Shown here: positions 1 through 64,000 of the stretch, in pieces
Layout of the letters: every line of letters starts with the position of its first letter
Numbering within the stretch: position 1 is the stretch's first letter
Assembly (NCBI GenBank): GCA_015059065.1
Contig: SVBE01000008.1
Span: forward strand, 1-64,000
From: Erysipelotrichaceae bacterium
GTDB taxonomy: Bacteria > Bacillota_I > Bacilli_A > RFN20 > CAG-826
Reading direction: 5' to 3'
Length of the DNA stretch: 64,000 bases
Translations under genes and position numbers: made by a program
Notes under the pieces: generated by a model
The model's database searches: none
What the model saw: only the letters and a program-made list of their open reading frames with translations
Told to the model about the DNA's origin: nothing

Positions 1-29
1 CTTTAAGAATACAAAACTATATGGATATA

Positions 30-62
30 AGGCATATTTTCAGCTAAAAATGCCTATTTTAT
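30..62 (+). terminator. Probable intrinsic terminator of an upstream gene
   Basis: AGGCAT-A-TTTT cagct AAAA-ATGCCT imperfect hairpin followed by attttat. Confidence 0.4.
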
Positions 63-189
63 AGCTTTTTTAAACTGATTATTGATAATTTTATCAACCC
101 CTTTCAAAAATCCGGGAACTCAAGTACAACATATGTATTTACATACGCGCATAATTTGCTAAAATAATATGCATAAGGAGAATTCATGT

Positions 190-3100
190 ATGAAAAAAAT
201 GAAAAAACTATTTTTTAGCGTTTTTGCGTTGTCTGCATTGATTCTTTCTGCCTGTTCGGGGTCGCAAGTTGTTGATACGTCTAGTACACCTTCTTCCTCT
301 AGCCAAACGCCTACAACAAGCGTTACGCCTAGCGAATCCTCAGAACCAGAAGAGAGCTCAGAACCAGAAGAAAGCTCTGTGCCAGAAGAAAGTTCAATTC
401 CAGAAGAAAGCTCTTCCGCTGAAGAAGAAAGTAGTTCTCAAGAAGAAAGCTCATCAAGCGAGCCAATTGAATTCAAAGCTGATTATCGAATTGAAATTGG
501 TAACGCAGTCTATGACTTACTTCTTAACGAAGGACAAGAAGCCCATGATAAAGAATATTATCTTGGCGCTAATGTCTCTAAAACTGTCGCAGCTGGCGAA
601 GCTATTTCTTTCAAGAAACTACAAAATGACGAATATCAAGCGTTTACAGTGGCTCCAAGTCCAGATGACGTAAAAGGATTAACTTACAACAACGTCATTC
701 AAGATGGTAACGCCTATAAGATTAGAGCCGCTGGTAGTGTTGAAGTTTATCTCAAACTCGATGGCACTGAATGGTCATATTGGATCAGCGGTGGTGGTGC
801 GATGGAAGATCCATTCTACACAGGTTACCGCTTTGCTTATGGTGCGGGAGAATCTGCAGCTACTTGGGCATTTGATCAGGCGCTTCCAGGTGAAGAATCA
901 GAATCTAAAGATGAAGGTGTTGCCAAACAACTTAAGTTCTCTTTTGAAACTGATGAAATCACATATGGCAAGATTAGAAATAATGCTTCTGGTGATGATG
1001 CAGAATGGTACGGTAGTAAATATTTAGAAAAAGATGCTACATCTGAAGATGGCAACATCTTATTCAATCCAGGTAAATATGACATTTACTTCAAACTCCA
1101 TACTGATGATAGCTATTCCATTTGGGTTTCTGCTTATGGAACAGCATTAGTAGAAAACTATTATTATTCATTTGGTAAAACTGGTGAAAAAGTTGCGTTC
1201 GCACAAAGATATGAATCATCTAGTTTATGGAATCAATTCTATAAAGAAGAAGTGGCCATTACTGAAAGTGATGAATTATATTTATGGGTCAAAGATAGTG
1301 ATGGAAACTATTCTGATGGCACACAATTGATTAATGGTGCTGATGAAATAGCCTCAGCGCTTAAGATTCCTGTTATGCCTGTGACTCCAGGTGATCCTGT
1401 TGGAATCAAGCTATCTATTGGTGGCACTTATTCCTTCTATTTCAATGAAGAAGTACCAGGTGGCTTAAAATGGTATCTTGTGAGAAAAGAAGGCATGCCA
1501 ACAACCCCAGTAATGTTCGCTGTTGAATATGAAACTATTGATGGACAATCTTTATATGTCGTTGGTAACTTCAATGATTGGACTCCATCCGCTGATTATA
1601 AATTGCATTGGACCGAAGGTAACATTTGGAGAGCTGATGCTGAAGATGCTTCTAAAGGATTAGATTTACCTCTAGGTGGCAAATTCAAATTAGTGGTTGC
1701 TCCAACAGAAAGCCCAACAAAAGAAAACATTATTGCTTGGGAAGGTGGTTCAGATCGAATTGTGACCAAGGATTATGAAGTTGATAGCTGGGGTGTTGAT
1801 TGTTATCTTGTTAGCGTTGGTGGTGCATATCCAACAGTATTAACAAAAGTCGAAAACCCAGATCCTGAAGAAAATAAATACGCTGAATATACAGTTAAAG
1901 TAACAGCTGATGAATACGACACATTATCTTTCTATTTCAACGGCACTCAAAAAGCGTTAGATACATCTAAATGGGTCTTTGAAGGAAATGCCGAAGGCGG
2001 ATATATCTCCGTTGCGGGTAGTGTTGATATTTACTTAAAACTATTTGCTGGTACTGGTGAATCTGCTGGTCAAACTATCTATAAAGTTTGGGCATCAACT
2101 CCTGCTGCTCCAGCAGTGGAATATGCCGCTACTATTAATAGCGAAGCAGTCAAAGATTTAGCTGATCATGCTATTGCAAAAGACGATAATGTTTGGGCAT
2201 ATGCATTTGATTTAAAAGCTGGTGCTGTCATTTCCTTTACTGCAGATGGAAAAGCAATGGATTTTGTACACTATGATGAAGAACAAGAAAAACCAGTAGT
2301 TGTGGAAGGCACTTCCTTAACAGCTGATGCAGATGGAACATATAAATTCTTCTATAAAGCTGGTGAAGGCATTTATCATAGGTATGAAGCACCTGTCGTT
2401 TTAACAAAAGTAATGTTCTCTGTTGAATACGAAACTGTTGATGGACAATCATTATATGTCGTGGGTGATTTCAATGGTTGGACACCTTCTGCTGATTATA
2501 AATTGCATTGGACCGAAGGTAACATTTGGAGAGCTGATGCTGAAGATGCTTCTAAAGGATTAGATTTGCCACTTAACGGACAATTCAAATTAGCGGTTGC
2601 TCCAACTGAGAAACCAACAAAAGAAAGCATTATTGCTGAAGAAGGCGGTTTAAACAGAACTGTTGTCGCTGACTTAAGCGTTGATAGTTGGCAAATCAAC
2701 AAAGCGTATTTGAGTCTTAATGACGGAGAAGCTGCACTAATGACTGACGTCACTTCAACTATGACTTCAGAAACAAATAAGTACGCTGAATACAAACTTA
2801 CAGTCGACGGAAAAGAAAACGACACTCTAAAGTTATATTATAACGATGCTGAAAACCCTATCTCTGCTGATTATCTCACATTTGAAGGTAACGCAGAAGG
2901 TGGAAAAATTAAAGCTGATGGCTCTACTGATATTTATCTAAAATTATTCAATGGTACTGGTGAATTTGAAGGTAAAACTGTTTATAAGGTTTGGGCTTCT
3001 GCTCCTGCTGTTGTTCATGTGTATAAAGCTTTAATCAATGGTGAAAACGGTGTCACTCTTACTGAAAATAAAGACACTGATAAAACCGATGGTAGACTTG

Positions 3101-3912
3101 CTGAATATTATGGTTCAGTTACTGCTAGTTTAAATGACGTTTTATCATTCTCAATCGATGATACTGCTATCTCCACAAATATTGGACCAGACCAAAAAGA
3201 TGATGTTTTAGTTCCTGGCAACAACATTAAAGAAGACTTTAAAGTTAGAACTGCTGGTACTTTCACTGTCTATTTAAAGGTTTACGAAGGTGGTTATAGT
3301 GTTTGGGCAGCAGGTTTGGCATTACCAAAAACAACTTACAATTTATCCTTAGGCAATTTTGCCAAAGCTGGTCAATACATTATGCTTCATAGCTGGGGTG
3401 GCGAATTAGGTAACCAAGACCAAGTCTTATATGATGGCACTGGCGAAGCTCCTACTAGTTTCTCCATTGATTATGACGCTACTGGATATTTGTTCTGTAG
3501 ATTAAAGCCTGGTGAAACTGATTACGGCAAAGACTGGATCAATAAAGATGCCCAACTAGATGGCAGAATTATTGGTTCTGATATTGTACCTAATGGAGCA
3601 CCAACTATTGAATACATGGATGTTGCCGAACCATATTTTGAAATTGAATATCCAAATGGACAAATTGTATTTGGTGTAACTGCCGATTTATTATCCAGTA
3701 AAGCCGTTTATTTAGTTGGTGAATTAACTGGTGGCTGGGGCGTTGAAAATTTAGTCAAATTAAACAATGACGGTAGCAATTGGTCTGTCCAAAGAGAAGT
3801 TGCTGCCGGCACATATAATTACAAATTTGTTATTGCCGCTGCAAACAATCCAACTAGCATTGAAGATTGGACTACTCTCAACCAAGATAATAGATGGATC
3901 AAGGTTATTTAA
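190..3912 (+). CDS. Large multidomain surface lipoprotein with repeated starch-binding/CBM-like beta-sandwich modules
   Basis: Signal peptide with lipobox (LILSAC), SD aaggag upstream of ATG 190; Ser/Glu/Pro-rich linker; repeated modules 'VEYETxDGQSLYVVGxFNxWTPSADYKLHWTEGNIWRADAEDASKGLDLPL' and a related C-terminal 'VYLVGELTGGW...' module. Confidence 0.8.
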   Translation: MKKMKKLFFSVFALSALILSACSGSQVVDTSSTPSSSSQTPTTSVTPSESSEPEESSEPEESSVPEESSIPEESSSAEEESSSQEESSSSEPIEFKADYRIEIGNAVYDLLLNEGQEAHDKEYYLGANVSKTVAAGEAISFKKLQNDEYQAFTVAPSPDDVKGLTYNNVIQDGNAYKIRAAGSVEVYLKLDGTEWSYWISGGGAMEDPFYTGYRFAYGAGESAATWAFDQALPGEESESKDEGVAKQLKFSFETDEITYGKIRNNASGDDAEWYGSKYLEKDATSEDGNILFNPGKYDIYFKLHTDDSYSIWVSAYGTALVENYYYSFGKTGEKVAFAQRYESSSLWNQFYKEEVAITESDELYLWVKDSDGNYSDGTQLINGADEIASALKIPVMPVTPGDPVGIKLSIGGTYSFYFNEEVPGGLKWYLVRKEGMPTTPVMFAVEYETIDGQSLYVVGNFNDWTPSADYKLHWTEGNIWRADAEDASKGLDLPLGGKFKLVVAPTESPTKENIIAWEGGSDRIVTKDYEVDSWGVDCYLVSVGGAYPTVLTKVENPDPEENKYAEYTVKVTADEYDTLSFYFNGTQKALDTSKWVFEGNAEGGYISVAGSVDIYLKLFAGTGESAGQTIYKVWASTPAAPAVEYAATINSEAVKDLADHAIAKDDNVWAYAFDLKAGAVISFTADGKAMDFVHYDEEQEKPVVVEGTSLTADADGTYKFFYKAGEGIYHRYEAPVVLTKVMFSVEYETVDGQSLYVVGDFNGWTPSADYKLHWTEGNIWRADAEDASKGLDLPLNGQFKLAVAPTEKPTKESIIAEEGGLNRTVVADLSVDSWQINKAYLSLNDGEAALMTDVTSTMTSETNKYAEYKLTVDGKENDTLKLYYNDAENPISADYLTFEGNAEGGKIKADGSTDIYLKLFNGTGEFEGKTVYKVWASAPAVVHVYKALINGENGVTLTENKDTDKTDGRLAEYYGSVTASLNDVLSFSIDDTAISTNIGPDQKDDVLVPGNNIKEDFKVRTAGTFTVYLKVYEGGYSVWAAGLALPKTTYNLSLGNFAKAGQYIMLHSWGGELGNQDQVLYDGTGEAPTSFSIDYDATGYLFCRLKPGETDYGKDWINKDAQLDGRIIGSDIVPNGAPTIEYMDVAEPYFEIEYPNGQIVFGVTADLLSSKAVYLVGELTGGWGVENLVKLNNDGSNWSVQREVAAGTYNYKFVIAAANNPTSIEDWTTLNQDNRWIKVI
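343..459 (+). repeat. 15-bp tandem repeat encoding (E/V/I)PEESS linker
   Basis: Recurrent ccagaagaaagctct-type units: SEPEESSEPEESSVPEESSIPEESS. Confidence 0.75.
1591..1667 (+). repeat. 77-bp exact direct repeat, copy 1 (inside lipoprotein)
   Basis: gctgattataaattgcattggaccgaaggtaacatttggagagctgatgctgaagatgcttctaaaggattagattt, identical to 2491-2567. Confidence 0.9.
2491..2567 (+). repeat. 77-bp exact direct repeat, copy 2 (inside lipoprotein)
   Basis: Identical to 1591-1667, exactly 900 bp away. Confidence 0.9.
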
Positions 3913-3936
3913 TCTAAATTACAATAATTAATGATT

Positions 3937-3966
3937 AGGATCTCTTCGGAGGTCCTTTTCTTTATA
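3937..3966 (+). terminator. Intrinsic terminator
   Basis: aggatctc ttcg gaggtcct ttttcttt. Confidence 0.8.
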
Positions 3967-4005
3967 GGATACTTTTGTCGATTAATTGTGTTATTATAAA
4001 TAAAG

Positions 4006-4692
4006 ATGAATATTGCAGTTATTCTTTTATCAGGTAAAGGGACTAGGTTAGGTAGTGATACCCCTAAACAATTTTTACTTGTGAAGAATAAACCATTATA
4101 TCTATATTCTTTAAATGCTTTTTATAAAAATAAAAAGATAGATAAAATCTTATTAGTGACTAACCAAGAATATATCGAATCTGTAAAAGCAGATATCAAG
4201 AAATATGGTTATAAGAATAAAAACATCGAAGTAGTCGCGGGTGGTAAAGAAAGATATTTATCAGTGAAGAATGCGATCAAAGCATTAAGCGATAACAAAT
4301 ATCAACTCGACGACAAAGTCTTGATCCATGATGGAGTGAGACCAAATGTATCGCAAAAGATCATTGATTATAATATCAGTGGACTTGATTTAGAACCTTG
4401 TGCCTTAACAGCAATTGAAGCGCCTAGAGATTATAATCCATTTGAAAGAGTGGATACCATCCATCTCCTTCACGATAAGAAATATCGCGCGCAGACACCT
4501 CAATCATTTAGATTAGGGATTCTAAGATATATCTACGATAAGGCTAATGATTATAATCCATATCCATTCACCGATGATATATCATTAGCAATTGCCTGTA
4601 ATTATCCATATATCATCGTTGAAGGTAGTGAAGATAATTATAAAATCACTAGAATAGAAGATTTGGATAGATTTATTAAAGAAGTTAAATAA
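4006..4692 (+). CDS. ispD: 2-C-methyl-D-erythritol 4-phosphate cytidylyltransferase (IspD/TarI family)
   Basis: N-terminal AVILLSGKGTRLGSDTPKQFLLVKNKPLYLYSL nucleotidyltransferase motif; RAQTPQSF. Confidence 0.8.
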   Translation: MNIAVILLSGKGTRLGSDTPKQFLLVKNKPLYLYSLNAFYKNKKIDKILLVTNQEYIESVKADIKKYGYKNKNIEVVAGGKERYLSVKNAIKALSDNKYQLDDKVLIHDGVRPNVSQKIIDYNISGLDLEPCALTAIEAPRDYNPFERVDTIHLLHDKKYRAQTPQSFRLGILRYIYDKANDYNPYPFTDDISLAIACNYPYIIVEGSEDNYKITRIEDLDRFIKEVK

Positions 4693-4717
4693 AAAGACCG
4701 CGAAGGTCTTTTTTTAA
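4693..4717 (+). terminator. Intrinsic terminator after ispD
   Basis: agacc gcgaa ggtct tttttt. Confidence 0.8.
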
Positions 4718-4733
4718 TCTTTGATTAATATTA

Positions 4734-5252
4734 TTAGAATTCGTATTTCACAAGAGTGTGAACTGGAACTTGATCTAATAATTTTCTACCGTTTAATCCA
4801 GTGAGCTCCACTAAGAAGGCATAGCCGACTAATTTAGAGCCAGAACGGTGAATCATATTGGTTAAAGCTTTAGCAGAACCACCTGTCGCAAGTAAGTCAT
4901 CAACGACTAAGACAACGTCGTTTTCGTTTAAGGCATTCGCTGGAATTTCGAGGGTGTTATGACCATATTCTAAATCATATGTTTCACTCATCGCGACATA
5001 TGGGAGTTTATTTGGCTTTCTCGCGATGACCATACCAGCATTAAGGGCTAAGGCAACTGGGCCACCGAAGATAAAGCCTCTAGCATCTGCACAAACCACT
5101 TTAGTGATGCCTTTATTTTTAAATGGGGCAACTAATTCATCAATTGCTTGCTTGAATGCTTCAGGGTTTTGACAAACAGGGGTGATATCTTTAAAAGAGA
5201 TACCTTGTTTTGGCCAATCTTCTCTAATCGCGATTACTTCTTTGAGATCCAT
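4734..5252 (-). CDS. apt: Adenine phosphoribosyltransferase
   Basis: VLVVDDLLATGGSAKA PRPP motif; GISFKDITP; start at internal Met (MDLKEVIAIREDWP) preceded by gaaggaa SD. Confidence 0.93.
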   Translation of the reverse strand: MDLKEVIAIREDWPKQGISFKDITPVCQNPEAFKQAIDELVAPFKNKGITKVVCADARGFIFGGPVALALNAGMVIARKPNKLPYVAMSETYDLEYGHNTLEIPANALNENDVVLVVDDLLATGGSAKALTNMIHRSGSKLVGYAFLVELTGLNGRKLLDQVPVHTLVKYEF

Positions 5253-5314
5253 ATGATTATTTCCTTCTTTATTAACGTAATTATTTAACCACAATAGTGG
5301 TTTTAATTAAATAG

Positions 5315-5830
5315 TTATTTCTCCAAAATATAGTAATTTACTATAACGTCTTGATCTTTTATGTTCATCTTTATTTCTTTGATGAATTTAAAGCCGCATT
5401 TTTGGATTACTCTGTTACTAGCGATATTATCTTTAAAAGCGCAGATGCAGATCTTTTGATATTCATTTCCTAATAAATCATCAATCAAAGCTTTAGCCGC
5501 TTCAGTAGCGTAGCCTTTATTCCACGCTTTTTTAGCGAGGCAATATCCGAGTTCAGGAATGCCGTTATCAATATGCACAACATCTATTGAACCTAATGGT
5601 TCATCATTTCCTTTAACAGTGATGCAATATCTATTAGTCGTGGGCAAATCATATTCTTTAAGCCAAAAAGAAAGAATCCCTCTTGTCTCATCAAGGTTCT
5701 GATGCGCTGACCAAGTCACATATTTAGTGACTTCTTCATCATGAGTCCAATTGATGAACATCTGTAAAGCATCTTCTTTTTTGAATTTACGAAGTATGAG
5801 TCGTTCTGTTTCAATGAATTCTTTTTGCAT
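5315..5830 (-). CDS. GNAT-family N-acetyltransferase (RimJ/RimL-like)
   Basis: ETERLILRKF..., GYCLAKKAWNKGYATEAAKALIDDL, ASNRVIQKCGFK motifs. Confidence 0.88.
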   Translation of the reverse strand: MQKEFIETERLILRKFKKEDALQMFINWTHDEEVTKYVTWSAHQNLDETRGILSFWLKEYDLPTTNRYCITVKGNDEPLGSIDVVHIDNGIPELGYCLAKKAWNKGYATEAAKALIDDLLGNEYQKICICAFKDNIASNRVIQKCGFKFIKEIKMNIKDQDVIVNYYILEK

Positions 5831-5870
5831 AGTTGTATTCTATCATCAACCAATGAATTGTAAATATTTT

Positions 5871-5922
5871 AACGAAACCAATCAAGAAGCACCAACATTT
5901 ATAAGTGATGGGGTATGTCACC
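5871..5922 (+). mobile_element. Decayed right-end remnant of an IS200/IS605-type (tnpB/omega-RNA) element
   Basis: CAAGAAGCACCAACATTTATAAGTGATGGGGTATGTCACC aligns with 17271-17313 CAAGAAACCCCCACTTCTATAAGTGGTGAGTATGTCACC; readable as TnpB-like tail QEAPTFISDG. Confidence 0.5.
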
Positions 5923-6127
5923 GCTTAATTATGGAAAAGGGTTTGAGGTATCGAGTTTATATCGATATGTACAGTTTTACAAAACATACAACGACATTTT
6001 TGCCACACCGAGGCAAGAATCTCTTCTAAGCTGGTCGCACTACAAAGTGCTTATACAAATCAATGATAAAAACGCACGAAAATGGTTTATTATTTACAAA
6101 ATAGCAAAAAAATATAGTAATAGTTTA

Positions 6128-7327
6128 TCAGTCAAAGAGAGTGGATAAACCTTTTTTCGATGTCTCTTTATAATCGGAAGGAATATCTTTACCAGTGGAT
6201 AACATCGTTTTCACTGAATCATCAAAAGATATCTTCCCGTATTCAGAAGGAATAAGTCTAGATAAAGTGAAAGCGCTTTTGGCTTTTAAAGCATACATCG
6301 CACATCGTTCTATACAGGGGATTTGGACATATCCTTTAACTGGATCACAAGTTAATCCTAATGAATGCTCTAAAGCGATTTCTGCACATTGGGCAATCTT
6401 TCTATTTTCCATCCCTCTTGCGGCGGAGATAAGCGCGGCACCCATCGCGCAGGCCACACCGATTTCGGCTTGGCAACCAGCTTCTGCTCCAGAGATTGAA
6501 CCGTTTGTCTTACAAAGTTGACCGATTAGACCGGCGACCATCAATCCTTTAATAATATCTTCGTATGGTGTTTTTCTCGCGAATAAATAGGCTAATACGC
6601 CCGGAATGACCCCTGAGCTACCACAAGTCGGAGCGATGACGACGACACCACCAGAGGCATTTTCTTCACTTGTCGCTGTAGCAGCGATGGCCATCATGAA
6701 TTCATAATTTCTTTTAGAAATTGGATCTTCGAGATGTCTCCATCTATCATACATATCCTTAGCTTTTCTTCTAAGGTGTAATTCACCTGGTAATTCGCCT
6801 TCTTTTTTGATTCCTTTGACGACAGTCGTAGTCATCACATGGATGATGTGGGAGAGATATTTTTTAATATCTTCGCCTTCATATTTAAGAACATAGTCAC
6901 TAAGTGACATGCAGTTGATCGAGCAGTAGTTGAGAATATCTTTTAATGTATTATGTGGATAAACCTCTAAAGTGGGTAAACATTCGTCCTCGACTTTTCT
7001 AATGCTTCCTCCCCCAATAGAGAGTATCCTTTCGACATATTCCCCCTCTTTAGTAGTGACATAGAAATCCATCGTATTAGGATGAGGGAGTTTCTTATTC
7101 GCCATATCAAAGATGACTTCATGAGGGATGTCCTTGAGTTTTAAATCGATGATATAATCGGTTAAGTGGCCTTTACCAGTAAGGGCTAAAGAGCCATGCA
7201 AAATGACTTTAATATATTTAATATTGGGATATTTCTTCTTGATATAATCTGTCGCATTAGCGGGCCCCATCGTGTGAGAAGATGATGGCCCATGACCGAC
7301 GACGAATATTTCTTTAATCGATTTCAT
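6128..7327 (-). CDS. sdaA: L-serine ammonia-lyase, iron-sulfur dependent, single-chain (beta+alpha)
   Basis: VVGHGPSSSHTMGPANA; SGGVVVIAPTCGSSGVIPGVL; CDPVKGYVQIPCIERCAMYALKA. Confidence 0.92.
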   Translation of the reverse strand: MKSIKEIFVVGHGPSSSHTMGPANATDYIKKKYPNIKYIKVILHGSLALTGKGHLTDYIIDLKLKDIPHEVIFDMANKKLPHPNTMDFYVTTKEGEYVERILSIGGGSIRKVEDECLPTLEVYPHNTLKDILNYCSINCMSLSDYVLKYEGEDIKKYLSHIIHVMTTTVVKGIKKEGELPGELHLRRKAKDMYDRWRHLEDPISKRNYEFMMAIAATATSEENASGGVVVIAPTCGSSGVIPGVLAYLFARKTPYEDIIKGLMVAGLIGQLCKTNGSISGAEAGCQAEIGVACAMGAALISAARGMENRKIAQCAEIALEHSLGLTCDPVKGYVQIPCIERCAMYALKAKSAFTLSRLIPSEYGKISFDDSVKTMLSTGKDIPSDYKETSKKGLSTLFD

Positions 7328-7387
7328 ACATTAATCTTAACTAAAATAATTATTTTTTCATATAATAATTAAGAGGAGACACTAATT

Positions 7388-7621
7388 ATGGCAGAAAAGA
7401 AACAACCAAATTTAAAAGATGGCACTAGAGTGTACCACGTCGCGAAAAGAGAAGACGGAATGTGGGCAGTGAAGTTCGCAGGCGGAGAAAAAGCTATTAA
7501 ACTTTTCAAAACCCAAGCGGAAGCTGTTGCTTACACTAAAGAGATGGCCAAGAATCAAGATGGCAAAATGCTCATCCACAATTCTAAGGGTGCCAACAAA
7601 GGCAAAATCAAAAAGAAATAA
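7388..7621 (+). CDS. DUF2188 domain protein
   Basis: YHVAKREDGMWAVKFAGGEKAIKLFKTQAEAVAYTKEMAKNQDGKMLIHNSKG. Confidence 0.8.
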   Translation: MAEKKQPNLKDGTRVYHVAKREDGMWAVKFAGGEKAIKLFKTQAEAVAYTKEMAKNQDGKMLIHNSKGANKGKIKKK

Positions 7622-7627
7622 TCTTTT

Positions 7628-8194
7628 ATGAAGATTTTAGAAGATGCAATTCTCACTAAGGGGAGAATTTTAGATAACGATATCATCAAAGTTGATACCA
7701 TTATCAATCATCAAGTCGATGTCGCTTTAACTGTGGCTGTTGCTAAAGAAGTCAAAAAAGAATTCCCACATGTTGATAAAGTATTGACGATCGTGACAAG
7801 CGGCCTTCCATTCGCTTTCGCCTTAGCGGAGCAATATGGGGTCAATATGGTCTTTGCCAAGAAGGAGAAATCTAAGACTGTTGATTTATCAACATGCTAT
7901 ATCGAAGAAGTTCCTTCCTTCACACACGGAAACGTCAACCAAGTCACGGTGGATAAGAAGTTCCTTAAACCAGGAGAAAAGATATTGATCGCTGATGATT
8001 TCTTAGCTTCTGGCGCTGCTTCATTAGGACTTATCAATATCTGTAAACAAGCGGGAGCGGAAGTCGTGGGAGTGACCGCCTTAATTGAAAAATCATTCCA
8101 AGGTGGAAGAAAGAAGATTGAAGATCTCGGCATTAAAGTCGTATCAGGCGCGAATATCATCGCCTTTGAGAATAACGTTCCAATCTTCGGGTAA
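7628..8194 (+). CDS. xpt: Xanthine phosphoribosyltransferase
   Basis: MKILEDAILTKGRILDNDIIKVDTIINHQVD...; KILIADDFLASGAASLGL. Confidence 0.93.
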   Translation: MKILEDAILTKGRILDNDIIKVDTIINHQVDVALTVAVAKEVKKEFPHVDKVLTIVTSGLPFAFALAEQYGVNMVFAKKEKSKTVDLSTCYIEEVPSFTHGNVNQVTVDKKFLKPGEKILIADDFLASGAASLGLINICKQAGAEVVGVTALIEKSFQGGRKKIEDLGIKVVSGANIIAFENNVPIFG

Positions 8195-8207
8195 TTAATA
8201 TTGAATT

Positions 8208-8240
8208 AGAATGGGCGAATATCGCTCATTCTTTTTTATT
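8208..8240 (+). terminator. Intrinsic terminator after xpt
   Basis: agaatgggcga ata tcgctcattct tttttt. Confidence 0.85.
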
Positions 8241-8289
8241 GTAGAAAAGTTTTCTTTTCTTATATACTTATGCATAAGAGGTCGTAATT

Positions 8290-10155
8290 ATGAAAAAGAA
8301 TATATTATTAATCGCACTTTCTGTTATTAGTTTATCTGCCTGTAATAATGGTGGGACTTCATCATCTAAAATTGAACCAAGTAGTTCAGTTGAACCATCT
8401 AGCTCTACAAGTGAACCAGCACATCCAATTGATTTAACTAAGCTAAAAAAGAATATTGAAGGCATTAAGAGCTATCAAGCTGATATTTTAATGGATGGAT
8501 TAACAAATTTTGATACCGGAAGCATGAAAAGCAATGCCGGTGAGATGAAAACAGCAGTTCTCATCGATGGTAATGCTTATTCTGTAGAAACAACAACTAA
8601 AGACACAACGACATTTTCATTAACTGAATACGCTAGTGAACACGGAGTAAGTGTTGATGCGGTAGTTGAGATGGCAAAGATGTCACAAGGAAAGGCTATC
8701 GCGGATAAAGAAAAAGATACTCTTATTACGATTCAAACTGATACAATTGAACCAACTCTTTATAATTTTGATTCCGAAGCGAAACAAACGATTAAATACA
8801 CATCATATAACGATAACATCGTTAATGCCTTTTACCTCGCGAGAGTAGAAAATCATATCAGGGACGCTTATAAGCCGGTTATGAATGTCGCGGTTGATAA
8901 AGGAAGTAAAGATGAAGATAAAGGAACAATATCTTTCACAATCGATGATGTTTTCAGAGAAAGTGAGGAATATCAGTATCTATTAGAAGGTCAATGCTAT
9001 GCATCAGCATTTACTTTATTTGTCGAAAATAATTACCCAACGAAAATTGATTTTACAATTGATCTCGCTTTAGCAACTAGGATGACCGGACATAAAATCG
9101 ATGAGATGACATACAGCGTTGCTCTTAGCAAAATCAATAATGTTCACCTTATCCTTCCAGAAGGTAAAGTGGCCTGTGATCATCACATTTTAGATCAATA
9201 TTATGATGAAACTAACCATTATTCATATTGTCCCGCGTGTGGAATATTCCTTTCTTCCCCAGCAGAACATGACTTTGATGAAGCCCATCATATTTGTAAG
9301 ACATGTGGTTATGTAAAAGGATTATCTTCTAAAGCTAGTCAGGAGCCTAAAGAAAAAACCACGACGAATAAAGTGGCCGAAGGATTATATGCTTTCTCCT
9401 ATTTTGAAAGTGAAAAAGAAGAACGATATGATGTCTCTTGCTTTACGATGAATGGTGAAGAATATTATGATATCGTCGCAAATAGAGGAGTGAGTTACTG
9501 CATTTCTGCCAAAGCATTGATCACTTGTAGTGAACCAGAAGAAAATTATCTCGCTGACGATAGCTGTGTCTATTTAAGCAAGATTGAATACAAACTATAT
9601 ACAAATGTAGAAATTGAAGAAATTGAATCTGAAGCGCTTTTTAACGGCAAAACTTTAGAAGAATTTGTGGCAAGTGCAACTGCTGATATTTCATTCTTTG
9701 GTTATAATATGCACATTTCTCACGAAAGCGAAGAATCAACTGAAACACATATCGATAACTGTCACACTAAAACGGTTTCTCACTGTCCACGTTGTAACCA
9801 AGATGTCCTCGCGGTAATTACTCGTGCACACGTCCCAACTAATTTCAAAGAAATTACATTCGCGGAATTCACTGCGTTATTTGGAAAAAATAATGAACAT
9901 TCAACACTCGATTATCATACTGTAAATGAAGATTTCCATTTCTTTGAACTTGAATGTTCTTCTTGTCATAAAAAGATTTATATGGTCTGCCCAAATTCCG
10001 ATGGATATGAAACTGACCACGCTCTTACTGAACTCGCATACGATTTCTATGAAAAAGAAGGGGTTAGAATTCTAACTTATCAAATGGATCTCACTTTAGA
10101 GCATATCGATGATGGCACTGGTCACTGTATGTTTTGCCATGAAGAAATGGCTTAA
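8290..10155 (+). CDS. Lipoprotein with several CxxC zinc-ribbon-like motifs in its secreted portion
   Basis: Signal peptide/lipobox LSACNN, Ser-rich linker; CPAC, CKTC, CPRC, CSSC, CMFC motifs with neighbouring His. Confidence 0.75.
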   Translation: MKKNILLIALSVISLSACNNGGTSSSKIEPSSSVEPSSSTSEPAHPIDLTKLKKNIEGIKSYQADILMDGLTNFDTGSMKSNAGEMKTAVLIDGNAYSVETTTKDTTTFSLTEYASEHGVSVDAVVEMAKMSQGKAIADKEKDTLITIQTDTIEPTLYNFDSEAKQTIKYTSYNDNIVNAFYLARVENHIRDAYKPVMNVAVDKGSKDEDKGTISFTIDDVFRESEEYQYLLEGQCYASAFTLFVENNYPTKIDFTIDLALATRMTGHKIDEMTYSVALSKINNVHLILPEGKVACDHHILDQYYDETNHYSYCPACGIFLSSPAEHDFDEAHHICKTCGYVKGLSSKASQEPKEKTTTNKVAEGLYAFSYFESEKEERYDVSCFTMNGEEYYDIVANRGVSYCISAKALITCSEPEENYLADDSCVYLSKIEYKLYTNVEIEEIESEALFNGKTLEEFVASATADISFFGYNMHISHESEESTETHIDNCHTKTVSHCPRCNQDVLAVITRAHVPTNFKEITFAEFTALFGKNNEHSTLDYHTVNEDFHFFELECSSCHKKIYMVCPNSDGYETDHALTELAYDFYEKEGVRILTYQMDLTLEHIDDGTGHCMFCHEEMA

Positions 10156-10253
10156 TTAGTAAAAAAATAAGACAACGTCAAAAAAATATATATAATATAT
10201 CCTATTTAATAATAAACGTGTGATAGACATTAAAAATATTTTCATTTTTGGTA

Positions 10254-10281
10254 TTGCAAAAAGATTTTAGGCATATATAAT
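10254..10281 (+). promoter_or_regulatory. Sigma-A type promoter of nucleoside transporter operon
   Basis: TTGCAA - 16 bp - TATAAT. Confidence 0.7.
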
Positions 10282-10304
10282 GTGTGTGTCGATGAAAGTC
10301 GATG

Positions 10305-10369
10305 ATTCGTATATTTCCCTAATTGGAGGGTTGTCTCTACCCTAGACCGTATAATCTAGGACTACGAAT
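10305..10369 (+). ncRNA. Purine riboswitch, guanine type
   Basis: P1 ATTCGTA/TACGAAT, J2/3 TTGTCTCTACC, P3 CCTAGA-CCGTATA-(A)TCTAGG, J3/1 GGACTACG with C at the discriminator position. Confidence 0.9.
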
Positions 10370-10423
10370 TAAATTAGTCGATAAACCGTTTGTGTTATTC
10401 TCTAATTTATATTGTAGAAAGAG

Positions 10424-10450
10424 GCTTCCAAATTACGAGGAAGCATTTTT
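10424..10450 (+). terminator. Riboswitch expression-platform terminator
   Basis: gcttcc aaattacga ggaagc attttt. Confidence 0.75.
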
Positions 10451-10474
10451 CATTAAAGAGGAGGAAAAATATTA

Positions 10475-11779
10475 ATGAAAAAATCAAAGTTACTCTTATC
10501 TTTATCAAGTGTTGCTTTGTTAGCAGGCTTAACTGGATGTGGTGCTGTTAAAGGTGCAGAATATAAGCCAGGCACTGCAGTCAAAGTCGGTTTAATCTGC
10601 TTACACGATGCCGCTTCTACTTATGATAAGAACTTTATTGACGCCTTAACTGAGGCTGCCAAAAACTTAGGCACTAAGGTTGAATTCACAACTGATTGCT
10701 TATTAACTGGTGTTAACGAAGACGAACACTGCTATGATGCCGCTAAAGACTTAGTCAAGAAAGGCTGCAACGTCATCTTCGCCGATTCCTTCGGTCACCA
10801 AGACTATATGTTACAAGCTGCGAAAGAATGGCCAACTGTCCAATTCTGCCACGCGACTGGTACTAATGCCAAAACTGCCAAATTAGCAAACTACCACAAC
10901 GCATTTGCTTCTATCTACGAAGGTAGATATTTAGCCGGTTATGCTGCTGGTTTAAGATTACTTGCTGATCAATACAAAACTGGTAGTGTTTCAGCCGAAA
11001 TCCCAAATATGAAAGTTGGTTATGTCGGTGCTTATCCATACGCCGAAGTTAAATCCGGTTATACTGCTTGGTTCTTAGGTGTCAGAGCTGCCTTTGCAGA
11101 TGTTATGGTTGATCCAGCCAAAGTTACTATGGATGTCAGATTCACTAATTCCTGGTATGATCCAGCTGCAGAACAAGCCGCTGCGAAAGCCTTAATCGAT
11201 GGTGGTTGTGTCTTAATTTCTCAACACGCTGACTCCATGGGTGCACCAGGTGAATGTGAAAAGAACAACATTCCAAACGTTACTTATAACATCGAAACTA
11301 AGACTGAATGTCCAAATACTTATTTAGCTTACAGCCGTATCAACTGGGCTCCATACTATGAAAACGTTGTCAAATCATTATTTGATGGCAAAGCTATCGA
11401 TGGTGAAAAGAACAACAACTGGACTGGTTCATTAGCGACTAATTCCGTCCAATTCAACGTCAACTGGAATAACGTCGTTAAGAATGTTCCAGCTGCTATG
11501 AAAGATACAGCTCTTAATTCTTTACAACTCGCTTTCGAAGCTAAAAAGTTAGCACTCGAAAACGATCTTGCCAAAGTCTTCGACACTAGCAAATTCACTG
11601 TCGGTGGCAAAGAAGTTACTACTTACTTAGCCGATACTGATGGTGACTTCAAAGGCGACACTGAAGTTATCGTTAAAGGTACTGACTTAGCTCCAAGCTT
11701 CTTCAACGAAAGCTATTACTGCTCTGCTCCATACTTCGATCTCGATATCGACGGTATCAACTTACCAAAGAGCAACTAA
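10475..11779 (+). CDS. BMP-family nucleoside ABC transporter substrate-binding lipoprotein (NupA/BmpA-like)
   Basis: Lipobox LTGCG; 'KVGLICLHDAASTYDKNFIDAL', 'YEGRYLAGYAAGL'; followed by ATPase and two permeases. Confidence 0.9.
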   Translation: MKKSKLLLSLSSVALLAGLTGCGAVKGAEYKPGTAVKVGLICLHDAASTYDKNFIDALTEAAKNLGTKVEFTTDCLLTGVNEDEHCYDAAKDLVKKGCNVIFADSFGHQDYMLQAAKEWPTVQFCHATGTNAKTAKLANYHNAFASIYEGRYLAGYAAGLRLLADQYKTGSVSAEIPNMKVGYVGAYPYAEVKSGYTAWFLGVRAAFADVMVDPAKVTMDVRFTNSWYDPAAEQAAAKALIDGGCVLISQHADSMGAPGECEKNNIPNVTYNIETKTECPNTYLAYSRINWAPYYENVVKSLFDGKAIDGEKNNNWTGSLATNSVQFNVNWNNVVKNVPAAMKDTALNSLQLAFEAKKLALENDLAKVFDTSKFTVGGKEVTTYLADTDGDFKGDTEVIVKGTDLAPSFFNESYYCSAPYFDLDIDGINLPKSN

Positions 11780-11790
11780 TTAAATAACTA

Positions 11791-11832
11791 AGAGTTGCTG
11801 GTCATTTGGCCAGCAACTCTTCTTCTTTTTTT
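11791..11832 (+). terminator. Strong hairpin terminator between BMP and ATPase genes
   Basis: agagttgctgg tcatttgg ccagcaactct tcttcttttttt. Confidence 0.85.
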
Positions 11833-11854
11833 ATATATAATATATAATTAACTT

Positions 11855-13693
11855 ATGAACGCGATTAGATTTGAAAATATCACTAAGACATTCGGTAAGG
11901 TTGTTGCGAACCATAACGTTTCTTTCGCTCTTGAAGAGGGGAAGATTTATTCCATTTTAGGTGAAAATGGTTCTGGCAAGACAACTTTGATGAACATGAT
12001 TTCCGGTATCTATAAACAAGATGAAGGAAAATTATATATAAACGAAGAAGAAGCCGATATCAATTCCCCAAGAGATGCATATAAATATCGCATTGGGATG
12101 ATTCACCAACATTTCAAATTAGTGGATGTCTTCACTGCCACAGAAAATGTCTTATTAGGTTTAACTAAAGAAGATTACAAACTCTTTAATAAAGATCAAA
12201 AAGAAAAGGGCTTAGAACGTATCGCTAAATACCAAGCCAAATATCAAGAAGCCAAAGAAAAAGGCGATATTGAAGGTATGGCGAATGCCCAAGCCAATAT
12301 CAAACGTTATAAACGTTACGTTCGTAGAAGCCGTGGATATAATATCCCTGGTGCCGCTGAACGTATCGAAAACATCTGTACTAAATACGGATTCAAAGTT
12401 GATCCTTATCAAAAAGTTTATAATATGTCGGTTTCTGAAAAACAAACTTTGGAAATCGTGAAAGCTTTATATCGTGGTATCGATATTCTCATCCTCGACG
12501 AACCAACTGCGGTTTTAACTCCACAAGAGATTAGAGGTTTATTTGATGTTCTTAGAAATATGAGAGAAGCGGGTAAAACAATTATCATCATCACTCATAA
12601 ACTTAACGAAGTTATGGAAATCTCTGACCAAGTCGTCGTTCTCCGTAAAGGTGAATATATCGGTACGGTCAATACTAGTGAAACTAACGAAAAAGAACTC
12701 ACTGATATGATGGTCGGTAGAAAAGTGGACCTCAAGATCACAAGAAATACCTTAAAAGAAACTCCAAATCGTTTATATATCAACAATTTAACTGTGGAAA
12801 ACGCTGACCACACTTTAGCGTTAGATGATATCTCATTCGTCCTTAAAAGCGGTCAAATCTTAGGTGTCGCGGGTATCTCTGGTTCTGGTCAAAAAGAATT
12901 ATTAGACGCCATCGCAGGTTTAAGAAAATATAAGACTGGAGAAATGATTTTCCATAATCCAAAGAAAGAAAAACCAGTGACGCTTTTCCATCACACTCCA
13001 AAGCAGATTAGAGAAATGTCCACTCAAGGATATTTCCACGATAAAGCTGGTAACAAATTAGATTTATCTAATAAGAAGCTTAAAGAAATTGAACAAATGG
13101 TAAACAATGAAGAAGTCATCTTCTATGAAGATGAAGTCATTGACTTAAAGGATAAGACACCATTAGAGATTAGAGATTTAGGTATCAAATTATCCTTCGT
13201 CCCAGAAGATAGATTAGGTATGGGCTTAGTCGGTTCTATGGATTTAACTGATAATATGATGTTACGTTCCTTTAGAAAAGGTCCGGGTATCTTCTTAAAT
13301 AGAAAAAAACCAGAAGAATTAGCAAATACCATTATCAAAGATTTAGAAGTCGTCACTCCTGGAGTTCATACACAGGTGAGAAAACTTTCTGGTGGTAATA
13401 TTCAAAAAGTCTTAGTGGGTAGAGAAATCTCTTCTTCACCAAAAGTCTTTATGGCGGCTTATCCAGTCAGAGGTCTTGATATCAATTCCTCATATTTAAT
13501 CTATGATTTACTCAATCAACAAAAAGAAAAAGGTGTCGCAGTCTTATTTGTCGGCGAAGACCTTGATGTATTAATGGCTTTATGCGATCGCATCATGGTC
13601 CTCAGCGGTGGTAAACTCGCTGGAATAGTGGATCCAAAAGTCGTCACCAAAGACCAAATCGGTTTATTAATGACTAAAGGGAGGGCGGAATAA
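11855..13693 (+). CDS. Nucleoside ABC transporter tandem ATP-binding protein (NupO/YufO-like)
   Basis: Two NBDs: Walker A GENGSGKTT, LDEPTAVLTPQE; second GISGSGQKE, SFVPEDRLGMGLV, RKLSGGNIQKVLVGRE. Confidence 0.92.
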   Translation: MNAIRFENITKTFGKVVANHNVSFALEEGKIYSILGENGSGKTTLMNMISGIYKQDEGKLYINEEEADINSPRDAYKYRIGMIHQHFKLVDVFTATENVLLGLTKEDYKLFNKDQKEKGLERIAKYQAKYQEAKEKGDIEGMANAQANIKRYKRYVRRSRGYNIPGAAERIENICTKYGFKVDPYQKVYNMSVSEKQTLEIVKALYRGIDILILDEPTAVLTPQEIRGLFDVLRNMREAGKTIIIITHKLNEVMEISDQVVVLRKGEYIGTVNTSETNEKELTDMMVGRKVDLKITRNTLKETPNRLYINNLTVENADHTLALDDISFVLKSGQILGVAGISGSGQKELLDAIAGLRKYKTGEMIFHNPKKEKPVTLFHHTPKQIREMSTQGYFHDKAGNKLDLSNKKLKEIEQMVNNEEVIFYEDEVIDLKDKTPLEIRDLGIKLSFVPEDRLGMGLVGSMDLTDNMMLRSFRKGPGIFLNRKKPEELANTIIKDLEVVTPGVHTQVRKLSGGNIQKVLVGREISSSPKVFMAAYPVRGLDINSSYLIYDLLNQQKEKGVAVLFVGEDLDVLMALCDRIMVLSGGKLAGIVDPKVVTKDQIGLLMTKGRAE

Positions 13694-15024
13694 TGCGTTT
13701 AGCAGAAAATAAAAGGCATTTCTCATTACCATTCCACGTGGTGAAGAGACTCGACACTCCTAAAAAGCAATATTGGATGATTAAGGTTGCTGGTTTCTTA
13801 GCCGCTTTCTTACTCGCTGGTATCATCTGTACAATTTTAAGACCAGGTTCTTTTGGCACATTCTATGCTGAGATGTTTATTGGTGTCTTTGACCCAACTG
13901 ATATGACTGTTTTCTTTGAATTTTTAGAAACAGCAGGAATTTTGTTATTAGTGGCTTTCGCTTTAGCCCCAGCTTTTAAGATGAAATTCTGGAACATCGG
14001 TGGTGAAGGTCAAATCTTAGTTGGATGTTTAGTCACTGCTGGTATTACCAAATTTATGGCTGGTACTTCGGATGCAGTGGTGATCATCATCTCGTTATTT
14101 GCTGCTATAGCAGCAGGTATATTGTGGGCAGTGATTCCTGCAATATTTAAAGCCTTCTTTAAAACCAATGAAACATTATTCACTTTAATGATGAACTATG
14201 TGGCGATGGGTTTAATCGCTTTATTCATCAATATTTGGGTTCCAAGTGGTTCTCAAGTCTTTGGTAGACTTACTAACGGAGCTTTACCAAACCTCTTTGA
14301 TATCAAATATTCTTTCAATATTTTAGTAGTGATCATCGTTGTCACATTGATGATCATCTATTTAAAGAAGACCAAACATGGTTATGAATTAACAGTCGTT
14401 GGTGAATCTGTCAATACTGCTAGATATGTCGGTATCAATGTGAAAAAAGTCATCATTAGAACAATGGTTCTCTCCGGTGCAATTTGTGGTTTAGTCGGCT
14501 TCCTATTAGTGGCTGGTCATCACCACACATTATCCACAGGTTTAGCTGATGGTCGTGGTTTCACTGGTGTTTTAATCGCTTGGCTTGGTGGTTTCCAACC
14601 TGGTCAAATGATTCTTTATTCCTTCCTCGTGGCGATCTTCCAATGTGGTTCTAGACATGCGGCGAGCTATATGGCGATGAATTCTAGTGATTTCTCCGCG
14701 ATTGTCACTGGTATGTTCTTCTTAGTGGTTATCGCTTCTGAATTCTTTGTGAATTACAAAATCATGCTTAAAGGCAAAGAAAATAACAACGAACCAGTTT
14801 TAGCCACTGTTCCAAGTGTTGATTTAGCAAACAGCGAAGAACAATTAGAACAAATCGAAGAAGTTTCTCGTGATGAAGCTATTGAAAATAGTGAACAACC
14901 AGTTGAAGAACCTCAAGAAGAGAAAAAACCTGCCCCTAAAAAGGCTTCTAATAAAAAACCTGCTAAAAAGGTTGATAATAAAAAGAAAACCGCTCCAAAA
15001 AAGAGCAAAAAGGAGGCTAAATAA
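13693..15024 (+). CDS. Nucleoside ABC transporter permease (NupP/YufP-like) with Lys-rich C-terminal tail
   Basis: Multi-TM; FWNIGGEGQILVG motif; C-terminal KPAPKKASNKKPAKKVDNKKKTAPKKSKKEAK. Confidence 0.9.
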   Translation: MRLAENKRHFSLPFHVVKRLDTPKKQYWMIKVAGFLAAFLLAGIICTILRPGSFGTFYAEMFIGVFDPTDMTVFFEFLETAGILLLVAFALAPAFKMKFWNIGGEGQILVGCLVTAGITKFMAGTSDAVVIIISLFAAIAAGILWAVIPAIFKAFFKTNETLFTLMMNYVAMGLIALFINIWVPSGSQVFGRLTNGALPNLFDIKYSFNILVVIIVVTLMIIYLKKTKHGYELTVVGESVNTARYVGINVKKVIIRTMVLSGAICGLVGFLLVAGHHHTLSTGLADGRGFTGVLIAWLGGFQPGQMILYSFLVAIFQCGSRHAASYMAMNSSDFSAIVTGMFFLVVIASEFFVNYKIMLKGKENNNEPVLATVPSVDLANSEEQLEQIEEVSRDEAIENSEQPVEEPQEEKKPAPKKASNKKPAKKVDNKKKTAPKKSKKEAK

Positions 15025-15026
15025 TT

Positions 15027-15995
15027 ATGACTGCTACAATATTTGTCGGCTTCCTTGCTAAAGCGATTAAATTCGCGACTGTCTTCATCTTCGGTTCTAC
15101 TGGAGAAACGATCACTGAAAAGAGTGGACACTTAAATATGGGTATTCCAGGTATCATGTACCTCGGTGCTTTAGGTGGTATTTTAGGTCAAAGAATCTAT
15201 GTCGACTCCACTAACGGTGGTCCATTAAATGGCTTCATGGTCTTATTCATGCCGATGTTATTTGCGATGTTATTTGCTGCTATCGGCGGATTATTATTCT
15301 CCTTCTTCACTGTGGCATTAAAATGTAATCATAACGTCACTGGTCTTACCATTACCACATTTGGTGTTGGTATATCCTGTTATTTCATCGGTTTAATTCC
15401 TTCCGATAGAATGTCTGAAGCAGGTTTAATGGTGCAGTCTTTATTCCCAGTGGTGAGCGATGACTGGTTCTCAACCATATTCTTACAACAATCATTATTC
15501 ACATATTTAGCAATAATTATTGCTATTGTCTCTGCAGTATTCATCTCTAGAACAAGAATTGGCTTAAATTTAAGAGCGTGTGGTGAAAATCCTGCGGCAG
15601 CTGATGCCGCTGGTATCAATGTCGATAAATATCGTTATGTTGCGACTTTAATCGGTGCAGCGATTGCTGGGCTTGGTGGTATGGCTCTTGAAATCGACTT
15701 ATTCAAAGGTATGTTCAACGCGAAAGATGCGGTTGATAGCTTTGGTTGGTTAGCCCTTTCCTTAGTCATCTTCTCGATGTGGAAACCATCTGTTTGTATC
15801 TTTGCTTCTCTCTTATTTGGTGCTTTACAAGTCTTACCAAATTTCTTAAATATCGGTTCTGTGGAGAAACAAGTCTTTGCGATGATTCCATATATCGCGA
15901 CAATCTTAATCTTGATTTTAACTAGTGTCTTTAATAAGAAAAACGCTCAACCACCGGCTGGGCTCGGAATCACTTATTTCCGTGAAGATAGGTAA
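15027..15995 (+). CDS. Nucleoside ABC transporter permease (NupQ/YufQ-like)
   Basis: Multi-TM; GSTGETITEKSGHLNMGIPGIMYLGA; RACGENPAAADAAGINV. Confidence 0.92.
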   Translation: MTATIFVGFLAKAIKFATVFIFGSTGETITEKSGHLNMGIPGIMYLGALGGILGQRIYVDSTNGGPLNGFMVLFMPMLFAMLFAAIGGLLFSFFTVALKCNHNVTGLTITTFGVGISCYFIGLIPSDRMSEAGLMVQSLFPVVSDDWFSTIFLQQSLFTYLAIIIAIVSAVFISRTRIGLNLRACGENPAAADAAGINVDKYRYVATLIGAAIAGLGGMALEIDLFKGMFNAKDAVDSFGWLALSLVIFSMWKPSVCIFASLLFGALQVLPNFLNIGSVEKQVFAMIPYIATILILILTSVFNKKNAQPPAGLGITYFREDR

Positions 15996-16024
15996 TTACT
16001 CTCATTTATAGGAGGTATAAATAT

Positions 16025-17002
16025 ATGTCAGAATTACGCGATCCTAATATGGCGAGAATCAACACGCCAGAATTAGCAAAGGCTTTTATTGATGAACAAA
16101 TTAAAGCCATACGTCAACAAGTTGGAGACAAGAAAGTCTTATTAGCCTTAAGTGGTGGAGTTGACTCTTCCGTCTGCGCTGCTTTATTGATTAAAGCGAT
16201 CGGCAATAACTTAGTTTGTGTCCACGTCAACCATGGTTTACTTCGTAAAGGTGAACCAGAACAAGTCATCAGAGTCTTCAAAGAAGAACTCGGTGCTAAT
16301 TTAATCTATGTCGACGCTGTCGATAGATTCTTAGATGCTTTAGCCGGTGTCGATGAACCAGAAACAAAAAGAAAGATCATCGGCAAGATCTTCATTGATG
16401 TCTTCGCTGAAGAAGCCAAAAAGCTCAACGGCATTTCTTTCTTAGGTCAAGGAACTATCTATCCAGATATCTTAGAAAGCCATGGTGTTAAAGCCCACCA
16501 TAACGTCGGCGGCTTACCACCAGAACTCAACTTCGAATTAGTGGAACCAGTCAAATTCCTCTATAAAGATGAAGTGAGAGTCGTGGGAGAAGCTCTTGGC
16601 TTACCACATAACATGGTCTATAGACAACCATTCCCAGGACCAGGCCTTGGTGTGAGATGTGTCGGCGCGATTACTCGCGATAGACTTGAAGCAGTTAGAG
16701 AATCCGACGCTATTCTTAGAGAAGAATTTGCAAAAGAAGGATTAGAAGGAAAAGTGTGGCAGTACTTCACCATCGTCCCAGATTTCAAATCTACAGGTAT
16801 TAAAGATGGTAAAAGAACTTATGATTGGCCAGTTGTCATTAGAGCAGTCAATTCTATCGATGCCACAAGCGCATCCATCGAACCACTCGATTATAAATTC
16901 TTAGCGAGAGTGACTGATCGCATCTTAAAAGAAGTGAAAGGTGTTAATAGAGTCTTATACGACATCTCACCAAAACCAGTCGCAACCATCGAATGGGAAT
17001 AA
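16025..17002 (+). CDS. guaA: GMP synthase ATP-PPase/dimerisation subunit (GuaA C-terminal part only; no GATase domain)
   Basis: ALSGGVDSSVCAALL P-loop, FLGQGTIYPDILESHG, YRQPFPGPGLGVR, C-term RVLYDISPKPVATIEWE; initiates at ATG 16025 with aggaggt SD. Confidence 0.92.
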   Translation: MSELRDPNMARINTPELAKAFIDEQIKAIRQQVGDKKVLLALSGGVDSSVCAALLIKAIGNNLVCVHVNHGLLRKGEPEQVIRVFKEELGANLIYVDAVDRFLDALAGVDEPETKRKIIGKIFIDVFAEEAKKLNGISFLGQGTIYPDILESHGVKAHHNVGGLPPELNFELVEPVKFLYKDEVRVVGEALGLPHNMVYRQPFPGPGLGVRCVGAITRDRLEAVRESDAILREEFAKEGLEGKVWQYFTIVPDFKSTGIKDGKRTYDWPVVIRAVNSIDATSASIEPLDYKFLARVTDRILKEVKGVNRVLYDISPKPVATIEWE

Positions 17003-17020
17003 TATTTATTAATGAAATAT

Positions 17021-17060
17021 AGCAAGAAGTCGCCCATCTTGATATGACTATGTCATCACA
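17021..17060 (+). mobile_element. Possible additional decayed IS200/IS605 right-end copy
   Basis: AGCAAGAAGTCGCCCATCTTGATATGACTATGTCATCA resembles AGCAAGAAACCCCCACTTCTATAAGTGGTGAGTATGTCACC at 17269-17313; also forms nested hairpins. Confidence 0.3.
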
Positions 17061-17096
17061 AAGCCATCAAGATTATATAACCTCTATAGGTGGGGG

Positions 17097-17294
17097 ATGA
17101 ACTATAAAATATATAAAATATGTAATGATATACTACGTATATTATGCTATAATGAATATGATAGAGATATAAACACCTCTATAAATATTCTAAGAAAGGG
17201 AATTGAAATACTTTCGAAGGATGGGACACATCCGGATAGCTTGTTTATGCTTGATCTGTTAGGGTCATCGAGCAAGAAACCCCCACTTCTATAA
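17097..17294 (+). pseudogene. C-terminal fragment of TnpB (IS200/IS605-type)
   Basis: YDRDINTSINILRKGIEIL matches the TnpB C-terminal DRDxNAxxNIL RuvC-III motif; no upstream RuvC-I/II. Confidence 0.7.
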
Positions 17295-17320
17295 GTGGTG
17301 AGTATGTCACCTAATTAGAA
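17265..17320 (+). mobile_element. IS200/IS605-type right-end remnant
   Basis: CAAGAAACCCCCACTTCTATAAGTGGTGAGTATGTCACC, hairpin GGTGA gtatg TCACC, directly after the TnpB fragment. Confidence 0.6.
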
Positions 17321-17580
17321 CCAGGATAATTTCCTGGTTTTTATTTCTTGAAAAAAAGTATTAAAAACATCCCAATATTTATATATGTATATTTCTATAG
17401 ATTAAATACAAGTACTTAACTATATAAATATAGGGATGAATTTTCGATACAAAAATAGTGGTTGCTTTCATATTTTTTATAGTATTTACTATATTCACTA
17501 ACACACGTCAAAGCAAAGACGTTAAAACTCGGAACGGTGCCCCTTGGATTACGAATACCCTATTCGTCTGAAAGGGGGTG

Positions 17581-17664
17581 ATGCCATTGAACAAACTCGA
17601 GACAGTGATGTCGCTGGTTGTTCTCTGTTTATTGATTAGTTTGGTAATTTTGATTATCAAATGA
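17581..17664 (+). CDS. Candidate type I toxin, 27-aa hydrophobic peptide (holin-like toxin type)
   Basis: MPLNKLETVMSLVVLCLLISLVILIIK*; SD aaaggggg 2-8 nt upstream, sequestered by upstream CCCCTT; below ORF-track cutoff. Confidence 0.65.
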   Translation: MPLNKLETVMSLVVLCLLISLVILIIK

Positions 17665-17718
17665 AAAAGAAGCCGATGAGCTCATAGCCAAGTAACTCCA
17701 TTGGGCTTCCGTTCTTAT
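17664..17718 (-). ncRNA. Candidate antisense antitoxin RNA convergent to the toxin mRNA
   Basis: Minus-strand -35 TTATTG (17748-17753), 17 bp, -10 TATAAT (17725-17730); minus-strand terminator GAAGCC...GGCTTC TTTTT at 17664-17709. Confidence 0.55.
17669..17716. terminator. Bidirectional terminator shared by toxin mRNA and antisense RNA
   Basis: GAAGCC (17669-17674) / GGCTTC (17704-17709), A-run on left and T-rich on right. Confidence 0.6.
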
Positions 17719-17763
17719 GGCTATATTATAACATCATTTTTTATTAGCAATAAGGATTTTATT

Positions 17764-17889
17764 ATGGATAAGAGCAAAAGAAAAAGCAAAAAACTAAAAT
17801 TTAATAAACAGGTAGTCTCAAAAATTAAAAAGGGAGAATCTGAAGATATTAGAGAATTATCGGTGTATAACTCAGATGAAAAATGGTGA
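17764..17889 (+). CDS. Small basic hypothetical protein (41 aa)
   Basis: MDKSKRKSKKLKFNKQVVSKIKKGESEDIRELSVYNSDEKW, aagga upstream of ATG. Confidence 0.35.
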   Translation: MDKSKRKSKKLKFNKQVVSKIKKGESEDIRELSVYNSDEKW

Positions 17890-17962
17890 TTTAGAACAAT
17901 AATTATCCTTAATTATTAATAATTAATGTTACACACTTCTAGCAAATATAAACTTTTTCAAA

Positions 17963-17991
17963 TTATTTGTTGACACCGATCAATTATTTCT
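17963..17991 (+). promoter_or_regulatory. Promoter of uraA leader
   Basis: TTGACA - 17 bp - TAAACT. Confidence 0.55.
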
Positions 17992-18007
17992 CTAAACTAA
18001 TTACGAT

Positions 18008-18098
18008 CTTTAAGACGATACGAGATATCGACAAGAGCGAAAACATCTATACTTAAGTTAAGAGACTATTACGCCTACTCGATATCACGGGTAGGCGT
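18008..18098 (+). promoter_or_regulatory. Putative PyrR-binding attenuator leader of uracil permease
   Basis: cTTTAAGACGATACGAGATATCGACAAGAG resembles the PyrR binding-loop pattern; followed by terminator acgcctac...gtaggcgt; pyrR located 2 kb away. Confidence 0.5.
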
Positions 18099-18134
18099 TT
18101 CTTTAGGTCAAATAAACGAAAAGGGAGGAAGATT

Positions 18135-19532
18135 ATGAAACTCGTTTATGGTGTAAGTGACAAACCATCATGGGGTAAAACACTCGTCTTCGCACTTCAA
18201 CAATTATTAGCGATCATGGCTGCGACAATCGTCGTTCCAGTCATCGTCAATGGTGCGGTTGGCTCAGAATTATCTCAATCTGGTGCTTTATTTGGCGCTG
18301 GTGTTGGTACATTAGTTTACTTATTATTCACAAAATTCAGAAGTCCAGTGTTCTTGGGCAGCTCATTCGCCTTCTTAGGCTCAATGATGGCAGCTTTCGC
18401 TGGCGCAGCAAGTATGGCTGTTGGTTACTTAGGTTTAATCATCGGTGCTGTCTTTGCTGGTCTTGTCTACGTCGTCATCGCTTTATTAGTTAAGAAGTTC
18501 GGTGTCGGTTGGATTAACAAATTAATGCCAGCAGTGGTCATTGGTCCAACTGTGGCAATCATCGGTTTATCCTTAGCCGGTAACGCAGTCGGTGATGTCT
18601 TAACTGGTAGCTTCATCGGTGAAGCAAATAATGCAACTGTCTATGTTGGCTTAACTTGTGGCTTAGTGACTTTATTCACAACTATCGCTTGCTCTGTGTA
18701 TGGCAAAAAGATGGTCAAGATGATTCCATTCATCATTGGTATCGGTGCTGGTTATGCTTTAGCCGCCATCTTCACTGCAATCAGCTATGCTGGTGATAGC
18801 CCAGAGTTCTTAGCTTTAAGAATTATCGATTTCGGTAAATTCAATACAGACTGGTCCAAATGGTACCCAGACTTCACATTTATCAAAGCTTTCACAGGCG
18901 ACTTAAGCGGCTTCAACGGTACTTACATCGTCACATTAATCGCAGCCTATGTTCCAGTGGCCTTCGTCGTCTTTGCGGAACACATCGCTGACCACAAAAA
19001 CTTATCTTCAATCATTGAACACGACTTATTAGAAGAACCAGGCCTTCACAGAACTTTATTAGGTGATGGTATCGGTTCCATGGCTGGTGCCTTCTTCGGT
19101 GGTGCTTGTAACACTACATACGGTGAATCCATCGGTTGTGTCGCTATCTCTGGCAATGCTTCTGTAAGAACAATCTTCACAACTGCAATCATGGCCATCG
19201 TCTTATCATTCATCTTACCATTCTCCATCTTACTCAGCACAATTCCAAGCTGTGTCATGGGTGGTGTCTGTATCGCCTTATACGGCTTCATCGCAGTCTC
19301 TGGCTTAAAGATGATCAAAGAAGTCGACCTCGGAGACAACAGAAACTTATTCGTCGTCTCCGTCATCTTAATCTGCGGTGTTGGTGGAATGGCCATCAGC
19401 TTCGGCGGAAACAATGAAGTGACATTAACTGCAGTTGCCACTGCCTTAATCCTCGGTATCCTCACTAACCTCTTAGTGCACCGCGGAGATAAAAAGGAAG
19501 AAGCTCAACCTGCAGAAAAAACTGAAGAATAA
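18135..19532 (+). CDS. uraA: NCS2-family uracil permease
   Basis: 12-TM like; FALQQLLAIMAATIVVPVIV; FAEHIADHKNLSSII; GGACNTTYGESIG. Confidence 0.9.
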   Translation: MKLVYGVSDKPSWGKTLVFALQQLLAIMAATIVVPVIVNGAVGSELSQSGALFGAGVGTLVYLLFTKFRSPVFLGSSFAFLGSMMAAFAGAASMAVGYLGLIIGAVFAGLVYVVIALLVKKFGVGWINKLMPAVVIGPTVAIIGLSLAGNAVGDVLTGSFIGEANNATVYVGLTCGLVTLFTTIACSVYGKKMVKMIPFIIGIGAGYALAAIFTAISYAGDSPEFLALRIIDFGKFNTDWSKWYPDFTFIKAFTGDLSGFNGTYIVTLIAAYVPVAFVVFAEHIADHKNLSSIIEHDLLEEPGLHRTLLGDGIGSMAGAFFGGACNTTYGESIGCVAISGNASVRTIFTTAIMAIVLSFILPFSILLSTIPSCVMGGVCIALYGFIAVSGLKMIKEVDLGDNRNLFVVSVILICGVGGMAISFGGNNEVTLTAVATALILGILTNLLVHRGDKKEEAQPAEKTEE

Positions 19533-19557
19533 TAATCTTCCTATCAAATAGATAAAT

Positions 19558-19582
19558 GACCAGCTTTGCTGGTCTTTTATTA
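19558..19582 (+). terminator. Intrinsic terminator after uraA
   Basis: gaccagc ttt gctggtc ttttatt. Confidence 0.85.
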
Positions 19583-19588
19583 TTAAAA

Positions 19589-19625
19589 TAATGTACAATA
19601 TACTTGAGCAATTATGTACAAAATA
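19589..19625 (+). promoter_or_regulatory. Direct-repeat operator candidate upstream of PIN TA operon
   Basis: TAATGTACAATATA (19589-19602) and TTATGTACAAAATA (19612-19625), 23 bp apart. Confidence 0.4.
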
Positions 19626-19656
19626 TTATTATATTGTTGTATAAGAGGTAAGTATT

Positions 19657-19893
19657 ATGTGCTATGTTACGTCTACTGAATTAAAGAATAATCTAAGTTA
19701 TTATTTAGAACTTTCTAATAAAGAAGATATTTTTGTGACTAAAAACAACAATGTTATCTCTGTTATAACTAACGTAGATTCTCATAGAATGGCTTTATTG
19801 AAAAAAGCAAGAGGAGCATTTGGCACATTTGATGTTGATTATAAAGAAGCCTTAGGTGAGGAAATAATTAAAAAACATGTACATTCTCGTTGA
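19657..19893 (+). CDS. Antitoxin, Phd/YefM-like
   Basis: YVTSTELKNNLSYYLELSNKEDIFVTKNNNVISVI fold signature; overlaps downstream PIN toxin by 17 bp. Confidence 0.8.
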   Translation: MCYVTSTELKNNLSYYLELSNKEDIFVTKNNNVISVITNVDSHRMALLKKARGAFGTFDVDYKEALGEEIIKKHVHSR

Positions 19894-20311
19894 TACAAAC
19901 GTCTTTATTGACCTAATTTTAAATAGAGGCAAAGATGCTAAAATAGCAGATTTGTTTTTTAGTAACGTGTACTCTGAAAAATCAAAAATATTTATCTCGC
20001 CTATGTCACTAAGAGATATTGAATATACGGTAGGAAGATTGACACATAATAAAAAAGCAGGTAAGGATGCAATGCTTATTGCATATGAGATGTGTCATAA
20101 AATGATTGATTTTTCTAGAAGTGATGCAATAGAAGCGCTGACATCGGAAATAGATGATTATGAAGATGCTATTCTGGTGGAAGCTGCAAAAAGAGAAATG
20201 CTTGATGTAATCGTTACTAACAATAGTAAAGATTTTAAAAAAGCAGATATTCCTGTTTGGACACCTGCATATTTTAATGAAGTAATAGCTAAAGAAAAAG
20301 CCAATCAATAA
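19877..20311 (+). CDS. PIN-domain toxin (VapC-like RNase)
   Basis: MYILVDTNVFIDLIL, DYEDAILVEAAKREMLDVIVTNNSKDF acidic catalytic positions. Confidence 0.88.
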   Translation: MYILVDTNVFIDLILNRGKDAKIADLFFSNVYSEKSKIFISPMSLRDIEYTVGRLTHNKKAGKDAMLIAYEMCHKMIDFSRSDAIEALTSEIDDYEDAILVEAAKREMLDVIVTNNSKDFKKADIPVWTPAYFNEVIAKEKANQ

Positions 20312-20851
20312 TCAATCTAATTCGTATAAGTCGATGCCGCTTTGTCCATCGACTTCTTTAAATTTAACGGCGACAACTTCTTGTTTTGATGTTGGAACAT
20401 TTTTACCGATATAATCCGCGCGTATTGGAAGCTCTCTATGACCTCGATCAACGATAACAGCGAACTGAATATTATTTGGTCTACCATGTTTCATCACTGC
20501 ATCAATTGCCGCGCGACAAGTTCTACCAGTATAGACGACATCATCGCAAAGAATGACAATCTTACCCGTAGTGTCTCTCAAAATGCTATCTTTATTGAGC
20601 ATTGGTTCAATTCCAAGTTCAGTTAAATCGTCTCTATATAAAGTGATGTCGAGCTCTTCTAAAGGGACGAGAATATTTTCTAAGGCTAATAAATTAGCCT
20701 GCAATTGTTTAGCAAATGGTACACCTCGAGTTTTAATACCGACTAAAACGATGTTTTCTACTCCGTTATTATGTTCAATAATCTCGTGAGATAATCTTTT
20801 AATCGCTCTATTGAGTCCGACTTCATCAAGGATTTGTGTTTTGAATTTCAT
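20312..20851 (-). CDS. pyrR: PyrR bifunctional pyrimidine operon attenuator/uracil phosphoribosyltransferase
   Basis: VILCDDVVYTGRTCRAAIDAV PRPP motif; VIVDRGHRELPIRADYIGKNVPTS. Confidence 0.93.
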   Translation of the reverse strand: MKFKTQILDEVGLNRAIKRLSHEIIEHNNGVENIVLVGIKTRGVPFAKQLQANLLALENILVPLEELDITLYRDDLTELGIEPMLNKDSILRDTTGKIVILCDDVVYTGRTCRAAIDAVMKHGRPNNIQFAVIVDRGHRELPIRADYIGKNVPTSKQEVVAVKFKEVDGQSGIDLYELD

Positions 20852-21015
20852 AATAATATTAAAACATAACCATAAATCTTTTTAAATAAATATATTTATT
20901 TGTAAAGAGAATAATCATTATAGGTTAAAACGTCGTTTTTGGGATAACAGTTTATAAAAATAATTATTTAATAATTAAGGTTTTTTCGATAATATAAGTA
21001 ACGAGGTATAACATT

Positions 21016-21666
21016 ATGATAGATATAAGCAAATACACAAACTTTCATGAAATTGATCATCCTTTACTCAAACACAAGATCACTAAATTAAGAGAAAAGG
21101 ATACCAAGACTAATGAATTCCGTCAAATCGTTAAAGAGATCGCCTTTATCGAAGGCTATGAAGCTTTAAGAGATTTACCAACTCACTTAAGAGAAATCGA
21201 AACTCCAATCGAAAAGACAATGCAACCAAGCATTTCTAGAAAGAAATTATGTTTCGTCCCAATCTTAAGAGCTGGCTTAGGAATGGAAGACGGTATGCTT
21301 GAACTCGTTCCAGGCGCCACATGTGGTCATATCGGTTTATATCGTGATGAAGAAACTAAAAAACCAGTTGAATATTACTGCAAATTACCAGGTGATATCT
21401 GCGATAGACACGTCTATTTAATCGACCCAATGCTCGCGACTGGTGGTTCTGCAATGGGGGCTGTAGAAATCTTAAGAAAACATGGCGCTCAAAAGATTAC
21501 CTTCATCTGCATCATCGCCGCACCAGAAGGTGTCAAAGCTTTCTGTGAAGCACATCCAGATGTCGAAGTCTTCTGTGGTGTTGTCGATAGAGAACTCAAC
21601 GATGACGCTTACATCTGCCCAGGCTTAGGTGACTGTGGTGACCGTACTTTCGGTACTGTTAAATAA
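21016..21666 (+). CDS. upp: Uracil phosphoribosyltransferase
   Basis: [51 protein letters not shown]. Confidence 0.95.
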
Positions 21667-21679
21667 TATTTCAACTATT

Positions 21680-21703
21680 AGGGGATTTTATCCCCTTTTT
21701 GTA
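21680..21703 (+). terminator. Intrinsic terminator between upp and prs
   Basis: aggggat ttt atcccct tttt. Confidence 0.75.
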
Positions 21704-21721
21704 TTATAGGAGCATATAAAA

Positions 21722-22720
21722 ATGGCAAAAAATTTAAATAGATTAAAACTTATTTCCCTTAGTGCTAATGAGAAAATGACTAAAGAAATCTCTGAGATTT
21801 TAGGAGTGGAAATCCTCCCAAGTCATGTCACTCACTTCGCAGATGGTGAAATGATTTTTGAAGGTGAAAAATCCTTCCGTGGTGATAACATCTACATCAT
21901 TCAATCAACTTGTTCCCCAGTTACCGAAAGACTTATGGAAGTCCTTCTCTGCATCGATGCTTGTAAAAGAGCAAGTGCAAGAAGCATCACTTTGATCATG
22001 CCTTATTTCGGATATGCTAGACAAGATAGAAAAGCGAAAGCGAGACAACCAATTTCTGCCAAATTAGTGGCTGATTTATTAACTACTGCGGGAGCCAATA
22101 AAATCATCTGTACTGATTTACACGCTTCTCAGATTCAAGGTTTCTTCAACATTCCTGTTGATGACGTCTCCGCGATGCCTTTATTCTATAACTATTTCTC
22201 AAAATTGAATTTAGAAGATGTCGTCTGCGTCTCTCCAGACCATGGTGGTGTGACCCGTACATCCCGCTTAGCAGCGAAGATGAATGCGCCTATCGCCATC
22301 ATCGATAAACGTAGACCAGAACCAAATAAAGCCGAAGTTATCGGTATCGTTGGTGATATCAAAGATAAGACTTGTATCATCGTTGATGATATTGCCGACA
22401 CTGCTGGCACTTTATGCGCGGCGGCGAATAAACTTAAGGAACTCGGTGCAAAACGCGTCTTCGCGGCCATTACACATGGTATTTTAAGCCGTGATGCCGT
22501 CACAAAGATTCAATATTCCGCGATTGAGAAATTAGTGATCACTGATTCCATCCCATTACCTTTGGAAAAACAAATCGATAAAATTGAAGTTTTACCACTT
22601 GCTCCAATGATGGCTAACATCATCAAGGCGTTAGAACTTGGCACATCGCTTTCAGAAGCTCATCGCAACTTTGAAAAGCCTCTATTTGAAAATAGCAATT
22701 ACGACGACGAAGAAGAATAA
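21722..22720 (+). CDS. prs: Ribose-phosphate pyrophosphokinase
   Basis: MPYFGYARQDRKAKARQPISAKLVADLL; CIIVDDIADTAGTL. Confidence 0.94.
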   Translation: MAKNLNRLKLISLSANEKMTKEISEILGVEILPSHVTHFADGEMIFEGEKSFRGDNIYIIQSTCSPVTERLMEVLLCIDACKRASARSITLIMPYFGYARQDRKAKARQPISAKLVADLLTTAGANKIICTDLHASQIQGFFNIPVDDVSAMPLFYNYFSKLNLEDVVCVSPDHGGVTRTSRLAAKMNAPIAIIDKRRPEPNKAEVIGIVGDIKDKTCIIVDDIADTAGTLCAAANKLKELGAKRVFAAITHGILSRDAVTKIQYSAIEKLVITDSIPLPLEKQIDKIEVLPLAPMMANIIKALELGTSLSEAHRNFEKPLFENSNYDDEEE

Positions 22721-22733
22721 ATAGGAGCAAACT

Positions 22734-24233
22734 ATGGGAGTATTGAGACAGGCGTTTGATAACGACAAATATTTAGAAATACAGAAAAAAGCGATTTTAG
22801 ATAGAATCGCAATGTATGATAAAAAGCTCTACCTCGAATTTGGAGGAAAGCTTTTTGATGACTATCACGCCTCACGTGTTCTCCCAGGATTCGCCCCTAA
22901 TGCCAAAATTCATTTGCTTCTTTCTTTGAAAGAAAAAGCGGAAATCGTCATCACTGTTAACTGCAAAGATATCGTTTCTAATAAAGTGAGAGGTGATATC
23001 GGTATTTCCTATTCTGCAGAAGTTGAAAGATTGATCACCGCCTTTTTAAGACTTGAATTAAAAGTAAATTCTGTGGTCGTCTCATTTTATGAGAAATCTC
23101 CCGCTATCGATGAATTTGAAAAGAAACTCAAAAATAGTGGCATTAAGATGTATAAACATTACCAAATCAATGGTTATCCACAAAATGTTGACTTAATCCT
23201 TTCCAAAGATGGCTTAGGAAGAAACGATTATATTAAAACTACTCGTCCTTTAGTAGTCGTAACCGCTCCTGGTCCAGGAAGTGGCAAGATGGCGACTTGT
23301 TTATCACAGTTATATTTAGATTCCGTTAGAGGGATTAAATCCGGTTATGCTAAATATGAAACATTCCCAATTTGGAATATTCCTCTTAAACATCCAGTAA
23401 ACCTCGCTTATGAAGCAGCGACAGTGGATCTTGATGATGTTAATATGATTGATCCATATCATTTAGAAGCATATGGTGAACAAGCTGTTAACTATAATCG
23501 AGATGTCGAAACATTCCCGCTTTTAAAATCGATATTTACCCAAATCTATGGTTCTTCACCATATCAATCTCCAACCGATATGGGTGTCAATATGGCGGGA
23601 TATGCAATCATTGATGATGATGCAGCTTGCAACGCCTCTAAAAGAGAGATTGTCAGACGTTATTATGAAGTGAAGAAGAATGTCTTCTTAGGAAGATTTA
23701 AAGATTCTACTTTAAATAAGATTGAATTATTGATGAATCAAGTCGAATGCACACCGATGAATCGTAAATGTGTCAAAGCGGCTTTAGATAAGCATGAGAA
23801 GAGCCATGAACCAGCGATGGCAATGGAACTCCCAGATGGTAGAATCATTACCGCGCGTAGAAGTACGATTTTAGGCGCCTCTGCTGCACTTCTTATCAAC
23901 GCTTTAAAAACACTTGGAAATATCGATGACAAATTATATTTGATTTCACCTAATGTTATCGAGCCAATCAGTAAACTTAAGACCGAAGGTCTTCATAACA
24001 ATAACCCAAGGTTACACGCGGAAGAAGCGCTCATCGCTCTAGCGATTCAGGCTAACACCAATCCGCTCGCGGAAATCGCATTAAAGCAATTACCAAATTT
24101 AAGAACCGCGCAAGCTCATTCTTCTAACATCCTCTCCGATGTCGACTTAAATACATTTAAGAAACTCGGTGTTGATGTTACCGAAGAACCGATCTCATAT
24201 ATTAAAAATATTTTGCTTGAACACAATCTATAA
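22734..24233 (+). CDS. DUF1846 family protein
   Basis: GVLRQAFDNDKYLEIQKKAILDRI; VVTAPGPGSGKMATCLSQLY; LHAEEALIALAIQANTNPLAE. Confidence 0.85.
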   Translation: MGVLRQAFDNDKYLEIQKKAILDRIAMYDKKLYLEFGGKLFDDYHASRVLPGFAPNAKIHLLLSLKEKAEIVITVNCKDIVSNKVRGDIGISYSAEVERLITAFLRLELKVNSVVVSFYEKSPAIDEFEKKLKNSGIKMYKHYQINGYPQNVDLILSKDGLGRNDYIKTTRPLVVVTAPGPGSGKMATCLSQLYLDSVRGIKSGYAKYETFPIWNIPLKHPVNLAYEAATVDLDDVNMIDPYHLEAYGEQAVNYNRDVETFPLLKSIFTQIYGSSPYQSPTDMGVNMAGYAIIDDDAACNASKREIVRRYYEVKKNVFLGRFKDSTLNKIELLMNQVECTPMNRKCVKAALDKHEKSHEPAMAMELPDGRIITARRSTILGASAALLINALKTLGNIDDKLYLISPNVIEPISKLKTEGLHNNNPRLHAEEALIALAIQANTNPLAEIALKQLPNLRTAQAHSSNILSDVDLNTFKKLGVDVTEEPISYIKNILLEHNL

Positions 24234-24249
24234 TTATTGTAAAAATAAT

Positions 24250-24445
24250 ATAGTCCGTTGATTAAGAGGAAGTAATCCGTAAATTAATCATCTAGAGAGT
24301 CGATGTAGGTGGAAGTTCGACTGATTAATGGATGAAGGGTCGCTTAGGAGGATACATTAATGAAGGGCTAGATATTTGTATATCTAGAACTAAGGTGGTA
24401 CCGCGCAAATTATGCGTCCTTAGAAATAGGACGCTTTTATTTTTA
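24250..24445 (+). ncRNA. T-box leader (valine) upstream of valS
   Basis: Stem I elements AGAGAGTCGATGTAGGTGGAAGTTCGACT, specifier GTC in TGAAGGGTCGC (24339-24341), T-box AAGGTGGTACCGCG, terminator gcgtcct..aggacgc tttt. Confidence 0.93.
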
Positions 24446-24458
24446 TGGAGGTAAAACT

Positions 24459-27053
24459 ATGTTAGATAAAAGATATGACCATCAAAAAGTCGAAGAAGGA
24501 AAATATGACAAATGGTTAGAGAAAGGCTATTTCACCGCGGGTGATTTATCGAAAAAACCATACTGCATCGTTATCCCTCCACCAAATGTTACTGGTAAAT
24601 TACATTTAGGTCATACATGGGATAATACCCTTCAAGATATCATCGCTAGATATAAAAAGATGCAAGGATATGATGTTCTTTATCTCCCTGGCATGGATCA
24701 CGCAGGTATTGCGACCCAAGCTAAAGTTATGGAGAGACTTTACAAAAGCGGAGTGGATGTGACAAAGATCTCTAGAGAAGATTTCTTAAAAGCGGCTTGG
24801 GCATGGAAAGATGAATATGCTTCTAACATCCACAATCAATGGAGAACAATGGGCTTAATGCTCGATTATACAAGAGAAAGATTCACCCTTGATGAAGGTC
24901 TTAATTATGCGGTGAGAACAGTATTCGTCAAACTTTATAACGAAGGTCTCATCTATCAAGGTGAAAGAATCATCAACTGGGATCCAGTGCAACAAACCGC
25001 TTTATCTAACGTGGAAGTCATCCATAAGGATGATGAAGGAAATATGTATTATTTCAAATATCCTGTCGTCGGTAGCGATGAATATTTAATAGTGGCCACA
25101 ACACGTCCAGAAACGATGTTCGGCGATGTCTGTGTCGTCGTTAATCCCACTGATACAAGATACACTAAATACATCGGTAAAAAGGTCATTAACCCTGCTA
25201 ACGGGGATGAATTACCAGTAATCGGTGATGAATATGTCGATGTTGAATTTGGTACTGGTGCGATGAAATGTACTCCAGCTCATGATCCAAATGACTTCCT
25301 CATCGGCGAAAAATATGGTTTTGATAAACCAATCATCTTTAATAAAGATGCAAGCATGAATGAGAAATGCGGCAAATATCAAGGCTTAGACCGTTTTGTT
25401 TGTCGTGAAGAGTTATTAAAAGATATCGAAGCGGCTGGTAATTTCATCAAGAAAGAAAAATTAGTGCACCCAGTCGGTCACTCTGAAAGAAGCGATGCAG
25501 TCGTTGAACCAATGTTATCTAAGCAGTGGTTTGTAAGGATGAAACCTCTCGCTGAAGCTTCTTTAAAGAATCAAAAAGGCAAAGATAAAGTTAATTTCGT
25601 TCCAGGAAGATTTGAAAAGGTCTTCACCAACTGGATGAACAATATTGAAGACTGGTGTATCTCTCGTCAATTATGGTGGGGTCACCGCATCCCTGCTTAT
25701 TACAATAAGCATACTGGTGAAGTAGTGGTTTCTATGGATCCACCAGAAGATATGGAAAATTATGAGCAAGAAAGCGATGTTTTAGATACTTGGTTCTCCT
25801 CTGCCTTATGGCCGTTTTCTACTTTAGGTTGGCCAAATAAAACAGCAGACTTTGAACGTTATTTCCCAACCCAGTGTTTAGTGACAGGTTATGACATCAT
25901 CTTCTTCTGGGTTTCTCGTATGATTTTCCAATCCTTACATATGAATAATGTACGACCATTTGAGGATTGTTTAATCCACGGCTTAATCCGCGATGAAAAG
26001 GGCCGTAAAATGTCAAAGACATTAGGAAATGGTGTTGACCCAATGGATGTCATCGCGAAATATGGCGCGGATGCTTTAAGATATTTCATGACGACTAATT
26101 CGACACCAGGTCAAGATATGCGTTATATCGAATCAAGAGTGGAAGCTTCTAGCAATTACTTAAATAAGATTTGGAACTCCGCTCGATATGTTTTAAGCGT
26201 TTTACCAGAAGATTTCAAAGTTAGTGAGCTTAATAAGAAGGATTTCTCCCCAATTGATCAATGGATCATTAACCGTCTCAACGAAACGATAGAGAAGGTT
26301 AAAAGAAATATGGACAAATATGACTTCAATGCCGCTTCTGGTCACCTCTATAATTTCGTCTATGATGATTACTGTGGACAATATTTAGAGATGAGTAAAG
26401 TTTCTCTTAATGGTAGTGATGAAAATAAGAAAGCAGTGACTTATCAAATCTTATATAAATGTTTAAAGGATATCATTCTTCTCATCTATCCATACACTCC
26501 ATTTATTGGAGAAGAATTATATCAATCTCTTCCATATCATTTAGAATCGATCATGTTAGAATCTTATCCGACTTCTAATAAGAAATTAACCGATAAGAAA
26601 AACGATAAACAAGTCGCCTTGTTATTTGATCTCATCAGAGAGGTCAGAAACTATAAGATTGAGAATAAACTTTCCCCATCTTTGTCCTTATCAATCAAGA
26701 TCAATAATCACATCGATTTATTCCCTGATTTTGCGACTTATTTCAATCGATTCTCCTTCTCAAATGTGGAATTCAGCAAAGAGGATTTATCGACTCTTAA
26801 AGGTGAATTATTCATCCATGACGATGCCGATATGATCATCATCAACAATGAAAATTCTTCAGAAATCATTGAGCGACTTGAAAAAGAGCTCGCCAAAGAA
26901 ATAGAAGAGACAAATCGCTGTGAAAAAATGTTAAACAATCCATCCTTCGTAGAAAAAGCACCAAAAGAGAAGGTGGAACTTGAAAAAAATAAACTAATAA
27001 CACATAGAGAAAACATCGCACGAATTAAAGAAAAATTAAAAAAATTAAAATAA
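24459..27053 (+). CDS. valS: Valyl-tRNA synthetase
   Basis: PPPNVTGKLHLGHTWDNTLQD; KMSKTLGNGVDP; coiled-coil C-term. Confidence 0.97.
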   Translation: MLDKRYDHQKVEEGKYDKWLEKGYFTAGDLSKKPYCIVIPPPNVTGKLHLGHTWDNTLQDIIARYKKMQGYDVLYLPGMDHAGIATQAKVMERLYKSGVDVTKISREDFLKAAWAWKDEYASNIHNQWRTMGLMLDYTRERFTLDEGLNYAVRTVFVKLYNEGLIYQGERIINWDPVQQTALSNVEVIHKDDEGNMYYFKYPVVGSDEYLIVATTRPETMFGDVCVVVNPTDTRYTKYIGKKVINPANGDELPVIGDEYVDVEFGTGAMKCTPAHDPNDFLIGEKYGFDKPIIFNKDASMNEKCGKYQGLDRFVCREELLKDIEAAGNFIKKEKLVHPVGHSERSDAVVEPMLSKQWFVRMKPLAEASLKNQKGKDKVNFVPGRFEKVFTNWMNNIEDWCISRQLWWGHRIPAYYNKHTGEVVVSMDPPEDMENYEQESDVLDTWFSSALWPFSTLGWPNKTADFERYFPTQCLVTGYDIIFFWVSRMIFQSLHMNNVRPFEDCLIHGLIRDEKGRKMSKTLGNGVDPMDVIAKYGADALRYFMTTNSTPGQDMRYIESRVEASSNYLNKIWNSARYVLSVLPEDFKVSELNKKDFSPIDQWIINRLNETIEKVKRNMDKYDFNAASGHLYNFVYDDYCGQYLEMSKVSLNGSDENKKAVTYQILYKCLKDIILLIYPYTPFIGEELYQSLPYHLESIMLESYPTSNKKLTDKKNDKQVALLFDLIREVRNYKIENKLSPSLSLSIKINNHIDLFPDFATYFNRFSFSNVEFSKEDLSTLKGELFIHDDADMIIINNENSSEIIERLEKELAKEIEETNRCEKMLNNPSFVEKAPKEKVELEKNKLITHRENIARIKEKLKKLK

Positions 27054-27076
27054 GTGCGTCGAAAAATTAACTTTTT

Positions 27077-27104
27077 ACCCTCTTTATATATAGGAGGGTT
27101 TTTT
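27077..27104 (+). terminator. Terminator-like hairpin containing the SD of the downstream small ORF
   Basis: ACCCTC (27077-27082) / GAGGGT (27094-27099) then TTTTTT immediately before ATG 27105. Confidence 0.6.
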
Positions 27105-27284
27105 ATGAAATACGAAAAACTGAGCATTGAAGAATGCAAAAACATCTATGTCGGAGAGGCGATTACTCTCTCTGCTGTACTCGCGGTTTTAGCGGCAGCT
27201 GTCGTCGCGGTACTAATCTATAAAGTGTTCCTTTCTTCCAAGGGGAATGCTTCAATTGGTGATTGGAAATTTTCTTGGGCTTGA
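27105..27284 (+). CDS. Small single-TM/secreted peptide, 59 aa, unknown
   Basis: MKYEKLSIEECKNIYVGEAITLSAVLAVLAAAVVAVLIYKVFLSSKGNASIGDWKFSWA with GGAGGG SD 6 nt upstream. Confidence 0.6.
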   Translation: MKYEKLSIEECKNIYVGEAITLSAVLAVLAAAVVAVLIYKVFLSSKGNASIGDWKFSWA

Positions 27285-27287
27285 TTT

Positions 27288-28037
27288 ATGAAGATAGAAG
27301 ATATTCCATCCTTCGATCGCCCTCGCGAAAAAGCGCTTCGTGAGGGCCTCGATGCCCTATCTGATGAAGAATTATTGGCGATCATCATCAATAACGGTTA
27401 TCGCGGTGGCAGTGCCTTAGATATCGCTGATGAGCTATTAACGAAAAGCAAAGGTTTATATAACCTCAATAATCTCAATCAGAAAGATTTAAAGAAGATA
27501 AAAGGAATCAAGAAAGTAAAAGCGATTCAACTGATGTCGCTTTTCACAATCATGAAGCGCATCAAGAATCAGAGAATAAACTTGGAAGATCGCATCGTTG
27601 ATGCGGAATATATCAATGAAAAATATGGAGATTATCTCTCTAGCCTTTCTCAAGAAGCTGTTTTATTGCTTGTTTTAAATAAAAGCAAAAAGCTAATTTT
27701 TGAAGTTACGCTTTATCGAGGTAGTGGTTCTTTAGTCCCCATCTCCATCAATGAAGTGATTAAGAATGTGATTTTACACGATGGTTATTATTTCTATTTG
27801 GTTCATAATCACCCCAATGGAAATAGGGAACCATCTCCACAGGATATATTGCTCACAATTAGGTTAAATTCAAGAATTAAAAATATGGGTATATATCTCA
27901 TCGATCACATCATTATTCATCATTATGGATATACGTCGATTAATAAGTATCTAAAAGAAGAATATGATTATCGGAATATACTCCAATTATCTGCCCAGGA
28001 AGAAATGGGATTACAGTATGCGCTCAGCGAAGATTAG
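27288..28037 (+). CDS. radC: RadC/MPN-JAB domain protein
   Basis: EDIPSFDRPREKALREGLDALSDEELLAIII; LVHNHPNGNREPSPQD. Confidence 0.93.
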   Translation: MKIEDIPSFDRPREKALREGLDALSDEELLAIIINNGYRGGSALDIADELLTKSKGLYNLNNLNQKDLKKIKGIKKVKAIQLMSLFTIMKRIKNQRINLEDRIVDAEYINEKYGDYLSSLSQEAVLLLVLNKSKKLIFEVTLYRGSGSLVPISINEVIKNVILHDGYYFYLVHNHPNGNREPSPQDILLTIRLNSRIKNMGIYLIDHIIIHHYGYTSINKYLKEEYDYRNILQLSAQEEMGLQYALSED

Positions 28038-28389
28038 TAATAAGTACATGTACAAAACAAAGAAAAATGATAACGGAAGTCATTATTATTTAGTTTTTTA
28101 TGACAGAAAAAACAAACGATATAACGCTGTTCAATTAACACATCTTTATATAAAAGATAGAAATAGATTTGTACAGGTAAATAAAGGTTTGATTGTTGTC
28201 GAAAAATTCAAAGAATTTGAAGTTCCTAGTGGAGTCAAAAAACAAATATATGAAACTGATGTAAATGGAAATAATATCGATATTAAATCAAACTCGATTA
28301 GGTTTATATCAAAACGTTATTTGTCTTCAAAACAATCAAACAGGATAAAGAAACAAATAATAAAAAAGCCTTACACATCAGAGCGGTAA
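28018..28389 (+). CDS. Small basic hypothetical protein (start 28018 or 28048)
   Basis: ORF overlapping radC end; ...YYLVFYDRKNKRYNAVQLTHLYIKDRNRFVQVNKGLIVVEKFKEFEVPSGV...; family not recognised. Confidence 0.5.
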   Translation: MRSAKISNKYMYKTKKNDNGSHYYLVFYDRKNKRYNAVQLTHLYIKDRNRFVQVNKGLIVVEKFKEFEVPSGVKKQIYETDVNGNNIDIKSNSIRFISKRYLSSKQSNRIKKQIIKKPYTSER

Positions 28390-28410
28390 GGTAAGAAATG
28401 TTTTTCTTGC
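28366..28410. repeat. Tandem structured element, copy 1
   Basis: CCTTAC ACATCAGAGCG GTAAGG (28369-28391) then taagaaatgtttttctt; minus strand gives hairpin + T-run. Confidence 0.75.
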
Positions 28411-28499
28411 TAATATCTTTATATCATATTTTTCGTATCGATGACAACAAATAGTAAAAAAACAGTCTGATAGAATAATAAAATTTATATCAAAATAAA

Positions 28500-28545
28500 A
28501 AATCCGTACACATCAGAGCGGTACGGTAAGAAAATGATTTTTCTT
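28500..28545. repeat. Tandem structured element, copy 2
   Basis: CCGTAC ACATCAGAGCG GTACGG (28504-28526) then taagaaaatgatttttctt; compensatory T->G / A->C versus copy 1. Confidence 0.75.
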
Positions 28546-28659
28546 CGTGATTTATTTATAACATGATTTTTACAAAAATAATAGTAAAAAGATAATGAGC
28601 GGATTGAAAAATAGGAAAAAATAGTTGATAACCTATTATAACTTATGTTATAGTACTGA

Positions 28660-28764
28660 CGTTGTCGCCTCACTAGCTACAACCGCCTAGAGAAGGTCAT
28701 TAAAAACTTAAGGTTTACCTTAATAGCGAGTAATTAGTGAATTTAAGAATGAAGGAGGGACATT
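28660..28764 (+). ncRNA. Probable L21 ribosomal protein leader
   Basis: Structured 5' leader directly before rplU: TCACTA(28670-28675)/TAGTGA(28735-28740), GTTGT/ACAAC, TTAAGGT-TT-ACCTTAA hairpin. Confidence 0.5.
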
Positions 28765-29073
28765 ATGTACGCAATTATCGAAACTGGTGGAAAACAAGTC
28801 CGTGTTAACGTCGGTGATAAAATCTATGTCGAAAAATTAGAAGCCAATGTTGGTGACAAAGTTACTTTTGACAAAGTTTTATTATTAGGCGATAAGACTG
28901 CGAAAGTTGGCACCCCATATGTTTCTGGTGCAAGCGTGGTTGGTAAAGTTGAAAAACAAGGCTTAAGCAAAAAAATCCGTGTTTTCAAATATAAACCAAA
29001 GACTAACGAACACAAAACCATTGGTCACCGTCAACCATATACTTGCTTAGTCATCGAAAGCATTAACGGTTAA
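28765..29073 (+). CDS. rplU: 50S ribosomal protein L21
   Basis: [25 protein letters not shown]. Confidence 0.97.
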
Positions 29074-29077
29074 TCAA

Positions 29078-29386
29078 ATGATTAAAGTTACTGTTATTCA
29101 TCAAGATAATCTCATTAAATCCATCGAGATTAACGGTCATGCTGGAAGCGGTCCAAAAGGACACGATCTAGTTTGCGCCGCTGTCAGTGCAATCATCACT
29201 GGTGGAGCAAACGCTCTTGATAATAAGAAGAACTATAAAGTTGTTCTTGAATCAGGTCATGCATTAATCGAAATGAAAGAGAAAGATGAAGATGGTAACA
29301 AAGTATTATCCACTGTCTGGGTTATGCTTAAAACAGTGGAAGAATCTTATTCTCAATTTATAAAAATTGAAGATAAGGATAATTAA
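29078..29386 (+). CDS. prp: Ribosomal-processing cysteine protease Prp
   Basis: [22 protein letters not shown] with catalytic His/Cys; between rplU and rpmA. Confidence 0.92.
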
Positions 29387-29402
29387 GAAAGGAAGAAAAG
29401 TT

Positions 29403-29690
29403 ATGACTTATAAATTAGATTTACAACTCTTTGCTTCTAAAAAAGGTGTCGGTTCCACAAAGAATGGTCGTGATTCCGCTGGTCGTAGACTTGGTGCGAA
29501 AGTCGCTGATGGTCAATGGTGCCATGCTGGTAGCATTATCTATCGTCAAAGAGGCACTAAAATCTATCCAGGTGAAAATACCAAAAAAGGTGGAGATGAT
29601 ACAATCTTCGCGACTGTCTCTGGTGTTGTGAAATACGAAAGACTCGGAAGAAGCAAAACTTCTGTGAGAGTTGTTCCAGATCAACAATAA
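29403..29690 (+). CDS. rpmA: 50S ribosomal protein L27 with Prp-cleavable N-terminal extension
   Basis: [33 protein letters not shown]. Confidence 0.97.
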
Positions 29691-29702
29691 TTAACAAAAA
29701 TT

Positions 29703-29722
29703 GACCTTCGGGTCTTTTTTTG
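29703..29722 (+). terminator. Intrinsic terminator after rpmA
   Basis: gacc ttcg ggtc ttttttt. Confidence 0.8.
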
Positions 29723-29779
29723 TGCCCTTAATATTATATTTATATAGTAATACAGCAATTCTAATTGTATAATTAGAGC

Positions 29780-31054
29780 ATGTTTATTGATCGAGCAATA
29801 ATTGAAGTAAGAAGTGGTAAAGGTGGCGATGGAATGATCGCCTTTCGTCGTGAGAAATATGTTGCTAAAGGGGGACCAGCTGGCGGCAATGGTGGCCGTG
29901 GTGGCTCCGTCATCCTTAGAGCCAATTCTCATATCAACACTCTTTTCAATTTCCGTCACTCTAAAGCCTTTATTGCTGATGAAGGAGAAAAAGGCGGAAT
30001 TAAAAATCAATTTGGTAAATACGCTAGCGATATGATCGTCGATGTTCCTTTAGGAACAGTGGTCTATCTCGAAAGCGATAAATCTTTTATCGGTGACCTC
30101 AATGAAGATGGCAAAACTTTATTAGTCGCTAAAGGTGGTAGAGGTGGTAGAGGTAACACTGCTTTTAAATCATCCACCAATAGATGTCCACGCATTGCCG
30201 AAAACGGTGAACCTGGAGAATCCAAACGTTTAATTCTAGAATTAAAATTATTAGCGGATGTCGGTATTATCGGATTACCAAGCGTTGGTAAATCATCATT
30301 CTTATCCGTTGTTAGCTCAGCAAGACCAGAAATCGCTGATTATCCTTTTACGACAATTGTTCCTAATCTCGGTGTGGTCAGCGTTGATGATTCATCCTTT
30401 GTGATGGCAGATCTTCCTGGACTGATTGAAGGTGCCCATCAAGGAAAAGGTTTAGGATTACAATTTTTAAGACATATTGAAAGATGCCGCGTTTTAGTAC
30501 ATATCATAGATATGTCTAATAATGGTAGAGATGCATATCAAGATTATTTAACAGTGAATAACGAACTCAAAGAATATGGCTTTGGTTTAAATAAAAGACC
30601 AGTGATTTTAGTGGCTGGCAAGATGGATGAAGATGGAGCAGAAGATAAACTAAAAGCTTTCAAAAAGAAAGTGAAAGAAAAGATTTATCCATTAAGCAAT
30701 ATCTCTGAAGAAGGGGTCAAAGAAATTCTTTATGCCTGTAAAGATTTATTAGCGACCACTCCAAAATTCCCATTATTCGATGAAGAAGAAAAAGAAATCG
30801 ATTATAAGAAATATACTCTTGAAGAAGAGGAGAAAGAGTTTGAAATCGTGAGACTTAAAGCCCATCTATTTAAAATCACTGGTGATAAGATCATCAAATT
30901 CTATAAGATGACTAACATTACCACTGATGAAGGAATGATGAAGCTCATGAGCAAACTCCGTTCTTTACGAGTCGATGATGAATTAGAGAAGATGGGCGCT
31001 AGCGATGGCGACACCGTCATCTTAGAAGATTTTGAATTTGAATATGTGAGGTAG
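29780..31054 (+). CDS. obgE: GTPase ObgE/CgtA
   Basis: Gly-rich OBG fold GGPAGGNGGRGGSV; GLPSVGKSSFL; DLPGLIEGAHQGKGLG. Confidence 0.96.
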   Translation: MFIDRAIIEVRSGKGGDGMIAFRREKYVAKGGPAGGNGGRGGSVILRANSHINTLFNFRHSKAFIADEGEKGGIKNQFGKYASDMIVDVPLGTVVYLESDKSFIGDLNEDGKTLLVAKGGRGGRGNTAFKSSTNRCPRIAENGEPGESKRLILELKLLADVGIIGLPSVGKSSFLSVVSSARPEIADYPFTTIVPNLGVVSVDDSSFVMADLPGLIEGAHQGKGLGLQFLRHIERCRVLVHIIDMSNNGRDAYQDYLTVNNELKEYGFGLNKRPVILVAGKMDEDGAEDKLKAFKKKVKEKIYPLSNISEEGVKEILYACKDLLATTPKFPLFDEEEKEIDYKKYTLEEEEKEFEIVRLKAHLFKITGDKIIKFYKMTNITTDEGMMKLMSKLRSLRVDDELEKMGASDGDTVILEDFEFEYVR

Positions 31055-31056
31055 TT

Positions 31057-31794
31057 ATGAATCTCCAACAATATTTAGATGTGATCATCAAATTTTTACA
31101 AGATTATCTAAAAGATAATCATCAAGATTGTTATGTCCTTGGCATCTCTGGAGGGGTGGATTCTTCTTTAGTGGCCGCATTAGCGAAAAAAGCAGTCGGT
31201 AAAGACAAATTATATTGTTATGCTTTACCAATTGATTCTCTCATTGATGATGAAAATGATGCAGTGAGACTTGCTAAACATCTCGATGTCAATTATGAAG
31301 TCGTCGATTTATCAGAAGCTTATCACTGTTTAGTTAATAAATATGAAAGCACAGGAGTGAAACTAGACCTTTCTACCAAAGGGAATTTAAAAGCCCGTAT
31401 GAGAATGGCAACATTATATGCCTTTGCCCAAAATAAACGCGGATTAGTCCTCGGCACTGATAACATGGATGAAAGATATACCGGTTATTTCACTAAATTC
31501 GGTGATGGTGGTGTCGACCTATTACCAATCGCTAACCTCACAAAAGGGGAAGTCGTGGAAGCATGTTTATTGCTCGGCATTCCTGAAGATTTAGCTAAAA
31601 GAACACCTTCTGCTGGTTTATATCAAGGACAAACCGACGAAAAGGAAATGGGCATTACCTATAAGGATTTAGATGATTACCTTTTAGGTAAAGAGATTAA
31701 CGAAGAAGCGAAAAGTCGCATTGAAAGATTGCACCGCATCTCCGAACATAAACGAAAAGATATCCCAACTCCTGAGGATTATATTCGTGAATGA
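31057..31794 (+). CDS. nadE: NH3-dependent NAD+ synthetase
   Basis: GISGGVDSSLVAALAKKAVG; GTDNMDERYTGYFTKFGDGGVDLLPIANLTK. Confidence 0.94.
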   Translation: MNLQQYLDVIIKFLQDYLKDNHQDCYVLGISGGVDSSLVAALAKKAVGKDKLYCYALPIDSLIDDENDAVRLAKHLDVNYEVVDLSEAYHCLVNKYESTGVKLDLSTKGNLKARMRMATLYAFAQNKRGLVLGTDNMDERYTGYFTKFGDGGVDLLPIANLTKGEVVEACLLLGIPEDLAKRTPSAGLYQGQTDEKEMGITYKDLDDYLLGKEINEEAKSRIERLHRISEHKRKDIPTPEDYIRE

Positions 31795-31888
31795 AAATAA
31801 AGGCATTGATAGAGCGGTAATCGCTGCGCTATTATCAATCGTTATCACAGTGATTATTATCATATTATTTATAAGTATATATAGGTAG
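31787..31888 (+). CDS. Candidate 33-aa GTG-initiated small membrane protein overlapping nadE stop
   Basis: VNENKGIDRAVIAALLSIVITVIIIILFISIYR*; below ORF-track cutoff. Confidence 0.4.
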   Translation: MNENKGIDRAVIAALLSIVITVIIIILFISIYR

Positions 31889-31896
31889 GTGAGATT

Positions 31897-32448
31897 ATGA
31901 TTTGTTTTTTAAGAGGTAAAGTCTTCGCTGTCGAAGGGAGTTCGCTCCAAATCGATGTCAATGGAGTGGGCTATGAAGTATTAGTCTCTCATCCAGATGA
32001 TTTCCTTAAAGGAGATGATGTTTTCGTCTATACCTGCCAAATCGATAGAGAAGATGAACAATATTTAGTCGGCTTTACCCAAAAAGAAGAACAAAATGTC
32101 TTCCTTTCACTTATCAAAGTTAAAGGTTTTGGCCCAAAAACAGCGATCAATGCTTTAAGTGCGACTACTCCTGGCTCTGTGATTTCGGCGATCGCTTCAA
32201 ATAACGTCGCTTATTTAAAAACATTACCAGGTGTTGGGGCAAAAGCTGCCGCCCAGATTATCTTAGACTTAAAAGGTGAACTTACAGGCACTAAAGGTGA
32301 TCCGGGTGTATATGACGATGCTTATGACGCTCTTAAATCATTAGGATTTAAAGGAGCGGCCATTGACCGTGTTCTTGCCCAAATCAATGAACCAAATGCG
32401 ACGAGCGAAGATGTCGTTCGTATCGCTTTAACATTATTAAGGAAATAA
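31897..32448 (+). CDS. ruvA: Holliday junction branch migration protein RuvA
   Basis: Position upstream of ruv[32 protein letters not shown] HhH motifs. Confidence 0.94.
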
Positions 32449-32450
32449 TT

Positions 32451-33455
32451 ATGTCTAGATTATTAGATGCCAGTGCGAATCCTAACGAATCAAAAGAAGA
32501 ATTATCTTTAAGACCAACAACTCTTGATCAATATGTTGGTCAAAGCGAACTTAAAGGTAATTTAAAGGTCTTTATCGGCGCTGCTCTTCACCGCGATGAG
32601 CCGCTTGACCATATGCTTTTCTATGGTCCGCCTGGACTTGGTAAAACAACTCTTGCTCATGTCATCGCGAATGAAATGGGAGCAAATATCAAAATTGCGA
32701 GTGGTCCTTCCTTCGAAAAAGTAGGAGATTTAGCAGCCTTATTATCCACAGTGGAACCAGGGGATGTCGTCTTTATCGATGAAATACACCGCATGCCACG
32801 CATTGTTGAAGAAGCATTATATTCAGCAATGGAAGATTTTATTTTCCATGTAGTCATCAATCGCGATGTCTCTTCCCGTTCCTTAGAACTCAAACTCCCA
32901 CCTTTTACTTTAATCGGTGCGACGACAAGAGCTGGCGATTTATCCGCCCCATTAAGAGCGAGATTCGGTTTCTCAGAAAAATTACAATATTATACGATTG
33001 AAGAAATCGAGCAAATTGTCAAAAGAACAGCAAAAGTCTTTAATACAACAATCGATGAAGATGCAGCTCACGAGATTGCTCTACGTAGTAGAGGAACCCC
33101 ACGTATCGCCAATCGTCTTTATCGTAGAGTAAGAGATTTTGCCAATTATGAACATAAGGATCATATCGATATTAATGACGCTAAGAAGGCGTTGACTGCT
33201 CTAAAAGTCGATGAGATTGGCTTAGATGATGTCGATATCCGTTATTTAAAAACTCTCATCAATCGTTTCCATGGTGGTCCTGTGGGACTTGAGACTTTAG
33301 CCAGTGCCATCGGTGAAGAGAGCATGAACATTGAAGATGTCTATGAACCATATTTATTACAGATCGGATTTATAGATCGCACTCCAAGAGGTAGAGTAGC
33401 AACCCCTAAAGCTTATAAACATTTGAAGATCACTTATCAAGAATCGTTACTTTAG
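32451..33455 (+). CDS. ruvB: Holliday junction helicase RuvB
   Basis: [40 protein letters not shown]. Confidence 0.97.
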
Positions 33456-33484
33456 TAGGTTAATACATTTATCTGTTTATCGCT

Positions 33485-33508
33485 AAAAGGGAATAAATCC
33501 CTTTTTCT
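33485..33508 (+). terminator. Intrinsic terminator after ruvB
   Basis: aaaaggga ataaa tcccttttt. Confidence 0.75.
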
Positions 33509-33611
33509 AAAAAAAGAGATAATAACGAAATATATTTGATATTTATTATAATTTATTATAAATTATTTGTTGACGCGTATGTACACGCTGCATACACAAG
33601 GAGGAAACAAT

Positions 33612-36284
33612 ATGAGAAGATTATGGGCACATATCTTGATTGCATTTGCTTCTATATTTATCATGGGGACAACATTCACCTCAATTTTTAAGAATGTTAG
33701 CTCAAACCAAGACTTTAACGATGGACGAGAAATCGTCTTCCGCCTCACTGATAAAGAAGATGCCGAACGCGAAGTAGAAGTAGGAGCGAATAAAGTCATC
33801 GCTGGTAAGATGGCTGAACGTCTCGATAATAGTGGTATTACCGCTTATAAAATCGATGTCGCTGGTGATGATATCATCAAAGTTACTTTCTCACAAAATA
33901 ACGATGTATCCCGTAACAACCTTGTTTCCTATCTCTCATTCAATGGTTCTCTTGGCTTATCCAATATGGATGATAACGATAACTATATCCAACTCACCGG
34001 TGATGAATTCCTCCTCGAAGGTAGCAAAGCTTATTTAGATAATGTCAATAATTATCCAACTGTGGTCATTCCTGTCGACACTAATAACGACAACTTTAAA
34101 TTACTTCTTGAAAACACTCGCACGCAAAAAGAAAACGGTGTCGGTGAAACTAAGGATACTGGGGAAAAAGATGAAGACGGTAACGCTGTTACTGAAACTA
34201 CAACTTATTTATACCTTTGGTATGACTTCAATGAAGAAACTGATCGTTATTCCCGTACAGTCCAAGACAGTGAAGACTATGATGCCAATATCGCTCAAAA
34301 GATTTTGATGAAATTCAATATCGATGATTTATGGTATCCAGATGGTAAAGAAAATAAATTAGCAGCGCTTATCAATTTAGATAGCAACAGCGACCAATCT
34401 CTCGACTATACAGAAGTGAGAAATGGTTATGATAACGCTCGTTTCTTTGTCAATTTATTAAATGCTGATGCTCTTGACTATGATGTCAAATACATCAATA
34501 ACACATATGATGTTGTCGTTCCTTCATGGATTGAAAGCGTTGTGAAAAATGGTGACCCAAACCGTAATGTGGCTTGGAGTAAAACAATGATTGCAACCAT
34601 TATCGCAATCGTGATCGTCTCCTTATTATTAGTTGTCTTCTTTAAATTATCAGCGACTAGCATCATCGTTTCATCCTTATTATCCGCTTATGGTGGGCTT
34701 GGATTCTTAGTCCTTCTCGGTGGTGAATTCAACATCTCCATCTTAGTGGGTATCCTCTTAGTGACATTAGCATCTCTTGCTTCTGGCATCATCTATGCCT
34801 GCAAGCTCAAAGATGAATCTTATAAAGGTCGTAGCTTAAGAAAAGCTAATACTGAAGCAGCAAGAAAGAGCTTATTACCAACTCTCGATATCAATTTAGT
34901 AGTGGTTTTAGTCGGTGTGTTCTGCTATTTATTCGGTGGTTCACTCCTCAGATCCTTCGCTTTGGTTACTGTTTTAGGCGGTATCGTTTCCTTACTCGCC
35001 AATCTCTTATTAACTAGAGGACTCATGTGGTTAGCAACAAATACTACTGCTTTAAATAATCGCTATTCCTTATTTGGCATCAATGAAGAAAAAGTTCCTT
35101 CTTTAGAAAAAGAAGAAAAACAAACTTACTTCAGTCCATATCAAGATCGTGACTTAACGAAGAATAAGAAAGTCATTGGTATTATCGGCTGCCTATTCTG
35201 CGTGGCTGGACTTGCTGGCTTAATCGTTAACGCGAATCTTAATAATGGTCAATATTACAAAGATAATCTCGGTACCAATACTACTGAAATCTATTTCTAT
35301 ACCACAGATGAAGATAGTGTTATTACTACTAATAACTATGTTAAAGAAAAGATTTTAGATAGAACATATCTCTCATATACTGACCAAGAACCAGTTTCTT
35401 TAGGTAGCAAAGTCGATGATGTCGTCACCTATGCATTTACTGAGAGCAAAAACGGTGTTTCCGTGACTACTAACTATATCGTTGCCTCATTTAAATCAGC
35501 TTTAACAGGTGAAGAAAATGCTTATTATCTCAATCAAGATGACACTAAGAGTGAAGTCACAACATTAACTGATATTCTCACTTCCACAACTGATAGCGAA
35601 GATAACTCCGCACGTGTAAGCGTGAAACCATATAGCACATATGATAGAAGTAAACCACATACTTCTGGCATCATGCTTGGCACAGTCGTTGCTTCCTTAG
35701 TCATCGGCGTCTATTTACTTCTCAGATATCGTTTGTCTAGAGGTTTATCTTCCATCATCTTAGCTTTAGCTAATGTGACAGCAATCAGTGGCTTATTCGC
35801 CTTATTATCATTAACGGGTATCGCCTTTGGCACTAACCTCATTCTCGTGATGCCATTCTTAGCTGGTTTCACTTATATCTTAGAAATCATTTGGATGAAC
35901 CGTGAAAGAGAACTCATCATCGAAGATAAAGTCAACAATAAATCCTTATCTAGAAATGATGAAATGATGGTCAAAGCGACGAGCAGCGCGATTGTTCCAG
36001 CGGGTATCTTAACGATTATCGCCGCCTATTTATTAGTGGACTTCTTCGGCTTTGGAGCTTCTGCATATTCCACATTATTCGCTGTTTCTTTATTAGGGGT
36101 GGCGACTGGATTTGTCATTACCATCATATTATTAGGCCCTATTTCTCAATTCTTCTATAAGAGATTATCCGGTGTTAATGTCAGTCTCAAACCAAAGAAG
36201 AAAAAGAAGAAATCAGGCAATATCAAACCAAATAGATCATCTGGTGAACCTGAAGAAGCAATCTTTATCGGCATCAATGATTAA
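33612..36284 (+). CDS. secDF: SecDF-like fused protein-export membrane protein
   Basis: RND/SecD-SecF arrangement: two multi-TM blocks; GGEFNISILVGILLVTLASLASG; GTNLILVMPFLAGFTYI; start at internal Met with aaggagg SD. Confidence 0.75.
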   Translation: MRRLWAHILIAFASIFIMGTTFTSIFKNVSSNQDFNDGREIVFRLTDKEDAEREVEVGANKVIAGKMAERLDNSGITAYKIDVAGDDIIKVTFSQNNDVSRNNLVSYLSFNGSLGLSNMDDNDNYIQLTGDEFLLEGSKAYLDNVNNYPTVVIPVDTNNDNFKLLLENTRTQKENGVGETKDTGEKDEDGNAVTETTTYLYLWYDFNEETDRYSRTVQDSEDYDANIAQKILMKFNIDDLWYPDGKENKLAALINLDSNSDQSLDYTEVRNGYDNARFFVNLLNADALDYDVKYINNTYDVVVPSWIESVVKNGDPNRNVAWSKTMIATIIAIVIVSLLLVVFFKLSATSIIVSSLLSAYGGLGFLVLLGGEFNISILVGILLVTLASLASGIIYACKLKDESYKGRSLRKANTEAARKSLLPTLDINLVVVLVGVFCYLFGGSLLRSFALVTVLGGIVSLLANLLLTRGLMWLATNTTALNNRYSLFGINEEKVPSLEKEEKQTYFSPYQDRDLTKNKKVIGIIGCLFCVAGLAGLIVNANLNNGQYYKDNLGTNTTEIYFYTTDEDSVITTNNYVKEKILDRTYLSYTDQEPVSLGSKVDDVVTYAFTESKNGVSVTTNYIVASFKSALTGEENAYYLNQDDTKSEVTTLTDILTSTTDSEDNSARVSVKPYSTYDRSKPHTSGIMLGTVVASLVIGVYLLLRYRLSRGLSSIILALANVTAISGLFALLSLTGIAFGTNLILVMPFLAGFTYILEIIWMNRERELIIEDKVNNKSLSRNDEMMVKATSSAIVPAGILTIIAAYLLVDFFGFGASAYSTLFAVSLLGVATGFVITIILLGPISQFFYKRLSGVNVSLKPKKKKKKSGNIKPNRSSGEPEEAIFIGIND

Positions 36285-36290
36285 TAGTAT

Positions 36291-36314
36291 AGGCTACTTA
36301 TGTAGCCTTTTTAT
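36291..36314 (+). terminator. Intrinsic terminator after secDF
   Basis: aggctac ttat gtagcct ttttatt. Confidence 0.8.
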
Positions 36315-36320
36315 TCCTTT

Positions 36321-37874
36321 ATGACATTATTTGAAAAACTATTAGATTATTATCACATCACTAAAGAAGATTATGAGGAATTAGTTAAGCCTCATACTTT
36401 TCTCGATTTTAATGATGGGCATGAATTCGATAATGTTGTTGAAGCGGTAAATCTCACCTATAAGATGATGGAAAAGAAAGCGAAAACAATCATATACGGC
36501 GATTATGACTGCGATGGAATCATGGGTGTATCAATCTTAAAGAAGATGTTTGATTATCTCTCTTTCCCTGTCGATTATTACGTTCCAAGCCGTTATTTAG
36601 ATGGATATGGCATCAATATTAATAAAGCCAAGGAATATGTTAATAGTGGTTATCAGTTTGTCATCACTGTGGATAACGGTGTCTGCGCGAATGAAGCTAT
36701 TGATTATCTAAAAGATAATAATGTTACGGTTTTAGTCATCGATCATCACACTCCTGGAGAAGTTTTACCTCGCGCTGATGTCATTCTTCATCCTCTTGTT
36801 TCTCATTTAGGAAATACGACATCTAGCGGTGCTTTCTCCGCTTTTATGTTCTCCCGTAAACTTCTTGATCGCGTCGATAAATATTTAGCGACTATGGCCG
36901 CGATTTCGCTCGTTTCTGACATGATGCCATTAAAGGAATATAACCGTAATCTCTTAAGAGTGGTTATCGACACATATCAAAAAGATGAATTCTTACCAAT
37001 CAGCTTATTAGCAGGGGATAAACCTTTTAATGAAAATACAATCGGGATGTATATCTCTCCAAAAATAAATTCCATTGGTAGAGTAATTGAAAATAGTTCA
37101 ATCAACGAGATGATTAAGTATTTTACTTCTGACGATAAAGCATTTGTATTGAGCTATTTTAACTATATCGTGGAAGTCAGTGAACAGAGAAAAGCCTTAT
37201 CAAATAACGCGGCGAATTCCTTACTTGATAAGCAGTATGACGCCTCAATCGTCGAATATCTCGATATCAAAGAAGGAATTATGGGGATTGTCGCGAACAA
37301 TTTACTCAACCGTTATAATAAACCTACAATTATCTTTACAAAAGGTAGTGAACCTGGTGTACTTAAAGGATCTGCGAGAAGCCAGGAAGGCTTTAACATT
37401 TCAGAAGCATTCCACACGCTAGATCAATATTTAATTTCTGGTGGTGGCCACGCGAACGCAGGTGGATGTGCGATTAAAGAAGAAAATTTTGAACTTTTTA
37501 AAGAAAAATTTAATGAATTAGTGAAAAATACTGATATTCAAGTCAAAGAAAAAGAGATTATACCTCTTCGCTTGATCGACATTTCTCGTTCTAATTTAAA
37601 GCTTGTGCAATCCTTTTCTCCATTTGGTATTGAATGGAACGCTCCAACGTTTATGATCGAACACATCGATACTTCTGCATTATCCTACTCTCGTAATCAA
37701 TTACACATCATTACCAACATCGGTGGTGGCTCAATGTTACGCGGCTTTAATTTTTCTAGAGAAGAAGTTAGTAAAAACAAATTCATAAATATCTATGGAC
37801 AGTTAAGCGAGGATTCTTATCGCGATTTAATTCAGACTGTTTTTGATATAAGAAAAATCGAAAAATATAGCTGA
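36321..37874 (+). CDS. recJ: DHH/DHHA1 single-stranded-DNA exonuclease RecJ-like
   Basis: IIYGDYDCDGIMGVSIL; VIDHHTPGE; SGGGHANAGGCAI. Confidence 0.88.
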   Translation: MTLFEKLLDYYHITKEDYEELVKPHTFLDFNDGHEFDNVVEAVNLTYKMMEKKAKTIIYGDYDCDGIMGVSILKKMFDYLSFPVDYYVPSRYLDGYGININKAKEYVNSGYQFVITVDNGVCANEAIDYLKDNNVTVLVIDHHTPGEVLPRADVILHPLVSHLGNTTSSGAFSAFMFSRKLLDRVDKYLATMAAISLVSDMMPLKEYNRNLLRVVIDTYQKDEFLPISLLAGDKPFNENTIGMYISPKINSIGRVIENSSINEMIKYFTSDDKAFVLSYFNYIVEVSEQRKALSNNAANSLLDKQYDASIVEYLDIKEGIMGIVANNLLNRYNKPTIIFTKGSEPGVLKGSARSQEGFNISEAFHTLDQYLISGGGHANAGGCAIKEENFELFKEKFNELVKNTDIQVKEKEIIPLRLIDISRSNLKLVQSFSPFGIEWNAPTFMIEHIDTSALSYSRNQLHIITNIGGGSMLRGFNFSREEVSKNKFINIYGQLSEDSYRDLIQTVFDIRKIEKYS

Positions 37875-37907
37875 TTTACATAATCAAAAAAGACAATAGT
37901 AGTTTAA

Positions 37908-37935
37908 ATCACCGCATTCGGTGATATTTTTTATA
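37908..37935 (+). terminator. Intrinsic terminator after recJ
   Basis: atcaccg catt cggtgat attttttat. Confidence 0.8.
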
Positions 37936-37945
37936 TAAAAAAATA

Positions 37946-40186
37946 ATGAATAATGATATGATATTAAGCATGAATAAGAAGCCATTACCAATAAATGGAG
38001 GATATCCTCTCCACACATTCGAAGAAGTCGAAGACCTCTATAAGACATATATCTTCAATCAAAAAGATTTAGAAGATATTCGTAAGGCCTATGATTTCAT
38101 GGTCACTAAACACAATGGGCAATTTCGTAAAAGTGGAGAACCATATTATCATCATCCAGTAGAAGTCGCTTATATCTTAGCTTCTCTTCAAGTTGGTCCT
38201 TCAACGATTATTGCTGGTCTTCTTCACGATGTTGTCGAAGATACTGACACGACGATTGAAGATATTGAAAAAATGTGGGACAGCGATATCGCGAAAATCG
38301 TCGATTCTTTAACCAAGATTCAGAGATTGAAATTATCAAAAATTGAAAGCGAAGAATTTGAAGCTGAAGATCACCGTAAGATTCTTATCGGTATGGCTAA
38401 AGATATCCGCGTTATCCTCATCAAATTAGCGGATAGACTTCATAATTTAAGAACCTTAGGCGCGCTTTCACACGAACGTCAAATTGCTTTATCTCAGGAA
38501 ACTCTTGATGTCTTTGTCCCTATCGCTCATCGTTTAGGTCTTGATTTAATCAGAAGTGAGATGGCGGATATCTGTTTATCCTATCTCCATCCTGAAGAAT
38601 TCCAGATGATCAATAAACTTCTTAAAAAGAAGGCAAAAACATTAGATAAATCATTAGACGCGATTAAAAAGAGAATCGCTGATATATTATTCGAACACGA
38701 GATACCATTTGAAATATCCGCGAGAGTAAAATCGATATTCTCTATCTATGAAAAGATGTATGTCAAAGGGCATAATTTTGATGAAATATATGATATTTTA
38801 GCTCTTCGTATCATCACTGATACTGAATCTCATTGTTATCAAGCTTTAGGCTTAATTCATAAAACATACACTCCAGTGGTTGGCAGATTTAAAGATTATA
38901 TCGCGATGCCAAAACCAAACTTATATCAATCTTTGCATACGACGATCATCTCTGGTGATGGAAACTTCTATGAAGTGCAAATCCGTACCCAAGAAATGGA
39001 TAAGATTGCTGAAACAGGTGTTGCTTCTCACTGGGCTTATAAAGAAGGCACAAATTACAATCCAAAAGAAGAACAAAAGGATATCGAAGACAAACTTCAC
39101 TGGTTTAGAGACTTTGTCTCTATGTCTAACGATAATACCGATGAAAGTGCGAACGAATACATGTCGAACCTCACCAAGGATATCTTTGAGGCTAATGTCT
39201 ATGTCTTCACTCCAAAAGGAAAAGTCATCGAATTACCAGCGAATAGTACCCCAATCGATTTTGCCTATCGCATTCATAGCAAGATTGCTGAATCGATGAC
39301 TGGGGCCCTAGTCAACCATGTTAACGTTCCTTTTAACACCATCTTAAAAACTGGTGATATGGTAGAGATTAAAACCAGCAAAAATGCCAGTGGTCCAACA
39401 GAAGGTTGGCTCGATGTTGTCGTCACTTCCACAGCCAGACAATATATTCGTAAATTTTTAGCGAAGAAAAATGCAGAAGTGGAAAGAGAAGATCGCATTG
39501 AAAAAGGTCGCACATCCTGTATCGATGCTTTTAGAGAAAGAAGCGTTGATGAAAACGAAATGATGGAACTTCTCTCCGATTGGAAGACTTTACAACATTT
39601 TAATGTTCCTACTGTTGAAGATTTATTCATCGCGGTATCAGGAAGAAAACCAACCACAAATGCGATCATCGATTATTTAAAAATTAAAAAACCGATTGTC
39701 GTTCCACAGAATTCCACGAAGAAAGTGGTGACTCAGTCTGGCAAATATCCGATTTACTGTAAAGGGGTAAGCCGCCTTGCTATATCGCGTAGCAACTGCT
39801 GCAATCCGATTCCTGGAGACGATATCATCGGCTTTATCACCAAAGGTAAAGGCATCAGCGTTCACCGCACGAATTGTCCAAATGTCGCGAATAGAACTGA
39901 AAGATTGGTCGATGTTTATTGGCGAAGCGATTTAGAATATTCCACTTATCCAGTCGATCTATTAGTGGAAGCGAGCAATCGTCAAAATCTCGTCATTCAA
40001 ATCATGACCGCGATGAATAATAACCATGTCAACGTCTCTAATTTAAGCGCGAGACTTGCCGATAACGGCACGAAGGCGATGATCAATATGACGATCATGG
40101 TATCCGATGCCAAAAGATTAAATGATATTAAAAATATATTGTTGAACGTGGGAAGCGTTTATAACGTTTCTCGCCTCATACATTAA
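37946..40186 (+). CDS. relA: (p)ppGpp synthetase/hydrolase RelA/SpoT
   Basis: HD domain YHHPVEVAYILA..LLHDVVEDTD; synthetase DYIAMPKPNLYQSLHTT; TGS PKGKVIELPANSTPIDFAYRIHS; ACT. Confidence 0.96.
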   Translation: MNNDMILSMNKKPLPINGGYPLHTFEEVEDLYKTYIFNQKDLEDIRKAYDFMVTKHNGQFRKSGEPYYHHPVEVAYILASLQVGPSTIIAGLLHDVVEDTDTTIEDIEKMWDSDIAKIVDSLTKIQRLKLSKIESEEFEAEDHRKILIGMAKDIRVILIKLADRLHNLRTLGALSHERQIALSQETLDVFVPIAHRLGLDLIRSEMADICLSYLHPEEFQMINKLLKKKAKTLDKSLDAIKKRIADILFEHEIPFEISARVKSIFSIYEKMYVKGHNFDEIYDILALRIITDTESHCYQALGLIHKTYTPVVGRFKDYIAMPKPNLYQSLHTTIISGDGNFYEVQIRTQEMDKIAETGVASHWAYKEGTNYNPKEEQKDIEDKLHWFRDFVSMSNDNTDESANEYMSNLTKDIFEANVYVFTPKGKVIELPANSTPIDFAYRIHSKIAESMTGALVNHVNVPFNTILKTGDMVEIKTSKNASGPTEGWLDVVVTSTARQYIRKFLAKKNAEVEREDRIEKGRTSCIDAFRERSVDENEMMELLSDWKTLQHFNVPTVEDLFIAVSGRKPTTNAIIDYLKIKKPIVVPQNSTKKVVTQSGKYPIYCKGVSRLAISRSNCCNPIPGDDIIGFITKGKGISVHRTNCPNVANRTERLVDVYWRSDLEYSTYPVDLLVEASNRQNLVIQIMTAMNNNHVNVSNLSARLADNGTKAMINMTIMVSDAKRLNDIKNILLNVGSVYNVSRLIH

Positions 40187-40197
40187 GGAGAAAAGAT

Positions 40198-41472
40198 ATG
40201 CAAAATGTTAAAGGTACACATGATTTATTACCAGAAGAAGCTTCTAGTTTTGAATCCATTGAAAATCTCTTGAAGAAAGTTGCCTCATTATTCGCTTATA
40301 AAGAGGTGAGAACCCCAGTTATTGAACCAAGCGAACTCTTTATCCGTGGAGTGGGCAATAGTTCCGATGTGGTGAGAAAAGAGATGTACACATTTTTAGA
40401 TAAAGCGGATAGAAGTATTTCTCTTCGTCCAGAATTTACAGCGGGCATCATTCGCATGCTCGTCAACAATAAGACTTATGCGACAGAAGAATTACCTCTT
40501 AAATATTATTATGTCGGTCCAGTATTTCGTTATGACCGTCCTCAACTAGGTAGATATCGTCAGTTCAACCAATTCGGCGTTGAATCCGTTGGTAATAATT
40601 CTTATTTCAACGATGTGGAAGTGATTATGATGGCCTATTCCATGCTCATCACTTTAGGTCTCACTAATGTGAAATTAAAGATTAACTCCATTGGTGATGA
40701 TGCTTCTAGAAATAATTATCGTCAAGCTCTTAAAGATTATTTCGCTCCTCATATCGATCATATGTGTGAGGACTGCAAACAAAGATATGAACTCAACCCA
40801 TTAAGAATCTTAGACTGCAAAGTTGAAGAGGATATTAAAATCGCAGAGAATGCTCCAATCGTCAGCGAATATCTTTCTAGAGAAAGCGAAGAAAGATTCA
40901 ATAACATCTTAGCTTTATTAACCGAATATGAAATCCCATATGAAGTGGATCCACATTTAGTGAGGGGCTTAGATTATTATTCAGAGACGGTTTTTGAATT
41001 CCATTACGTCAGCAGTAACGGCAACAATTATGGAGCGATTGGCGGTGGTGGTCATTACCATAAACTCGTCAAAGAATTAGGTGGTCCAGATCTCCCAGGC
41101 ATTGGTTTCTCCTTTGGAGTGGAACGTTTATATAATGTTTTAAAAGATGATAATCTCCTTCCTGAAGACGAAGATAAAGTATTCATCTATATCATGCCAA
41201 TGGGATTAGAAGCGAGAAAATATGCTTTATCTCTCGCGAGCGATTTAAGAATGTCTGGATATATCTCCGACTACTGTTTTGATGACTGCAAATTATCATC
41301 GATGTTTAAACGCGCAGAAAAGAAACAAGCGAAATACGCTCTCATCATCGGCGATAACGAAGTTAATAATGAAAAAGTGGTCATCAAAGACTTAAATAAA
41401 CAGGAACAAATAGAAGTCCCAGCTGCAGAAGTTGTCGATTTCTTTGATAAATTAGCGGACACGGAGGAATAA
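40198..41472 (+). CDS. hisS: Histidyl-tRNA synthetase
   Basis: KGTHDLLPEEASSFE; VRGLDYYSETVFEF; GAIGGGGHYHKLVKELGG. Confidence 0.96.
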   Translation: MQNVKGTHDLLPEEASSFESIENLLKKVASLFAYKEVRTPVIEPSELFIRGVGNSSDVVRKEMYTFLDKADRSISLRPEFTAGIIRMLVNNKTYATEELPLKYYYVGPVFRYDRPQLGRYRQFNQFGVESVGNNSYFNDVEVIMMAYSMLITLGLTNVKLKINSIGDDASRNNYRQALKDYFAPHIDHMCEDCKQRYELNPLRILDCKVEEDIKIAENAPIVSEYLSRESEERFNNILALLTEYEIPYEVDPHLVRGLDYYSETVFEFHYVSSNGNNYGAIGGGGHYHKLVKELGGPDLPGIGFSFGVERLYNVLKDDNLLPEDEDKVFIYIMPMGLEARKYALSLASDLRMSGYISDYCFDDCKLSSMFKRAEKKQAKYALIIGDNEVNNEKVVIKDLNKQEQIEVPAAEVVDFFDKLADTEE

Positions 41473-41482
41473 TGTATCACAT

Positions 41483-43204
41483 ATGAAAAGAACTTGTTTT
41501 AACACTGATTTAACTCTTGAAAACGTTGGTCAGGAAGTTGACCTTATCGGTTGGGTCAGCAAGAAGAGAGATTTAGGATCGATTTCATTCATCGATTTGC
41601 GTGATAGAAGCGGCATCATCCAAATCATCTCAGAAGATGCTTCTTCTTTACCAGAGATCAGAAATGAATATGTCATCTCAGTACACGGTAAAGTGAGAGC
41701 CAAAGATAAACCAAATCCAAATTTAAAAACTGGAAATATTGAAGTAGTGGCTTCTTCTATTTCCGTTATCAACACGGCAAATACTACTCCACTCATCATC
41801 GCGGATAACACCGACGCCTTAGAAGATACGAGATTAAAATACCGCTATCTCGATTTAAGACGTCCATGTATGCAACACTTCTTAGATATTCGCCATCAGA
41901 TTAAATTAATCTGCCACCAATATTTAAGCTCGCATCGCTTTGTGGAAGTGGAAACTCCAATCCTTTGTTTATCAACTCCAGAAGGTGCGAGAGATTACCT
42001 CGTCCCATCTCGTGTTCATAATGGTTCTTTCTACGCTCTTCCACAGTCTCCACAAATCTATAAACAACTGTTAATGATTGGCGGTATGGAAAGATATTAT
42101 CAAATCGCAAGATGTTTTAGAGACGAAGACTTAAGAGCGGACCGTCAACCTGATTTCACACAGGTCGATATCGAAACTAGCTTCTTAGATCAAGATCAAT
42201 TCCTCACGATGATGGAAGGTTTGATTAAAGAAATCTTTAAAGGCACGATCAATTACGATGTGAAATTACCTTTAAGAAGACTTCCTTACCTCGAAGCGAT
42301 GGATAAATATGGTAGTGATAAACCAGATACTCGTTTTGGTATCCTTTTAAACGATGTCACTGATATCTTAGGTGGACTTGAAACCAATAATTTCAATAAT
42401 GCTGAAACAATCAGAGCGATCGTCGTTCCAGGCGTAGCTTCTACCACCAGCCGTAAAGTGATCGATGAATTATCTTTAGAAGCTAAGAAATTCTCCATTC
42501 CATATATCTTGTTTTTAAAGAAAGAAAACGGTCAATTAAGCGGCTCATTAACAAAGAATATTCCTGAAGAAAAGATTCAAGAATTAGTCAATCGCTTAAA
42601 TGTTAATGACGGCGATGTCGTTCTCCTTGCCTTCGGTAATAAGAATAGAGTCCTTCCTTTATTAGGTTCTTTACGTCTTAGATATGGACGTGAACTCGGG
42701 CTCATCAAAGAGAACACCTATGATTTATTATGGGTTGTCGATTTCCCACTTTTTGAAAAAACAGATACAGGTTATACTTCATCCCATCACCCATTCACCC
42801 GTCCAAGAGATGAATCTCTTCCATATTTATCTAAGGATCCAAGCAAGGTTTTATCTTATGCTTATGACATAGTCATAAATGGTTATGAAGCCGGCGGTGG
42901 ATCGCTTAGAATTTACGATCAAAAAATACAACATCAAATCTTTGAAATACTCGGACTTAGCGATGAAGATATCAAACGTAAATTTGGTTTCTTTATCGAT
43001 GCTTTCCAATACGGCACCCCACCTCACGCGGGTATGGCATTTGGCCTAGACAGATTGACGATGATCTTAGGAGGAACTGATAACATCCGTGATGTCATCG
43101 CCTTCCCAAAGAATCTCTCCGCTGTCGAACCGATGAGTGGTTGCCCATCCCCAGTAGATCAAGATCAACTCGACGAACTTGGTATCAAATTAAAAGAGGA
43201 GTAA
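41483..43204 (+). CDS. aspS: Aspartyl-tRNA synthetase
   Basis: IGWVSKKRDLGSISFIDLRDRSGIIQII; ARCFRDEDLRADRQPDFTQVDIE; GMAFGLDRLTMILGG. Confidence 0.96.
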   Translation: MKRTCFNTDLTLENVGQEVDLIGWVSKKRDLGSISFIDLRDRSGIIQIISEDASSLPEIRNEYVISVHGKVRAKDKPNPNLKTGNIEVVASSISVINTANTTPLIIADNTDALEDTRLKYRYLDLRRPCMQHFLDIRHQIKLICHQYLSSHRFVEVETPILCLSTPEGARDYLVPSRVHNGSFYALPQSPQIYKQLLMIGGMERYYQIARCFRDEDLRADRQPDFTQVDIETSFLDQDQFLTMMEGLIKEIFKGTINYDVKLPLRRLPYLEAMDKYGSDKPDTRFGILLNDVTDILGGLETNNFNNAETIRAIVVPGVASTTSRKVIDELSLEAKKFSIPYILFLKKENGQLSGSLTKNIPEEKIQELVNRLNVNDGDVVLLAFGNKNRVLPLLGSLRLRYGRELGLIKENTYDLLWVVDFPLFEKTDTGYTSSHHPFTRPRDESLPYLSKDPSKVLSYAYDIVINGYEAGGGSLRIYDQKIQHQIFEILGLSDEDIKRKFGFFIDAFQYGTPPHAGMAFGLDRLTMILGGTDNIRDVIAFPKNLSAVEPMSGCPSPVDQDQLDELGIKLKEE

Positions 43205-43207
43205 ATT

Positions 43208-45178
43208 ATGAACCAATATATTGATGAATTAGCAGTAGCGACGATCAGAAGCCTTTGCATCGACATGATCAATAAGGCCAAATCTGGTCACCCTGGCATG
43301 GCTCTTGGCAGTGCCCCAATTCTCTACACCTTGTTTACAAGACATTTAGTCTCTTATCCTAAAGATCCAGAATGGATTAATCGCGACCGTTTCGTCCTCT
43401 CAGGTGGGCATGCTTCTAGTCTGCTATATTCCATCCTTCACCTCGGTGGATATAAATTATCTTTAGATGATTTAAAGAATTTTAGACAACTTGGTAGTAA
43501 CACTCCAGGCCACCCAGAAGTGGGAGTGACTCCAGGCGTGGATGCTTCTACTGGTCCATTAGGTCAAGGTTTAGGCGAAGCTGTTGGTTTAGCGATGGCG
43601 GAAACAATGATTCCAACTCTTTATACTAAAGGAAATAAACTCATCAACCATTACACATATTGTTTATGCGGTGACGGATGCTTACAAGAAGGTATCAGCC
43701 AAGAAGCAATCACCTTTGCTGGTAGCCAAAAATTAAATAAATTAATCGTCTTCTATGATTCCAACAATGTCACTTTAGATGGCCCATTAGCCCTTTCTGA
43801 TGATGAAGATGTAAAAGGCAGATTCCTCGCGGCAGGTTGGGACTATTTAGAAGTTAATGATGGTAACGACATCGAAGCCATCGATGAAGCGATTAAACAA
43901 GCCAAAAAGAGCAAAAATAAACCAACATTAATCAAAGTTAACACCATTATCGGTTATGGTTCTACTAAACAAGGTACGAACAAAGTACACGGAGCACCTC
44001 TAGGTGAAGAAGACGGCAAACAAGCCAAAGTCGAATGCTATCATTTCGATCATCCAGATTTCTTCATCCCAGAAGAAGTGAGACAATATTTCGCTGATAC
44101 ATTATATAAACGCGGTGAAAAAGCTTATAACGAATATAATAAGATGTTTGAAAAATATACTTCCTCTTACCCAGAAGAAGCGGCTCGTTTCATCGCTTTT
44201 AGAGATAATGATTATAGTGGATATCTCCCAGAAACACTTCCGGAATTTGAAGTCGGCAAAGTGAAAGCCACAAGAAACGCGAGTGGTGAAGCCTTAAATC
44301 AATATACAGAAGCCTTACCAAATTTATTCGGTGGTTCTGCTGATGTCGCTAGCTCTGTACAAACAGTGATTAAAAACGGTGTCAATTATTCTCCAGAACA
44401 TCGCGAAGGAAGAATGATTTGCTACGGAATTAGAGAACTCGCGATGACAGCGATCGCTAATGGCTTACTCCTCCATAAGGGTTTAAGAACATATGTCGGT
44501 AGCTTCTTTGTCTTCTCCGATTATTTAAAACCAGCGATTAGATTAGCTTGTTTGATGAGACTTCCAATGATCTATCTCTTCTCTCACGATTCAATTGCTG
44601 TCGGTGAAGATGGTCCAACTCATCAACCAGTGGAACAACTCGCGATGCTGCGTTCTCTCCCACATCTTAATGTCATCCGTCCTTGCGATGATAAAGAAAC
44701 TTATGGAGCGTGGCAAATTGCTCTTAAGAGCAAAGATACTCCAACAGTCATCCTCCTTTCCCGTCAAGGTTTACCAACTTTAAAAGAAAGTGATCCAGAA
44801 AAAGTGGAAAAAGGTGCTTATGTTGTCAGCGATAGAAAGAATCCTCAATATGTCATTATCGCGACTGGTAGTGAAGTGGATTTGGCCCTTAAAGCCCAAG
44901 CTAAATTAGATGAAGAAAAGATTGCTGTAAGAGTGGTTTCTATGCCATGCACTGAACTATTCGATCAACAAAATGAAAAATATAAGAAACAAATCTTACC
45001 TTTAGGTAAAGATAAAACAATCTCTTTAGAAATGCTCTCTACATTTGGTTGGGGCAAATATGCCGACCACAATTACGGAGTTGATGATTTCGGTTCCAGT
45101 GCGAAAGCTGCTGATATCATTAACGCGAGACATTTCGATGTTGAGAGCTTTGTTAATTATGTGAAAGGAGTCAAATAA
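43208..45178 (+). CDS. tkt: Transketolase
   Basis: AKSGHPGMALGSAP; TPGVDASTGPLGQGLGEAVGLAMAE; SVGEDGPTHQP. Confidence 0.95.
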   Translation: MNQYIDELAVATIRSLCIDMINKAKSGHPGMALGSAPILYTLFTRHLVSYPKDPEWINRDRFVLSGGHASSLLYSILHLGGYKLSLDDLKNFRQLGSNTPGHPEVGVTPGVDASTGPLGQGLGEAVGLAMAETMIPTLYTKGNKLINHYTYCLCGDGCLQEGISQEAITFAGSQKLNKLIVFYDSNNVTLDGPLALSDDEDVKGRFLAAGWDYLEVNDGNDIEAIDEAIKQAKKSKNKPTLIKVNTIIGYGSTKQGTNKVHGAPLGEEDGKQAKVECYHFDHPDFFIPEEVRQYFADTLYKRGEKAYNEYNKMFEKYTSSYPEEAARFIAFRDNDYSGYLPETLPEFEVGKVKATRNASGEALNQYTEALPNLFGGSADVASSVQTVIKNGVNYSPEHREGRMICYGIRELAMTAIANGLLLHKGLRTYVGSFFVFSDYLKPAIRLACLMRLPMIYLFSHDSIAVGEDGPTHQPVEQLAMLRSLPHLNVIRPCDDKETYGAWQIALKSKDTPTVILLSRQGLPTLKESDPEKVEKGAYVVSDRKNPQYVIIATGSEVDLALKAQAKLDEEKIAVRVVSMPCTELFDQQNEKYKKQILPLGKDKTISLEMLSTFGWGKYADHNYGVDDFGSSAKAADIINARHFDVESFVNYVKGVK

Positions 45179-45179
45179 T

Positions 45180-45518
45180 ATGGCGGATTATATGACTATT
45201 GACTGGAATCCAAAAGGCAAACTCGCGATTTCCGAAAACATTCTTTATCAACTGGTTGATAAATCTATGCATTCATTCAAAGGGATGTCCTCTGGGGAAG
45301 AATTAGAAAAAGGGGAATTTGCCCGCATTATCGATAAAACAGTCATCACCCAAAATAAAAACGGCATCATCGATGTCAAAGTCTATGTCGCAGTCGCAAG
45401 AAACAAAAACATTCAACGCGCGGCCAGTGAAATCACTAAGCACATCAATAGCGATCTCACCTTATCCCTTGGCCATATGCCAATCAATGTCAGAGTGAAA
45501 GTGGAAGAATTAATCTAA
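45180..45518 (+). CDS. Asp23/Gls24 family envelope stress protein
   Basis: GKLAISENILYQLVDKSM...VKVYVAVARNKNIQRAASEI, upstream of nusB. Confidence 0.8.
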   Translation: MADYMTIDWNPKGKLAISENILYQLVDKSMHSFKGMSSGEELEKGEFARIIDKTVITQNKNGIIDVKVYVAVARNKNIQRAASEITKHINSDLTLSLGHMPINVRVKVEELI

Positions 45519-45934
45519 TGATATCCCGCAATCAGTCACATTATTTCATCATGTCAGCGATTTATATCGAGCTGGCAGACTTTAATTTTGCAAAAGGGGA
45601 AACATCTCGTCCTGCTGAAGAAGTAATTAAAGACCTCTTAGATGAAGAAGAGGAAATTCCTTTATTCATCCTTGATTCCGTCAATCTTTCTTTGCTTCAT
45701 TACGCGGATGCTTTAAAGGCTATCACCCCATATTTAAAAAACTGGAAATGGGAAAGAATCCCTCTTTTAAGCCAAGCTATTCTTCTGATGAGCTATACAC
45801 ATTTCTACTATGTAGAAAAAGATAAAGTTGATAAGAAAGTAGTAATCAATACCGCGATCGATTTAGCGAAGAAATATGTTGATGAAAAACAAGCTAAATT
45901 CATCAACGCCATCTTGGAAAACGTTTTAAATTAA
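45518..45934 (+). CDS. nusB: Transcription antitermination factor NusB
   Basis: Helical; WKWERIPLLSQAILLMSYTHFYYV.. VVINTAIDLAKKYVDEKQAKFINAILENVL. Confidence 0.88.
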   Translation: MISRNQSHYFIMSAIYIELADFNFAKGETSRPAEEVIKDLLDEEEEIPLFILDSVNLSLLHYADALKAITPYLKNWKWERIPLLSQAILLMSYTHFYYVEKDKVDKKVVINTAIDLAKKYVDEKQAKFINAILENVLN

Positions 45935-47055
45935 TGGAAAGAATCGTCTATTCAGTTAAAGATATCAACACCTATATCAAGGCGTCTTTAACTAATGACG
46001 ATAATCTCAAATACATCTATGTCAAAGGAGAGATTTCTAACTGCAAAATCGCCGCGACTGGGCATATCTATTTCTCAATCAAAGATGATGATTCAATCAT
46101 TAATGCAGTGATGTTTGCTAATTATGCGAGTAAAATCACCTTCTCACCAAAAAATGGTGATGAAGTCATCCTCTTAGCCAGTGTCGATGTCTATATCCCA
46201 AGAGGCTCATATCAATTATTCGTCTACGATATCTCTTTAGAAGGACAGGGCAATATCCTTCTTGAACTGGAAAAGCTCAAAAAGAAATTAGCCGCGGAAG
46301 GTTTATTCGATGAAGATAGAAAAAGAAAGATCAACATCTATCCAAAAGCGATTGGTATCATCACCGCGAAGAATTCGGCAGCGATTAGAGATTTAGTCTT
46401 TAATATCAAAAGAAGATATCCTCTCGCTGGTATATATTTCTTTCCCGCTTCTGTACAAGGAGAAAACGCTCCTAAAGAATTATTAGAAGCTTTTAAAAAA
46501 TCACAAGAATATGATTTAGACACATTGATCATCGGTAGAGGTGGAGGAGCCAGCGAAGATTTATCTGCTTTTAATGATGAAACTCTCGTAAGAGCGGTTG
46601 CTAATAGCAAAATGCCAGTCATCGCGGCAGTGGGACATGAAATCGATTCCACACTCATCGATTACATCGCTGATAAAAGAGCCTCAACCCCAACTGGAGC
46701 AGCGGAACTTGCCACTGTTGACCAAAGAGAAATCATTCAAAAACTCGCCTATGCATCTACCGATATGAAAGAAGCTTTGATTAACAAAGTTGATAATATG
46801 AAAGAAGCGACTTCTTCCTATAAAGAAGCATTAGCAAATGCATTAAAGAATAAGATTTATAATTATAATCTTAGATTATCCGCTTATCAGAAACAGCTTC
46901 TCGCCCTCAATCCAAAAGGGGTCTTGTCAAGAGGCTATTCCATCACTCTTGATGCTTCTGGTAAGCCAATAACTAATAGTAAACAAGTATCTAAAGGGGA
47001 AAAGATTACGACCATCTTAGAAAAAGGTCAAATCAAATCCACCGTGGAGGAATAA
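45934..47055 (+). CDS. xseA: Exodeoxyribonuclease VII large subunit
   Basis: VKGEISNCKIAATGHIYFSIKDDDSII; IGRGGGASEDLSAFNDETLVRAVANS. Confidence 0.94.
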   Translation: MERIVYSVKDINTYIKASLTNDDNLKYIYVKGEISNCKIAATGHIYFSIKDDDSIINAVMFANYASKITFSPKNGDEVILLASVDVYIPRGSYQLFVYDISLEGQGNILLELEKLKKKLAAEGLFDEDRKRKINIYPKAIGIITAKNSAAIRDLVFNIKRRYPLAGIYFFPASVQGENAPKELLEAFKKSQEYDLDTLIIGRGGGASEDLSAFNDETLVRAVANSKMPVIAAVGHEIDSTLIDYIADKRASTPTGAAELATVDQREIIQKLAYASTDMKEALINKVDNMKEATSSYKEALANALKNKIYNYNLRLSAYQKQLLALNPKGVLSRGYSITLDASGKPITNSKQVSKGEKITTILEKGQIKSTVEE

Positions 47056-47057
47056 TA

Positions 47058-47252
47058 ATGGAAGATAATAAATATGATTTTGAAGCCTCATTAACTAAAT
47101 TAGAAGAAATCGTTAGTAAGATTAGCGATCAATCTTTAGGCTTAGATGAATCGTTAAAGTTATATGAAGAAGGGACGAAAATCGTCAAAGAATTAGAATT
47201 AGCGTTGAAGAAAGCTAGTGAAGAAGTAGAAAAAGTCATCGAAGTAAAATAA
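47058..47252 (+). CDS. xseB: Exodeoxyribonuclease VII small subunit
   Basis: FEASLTKLEEIVSKISDQSLGLDESLKLYEEGTKI. Confidence 0.94.
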   Translation: MEDNKYDFEASLTKLEEIVSKISDQSLGLDESLKLYEEGTKIVKELELALKKASEEVEKVIEVK

Positions 47253-49096
47253 TGAAAAAAGAAGAAAAACATATCGATTTAAAAGCGATTGATAATCCAG
47301 ATTTCTTAAAAGATCTCTCTTATCGTGATTTAGATGTGCTTTCCAGTGATATCACTAATTATTTGGTGGATGTCACTAGTAAGACAGGCGGACATTTATC
47401 CTCTAATTTAGGGGTTGTTGATGCTACTTTAGCGTTATGCCGCAGTTTTGATTTTAAAAAAGATAAAATCATCTTTGACGTTGGACATCAATCCTATACT
47501 TATAAATTATTAACCGGTAGAGATTTAACGAAATTGCGTCAAAAAGACGGAATAAGCGGATTCCAAAAGGTCAATGAATCTCCTTATGACCACTTTGAAT
47601 GCGGCCATTCTTCAACTTCTATATCAGTTGCCTTAGGCATGGCAACAGCTAGAGATTTAAAAGGTGATGATTATAGCGTCATCTCATTCATCGGTGATTC
47701 TTCCATTGTTAATGGCTTAGCTTTTGAAGGACTTAATACTTGTCAAGATAATAAACATAAGATCATCATCGTCCTTAACGATAATGAAATGTCAATCTCT
47801 AGACCAGTTGGAGGTATCTCCCATCTATTAAGAAGATTCCAATTTTCCAAATTATACGCAAAAAGTAAAAATTTATTTATCCGCATTAGCTCAAAAGGAA
47901 AAGTGGGGATTAAGATTTATAATTTCTTCTATAAACTCAAAAACGCAATTAAGCGTCGCTTCTTAACGATGACGATTTTTGATAACCTCGGTTTCTCTGT
48001 TGTCGGTCCTATCGACGGACACGACATCAAGGGAATGGAGAAAGCTTTTGCTAAAGCAAAAAGAAACAGTAAATCCACGATTGTGATCATTAAAACGATT
48101 AAAGGCAAAGGTTATAAATACTGCGAAGAAGATAAAGAAGGTAAATGGCACGGCGTTGCTCCTTTTGATAAAGAAACAGGCCAACCACTTAAAAAACCAG
48201 GTGTCTCTTGGAGTGAATATTTCTCCTCTCTCATCGATAAAAAGATGATGAACGATAAAGATGTGGTTACAATCACCCCGGCGACTGGATATGGTAGTGA
48301 ACTTCTCTATTTAGAAAAAGCTTACCCCACAAGAGTGATCGATGTCGGTATCGCAGAAGAACATGCTTTAACATATGCAGGTGGATTATCAATAAGCGGT
48401 ATCCATCCAATTATTTGTATTTATTCAACTTTCCTTCAAAGAGCATATGACGAACTCAGTCACGATATCGCGAGAATGAAACTTGATGCGACGATCCTTG
48501 TCGATCGCGCGGGACTAGTGGGAAATGATGGAGAAACTCATCAAGGCATCTATGATGAAGCCTTCTTATATAGCATTCCAAATGTCACTATAAGTATGCC
48601 ATCTAATACTTTAGATGCGAATTATCTATTTGACCAATCTTTTGAAAAGCATGGTCCATTCGTCGTCAGATTCCCTAGAGAAGAGATCAAACAAAACGAA
48701 CTCATCTATCCATTTAAATATGGTCGAGCGATTAAATTAAAAGAAGGCAAGAAATTAGCAGTGGTCTCTCTTGGACCAATCATCCATGAAGTCTTAGACC
48801 GTGTCGAAAAAGAAGGTCTTGATATCACAATCTATAATTCCTTATTCATCAAACCAATCGATTTAGAAATGGTGAAAGAGTTACTAAATTATGACAAAGT
48901 CATAATCTATGATGTATACGGGACGAAAGAAGGCCTTGCTATTCACCTTATTGAAGCTTTAAATAACCTCTCTTATAAAGGGGTAATCAAGACTTTATGC
49001 GTCCCTGATAAATTCATCAAACAAGCGACGATAAAAGAGCAAAGAGAAGATCTTCACATCTCCTTAGATGATTTGTTTATGGAGATAAATAAATAA
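47252..49096 (+). CDS. dxs: 1-deoxy-D-xylulose-5-phosphate synthase
   Basis: GHQSYTYKLLTGR; SISRPVGGISHLL; GPIDGHD; AEEHALTYAGGL; DRAGLVGNDGETHQG. Confidence 0.95.
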   Translation: MKKEEKHIDLKAIDNPDFLKDLSYRDLDVLSSDITNYLVDVTSKTGGHLSSNLGVVDATLALCRSFDFKKDKIIFDVGHQSYTYKLLTGRDLTKLRQKDGISGFQKVNESPYDHFECGHSSTSISVALGMATARDLKGDDYSVISFIGDSSIVNGLAFEGLNTCQDNKHKIIIVLNDNEMSISRPVGGISHLLRRFQFSKLYAKSKNLFIRISSKGKVGIKIYNFFYKLKNAIKRRFLTMTIFDNLGFSVVGPIDGHDIKGMEKAFAKAKRNSKSTIVIIKTIKGKGYKYCEEDKEGKWHGVAPFDKETGQPLKKPGVSWSEYFSSLIDKKMMNDKDVVTITPATGYGSELLYLEKAYPTRVIDVGIAEEHALTYAGGLSISGIHPIICIYSTFLQRAYDELSHDIARMKLDATILVDRAGLVGNDGETHQGIYDEAFLYSIPNVTISMPSNTLDANYLFDQSFEKHGPFVVRFPREEIKQNELIYPFKYGRAIKLKEGKKLAVVSLGPIIHEVLDRVEKEGLDITIYNSLFIKPIDLEMVKELLNYDKVIIYDVYGTKEGLAIHLIEALNNLSYKGVIKTLCVPDKFIKQATIKEQREDLHISLDDLFMEINK

Positions 49097-49980
49097 TGGA
49101 TATCTCTGATGCGATAGAACTATATTCGCAGTATATTCTCGTAGAGAAAGGTCTACTTCCTTCAACCTTAGAGAATTATAAAGAAGATTTATATCATTTC
49201 TTTAAATTCTTCCCTGATAAGCATACAACTGATGATTTATATAGCACGGATTTAATGGATTATTTTCGTTATCAATTAGAGAACGAACTATCCGTTTCAA
49301 CCGCTTTAAGGAGATTATCAGCGACGAAATCTTTCTATCTCTTCCTCTCTAAAGAAGGGTATATCAAAGAAGAAATCCCAGAATTTGAAACGGTGAAAAA
49401 GCCGTCTCATCTTCCCGATTGTTTATCGATGGAAGAAGTGGAAGCTTTATTAAACGCGCCAGATATTAATAAGATCGATGAAATCAGAGATAAAGCGATG
49501 CTGGAAACGATGTATTCTTCAGGTCTACGTGTCAGCGAATTGATTGCTTTAGAGATTAAAAACGTCAACCTCAATAGAGGAGTGATCCAAGTATTTGGTA
49601 AAGGGGCAAAAGAAAGAAAGGTTCCCCTTGGTGATTATGCGATAGAATATATCAATAGATATATTGAACTGGTGAGGAATAAGAATCATAATAAGAACAG
49701 CAAATATTTGTTCTTATCTAAATACGGTCAGCCAATCACCAGACAGTACTTCTTCAAGATGATTCGTAAATACGCTTTACGAGCGGGAATTGATCGTCCG
49801 ATATCTCCTCATATCTTAAGGCATAGCTTTGCAACTCACCTATTAGAAAATAATGCTGACCTAAGAGCGGTTCAAGAAATGCTGGGTCATACGAATATCG
49901 CAACGACCCAGATCTACACGCATGTCTCCTCGAGAAGGATGACATCCATCTATGATTCATATATGAAAGGAAAGAAATAA
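49096..49980 (+). CDS. xerD: Tyrosine recombinase XerD
   Basis: SGLRVSELIAL; SPHILRHSFATHLLENNADLRAVQEMLGHTNIATTQIYTHVS. Confidence 0.94.
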   Translation: MDISDAIELYSQYILVEKGLLPSTLENYKEDLYHFFKFFPDKHTTDDLYSTDLMDYFRYQLENELSVSTALRRLSATKSFYLFLSKEGYIKEEIPEFETVKKPSHLPDCLSMEEVEALLNAPDINKIDEIRDKAMLETMYSSGLRVSELIALEIKNVNLNRGVIQVFGKGAKERKVPLGDYAIEYINRYIELVRNKNHNKNSKYLFLSKYGQPITRQYFFKMIRKYALRAGIDRPISPHILRHSFATHLLENNADLRAVQEMLGHTNIATTQIYTHVSSRRMTSIYDSYMKGKK

Positions 49981-49982
49981 TT

Positions 49983-51038
49983 ATGTGGCAACAACCTGTT
50001 TCAATCATCTCCTATTTACTAGTCGCTGCGCTAGTGGTCTTCTTATCGATATTTTTAAGCATATTTGTCGATCTCCTCGATAAAAAGACTAATGTCTCTG
50101 GAGCCTTCTTAGGTTCAATTCTTTTAGCGGCCACAACTTCCTTACCAGAATTATTTACTTCTTTAACTGCTTCACTTTTAGTGAATAATAACGCGCTTGT
50201 ATATGGTGATATATTAGGCAGCAATTTATTCAATATGACACTTTTCGCCATCATTTATTTCTTCTTCTTTAAGAAATTAAGTCAGTCCAAATTTAAAAAG
50301 AAGCAGCACATCATCACCGTCATATTCATCGGCTTGATGTATGTCGTCACATATATTGCCTCTTTTGTCTTTGATTTCAACCATATCTTATGGGGTTGGT
50401 TTAACCCGATGAGTATATTAATTGTCGCTGTCTATGTTTTATATGTCATCAAGACTCCAACCGAAGAAGAAAAAGAAGAAGATGAAGAATCTCATTCCCG
50501 TTTTGATAATCTCACTGTTAAACAAATAATTATATTATTTATTATCTTCGCGATTGGTTTAATCGGTGCCTCAATCGGTATGACATATCTTGCAGATTGG
50601 GTTTGCATCGTCTTTAATATGAATGCAACTTTTGGAGGAGCATTATTCTTAGGCGTAGCAACTTCTCTTCCAGAGATGACCGCGACTATCACATTATGCA
50701 AAAAGAAGAATTTCAACGCCGCATACGGCAATATCCTCGGCAGCTGTTGTTTCAACTTCATCATTTTAACCCTTGCCGATTTATTGTCCTTTAAATGCCC
50801 ATATACTTTATATTATTTAGACCAAAATGCTTTCTTGCTCATGGTTTTAGGATCGGTGAGTTTAATTGCTGTTTTAGTTTCTTTATTTGTTTCTAATAGT
50901 CAAAAATTTAAAGATAATATCCCTAATAGATTTGCTATCTATGCGGTTGGTTTTATCGTACTAGGTTCTTATATAGTCTATTTAATCTTATCTAATATCG
51001 ACTTAGGTTTAGCTTTCGCCCCATTTATTCGTGGCTAG
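49983..51038 (+). CDS. CaCA-family Na+/Ca2+ antiporter
   Basis: Duplicated alpha motif: LAATTSLPELFTSLTASLL..GDILGSNLFN and GVATSLPEMTATITL..GNILGSCCFN. Confidence 0.9.
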   Translation: MWQQPVSIISYLLVAALVVFLSIFLSIFVDLLDKKTNVSGAFLGSILLAATTSLPELFTSLTASLLVNNNALVYGDILGSNLFNMTLFAIIYFFFFKKLSQSKFKKKQHIITVIFIGLMYVVTYIASFVFDFNHILWGWFNPMSILIVAVYVLYVIKTPTEEEKEEDEESHSRFDNLTVKQIIILFIIFAIGLIGASIGMTYLADWVCIVFNMNATFGGALFLGVATSLPEMTATITLCKKKNFNAAYGNILGSCCFNFIILTLADLLSFKCPYTLYYLDQNAFLLMVLGSVSLIAVLVSLFVSNSQKFKDNIPNRFAIYAVGFIVLGSYIVYLILSNIDLGLAFAPFIRG

Positions 51039-51624
51039 TAATAATTATCGCATTATTAATAATATCTTTAGATATTATACCTTTATTAACTAAACTAGAA
51101 ACTAGTCTAGAAGTCGCTTCTCTAGATAAAAATAATTCTTTAGCTAAATAGGCGATGGAATTCACTTTGATCTGATTATTACGAATCTTTAAATAATAAA
51201 ATAGTCTTTCCTCAGCAGATTTAAAGTTGAGGATTTTTATTTTCTCGTTCAATGTTTTTCCAAAATCGGATTGAATTTTTAAATACTCGTTTAGAAATTC
51301 TTTATTGCTTCTTATTATGTCAACCAAGTTATCTTTCTTAATCGAGGCAACTTTGCATTTAGTTTTACAGATGACATTTCCTTTATATCGCGGATCGCTA
51401 GAGAAGATTAAATTATTCCCTAATAATTGATTTGGCAAGACCGTATTATAGATCATCTTTAGGCCTTGGAAGGAAAAAGAAGATATTTCAATGACACCTT
51501 CTAAAACAATAGTGACCTCTTCACAGATATCATCCTCATGATAAATGACTTCATCCTTAGGGTATGAAGTGATTTTCACTTTCTTTATTTCTTCTTGGCT
51601 TAATATATTTATTAATTTATTCAT
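51025..51624 (-). CDS. Crp/Fnr-family transcriptional regulator
   Basis: cNMP-binding-like fold; C-terminal wHTH SIAYLAKELFLSREATSRLVSSLVNKGII. Confidence 0.9.
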   Translation of the reverse strand: MNKLINILSQEEIKKVKITSYPKDEVIYHEDDICEEVTIVLEGVIEISSFSFQGLKMIYNTVLPNQLLGNNLIFSSDPRYKGNVICKTKCKVASIKKDNLVDIIRSNKEFLNEYLKIQSDFGKTLNEKIKILNFKSAEERLFYYLKIRNNQIKVNSIAYLAKELFLSREATSRLVSSLVNKGIISKDIINNAIIITSHE

Positions 51625-51627
51625 ATG

Positions 51628-51643
51628 TGTGATTCAAATCACG
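51628..51643. promoter_or_regulatory. CRP/FNR-type operator
   Basis: TGTGATTCAAATCACG; perfect GTGATT-CA-AATCAC palindrome between divergent genes. Confidence 0.75.
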
Positions 51644-51689
51644 CTTTCTAAAAATATTATATGTAATAATATCCAGGAGGTAAATATTT

Positions 51690-52673
51690 ATGAAAAAGAA
51701 TTTAATATTAACAGTTATGCTTGCTGGAATATCCCTAACAGCGTGTGGAACTAGTTCCCCATCAAGCAGTGAAAGTCAACAATCAAGTCAACCAGACATC
51801 AATACATTAAAGATCATCTCCCCAAGTGGGGCTCCAGCGATTGGTTTATATAATATGTTTAAAAACGGCAATGTAGAAATCAACGCGGATGCGAACAACG
51901 TTTTATCTTATTTATCTGCCGATAGCAGTAAAGATGTCGTCATCGCTCCAACGAATGCTTTAGTCTCTAAAGTGATGGGTAAAATTGATAATTTTAAGAT
52001 TGCCGCGAATATCACATTTGGCAATTTCTATCTCGCCAGTGTGAATACTGATGGGGAAGCGGTTATGACTAACGATAGTTATGTCGTCTTATTCCAACAA
52101 AACCAACTCCCAGATCGTTTATTTAAATATGTATACGGTGATGAATTCACTAATTTACATTATGTAACAGCCGCTTCTGACGCTGCTAAATGTGCAATCA
52201 CTGGTAAAAACGAAACAGATAATAATGCGAAAGTGGATTTCGTTTTAGTCCCTCAACCAGCATTAACTAATGTTTTAGCCAATTCTAAAGCTAATGCAAA
52301 GCTCTATAAGAACATTCAAGAAGACTTTAAAACTAAAAGTGGTGGCTTAGAAATCACTCAAGCTTCCATCTTTGTGAACACTAAATCTGATGAAGCAACA
52401 ATTAAAGCCTTCCTCGATAAAATATCTAAAGATATTAATGATGCATTAGCTAATCCATCTTTATTAAAACAAGCCGTTGAAGGTCTCTCTCAAGAAGAGC
52501 TCACCAACAAATTCGGCGTTGGTAGTGGTCAATTACTTCAAAAAATGATCGCTGATAATGCGATTAGAATCGGTTATAAACGCGCTTTTGATAATAAAAG
52601 AGCGATTGATAACTTCTTAAAAGCATTAAAATTCACCTTAGAGGACACTAGTGAAGAAGTTTATTACAAATAA
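51690..52673 (+). CDS. ABC transporter substrate-binding lipoprotein (NMT1/SsuA/ThiY-like)
   Basis: Lipobox LTACG; KIISPSGAPAIGLYNMF; paired with SsuC/TauC-like permease. Confidence 0.75.
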   Translation: MKKNLILTVMLAGISLTACGTSSPSSSESQQSSQPDINTLKIISPSGAPAIGLYNMFKNGNVEINADANNVLSYLSADSSKDVVIAPTNALVSKVMGKIDNFKIAANITFGNFYLASVNTDGEAVMTNDSYVVLFQQNQLPDRLFKYVYGDEFTNLHYVTAASDAAKCAITGKNETDNNAKVDFVLVPQPALTNVLANSKANAKLYKNIQEDFKTKSGGLEITQASIFVNTKSDEATIKAFLDKISKDINDALANPSLLKQAVEGLSQEELTNKFGVGSGQLLQKMIADNAIRIGYKRAFDNKRAIDNFLKALKFTLEDTSEEVYYK

Positions 52674-53415
52674 TTACATCCTCTATTCCTTAGGAATAAT
52701 CTTCGTCTTTATTCTTTGGGTTATCTTTTCCTCTACCTTAGGTGGAGGAAATTTATATTTTCCGACCCCTATAGAAACTTTTAAGAAATTAGGGGAACTA
52801 TTAAGTGGTTCATATATCTATTTATCAATAGGATGGACCTTATTAAGGACTTTAATCGGGTTTCTCGCTAGTTTATTGGCCGCGCTTATTTTCGGCCTTC
52901 TAGCGGGCTCTTTTAGAAGCGTTTATATTTTCTTAAAACCATTAATGACAATCTTCAAGAGCTTACCAACAGCTGCATTAGTCTTTTTATTCCTCGTATT
53001 AAGTGGTTCTAGGTACGCGCCTGTATATATCGTTTTTCTTATTTCCTTCCCAATTCTATATGAATCTATCGTTGGAGGCATAAAAAGCGTTCCCCAAGAA
53101 ATAAACGATGTGTTAAGAATTGATACGGAAGGTGGGCTTGTTCCTTTAATGAAGATCAAAGTGCCGATCGCTTCTCCATATATCATCGTTGGTTTAGCCT
53201 CGAGTTTTGCTTTATCCCTTAAGACAACAATCATGGCTGAGATCATCACCGGAGATACAGGATATGGATTAGGCAACGCTATTAGAGCATATAGAAGTTT
53301 AGACCCAACAGATCTCTCCCCGATATTCGCAATATCATTGATTGCAATCGTCATTGTTTTAATCGTTGATTTAGTCGGATTATTCATCACAAAGTACATT
53401 GAAAAACGTAAATAA
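52651..53415 (+). CDS. ABC transporter permease (SsuC/TauC/ThiX-like), GTG start overlapping SBP gene
   Basis: 6-TM; IFKSLPTAALVFLFLV, EAA-like loop DTEGGLVPLMKIKVPIASPYIIVGL. Confidence 0.85.
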   Translation: MKKFITNNYILYSLGIIFVFILWVIFSSTLGGGNLYFPTPIETFKKLGELLSGSYIYLSIGWTLLRTLIGFLASLLAALIFGLLAGSFRSVYIFLKPLMTIFKSLPTAALVFLFLVLSGSRYAPVYIVFLISFPILYESIVGGIKSVPQEINDVLRIDTEGGLVPLMKIKVPIASPYIIVGLASSFALSLKTTIMAEIITGDTGYGLGNAIRAYRSLDPTDLSPIFAISLIAIVIVLIVDLVGLFITKYIEKRK

Positions 53416-53521
53416 AAAAGGTTAATTCCTCTATATAAAACTAAGACAGTTATACTAGAAACTCGAAAACAGTGTTATCAAAACTAGTAGTTTTCTAGTA
53501 GTTTTTAAATCTACTAATTTC

Positions 53522-53530
53522 TGTGGATAA
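53522..53530 (-). promoter_or_regulatory. Perfect DnaA-box match in intergenic DNA
   Basis: TGTGGATAA (reverse complement TTATCCACA). Confidence 0.3.
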
Positions 53531-53618
53531 CTCATTGTTAATAAACCTGATTATTTAGTGAATCGCTCTGTTTAATACTAGAAAATATTAGACTGAATCT
53601 TATTATTCTTATTATTGG

Positions 53619-53638
53619 TTGACATAATGGACATTATG
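53619..53638 (+). promoter_or_regulatory. Palindromic operator overlapping a TTGACA hexamer
   Basis: TTGACATAATGGACATTATG: CATAATG-GA-CATTATG perfect inverted repeat. Confidence 0.45.
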
Positions 53639-53829
53639 CGAAGTAGTTATATAAATGAGTTTTTGGTAGTTAATAACAACTAATCACTATTGCGTTACTA
53701 CCTCAAACTATGTGCTTTTCTGATAAGAACCATAAAACAGAATAATTATCAAATGAAGGTTATAAGTTTCAACAATTCAAATCACTTTGATTTTATTGTG
53801 TTATAATTAGTAAGAACAGATAATAATTT

Positions 53830-54699
53830 ATGATTAAAGTATCTAACTTAACTAAGAAATTTGAAGACGTTACTGCTATCAATAATCTTTCTATTGAAAT
53901 CCGTCCAGGTGTTAATGGCCTAATGGGCGAAAATGGCGCGGGTAAGTCTACTTTATTAAGACTCATCTCTGCTATTTATGTTCCAACTGAAGGTGAGATC
54001 ACTATTGATGAGCACCCTGCAAACTCATTAGAAGCTAAAAATATCTTATTCTTCCTATCTGATAACCCCTATTACCCACGTAATGCAGATATTAAGACCT
54101 GTGTTTCTTTATATTCATCACTATTTCCACTCGATGTTCATAAGACCTATGAACTAATTGATAAGTTCAAACTCCCAAAAGGACGTCGTGTTAATAATTA
54201 TTCTAAAGGGATGAGAAGACAGTTATTTATTGCTATTGCTCTAGCAATGGATTGTTCTTATATCCTTTTAGATGAAGCTTTTGACGGCGTTGATCCAATG
54301 GCGGTTGAAGTCATTAAGCAAGAAATTAAAGAGCAAGGCAAAGCTAAAACATTTATCATCGCTTCCCATAGTCTTACTTCTTTAGAAGGTCTATGTGATA
54401 ATTTCATTCTTCTCCATAAAGGCAACCTCAGTAAAGAAGCTAATATTATTGAAGAAGCCACTACTTATCAAAAATATCAAATTTTATTTGATAAAGAAGT
54501 TAAAGAAGAAGATATCCTCTTAAAAGGATATCCACTATCATCATTATCTAAGATTGGTTCTATTTCCCATCTTATCTTTAATGCTGATTTTGATATCGAT
54601 TCCTTTAAGAAGGATTTCCCATGCTCATTATTTGAAAAGATCAATATCGATGACCAAGAAGTATTTAAAGAAAATATGAGAAAGGAGAAGGATAGATGA
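53830..54699 (+). CDS. ABC-2 type exporter ATP-binding protein
   Basis: GLMGENGAGKSTLLRLISAIYVPTEGEI; NYSKGMRRQLFIAIAL; LLDEAFDGVDP. Confidence 0.92.
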   Translation: MIKVSNLTKKFEDVTAINNLSIEIRPGVNGLMGENGAGKSTLLRLISAIYVPTEGEITIDEHPANSLEAKNILFFLSDNPYYPRNADIKTCVSLYSSLFPLDVHKTYELIDKFKLPKGRRVNNYSKGMRRQLFIAIALAMDCSYILLDEAFDGVDPMAVEVIKQEIKEQGKAKTFIIASHSLTSLEGLCDNFILLHKGNLSKEANIIEEATTYQKYQILFDKEVKEEDILLKGYPLSSLSKIGSISHLIFNADFDIDSFKKDFPCSLFEKINIDDQEVFKENMRKEKDR

Positions 54700-55871
54700 A
54701 ACCGTATATAAAATATACCATCAGAAGATATCTACCTTATTTCCTCACTCTAGGAATCATTTTGGTCGCCTATTTCATGATTTGTGTTAATGTGTCGAGT
54801 GCAGTCATTCGTTCATCATCGTCATATTACGTTTTTAATCGTCCCACATCCTCGATGCTCGGATTCTTCATCCCACTTATCATTTTGACAACATTTGCTC
54901 CACTATTTGTGAATCGTTATCGTTACCATATCCAAGATGTCGATCTCTTCTATCAAAACCCCAAAGGACAAAGAAGTATTAGATATGTCAATAACCTCGT
55001 GGTTCTAGTTGGTAGCGTTGCTATTTATACTGGATTATTTCTCTTATCCCTTCTCATCATGTTATTAATACAATTACCAAACGCTGGTAAAGTGATAACA
55101 AACGGAGATATAACTTATAGTTATTTCCTATTTAATTTTGGTTATTATATCCTTGCTTACATCTTGGTTTTAATCGCTGGTTGCCTTAATTACTTCATCT
55201 CTTATTACCTGGTGACTCGTAGCAATAGACTTATCAATTCCTTAATCATGCTAGCGTGTGGTTATTTCTTGCTCAATAATGCTTTAACCACCCCTTTATA
55301 TTACATCATGCATTACATCAGAATGATTAATCACGGGACAGGGTATTCTTTCATTGTCTCTAGCTCAAACGCATTCCACACTATTACGATGGTTAACCCA
55401 TTAGCGATTGTTTATGAAGCTTTTAATCCCCTAGTGATTGATATGAGCAGCGATTTCTTTAGTAGAAGAGAAGCTATATTATTGGTTCTCGACTTTGTTT
55501 ATCTTGGCCTATTTATTGTTATAGGCATTATATGCCTACTAGTTTTCATCAAAGAAAAAGAGAGCAGCGGAGAACTCGCTGGTAAACCGATGGGTAGAGA
55601 TTGCGCTCAGAAGATAATCTTTGAAGCTTTCTTTATCGTGTTAGCCTTTACTTTAGGAGCGGCAAACGTTAGTCCATCTTCTTTCCTCGCTTTAATGATT
55701 GTCTTACATATCGCGATTATCACTTTCCTCTGTGCTGGGCATTATATCTTTAACAGCATATTGAATCATCGCTTCACCTTAAATAAAAAAGACATAATTC
55801 CTTATGTCATAATCATTTCCGTCTATATTGTTACAATAGTGTTAACCACTATTCTCAGTAATGTTAAATAA
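54696..55871 (+). CDS. ABC-2 type exporter membrane protein
   Basis: Multi-TM protein translationally coupled to the ATPase. Confidence 0.7.
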   Translation: MKPYIKYTIRRYLPYFLTLGIILVAYFMICVNVSSAVIRSSSSYYVFNRPTSSMLGFFIPLIILTTFAPLFVNRYRYHIQDVDLFYQNPKGQRSIRYVNNLVVLVGSVAIYTGLFLLSLLIMLLIQLPNAGKVITNGDITYSYFLFNFGYYILAYILVLIAGCLNYFISYYLVTRSNRLINSLIMLACGYFLLNNALTTPLYYIMHYIRMINHGTGYSFIVSSSNAFHTITMVNPLAIVYEAFNPLVIDMSSDFFSRREAILLVLDFVYLGLFIVIGIICLLVFIKEKESSGELAGKPMGRDCAQKIIFEAFFIVLAFTLGAANVSPSSFLALMIVLHIAIITFLCAGHYIFNSILNHRFTLNKKDIIPYVIIISVYIVTIVLTTILSNVK

Positions 55872-55874
55872 TAG

Positions 55875-56972
55875 TTATTTAAGATAGAAATCAAAACAAT
55901 CTTCTGTCCATGGGTTGCTCGTCATTTTACCGTTAGATTCGAGATAGTTTTTATTCGTTCTAAGCATGACGATAAAACCGATTTCATAATCTTCTTTCAT
56001 GAGTTCGATTAGTTTGCTGCTGTCATAGCCTCTTAATGGGTCTAATTTATCTGCCGCGTACACTATTCTTTCCATCGCTGACATCTTTGCTCTTCCTGTC
56101 GCATGGAATCTAATCGCGTCGAGGATCTCTTGGTCGTTAATGCCAAACTGTTGCTCTGCGATGATCGCCCCGACGAATTGATGGTATGAGAAAATCGGTA
56201 AATCTTTATAATCTGGATAATTATATTCGATGATTTCAAGCTGTTCTTCTCTGCTCATCGACTTCGCGATATCGTGGAGATAGCCAGCGACGAAATATCT
56301 GCCATAATTATGTTCATCTATCAATAAACCATTAGCCTCTGCGATTTCACAGGCCAGTCTCGCTACAGAAACAACGTGATTATATCTCTTCTCCGTATAC
56401 ATCGCTTTTACGCGTGGAACGAAATAAAGTTCATGTTCAATTATATAATTGAGGACTTTAGGAGGAAGATTGAGCTTAGACAAGTCTCTGATATCTGTTG
56501 AAGACATATCAAAAGTCTTACCTTTGATGAATTTCATATGATAAGTCTTCGCGTTCTCTAAAGGAACGGAATATCCACTTCGAGGATAATAGATGATTTG
56601 GACGAGTTCAGAGATCTCTTTAGCCTTTATCCAACGATGAAAATTCATCGCTTGATCTTCGCCGATGAGAAAATAGATTTTGTCATCAGGGAATTTCTTA
56701 ACAAAATATTCCACTGTATCGATGGAATAATTATTTGTGTCTTTACCACTATTGAGTTCAAATTCATCAATCTTAAGTTCTGGATAATCTTCAATAGCGA
56801 GCTTCAGCATATTGAGTTTATCTTTTTTTGATACGCTTTGGGCCTTCCAGATGCCAATTGGAGACGGAACCAAATAAACTACCGCGTTATAATCTTTCGC
56901 GGCTTTACGGGCCATATTTAAGTGTCCAATATGAATTGGATCGAAGCTGCCTCCGAATATTATGATATTCAT
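55875..56972 (-). CDS. nadD: Nicotinate-nucleotide adenylyltransferase fused to YqeK-type HD hydrolase
   Basis: N-term IIIFGGSFDPIHIGHLNMARKA, SSTDIR; C-term RYNHVVSVARLACEIAEANG..AGYLHDIAKSM, HD motif. Confidence 0.94.
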   Translation of the reverse strand: MNIIIFGGSFDPIHIGHLNMARKAAKDYNAVVYLVPSPIGIWKAQSVSKKDKLNMLKLAIEDYPELKIDEFELNSGKDTNNYSIDTVEYFVKKFPDDKIYFLIGEDQAMNFHRWIKAKEISELVQIIYYPRSGYSVPLENAKTYHMKFIKGKTFDMSSTDIRDLSKLNLPPKVLNYIIEHELYFVPRVKAMYTEKRYNHVVSVARLACEIAEANGLLIDEHNYGRYFVAGYLHDIAKSMSREEQLEIIEYNYPDYKDLPIFSYHQFVGAIIAEQQFGINDQEILDAIRFHATGRAKMSAMERIVYAADKLDPLRGYDSSKLIELMKEDYEIGFIVMLRTNKNYLESNGKMTSNPWTEDCFDFYLK

Positions 56973-57262
56973 TTTACTAATTTGATTTTGGACTTCTCTT
57001 TATTCTTTCGATAAAGAATGATCACTCTGCCGACGACTTGCACGACTTCTGCATTTAATTTGCTCGATAAATCTAAAGCGAGTTCCATAATCGGCGAAGT
57101 ATAGCCTTTCATCACATCGATTTTGATGAGTTCTTTTGCGGTCAATGCTTTATCAAGCATATCTAAAACCGTAGAAGAGATTTCATTCTTTCCGATTTGA
57201 TATTTTGTTTCTAGAGTTGAGGCTAAACCTTTGAGCTGTGCCTTTTGGTGATTGTTTAACAT
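56969..57262 (-). CDS. yhbY: CRS1/YhbY RNA-binding protein
   Basis: QKAQLKGLASTLETKYQIGKNEISSTVLDMLDKALTAKELIKI. Confidence 0.92.
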   Translation of the reverse strand: MLNNHQKAQLKGLASTLETKYQIGKNEISSTVLDMLDKALTAKELIKIDVMKGYTSPIMELALDLSSKLNAEVVQVVGRVIILYRKNKEKSKIKLVK

Positions 57263-58404
57263 TATCTAATCTTTCCTAAGCATTCTTTCACTGCGACACC
57301 TTTTGGTAAGCTAACGAAGAATGTTTGTCCTTTACCGACAAAGCTGAACCAACCTAAACCTTGGATGGAGATATCATGAATCTTTTCATCATCTTCAATC
57401 TCAAAAGAGAAGACATCGTAGTCTGAGAAGTGAGTAAAACGATCGCTGACAGGACGGATGAAGCGTCTTCTAATATTCTCAGCATTGATTTCATCAATAT
57501 GGCTGGATTTTGCTTTCTTTGTCTCCACATCTTCCGCGCTATAGAAGCGGACAGTTGTCTGCACACCCTTATATAAAGTGAATGTCGCTAAGTTACCAAC
57601 CATGATCGCATCATGTTCATTGAGGAATTTGGTGGTAATGTTGACCTTTTTACGAGGGGTGAGATATTTACTATTTGTTTTCTCAATTTTATTGAGAATG
57701 CTGTCGTTGTTTTCAAATCCTGGGAGTTCATAGAAGAATGAGGAATTTGATAGAGGGACTGTTAAGACCTTCACATTAGTTCCTGGATATTCATCGATGG
57801 TAATATGCCATTTTGATTTGTTTTCAAAGTTTTTCATCATTCTATTGATGAGGGAAGTTTTACCACTAGTTAAGGAACCGATGAGATAGACATCGTGGCC
57901 TTGTCTAGCGATATTAATCGCTTCCATTAATTGAGGGGCATTGATTTCATCTTCACTACCGAATAATCTCACGGAATATGGTTTGATGCCGGAAGCTTTG
58001 AATCTCTCGTTTAAATAACGAGTGAATGTTTCATCATCGATGAGTTTGGAGAATAAGTCTCTTTTTGTACCGACAACAGAAACCTTGAGATGTTTGACCA
58101 TCTTTACAACTTCCTTAGGAAGATTGCCGTTAAATGAGAACAAGTCGACAACCCAAATAATGAATGCGTCTGTCGCATTTGCATCCTTAAGGATGTTGAT
58201 CACATCTTTCTCAACAGGGTTTAAAACTTGGCTGGAATTGTAATTTCTTAAATCATTGTAACAATTGTTACAATAAAGCAAGGCATTATCATCGTACATC
58301 TGAATTGTCTTATCGTCGATGTAGCCTTTTTCATTCTTATCTGTTGTTTGAAGAATCGCTCCACAGTGGAAGCACCTTCTCACTCTGCTAATCTTTGCTG
58401 CCAT
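57262..58404 (-). CDS. yqeH: Ribosome-biogenesis GTPase YqeH
   Basis: N-term CFHCGAILQ..CNNCY zinc finger; circularly permuted GTPase with GSLTSGKTSLINRM, GTKRDLF. Confidence 0.92.
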   Translation of the reverse strand: MAAKISRVRRCFHCGAILQTTDKNEKGYIDDKTIQMYDDNALLYCNNCYNDLRNYNSSQVLNPVEKDVINILKDANATDAFIIWVVDLFSFNGNLPKEVVKMVKHLKVSVVGTKRDLFSKLIDDETFTRYLNERFKASGIKPYSVRLFGSEDEINAPQLMEAINIARQGHDVYLIGSLTSGKTSLINRMMKNFENKSKWHITIDEYPGTNVKVLTVPLSNSSFFYELPGFENNDSILNKIEKTNSKYLTPRKKVNITTKFLNEHDAIMVGNLATFTLYKGVQTTVRFYSAEDVETKKAKSSHIDEINAENIRRRFIRPVSDRFTHFSDYDVFSFEIEDDEKIHDISIQGLGWFSFVGKGQTFFVSLPKGVAVKECLGKIR

Positions 58405-58924
58405 ATACATCACTCCATTCTCGGATATTTCCGTGTTTATAATGATATCGTTTAATGATTCTTTCAAATACGCGATTGATATGAGTGGTCCACTGGTCTT
58501 CTTTGACTAATTTATTAGTCCAAATGACTCTTAAACCAGCATGATATCCACACCACACATCAGTAATTAACTGATCACCAATCAATATTGTATCACCTTT
58601 ATCAATACCTTTTGAATTGATAAATTTAAGAATGTTCTTCGCGAAAGGTTTTCTTGCTCCCCAAATGAAATCAACACCGAGGGCTGTCGCATAGCTTTTA
58701 ACGCGATTGCCTTTGTTATTAGATATGATTATTGGGGTGATTCCATTATCTCTAAGATTATTTATATAATCTATCGCCTTTTGTTTTGGTTTCATCAAAC
58801 GATAACTATCAAGAGTGTTATCTAAATCCGTCAAAACATATTTGATACCGAGTTTCTTAAAGAAATCCACAGGAAGATCATATATCGAATTAGCGTGAGC
58901 AAATGGAATAAACTTCTTAAACAT
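58388..58924 (-). CDS. yqeG: YqeG-family HAD-IIIA phosphatase
   Basis: LTDLDNTLDSYRLMKP; IISNNKGNRV; LIGDQLITDVWCGYHAGLRVIWTN. Confidence 0.9.
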   Translation of the reverse strand: MFKKFIPFAHANSIYDLPVDFFKKLGIKYVLTDLDNTLDSYRLMKPKQKAIDYINNLRDNGITPIIISNNKGNRVKSYATALGVDFIWGARKPFAKNILKFINSKGIDKGDTILIGDQLITDVWCGYHAGLRVIWTNKLVKEDQWTTHINRVFERIIKRYHYKHGNIREWSDVYGSKD

Positions 58925-59078
58925 ATCCCTTTTATCATAAAGCAAAAAGTCATTTTATAATAGACTTTTGATAAACAAAAAGAGACAGGAAATATTAATA
59001 TTTACCCATCTCACTCTTATTATTATCTACTAAATATCTACTAATTTTATACTAATTACGAATATTTAATACTAAGTA

Positions 59079-61697
59079 TTAGTCATCGATATCATCAAAT
59101 ATCGACATCTGTTCGAATGTTTCTTTTTCTTCAGAAGGTTTTTCTTCTTTTACTTCTGCTTCAACTGGGGTATCAACAACCTTTTTAACCCTTGGTTCTT
59201 TGACCACGATTGGATGAGAGATGATGTTTTTATCGATCACCACTAGTTCTTCAAATGGCAACGCTCTGAGGATTAAAGTTCTTGCTGGAGTAGAGATATT
59301 CTTCTTCGCATTCTGTGCTTCTGTGATTCTGAAATCATTCATTTCATAGATCATAGAAGAGAGATTGCTGAGATGGAGATTTACTTTTAGTAAATCAGCC
59401 CTACCAATCTTCACTGCAGAGACTACTTTATGGACATCGTTTTTGAAGGACTGACAGACGATATTAGCTTTGCCTAATCTATTTGTTAAAGGAAGTTTGT
59501 ACGCGTCGAACACACGCACATGTCCTTTATCTGTAAATAAGGCAACTTTCCCTCTTTCTGATTCTTCAAAGGCTAATAAGGCGACAGCTTGTCCACCTAG
59601 CATATTGGACATCGCTTTCACACCACCAGCTTTGCTACTGATTACTGTTAATTCGTTTTCATTAAAGTAACTGGCTAAGCCATTATTAGTTATAACTAAT
59701 ATGTTGCTGTTACCACTGCATAATTCAACACCCACAACCATATCGGAATTAAGGATTCTCATCGCTCTTTGTGGACGAGATTTCTTGCTCACATCGATTT
59801 CAGATAATGGGAAACGCTTGATTTGTCCAACGCGACTTAACACCGCGAAATAGAGGTCATTTCTAAGTTCTTTGATGACGAAAGCTTTAATAAGCTTTTC
59901 ACCTTGTCCTAATGTGGTGAAATCATTGATATGTGAGCCTTCATCTTTCCATCTATTTTCGGTTAATTTATGTACTGGAACGACAACATAATTACCTTTG
60001 TTTGTAAAACAAACAAGATAATCAATCGTATTCGCCATACCAACATGAAGAAGAGCGTCAGTATCTTTCACTCCTGGGAGAGATTCACTGCTGCGGTATG
60101 ATTTTAATGTGCTGCGTTTAAGATAGCCATCATAAGTCACCGCGATCATCACATCTTCTTTGGCAATGAGTTCACGTTTATCGATTGGTTTAGTTTCACC
60201 TTTTTCGACGATCTGTGTTCTTCTTTCATCTCCATATTTAGAAGCGATAAGCTTAAGATCTTTGACTAAAACACGATTTAGTTTATTTGGATCAGCGAGG
60301 ATGCTCTTGAGTTCTTCGATGTCCGTTTCGAGTTGTTTCTTCTCTTTGAGAAGAATCTCTTCATCTGTATGGCTCAATTTATATAATGGCATCGTCACAA
60401 TGGCTTCTGCTTGTTCATTAGAAAAACCATAACGATTCATCAAATTGACTTTGGAATCTGCTTTATCTTTACTCTTACGAATGATCTCCACGACCTCATT
60501 GATATTTAAAGAAGCAAGGATTAATCCATCGACGATATGTAGACGTCCTTCGAATTTATTTAAATCAAATTTTGATTTACGAGTGATGATATCCACTTGG
60601 TGGGCGATATAGGCATCGACGAATTCTAATAGATTAAGGGTTCTTGGTCTACCATCAACAATCGCGACCATATTCGCGGAATAACCGGTTAGTAAACTGG
60701 TTTTGTTTAATAAATAATTCCAAATGAGATCAACTTTGGCTTCTTTTTTACAGTCGACAACGATTCTAATACCCTTATAATCGGATTCATCTCTCACTTC
60801 AATAATGCCATCAATGGCTTTCGAATGTCTAATCTTGTCTATTTCATAGACAGTGTTGATTTTAACCGCTTTATATGGGAGTTCAGTGATGACGATTTGT
60901 TGATTGTCTTTGTTAGTGATGAATTCTGCTTTAGAAGCGACTTCAATACGTCCACGACCTGTTAAATAAATGTTGTCTAAGCCTTGGCTTTGATAGATGA
61001 AACCACCACCAGGGAAATCAGGACCTAAGACAAATTGTCTTAAATCTTCAACAGTCGCAGTTTTATGACCAATGCGATAAACGATGGCATCAATCACTTC
61101 GCTGAGGTTATGAGGTGGTATTTCTGTTGCTAATGCAACAGCGATACCTTCAGTACCATTGACTAAAAGATTTGGGAATCTCGCTGGAAGAACAGTTGGC
61201 TCTAATTCTGTATCATCGAAGTTGAGCTGCATTTCCACTGTGTTCTTTTCAATATCGCGGACTAATTCATTGGATAATTCGGATAATCTTGATTCAGTAT
61301 AACGATATGCGGCTGGAGAGTCACCATCGATAGAACCATTATTACCTTGGAAGTCGATTAATGGATATCTCACTTTCCAGTCTTGACTCATTCTCGCAAG
61401 AGCTTCATAGATGGAAGTATCGCCATGTGGGTGATAAGTACCCATGACCGCACCAACTGTATGAGCGCATTTCTTTGTTGGTTTATTAAAAGTGTTACCA
61501 CTTTTATACATCGAGAAAATGATACGTCTTTGCACTGGCTTCATGCCATCTCTGACATCAGGAATCGCTCTATCTTGAATGACGTATTTAGCGTAAGTAG
61601 CGTATCTATCCCCCATCACTTCTTCAAGGGGTTCAATAGAGATGTTTTCTTGAATAGGAGCTTCGTTTTCTTCTAATTCTGGTTTTTTCTTCGCCAT
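59079..61697 (-). CDS. parC: DNA topoisomerase IV subunit A
   Basis: YATYAKYVIQDRAIPDVRDGMKPVQRRIIFSM; YHPHGDTSIYEALARMSQDWKVRYPL; next to parE. Confidence 0.9.
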   Translation of the reverse strand: MAKKKPELEENEAPIQENISIEPLEEVMGDRYATYAKYVIQDRAIPDVRDGMKPVQRRIIFSMYKSGNTFNKPTKKCAHTVGAVMGTYHPHGDTSIYEALARMSQDWKVRYPLIDFQGNNGSIDGDSPAAYRYTESRLSELSNELVRDIEKNTVEMQLNFDDTELEPTVLPARFPNLLVNGTEGIAVALATEIPPHNLSEVIDAIVYRIGHKTATVEDLRQFVLGPDFPGGGFIYQSQGLDNIYLTGRGRIEVASKAEFITNKDNQQIVITELPYKAVKINTVYEIDKIRHSKAIDGIIEVRDESDYKGIRIVVDCKKEAKVDLIWNYLLNKTSLLTGYSANMVAIVDGRPRTLNLLEFVDAYIAHQVDIITRKSKFDLNKFEGRLHIVDGLILASLNINEVVEIIRKSKDKADSKVNLMNRYGFSNEQAEAIVTMPLYKLSHTDEEILLKEKKQLETDIEELKSILADPNKLNRVLVKDLKLIASKYGDERRTQIVEKGETKPIDKRELIAKEDVMIAVTYDGYLKRSTLKSYRSSESLPGVKDTDALLHVGMANTIDYLVCFTNKGNYVVVPVHKLTENRWKDEGSHINDFTTLGQGEKLIKAFVIKELRNDLYFAVLSRVGQIKRFPLSEIDVSKKSRPQRAMRILNSDMVVGVELCSGNSNILVITNNGLASYFNENELTVISSKAGGVKAMSNMLGGQAVALLAFEESERGKVALFTDKGHVRVFDAYKLPLTNRLGKANIVCQSFKNDVHKVVSAVKIGRADLLKVNLHLSNLSSMIYEMNDFRITEAQNAKKNISTPARTLILRALPFEELVVIDKNIISHPIVVKEPRVKKVVDTPVEAEVKEEKPSEEKETFEQMSIFDDIDD

Positions 61698-61698
61698 A

Positions 61699-63633
61699 TT
61701 ATTTGACCTCCTTCAAGAACGTATCAATATTGGTAAAGTCGACATTATCTTCAACCCATTTTCTTCTTAAAGAGGCATCTCTACCCATTAAAACGTTGAT
61801 ACGTTTCTCTACGAGAAAAGGATCTTCAATGTCCACTTTCACTAATAATCTAGTCTTTGGATCCATCGTTGTTTCTTTAAGTTGAATGGCATCCATTTCA
61901 CCAAGACCTTTATAACGGTTAACCTTATATCCGGCACCGACTTTTTTCTTTGCTGCTTCAAGTTGTTCATCAGTCCAAGCGTACTGTTGAATCTTCTTAT
62001 GTCCCTCTTCTTTAAAGACGCGATATAAAGGTGGGACAGCAATATAAATATGACCAGCAGTTATTAACTGTTTCATGTATTTGTAGAAGAATGTTAAAAG
62101 CAATGTTTGAATATGTGCACCATCGGTATCAGCATCAGTCATAATGATGATTTTGCCGTAATGTATGTCATCTAAATCGAATGTTTGACCAAAACCAGCG
62201 CCGATTGTGTTAATCAAAGTCGCAAATTCTTCATTTTGAAGCAATCTATCGATAGAAACAGAATCTGTATTAAGTGGTTTACCACGTAGTGGTAATATGG
62301 CTTGGTGAATTCTATCTCTGCCTTTTTTAGCAGTACCACCAGCGGAATCACCTTCGACGATAAATAACTCGTTTTTGAGATATTGTTTGGACTGCGCTGG
62401 AGTAAGTTTATCAGAGAGAATGACTTCTTGTTTTGATTTCTTGCTGCTACGCGCTTCTTCTTTAGCTTTTCTTGCTGCCATACGGGCTTGTTGAGAAGCT
62501 ACACATTTATGAATCAAATCTAAAGCGATCTCTTTATTTTCAGTGAGATAATAAGTTAATTTATTATATAAGACATTTTGTACAACAGTAGTCACTACTG
62601 GAGTGGTTAATTTTCCTTTAGTTTGGCTTTCGAAAAGAAGGATGTCTTCTGGGATTTTAATGGAGATGATCGCGGTGATACCTTCTCTAATATCTGCACC
62701 ATCAAGTTTCTTGCCTTTTAATAGATTGTTGTTTTCTGCAAAATCATTGATCGCTCTAGTTAAGCCATTTCTAAAACCTGTTTCATGGCTACCACCATCT
62801 CTCGTTCTGATTAAGTTTGCATAGGAAAGAATGGTTTCATCATAGTCACCATTACAATATTGTAATGAAATCTCAGTTTCCACTCTTGAATCTTCATCGA
62901 ATTCATGGAAATGGATGATTGGAGTTAAGGCTGATTTATCACTATTCATGTTAGCGATATATTCCTGTAAGCCTTTTTCGTAACAGAAGGTTTTTGATTC
63001 ACCTGTTCTTTCATCGTTAAAAATGAATTTCACTCCGCCGATCAAGAAAGCATTTTCTTGAAGGTGGTCTTGAATCACATCAGCTTTAAATTCGACAGTT
63101 GAGAAAATCTCTGGATCAGGCTTAAATCTGACGAGTGTTCCTCTTCTTTTTGTCGGTCCAATCTTCTCTAATTTGGTGACCAAATGACCACCATTTTCAT
63201 AACGCATATGGTAGGTTTCTCCATCGCTATAAACAGTGACATCAAGGTAAACGCTTAAAGCGTTTGTAACCGCAGCGCCAACACCGTGTAATCCACCAGC
63301 GTTTTTATAGGCTGAGTCAGAGAATTTACCACCTGCATGGAGTTCCGAAAAGACGAGTTCAACCGCCGGTTTTCCCTCCTCTTTATTGATGCCAACAGGG
63401 ATGCCTCGACCCTCGTCGAGAACACCACAACTACCATCTTTAAAAATGGTCACTGTGATAGTCTTACCATACCCACACATCGCCTCATCAATAGAGTTAC
63501 CAACGATTTCCCAAATTAAATGATGAAGACCAGTGGAATTCGTTGGTCCAATATACATGCCAGGACGTTTTCTGACCGCCTCTAAACCATGCAATACTTG
63601 AATACTGTCTGCGTTATAATTACTATTTGGCAT
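61699..63633 (-). CDS. parE: DNA topoisomerase IV subunit B
   Basis: GLEAVRKRPGMYIGPTNSTGLHHLIWEIVGNSIDEA; FIVEGDSAGGTAKKGRDR; start at MPNSNYN. Confidence 0.9.
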   Translation of the reverse strand: MPNSNYNADSIQVLHGLEAVRKRPGMYIGPTNSTGLHHLIWEIVGNSIDEAMCGYGKTITVTIFKDGSCGVLDEGRGIPVGINKEEGKPAVELVFSELHAGGKFSDSAYKNAGGLHGVGAAVTNALSVYLDVTVYSDGETYHMRYENGGHLVTKLEKIGPTKRRGTLVRFKPDPEIFSTVEFKADVIQDHLQENAFLIGGVKFIFNDERTGESKTFCYEKGLQEYIANMNSDKSALTPIIHFHEFDEDSRVETEISLQYCNGDYDETILSYANLIRTRDGGSHETGFRNGLTRAINDFAENNNLLKGKKLDGADIREGITAIISIKIPEDILLFESQTKGKLTTPVVTTVVQNVLYNKLTYYLTENKEIALDLIHKCVASQQARMAARKAKEEARSSKKSKQEVILSDKLTPAQSKQYLKNELFIVEGDSAGGTAKKGRDRIHQAILPLRGKPLNTDSVSIDRLLQNEEFATLINTIGAGFGQTFDLDDIHYGKIIIMTDADTDGAHIQTLLLTFFYKYMKQLITAGHIYIAVPPLYRVFKEEGHKKIQQYAWTDEQLEAAKKKVGAGYKVNRYKGLGEMDAIQLKETTMDPKTRLLVKVDIEDPFLVEKRINVLMGRDASLRRKWVEDNVDFTNIDTFLKEVK

Positions 63634-63730
63634 TACGTTTCTCCGTTTTTGCAACATAAATTATATTAAATTTAGGTTGAAAATCAAAAGACATTTAGTA
63701 GAATGAATATCGGTAACAGGAGGAAAAAAT

Positions 63731-64000
63731 ATGGATATTATTTTATATAATATTTTTGTTCCAATTATTTGTTTAATTTTTGGTTATTTATGTGGTTCTT
63801 TCTCCTTTTCAATATTCATTGGAAAGGTATTTTTTCATCAAGATCCACGTAATTTTGGCTCCAAAAATGCAGGTGGCACTAATGCTGGAAGACTCTGGGG
63901 TAAGAAATTTGGTGTATTAGTTATTACCCTTGATATGCTCAAAACAATCTTACCAATGTGGATTTGCTGGGCTATTCTTACATTCGTTCCATTTGGTGAA
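63731..64000 (+). CDS. plsY: Acyl-phosphate glycerol-3-phosphate acyltransferase PlsY (partial, runs off window)
   Basis: GYLCGSFSFSIFIGKVFFHQDPRNFGSKNAGGTNAGRLWGKK; divergent from parE. Confidence 0.93.
   Translation, partial: MDIILYNIFVPIICLIFGYLCGSFSFSIFIGKVFFHQDPRNFGSKNAGGTNAGRLWGKKFGVLVITLDMLKTILPMWICWAILTFVPFGE

Follow-up and report, generated by a model that had tools for sequence, protein, structure and literature searches.

The hairpins at the 3' end of ORF2, an unannotated gene behind radC, probably belong to a small RNA (sRNA) gene on the minus strand that is convergent with ORF2, was once tandem duplicated, and would silence the ORF2 mRNA through complementary loops. We put the probability of this reading, which is drawn from sequence comparison, at a little under 60%. 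Established computationally are the ORF family, the conserved position and the structure of the element, its antisense terminator and promoters, and the constancy of its loops within genomes. Coordinates refer to the window, that is, the whole 64-kb stretch of DNA analyzed here.

ORF2 and the duplicated hairpin element

ORF2 (28018 to 28389, plus strand) encodes a basic orphan protein of 123 amino acids, shares 20 nt with the 3' end of radC, and has a putative sRNA as its partner. No match to the protein was found in Pfam, NCBIfam, or PADLOC, a search of PHROGs returned nothing significant, and profiles of PDB structures returned nothing useful; a single-sequence AlphaFold model (pLDDT, 37) gave no usable fold. 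The differences between ORF2 and its homologs lie mainly in third codon positions.

Hairpin 1, CCTTAC-ACATCAGAGCG-GTAAGG with an 11-nt loop (28369 to 28391), overlaps the stop codon of ORF2 and corresponds to the stem-loop of an antisense terminator, and hairpin 2, AAGAAATGTTTTTCTT (28393 to 28408), corresponds to the 5' hairpin of the predicted sRNA. The second copy consists of CCGTAC-ACATCAGAGCG-GTACGG (28504 to 28526), the loop of which is identical to that of the first copy, and AAGAAAATGATTTTTCTT (28528 to 28545). The two copies of hairpin 1 are spaced 135 bp from start to start, and each is followed by AAGAAA(A)TG(A)TTTTTCTT. An earlier note on this DNA had described the two hairpins, the invariant 11-nt loop, the compensatory stem change, and the A/T second hairpins exactly as they occur in the sequence. 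The two copies are not independent; alignment places them in one diverged tandem duplication of about 105 to 113 nt that the note had missed (local alignment score, 55; shuffle maximum, 33). Unit 1 (28328 to 28433) comprises the 3' end of ORF2 and the element, and unit 2 (28459 to 28571) comprises a remnant of the ORF2 3' end (KQSDRI versus KQSNRI) and the element. Because both copies stem from a single tandem duplication, the compensatory change within the window is a single event.

We counted 40 perfect 6-bp stems with 11-nt loops in the 64-kb window, and a lone hairpin of this kind is unremarkable; each copy of the hairpin folds only 1.5 to 2.4 standard deviations better than its shuffles. 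Given that such hairpins are common and that the window itself holds only one duplication and one double change, a chance hairpin at the end of an ORF might have been tandem duplicated and have acquired its stem change by template switching within a quasi-palindrome, with no selection. We consider this highly improbable, because it is contradicted by the comparative data: the element recurs independently at the equivalent location in no fewer than 11 genomes, and does so with covarying stems, constant loops, a U-tract, and promoters.

The exact 17-mer core does not occur beyond the window locus among the 281 genomes of the order. Exact matches to the loop elsewhere in the genome (C5:7466 and C15:6791) are stemless and were attributed to chance, and identity with an integron attC site was rejected upon inspection by eye, in which GTTRRRY/RYYYAAC boxes were absent. 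Rfam contained no gathering-level match to the element, and the best overlapping matches were at chance level (E ≥ 2).

Antisense promoters and U-tracts

The minus-strand sRNA suggested in the earlier note, with a hairpin, a second hairpin, a T-run, and a promoter of its own, gains support from promoter enrichment, U-tracts in 18 of 18 elements, covarying stems, and a covariance model match. What the note had overlooked is that hairpin 1 overlaps the ORF2 stop codon and that the ORF and the predicted sRNA recur as a module in phage-like elements. Copy 1 of the predicted sRNA (28358 to 28412, minus strand; boundaries estimated from the sequence and from covariance model CM R2) comprises hairpin 2', hairpin 1', and a U-tract (28362 to 28367, minus strand) that reads A6 on the plus strand. 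Its candidate promoter, TTGTCA-N18-TATAAA, is present where the note had placed it (28446 to 28417, minus strand) and carries a TG before the -10 hexamer; taken alone, it is not significant (P = 0.095). Copy 2 (28493 to 28550, minus strand), which has no ORF of its own, is predicted from its sequence and U-tract. No well-scoring promoter was found for it, and a possible extended -10, TGT-TATAAA (28555 to 28560, minus strand), is weak, has a poor -35, and is not the best-scoring site.

Over 12 genomes, σ70-type promoters were enriched on the antisense side of the element (Fisher P = 8.5e-9) versus the sense side (P = 0.73), as judged against dinucleotide shuffles with one element per genome and with elements picked by hairpin, not by promoter; the scores derive from an approximate Escherichia coli matrix. 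Antisense promoters at a P value of ≤0.01 were found in 6 of the 12 elements versus 2.8% of 106 control gene ends. Examples are TTGACA-N17-TTTAAT in two genomes (G141 and G133), TTGACA-N17-TACAAT (G073), TTGACT-N17-TACATT (G177), and TAGACA-N17-TAAAAT (G118). The antisense U-tract averages 9.3 T in 12 positions, versus 3.7 on the sense side. Read on the antisense strand, the sequence just past the stop codon of nearly all homologs consists of a σ70-type promoter, a variable hairpin 2, then hairpin 1, and finally a U-tract; the most likely identity of the element is thus a gene for an sRNA that is convergent with the ORF.

A hairpin with an antisense U-tract is also a textbook intrinsic terminator, and hairpin 1 might merely stop antisense transcription, or transcription of both strands, after the ORF, with no dedicated sRNA and no function of the loop. 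In G177 and G182, hairpin 2 also resembles a plus-strand terminator by eye (AAAGACT...AGTCTTTTTG). We nevertheless regard a plain terminator as unlikely: a dedicated promoter for the antisense strand is enriched a short way upstream of the hairpin, the loops are better conserved than the flanks between copies of the same genome, a feature that termination alone would not require, and ordinary terminators in the window look different (for example, that at 29700 to 29720).

Distribution in filamentous-phage-like elements

Homologs of ORF2, with 23 to 63% identity, were found in about 11 of the 281 genomes of the order (~4%), and a class-wide protein search of a sample of the class yielded no members beyond the order. 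Searches of phage and plasmid collections returned nothing useful, and one scan of a genome-contig collection found no relative; the comparative evidence rests on 12 genomes. Most of the homologs reside in integrated rolling-circle, filamentous-phage-like elements that encode a rolling-circle initiator (PF02486; Rep_trans E values, 2.4e-30 and 1.9e-33), a tyrosine integrase, a large secreted protein, or a membrane ATPase with a P-loop, with the ATPase and pIII-like labels assigned from the P-loop and architecture alone and family models giving no match. Solitary chromosomal copies lie behind radC in the window and behind ruvB in G133, where the ORF looks frameshifted near its start. The module probably originates from filamentous-phage-like rolling-circle elements, as far as gene content suggests. 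The same elements also harbor a further family of paralogous small basic proteins, marked by an ITSLE motif (L119:3062-3421 and L122:4712-5059); an ordinary bidirectional terminator comes after the L119 gene.

Immediately past its stop codon, nearly every homolog has a run of A residues and a paired stem that encloses a loop, in most cases with a second hairpin as well; the sole exception among the genes examined is that of G167, where the element is absent. Loops measure 11 to 12 nt in the closest relatives, 5 to 27 nt in the others, and 36 nt in a second ORF family.

Because most homologs are found in filamentous-phage-like elements of the rolling-circle type and copies without an ORF persist, the hairpins could conceivably be a chromosomal remnant of a single-stranded-DNA phage element (a packaging signal, a replication origin, or a recombinase site) and function in the form of folded DNA. 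Such an origin is very unlikely: the hairpins follow the 3' end of the ORF rather than occupying a fixed phage location, being in the middle of an operon in G141 and G044 and terminal in G182, and folded DNA needs neither a U-tract nor a σ70-type promoter.

Stem covariation and loop constancy

In a hand alignment of six distinct 6-bp hairpins from four genomes, the two window copies among them, each of the six stem pairs showed double-sided changes, and pairing was intact in 100% of cells. The earlier note had argued from covariation to selection on structure. Stems do covary across relatives, while the window contributes only one event, the weight of which derives from those relatives: the element turns up in at least 11 further genomes, where its stems are paired but differ in sequence. 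CM R2, which was built without the window genome, had a single match in the 64-kb window (28414 to 28358, minus strand), which was marginal (24.5 bits; E = 0.054), and in a scan of the whole genome the window site fell below the threshold. Within the order, the same model recovered a new ORF-less copy directly behind radC in G141 (E = 2.2e-7); a match in G174 (E = 0.044) lies within a coding gene and was discarded. No convincing relatives were recovered with model R1, for which the two copies of the window were the sole input.

Extra copies of the element without an ORF occur in four genomes, namely, the window genome (G000), G016, G141, and G189. In three genomes the stems of ORF-linked and ORF-less copies have drifted apart by compensatory pairs while the loops have remained constant or nearly so: CCTTAC/GTAAGG became CCGTAC/GTACGG with 11 of 11 loop positions identical, ACCGG/CCGGT became GTCGG/CCGAC with 35 of 36 identical, and CCTAGG/CCTAGG became CTTAGG/CCTAAG, again with 11 of 11. 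Pooled within-genome identity was 57/58 for loops versus 139/172 for downstream flanks (P = 5e-4). From genome to genome, the loops differ. The rule of loop constancy is not absolute, since in G189 two copies have a common loop and the third differs from it at 4 of 11 positions. Calculated loop duplex energies were -12 to -18 kcal/mol for cognate and -1 to -5 kcal/mol for noncognate pairs, with -17.7 kcal/mol for the loop duplex of the window. A loop that is constant within a genome and different between genomes, on a stem that drifts, would be a direct readout of mutual loop recognition.

Proposed mechanism and comparison with known systems

We propose that a σ70-type promoter drives an RNA of about 50 to 60 nt composed of hairpin 2', hairpin 1', and the U-tract, in which hairpin 1' would serve as the intrinsic terminator. 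The ORF2 mRNA, if it reads through, comes from the opposite side of the same DNA and would therefore carry hairpin 1 with an exactly complementary loop. The two 11-nt loops could then kiss, after which pairing may spread through the 3' regions, which are complementary; silencing or degradation of the ORF2 mRNA would follow, as in type I toxin-antitoxin loci of convergent layout; transcription of the element, loop kissing, and silencing are all predicted from the DNA. Since only the loop must match, extra copies of the sRNA could work in trans even as compensatory changes let their stems diverge, so kissing of complementary loops would account for loops that are held, stems that are free to drift, and ORF-less copies that are still useful. 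Pairing of the sRNA with the start or ribosome-binding region of ORF2 was not beyond that of shuffles, which makes degradation or silencing from the 3' end likelier than a direct block of the start codon.

The geometry of the locus would work like that of convergent type I toxin-antitoxin systems. In par(pAD1), convergent promoters share a bidirectional terminator, and contact begins by kissing of the terminator loops (PMC7472228). Like the fst mRNA and RNA II of that system (Fst/Ldr type I), the pair described here is predicted to include a convergent antisense RNA with its own promoter that overlaps the 3' end of the gene, with a shared hairpin whose loops are complementary, termination on the plus strand being only putative; both also occur on mobile elements and chromosomes. 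The antisense RNA is about 40 nt in par(pAD1) and is predicted to be about 50 to 60 nt here. Unlike Fst, a membrane peptide of 33 amino acids, ORF2 is a basic protein of 123 amino acids with no detectable relation to it; it does not have the character of a small hydrophobic Fst/Ldr membrane toxin and gave no family match. Also unlike par(pAD1), the window locus was found to have no direct repeats that pair with the start region, and it belongs to a group in which ORF-less sRNA copies occur. Similar geometry is known from the prophage-borne type I pairs yonT/SR6 and txpA/RatA of Bacillus subtilis, in which a convergent antisense RNA overlaps the 3' end of the gene, by about 65 nt in the case of SR6 and yonT (PMC5848175). 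In contrast to these pairs, the sRNA here is duplicated with drifting stems, and both the protein (yonT encodes a toxin of 58 amino acids) and the RNA are unrelated in sequence.

ToxIN, CptIN, and TenpIN, of type III, likewise combine a protein with a structured RNA, repeats, and a phage connection. The RNA of type III systems lies 5' of the toxin gene and runs in the same direction. A hairpin RNA that binds and inhibits the protein directly, without base pairing to the mRNA, would fit a small basic protein with an RNA partner, and differences in the loops between genomes could track the specificity of the protein. We think such a pair quite unlikely; type III is disfavored by the orientation of the element, which is 3' and antisense (convergent), and by the absence of matches to ToxN, CptN, and TenpN profiles (Pfam or PADLOC, up to E = 10). 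Instead of tandem repeats 5' of a ToxN-type toxin gene, there are at most two to three copies with separate promoters.

The locus differs from the toxin-antitoxin pairs of inoviruses described by Roux et al. in 2019, all of which were predicted to be type II except for one of type IV, with no RNA partner (PMC6813254). Like those pairs, it appears to be an accessory module of filamentous-phage-like elements, but with a predicted RNA partner. Tentatively, and with more doubt than confidence, we suggest that it represents an undescribed RNA-controlled module of the filamentous-phage-like elements of this order, in which a conserved orphan protein has a convergent sRNA as its partner and the loop of that sRNA serves as a genome-specific key, and that solitary chromosomal sRNA copies with a matching loop, such as those behind radC, shut off the phage gene and function as genes for anti-addiction or immunity. 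A role of the ORF2 protein itself as a toxin or immunity factor is speculative. If the sRNA reading is correct, filamentous-phage-like elements bear an RNA-partnered module that is invisible to protein-based annotation, and the specificity of kissing loops, together with any immunity conferred by solitary antisense RNAs of the chromosome, would become testable in ordinary reporter and phage assays.

Neighboring and related features

Downstream of the element lie the rplU promoter and an L21 ribosomal-protein leader (RF00559; 28671 to 28741) that precedes rplU, scores 31.8 bits (E = 0.00024), under the Rfam gathering score, and is near-identical in G001, the only other genome of the genus. In G001, a small ORF likewise lies between radC and rplU; it belongs to a different family and is followed by an A-run hairpin. 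Directly 5' of radC, a membrane-type peptide of 59 amino acids (27105 to 27284) with the conserved C terminus GxWKFSW or GDWKFSW is encoded; it occupies the same location in G001 and G141, and no family match was above the cutoff. Elsewhere in the window, a T-box leader precedes the valyl-tRNA synthetase gene (24249 to 24424), and a purine riboswitch is found at 10287 to 10384, both above their gathering scores.

In G016 (L042:3586-4040), a gene of a different small basic ORF family, whose product is 47% identical to that of the G001 ORF behind radC (105 amino acids), is associated with two tandem antisense elements, the 36-nt loops of which are identical at 35 of 36 positions and the stems of which differ by two compensatory pairs. 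A tRNA-flanked island in G189 contains, beside three copies of the element, an ORF-less sRNA-like unit (L125:6652-6770, plus strand of L125) with TTGACA-N17-TTTAAT, two hairpins, and a U-tract.
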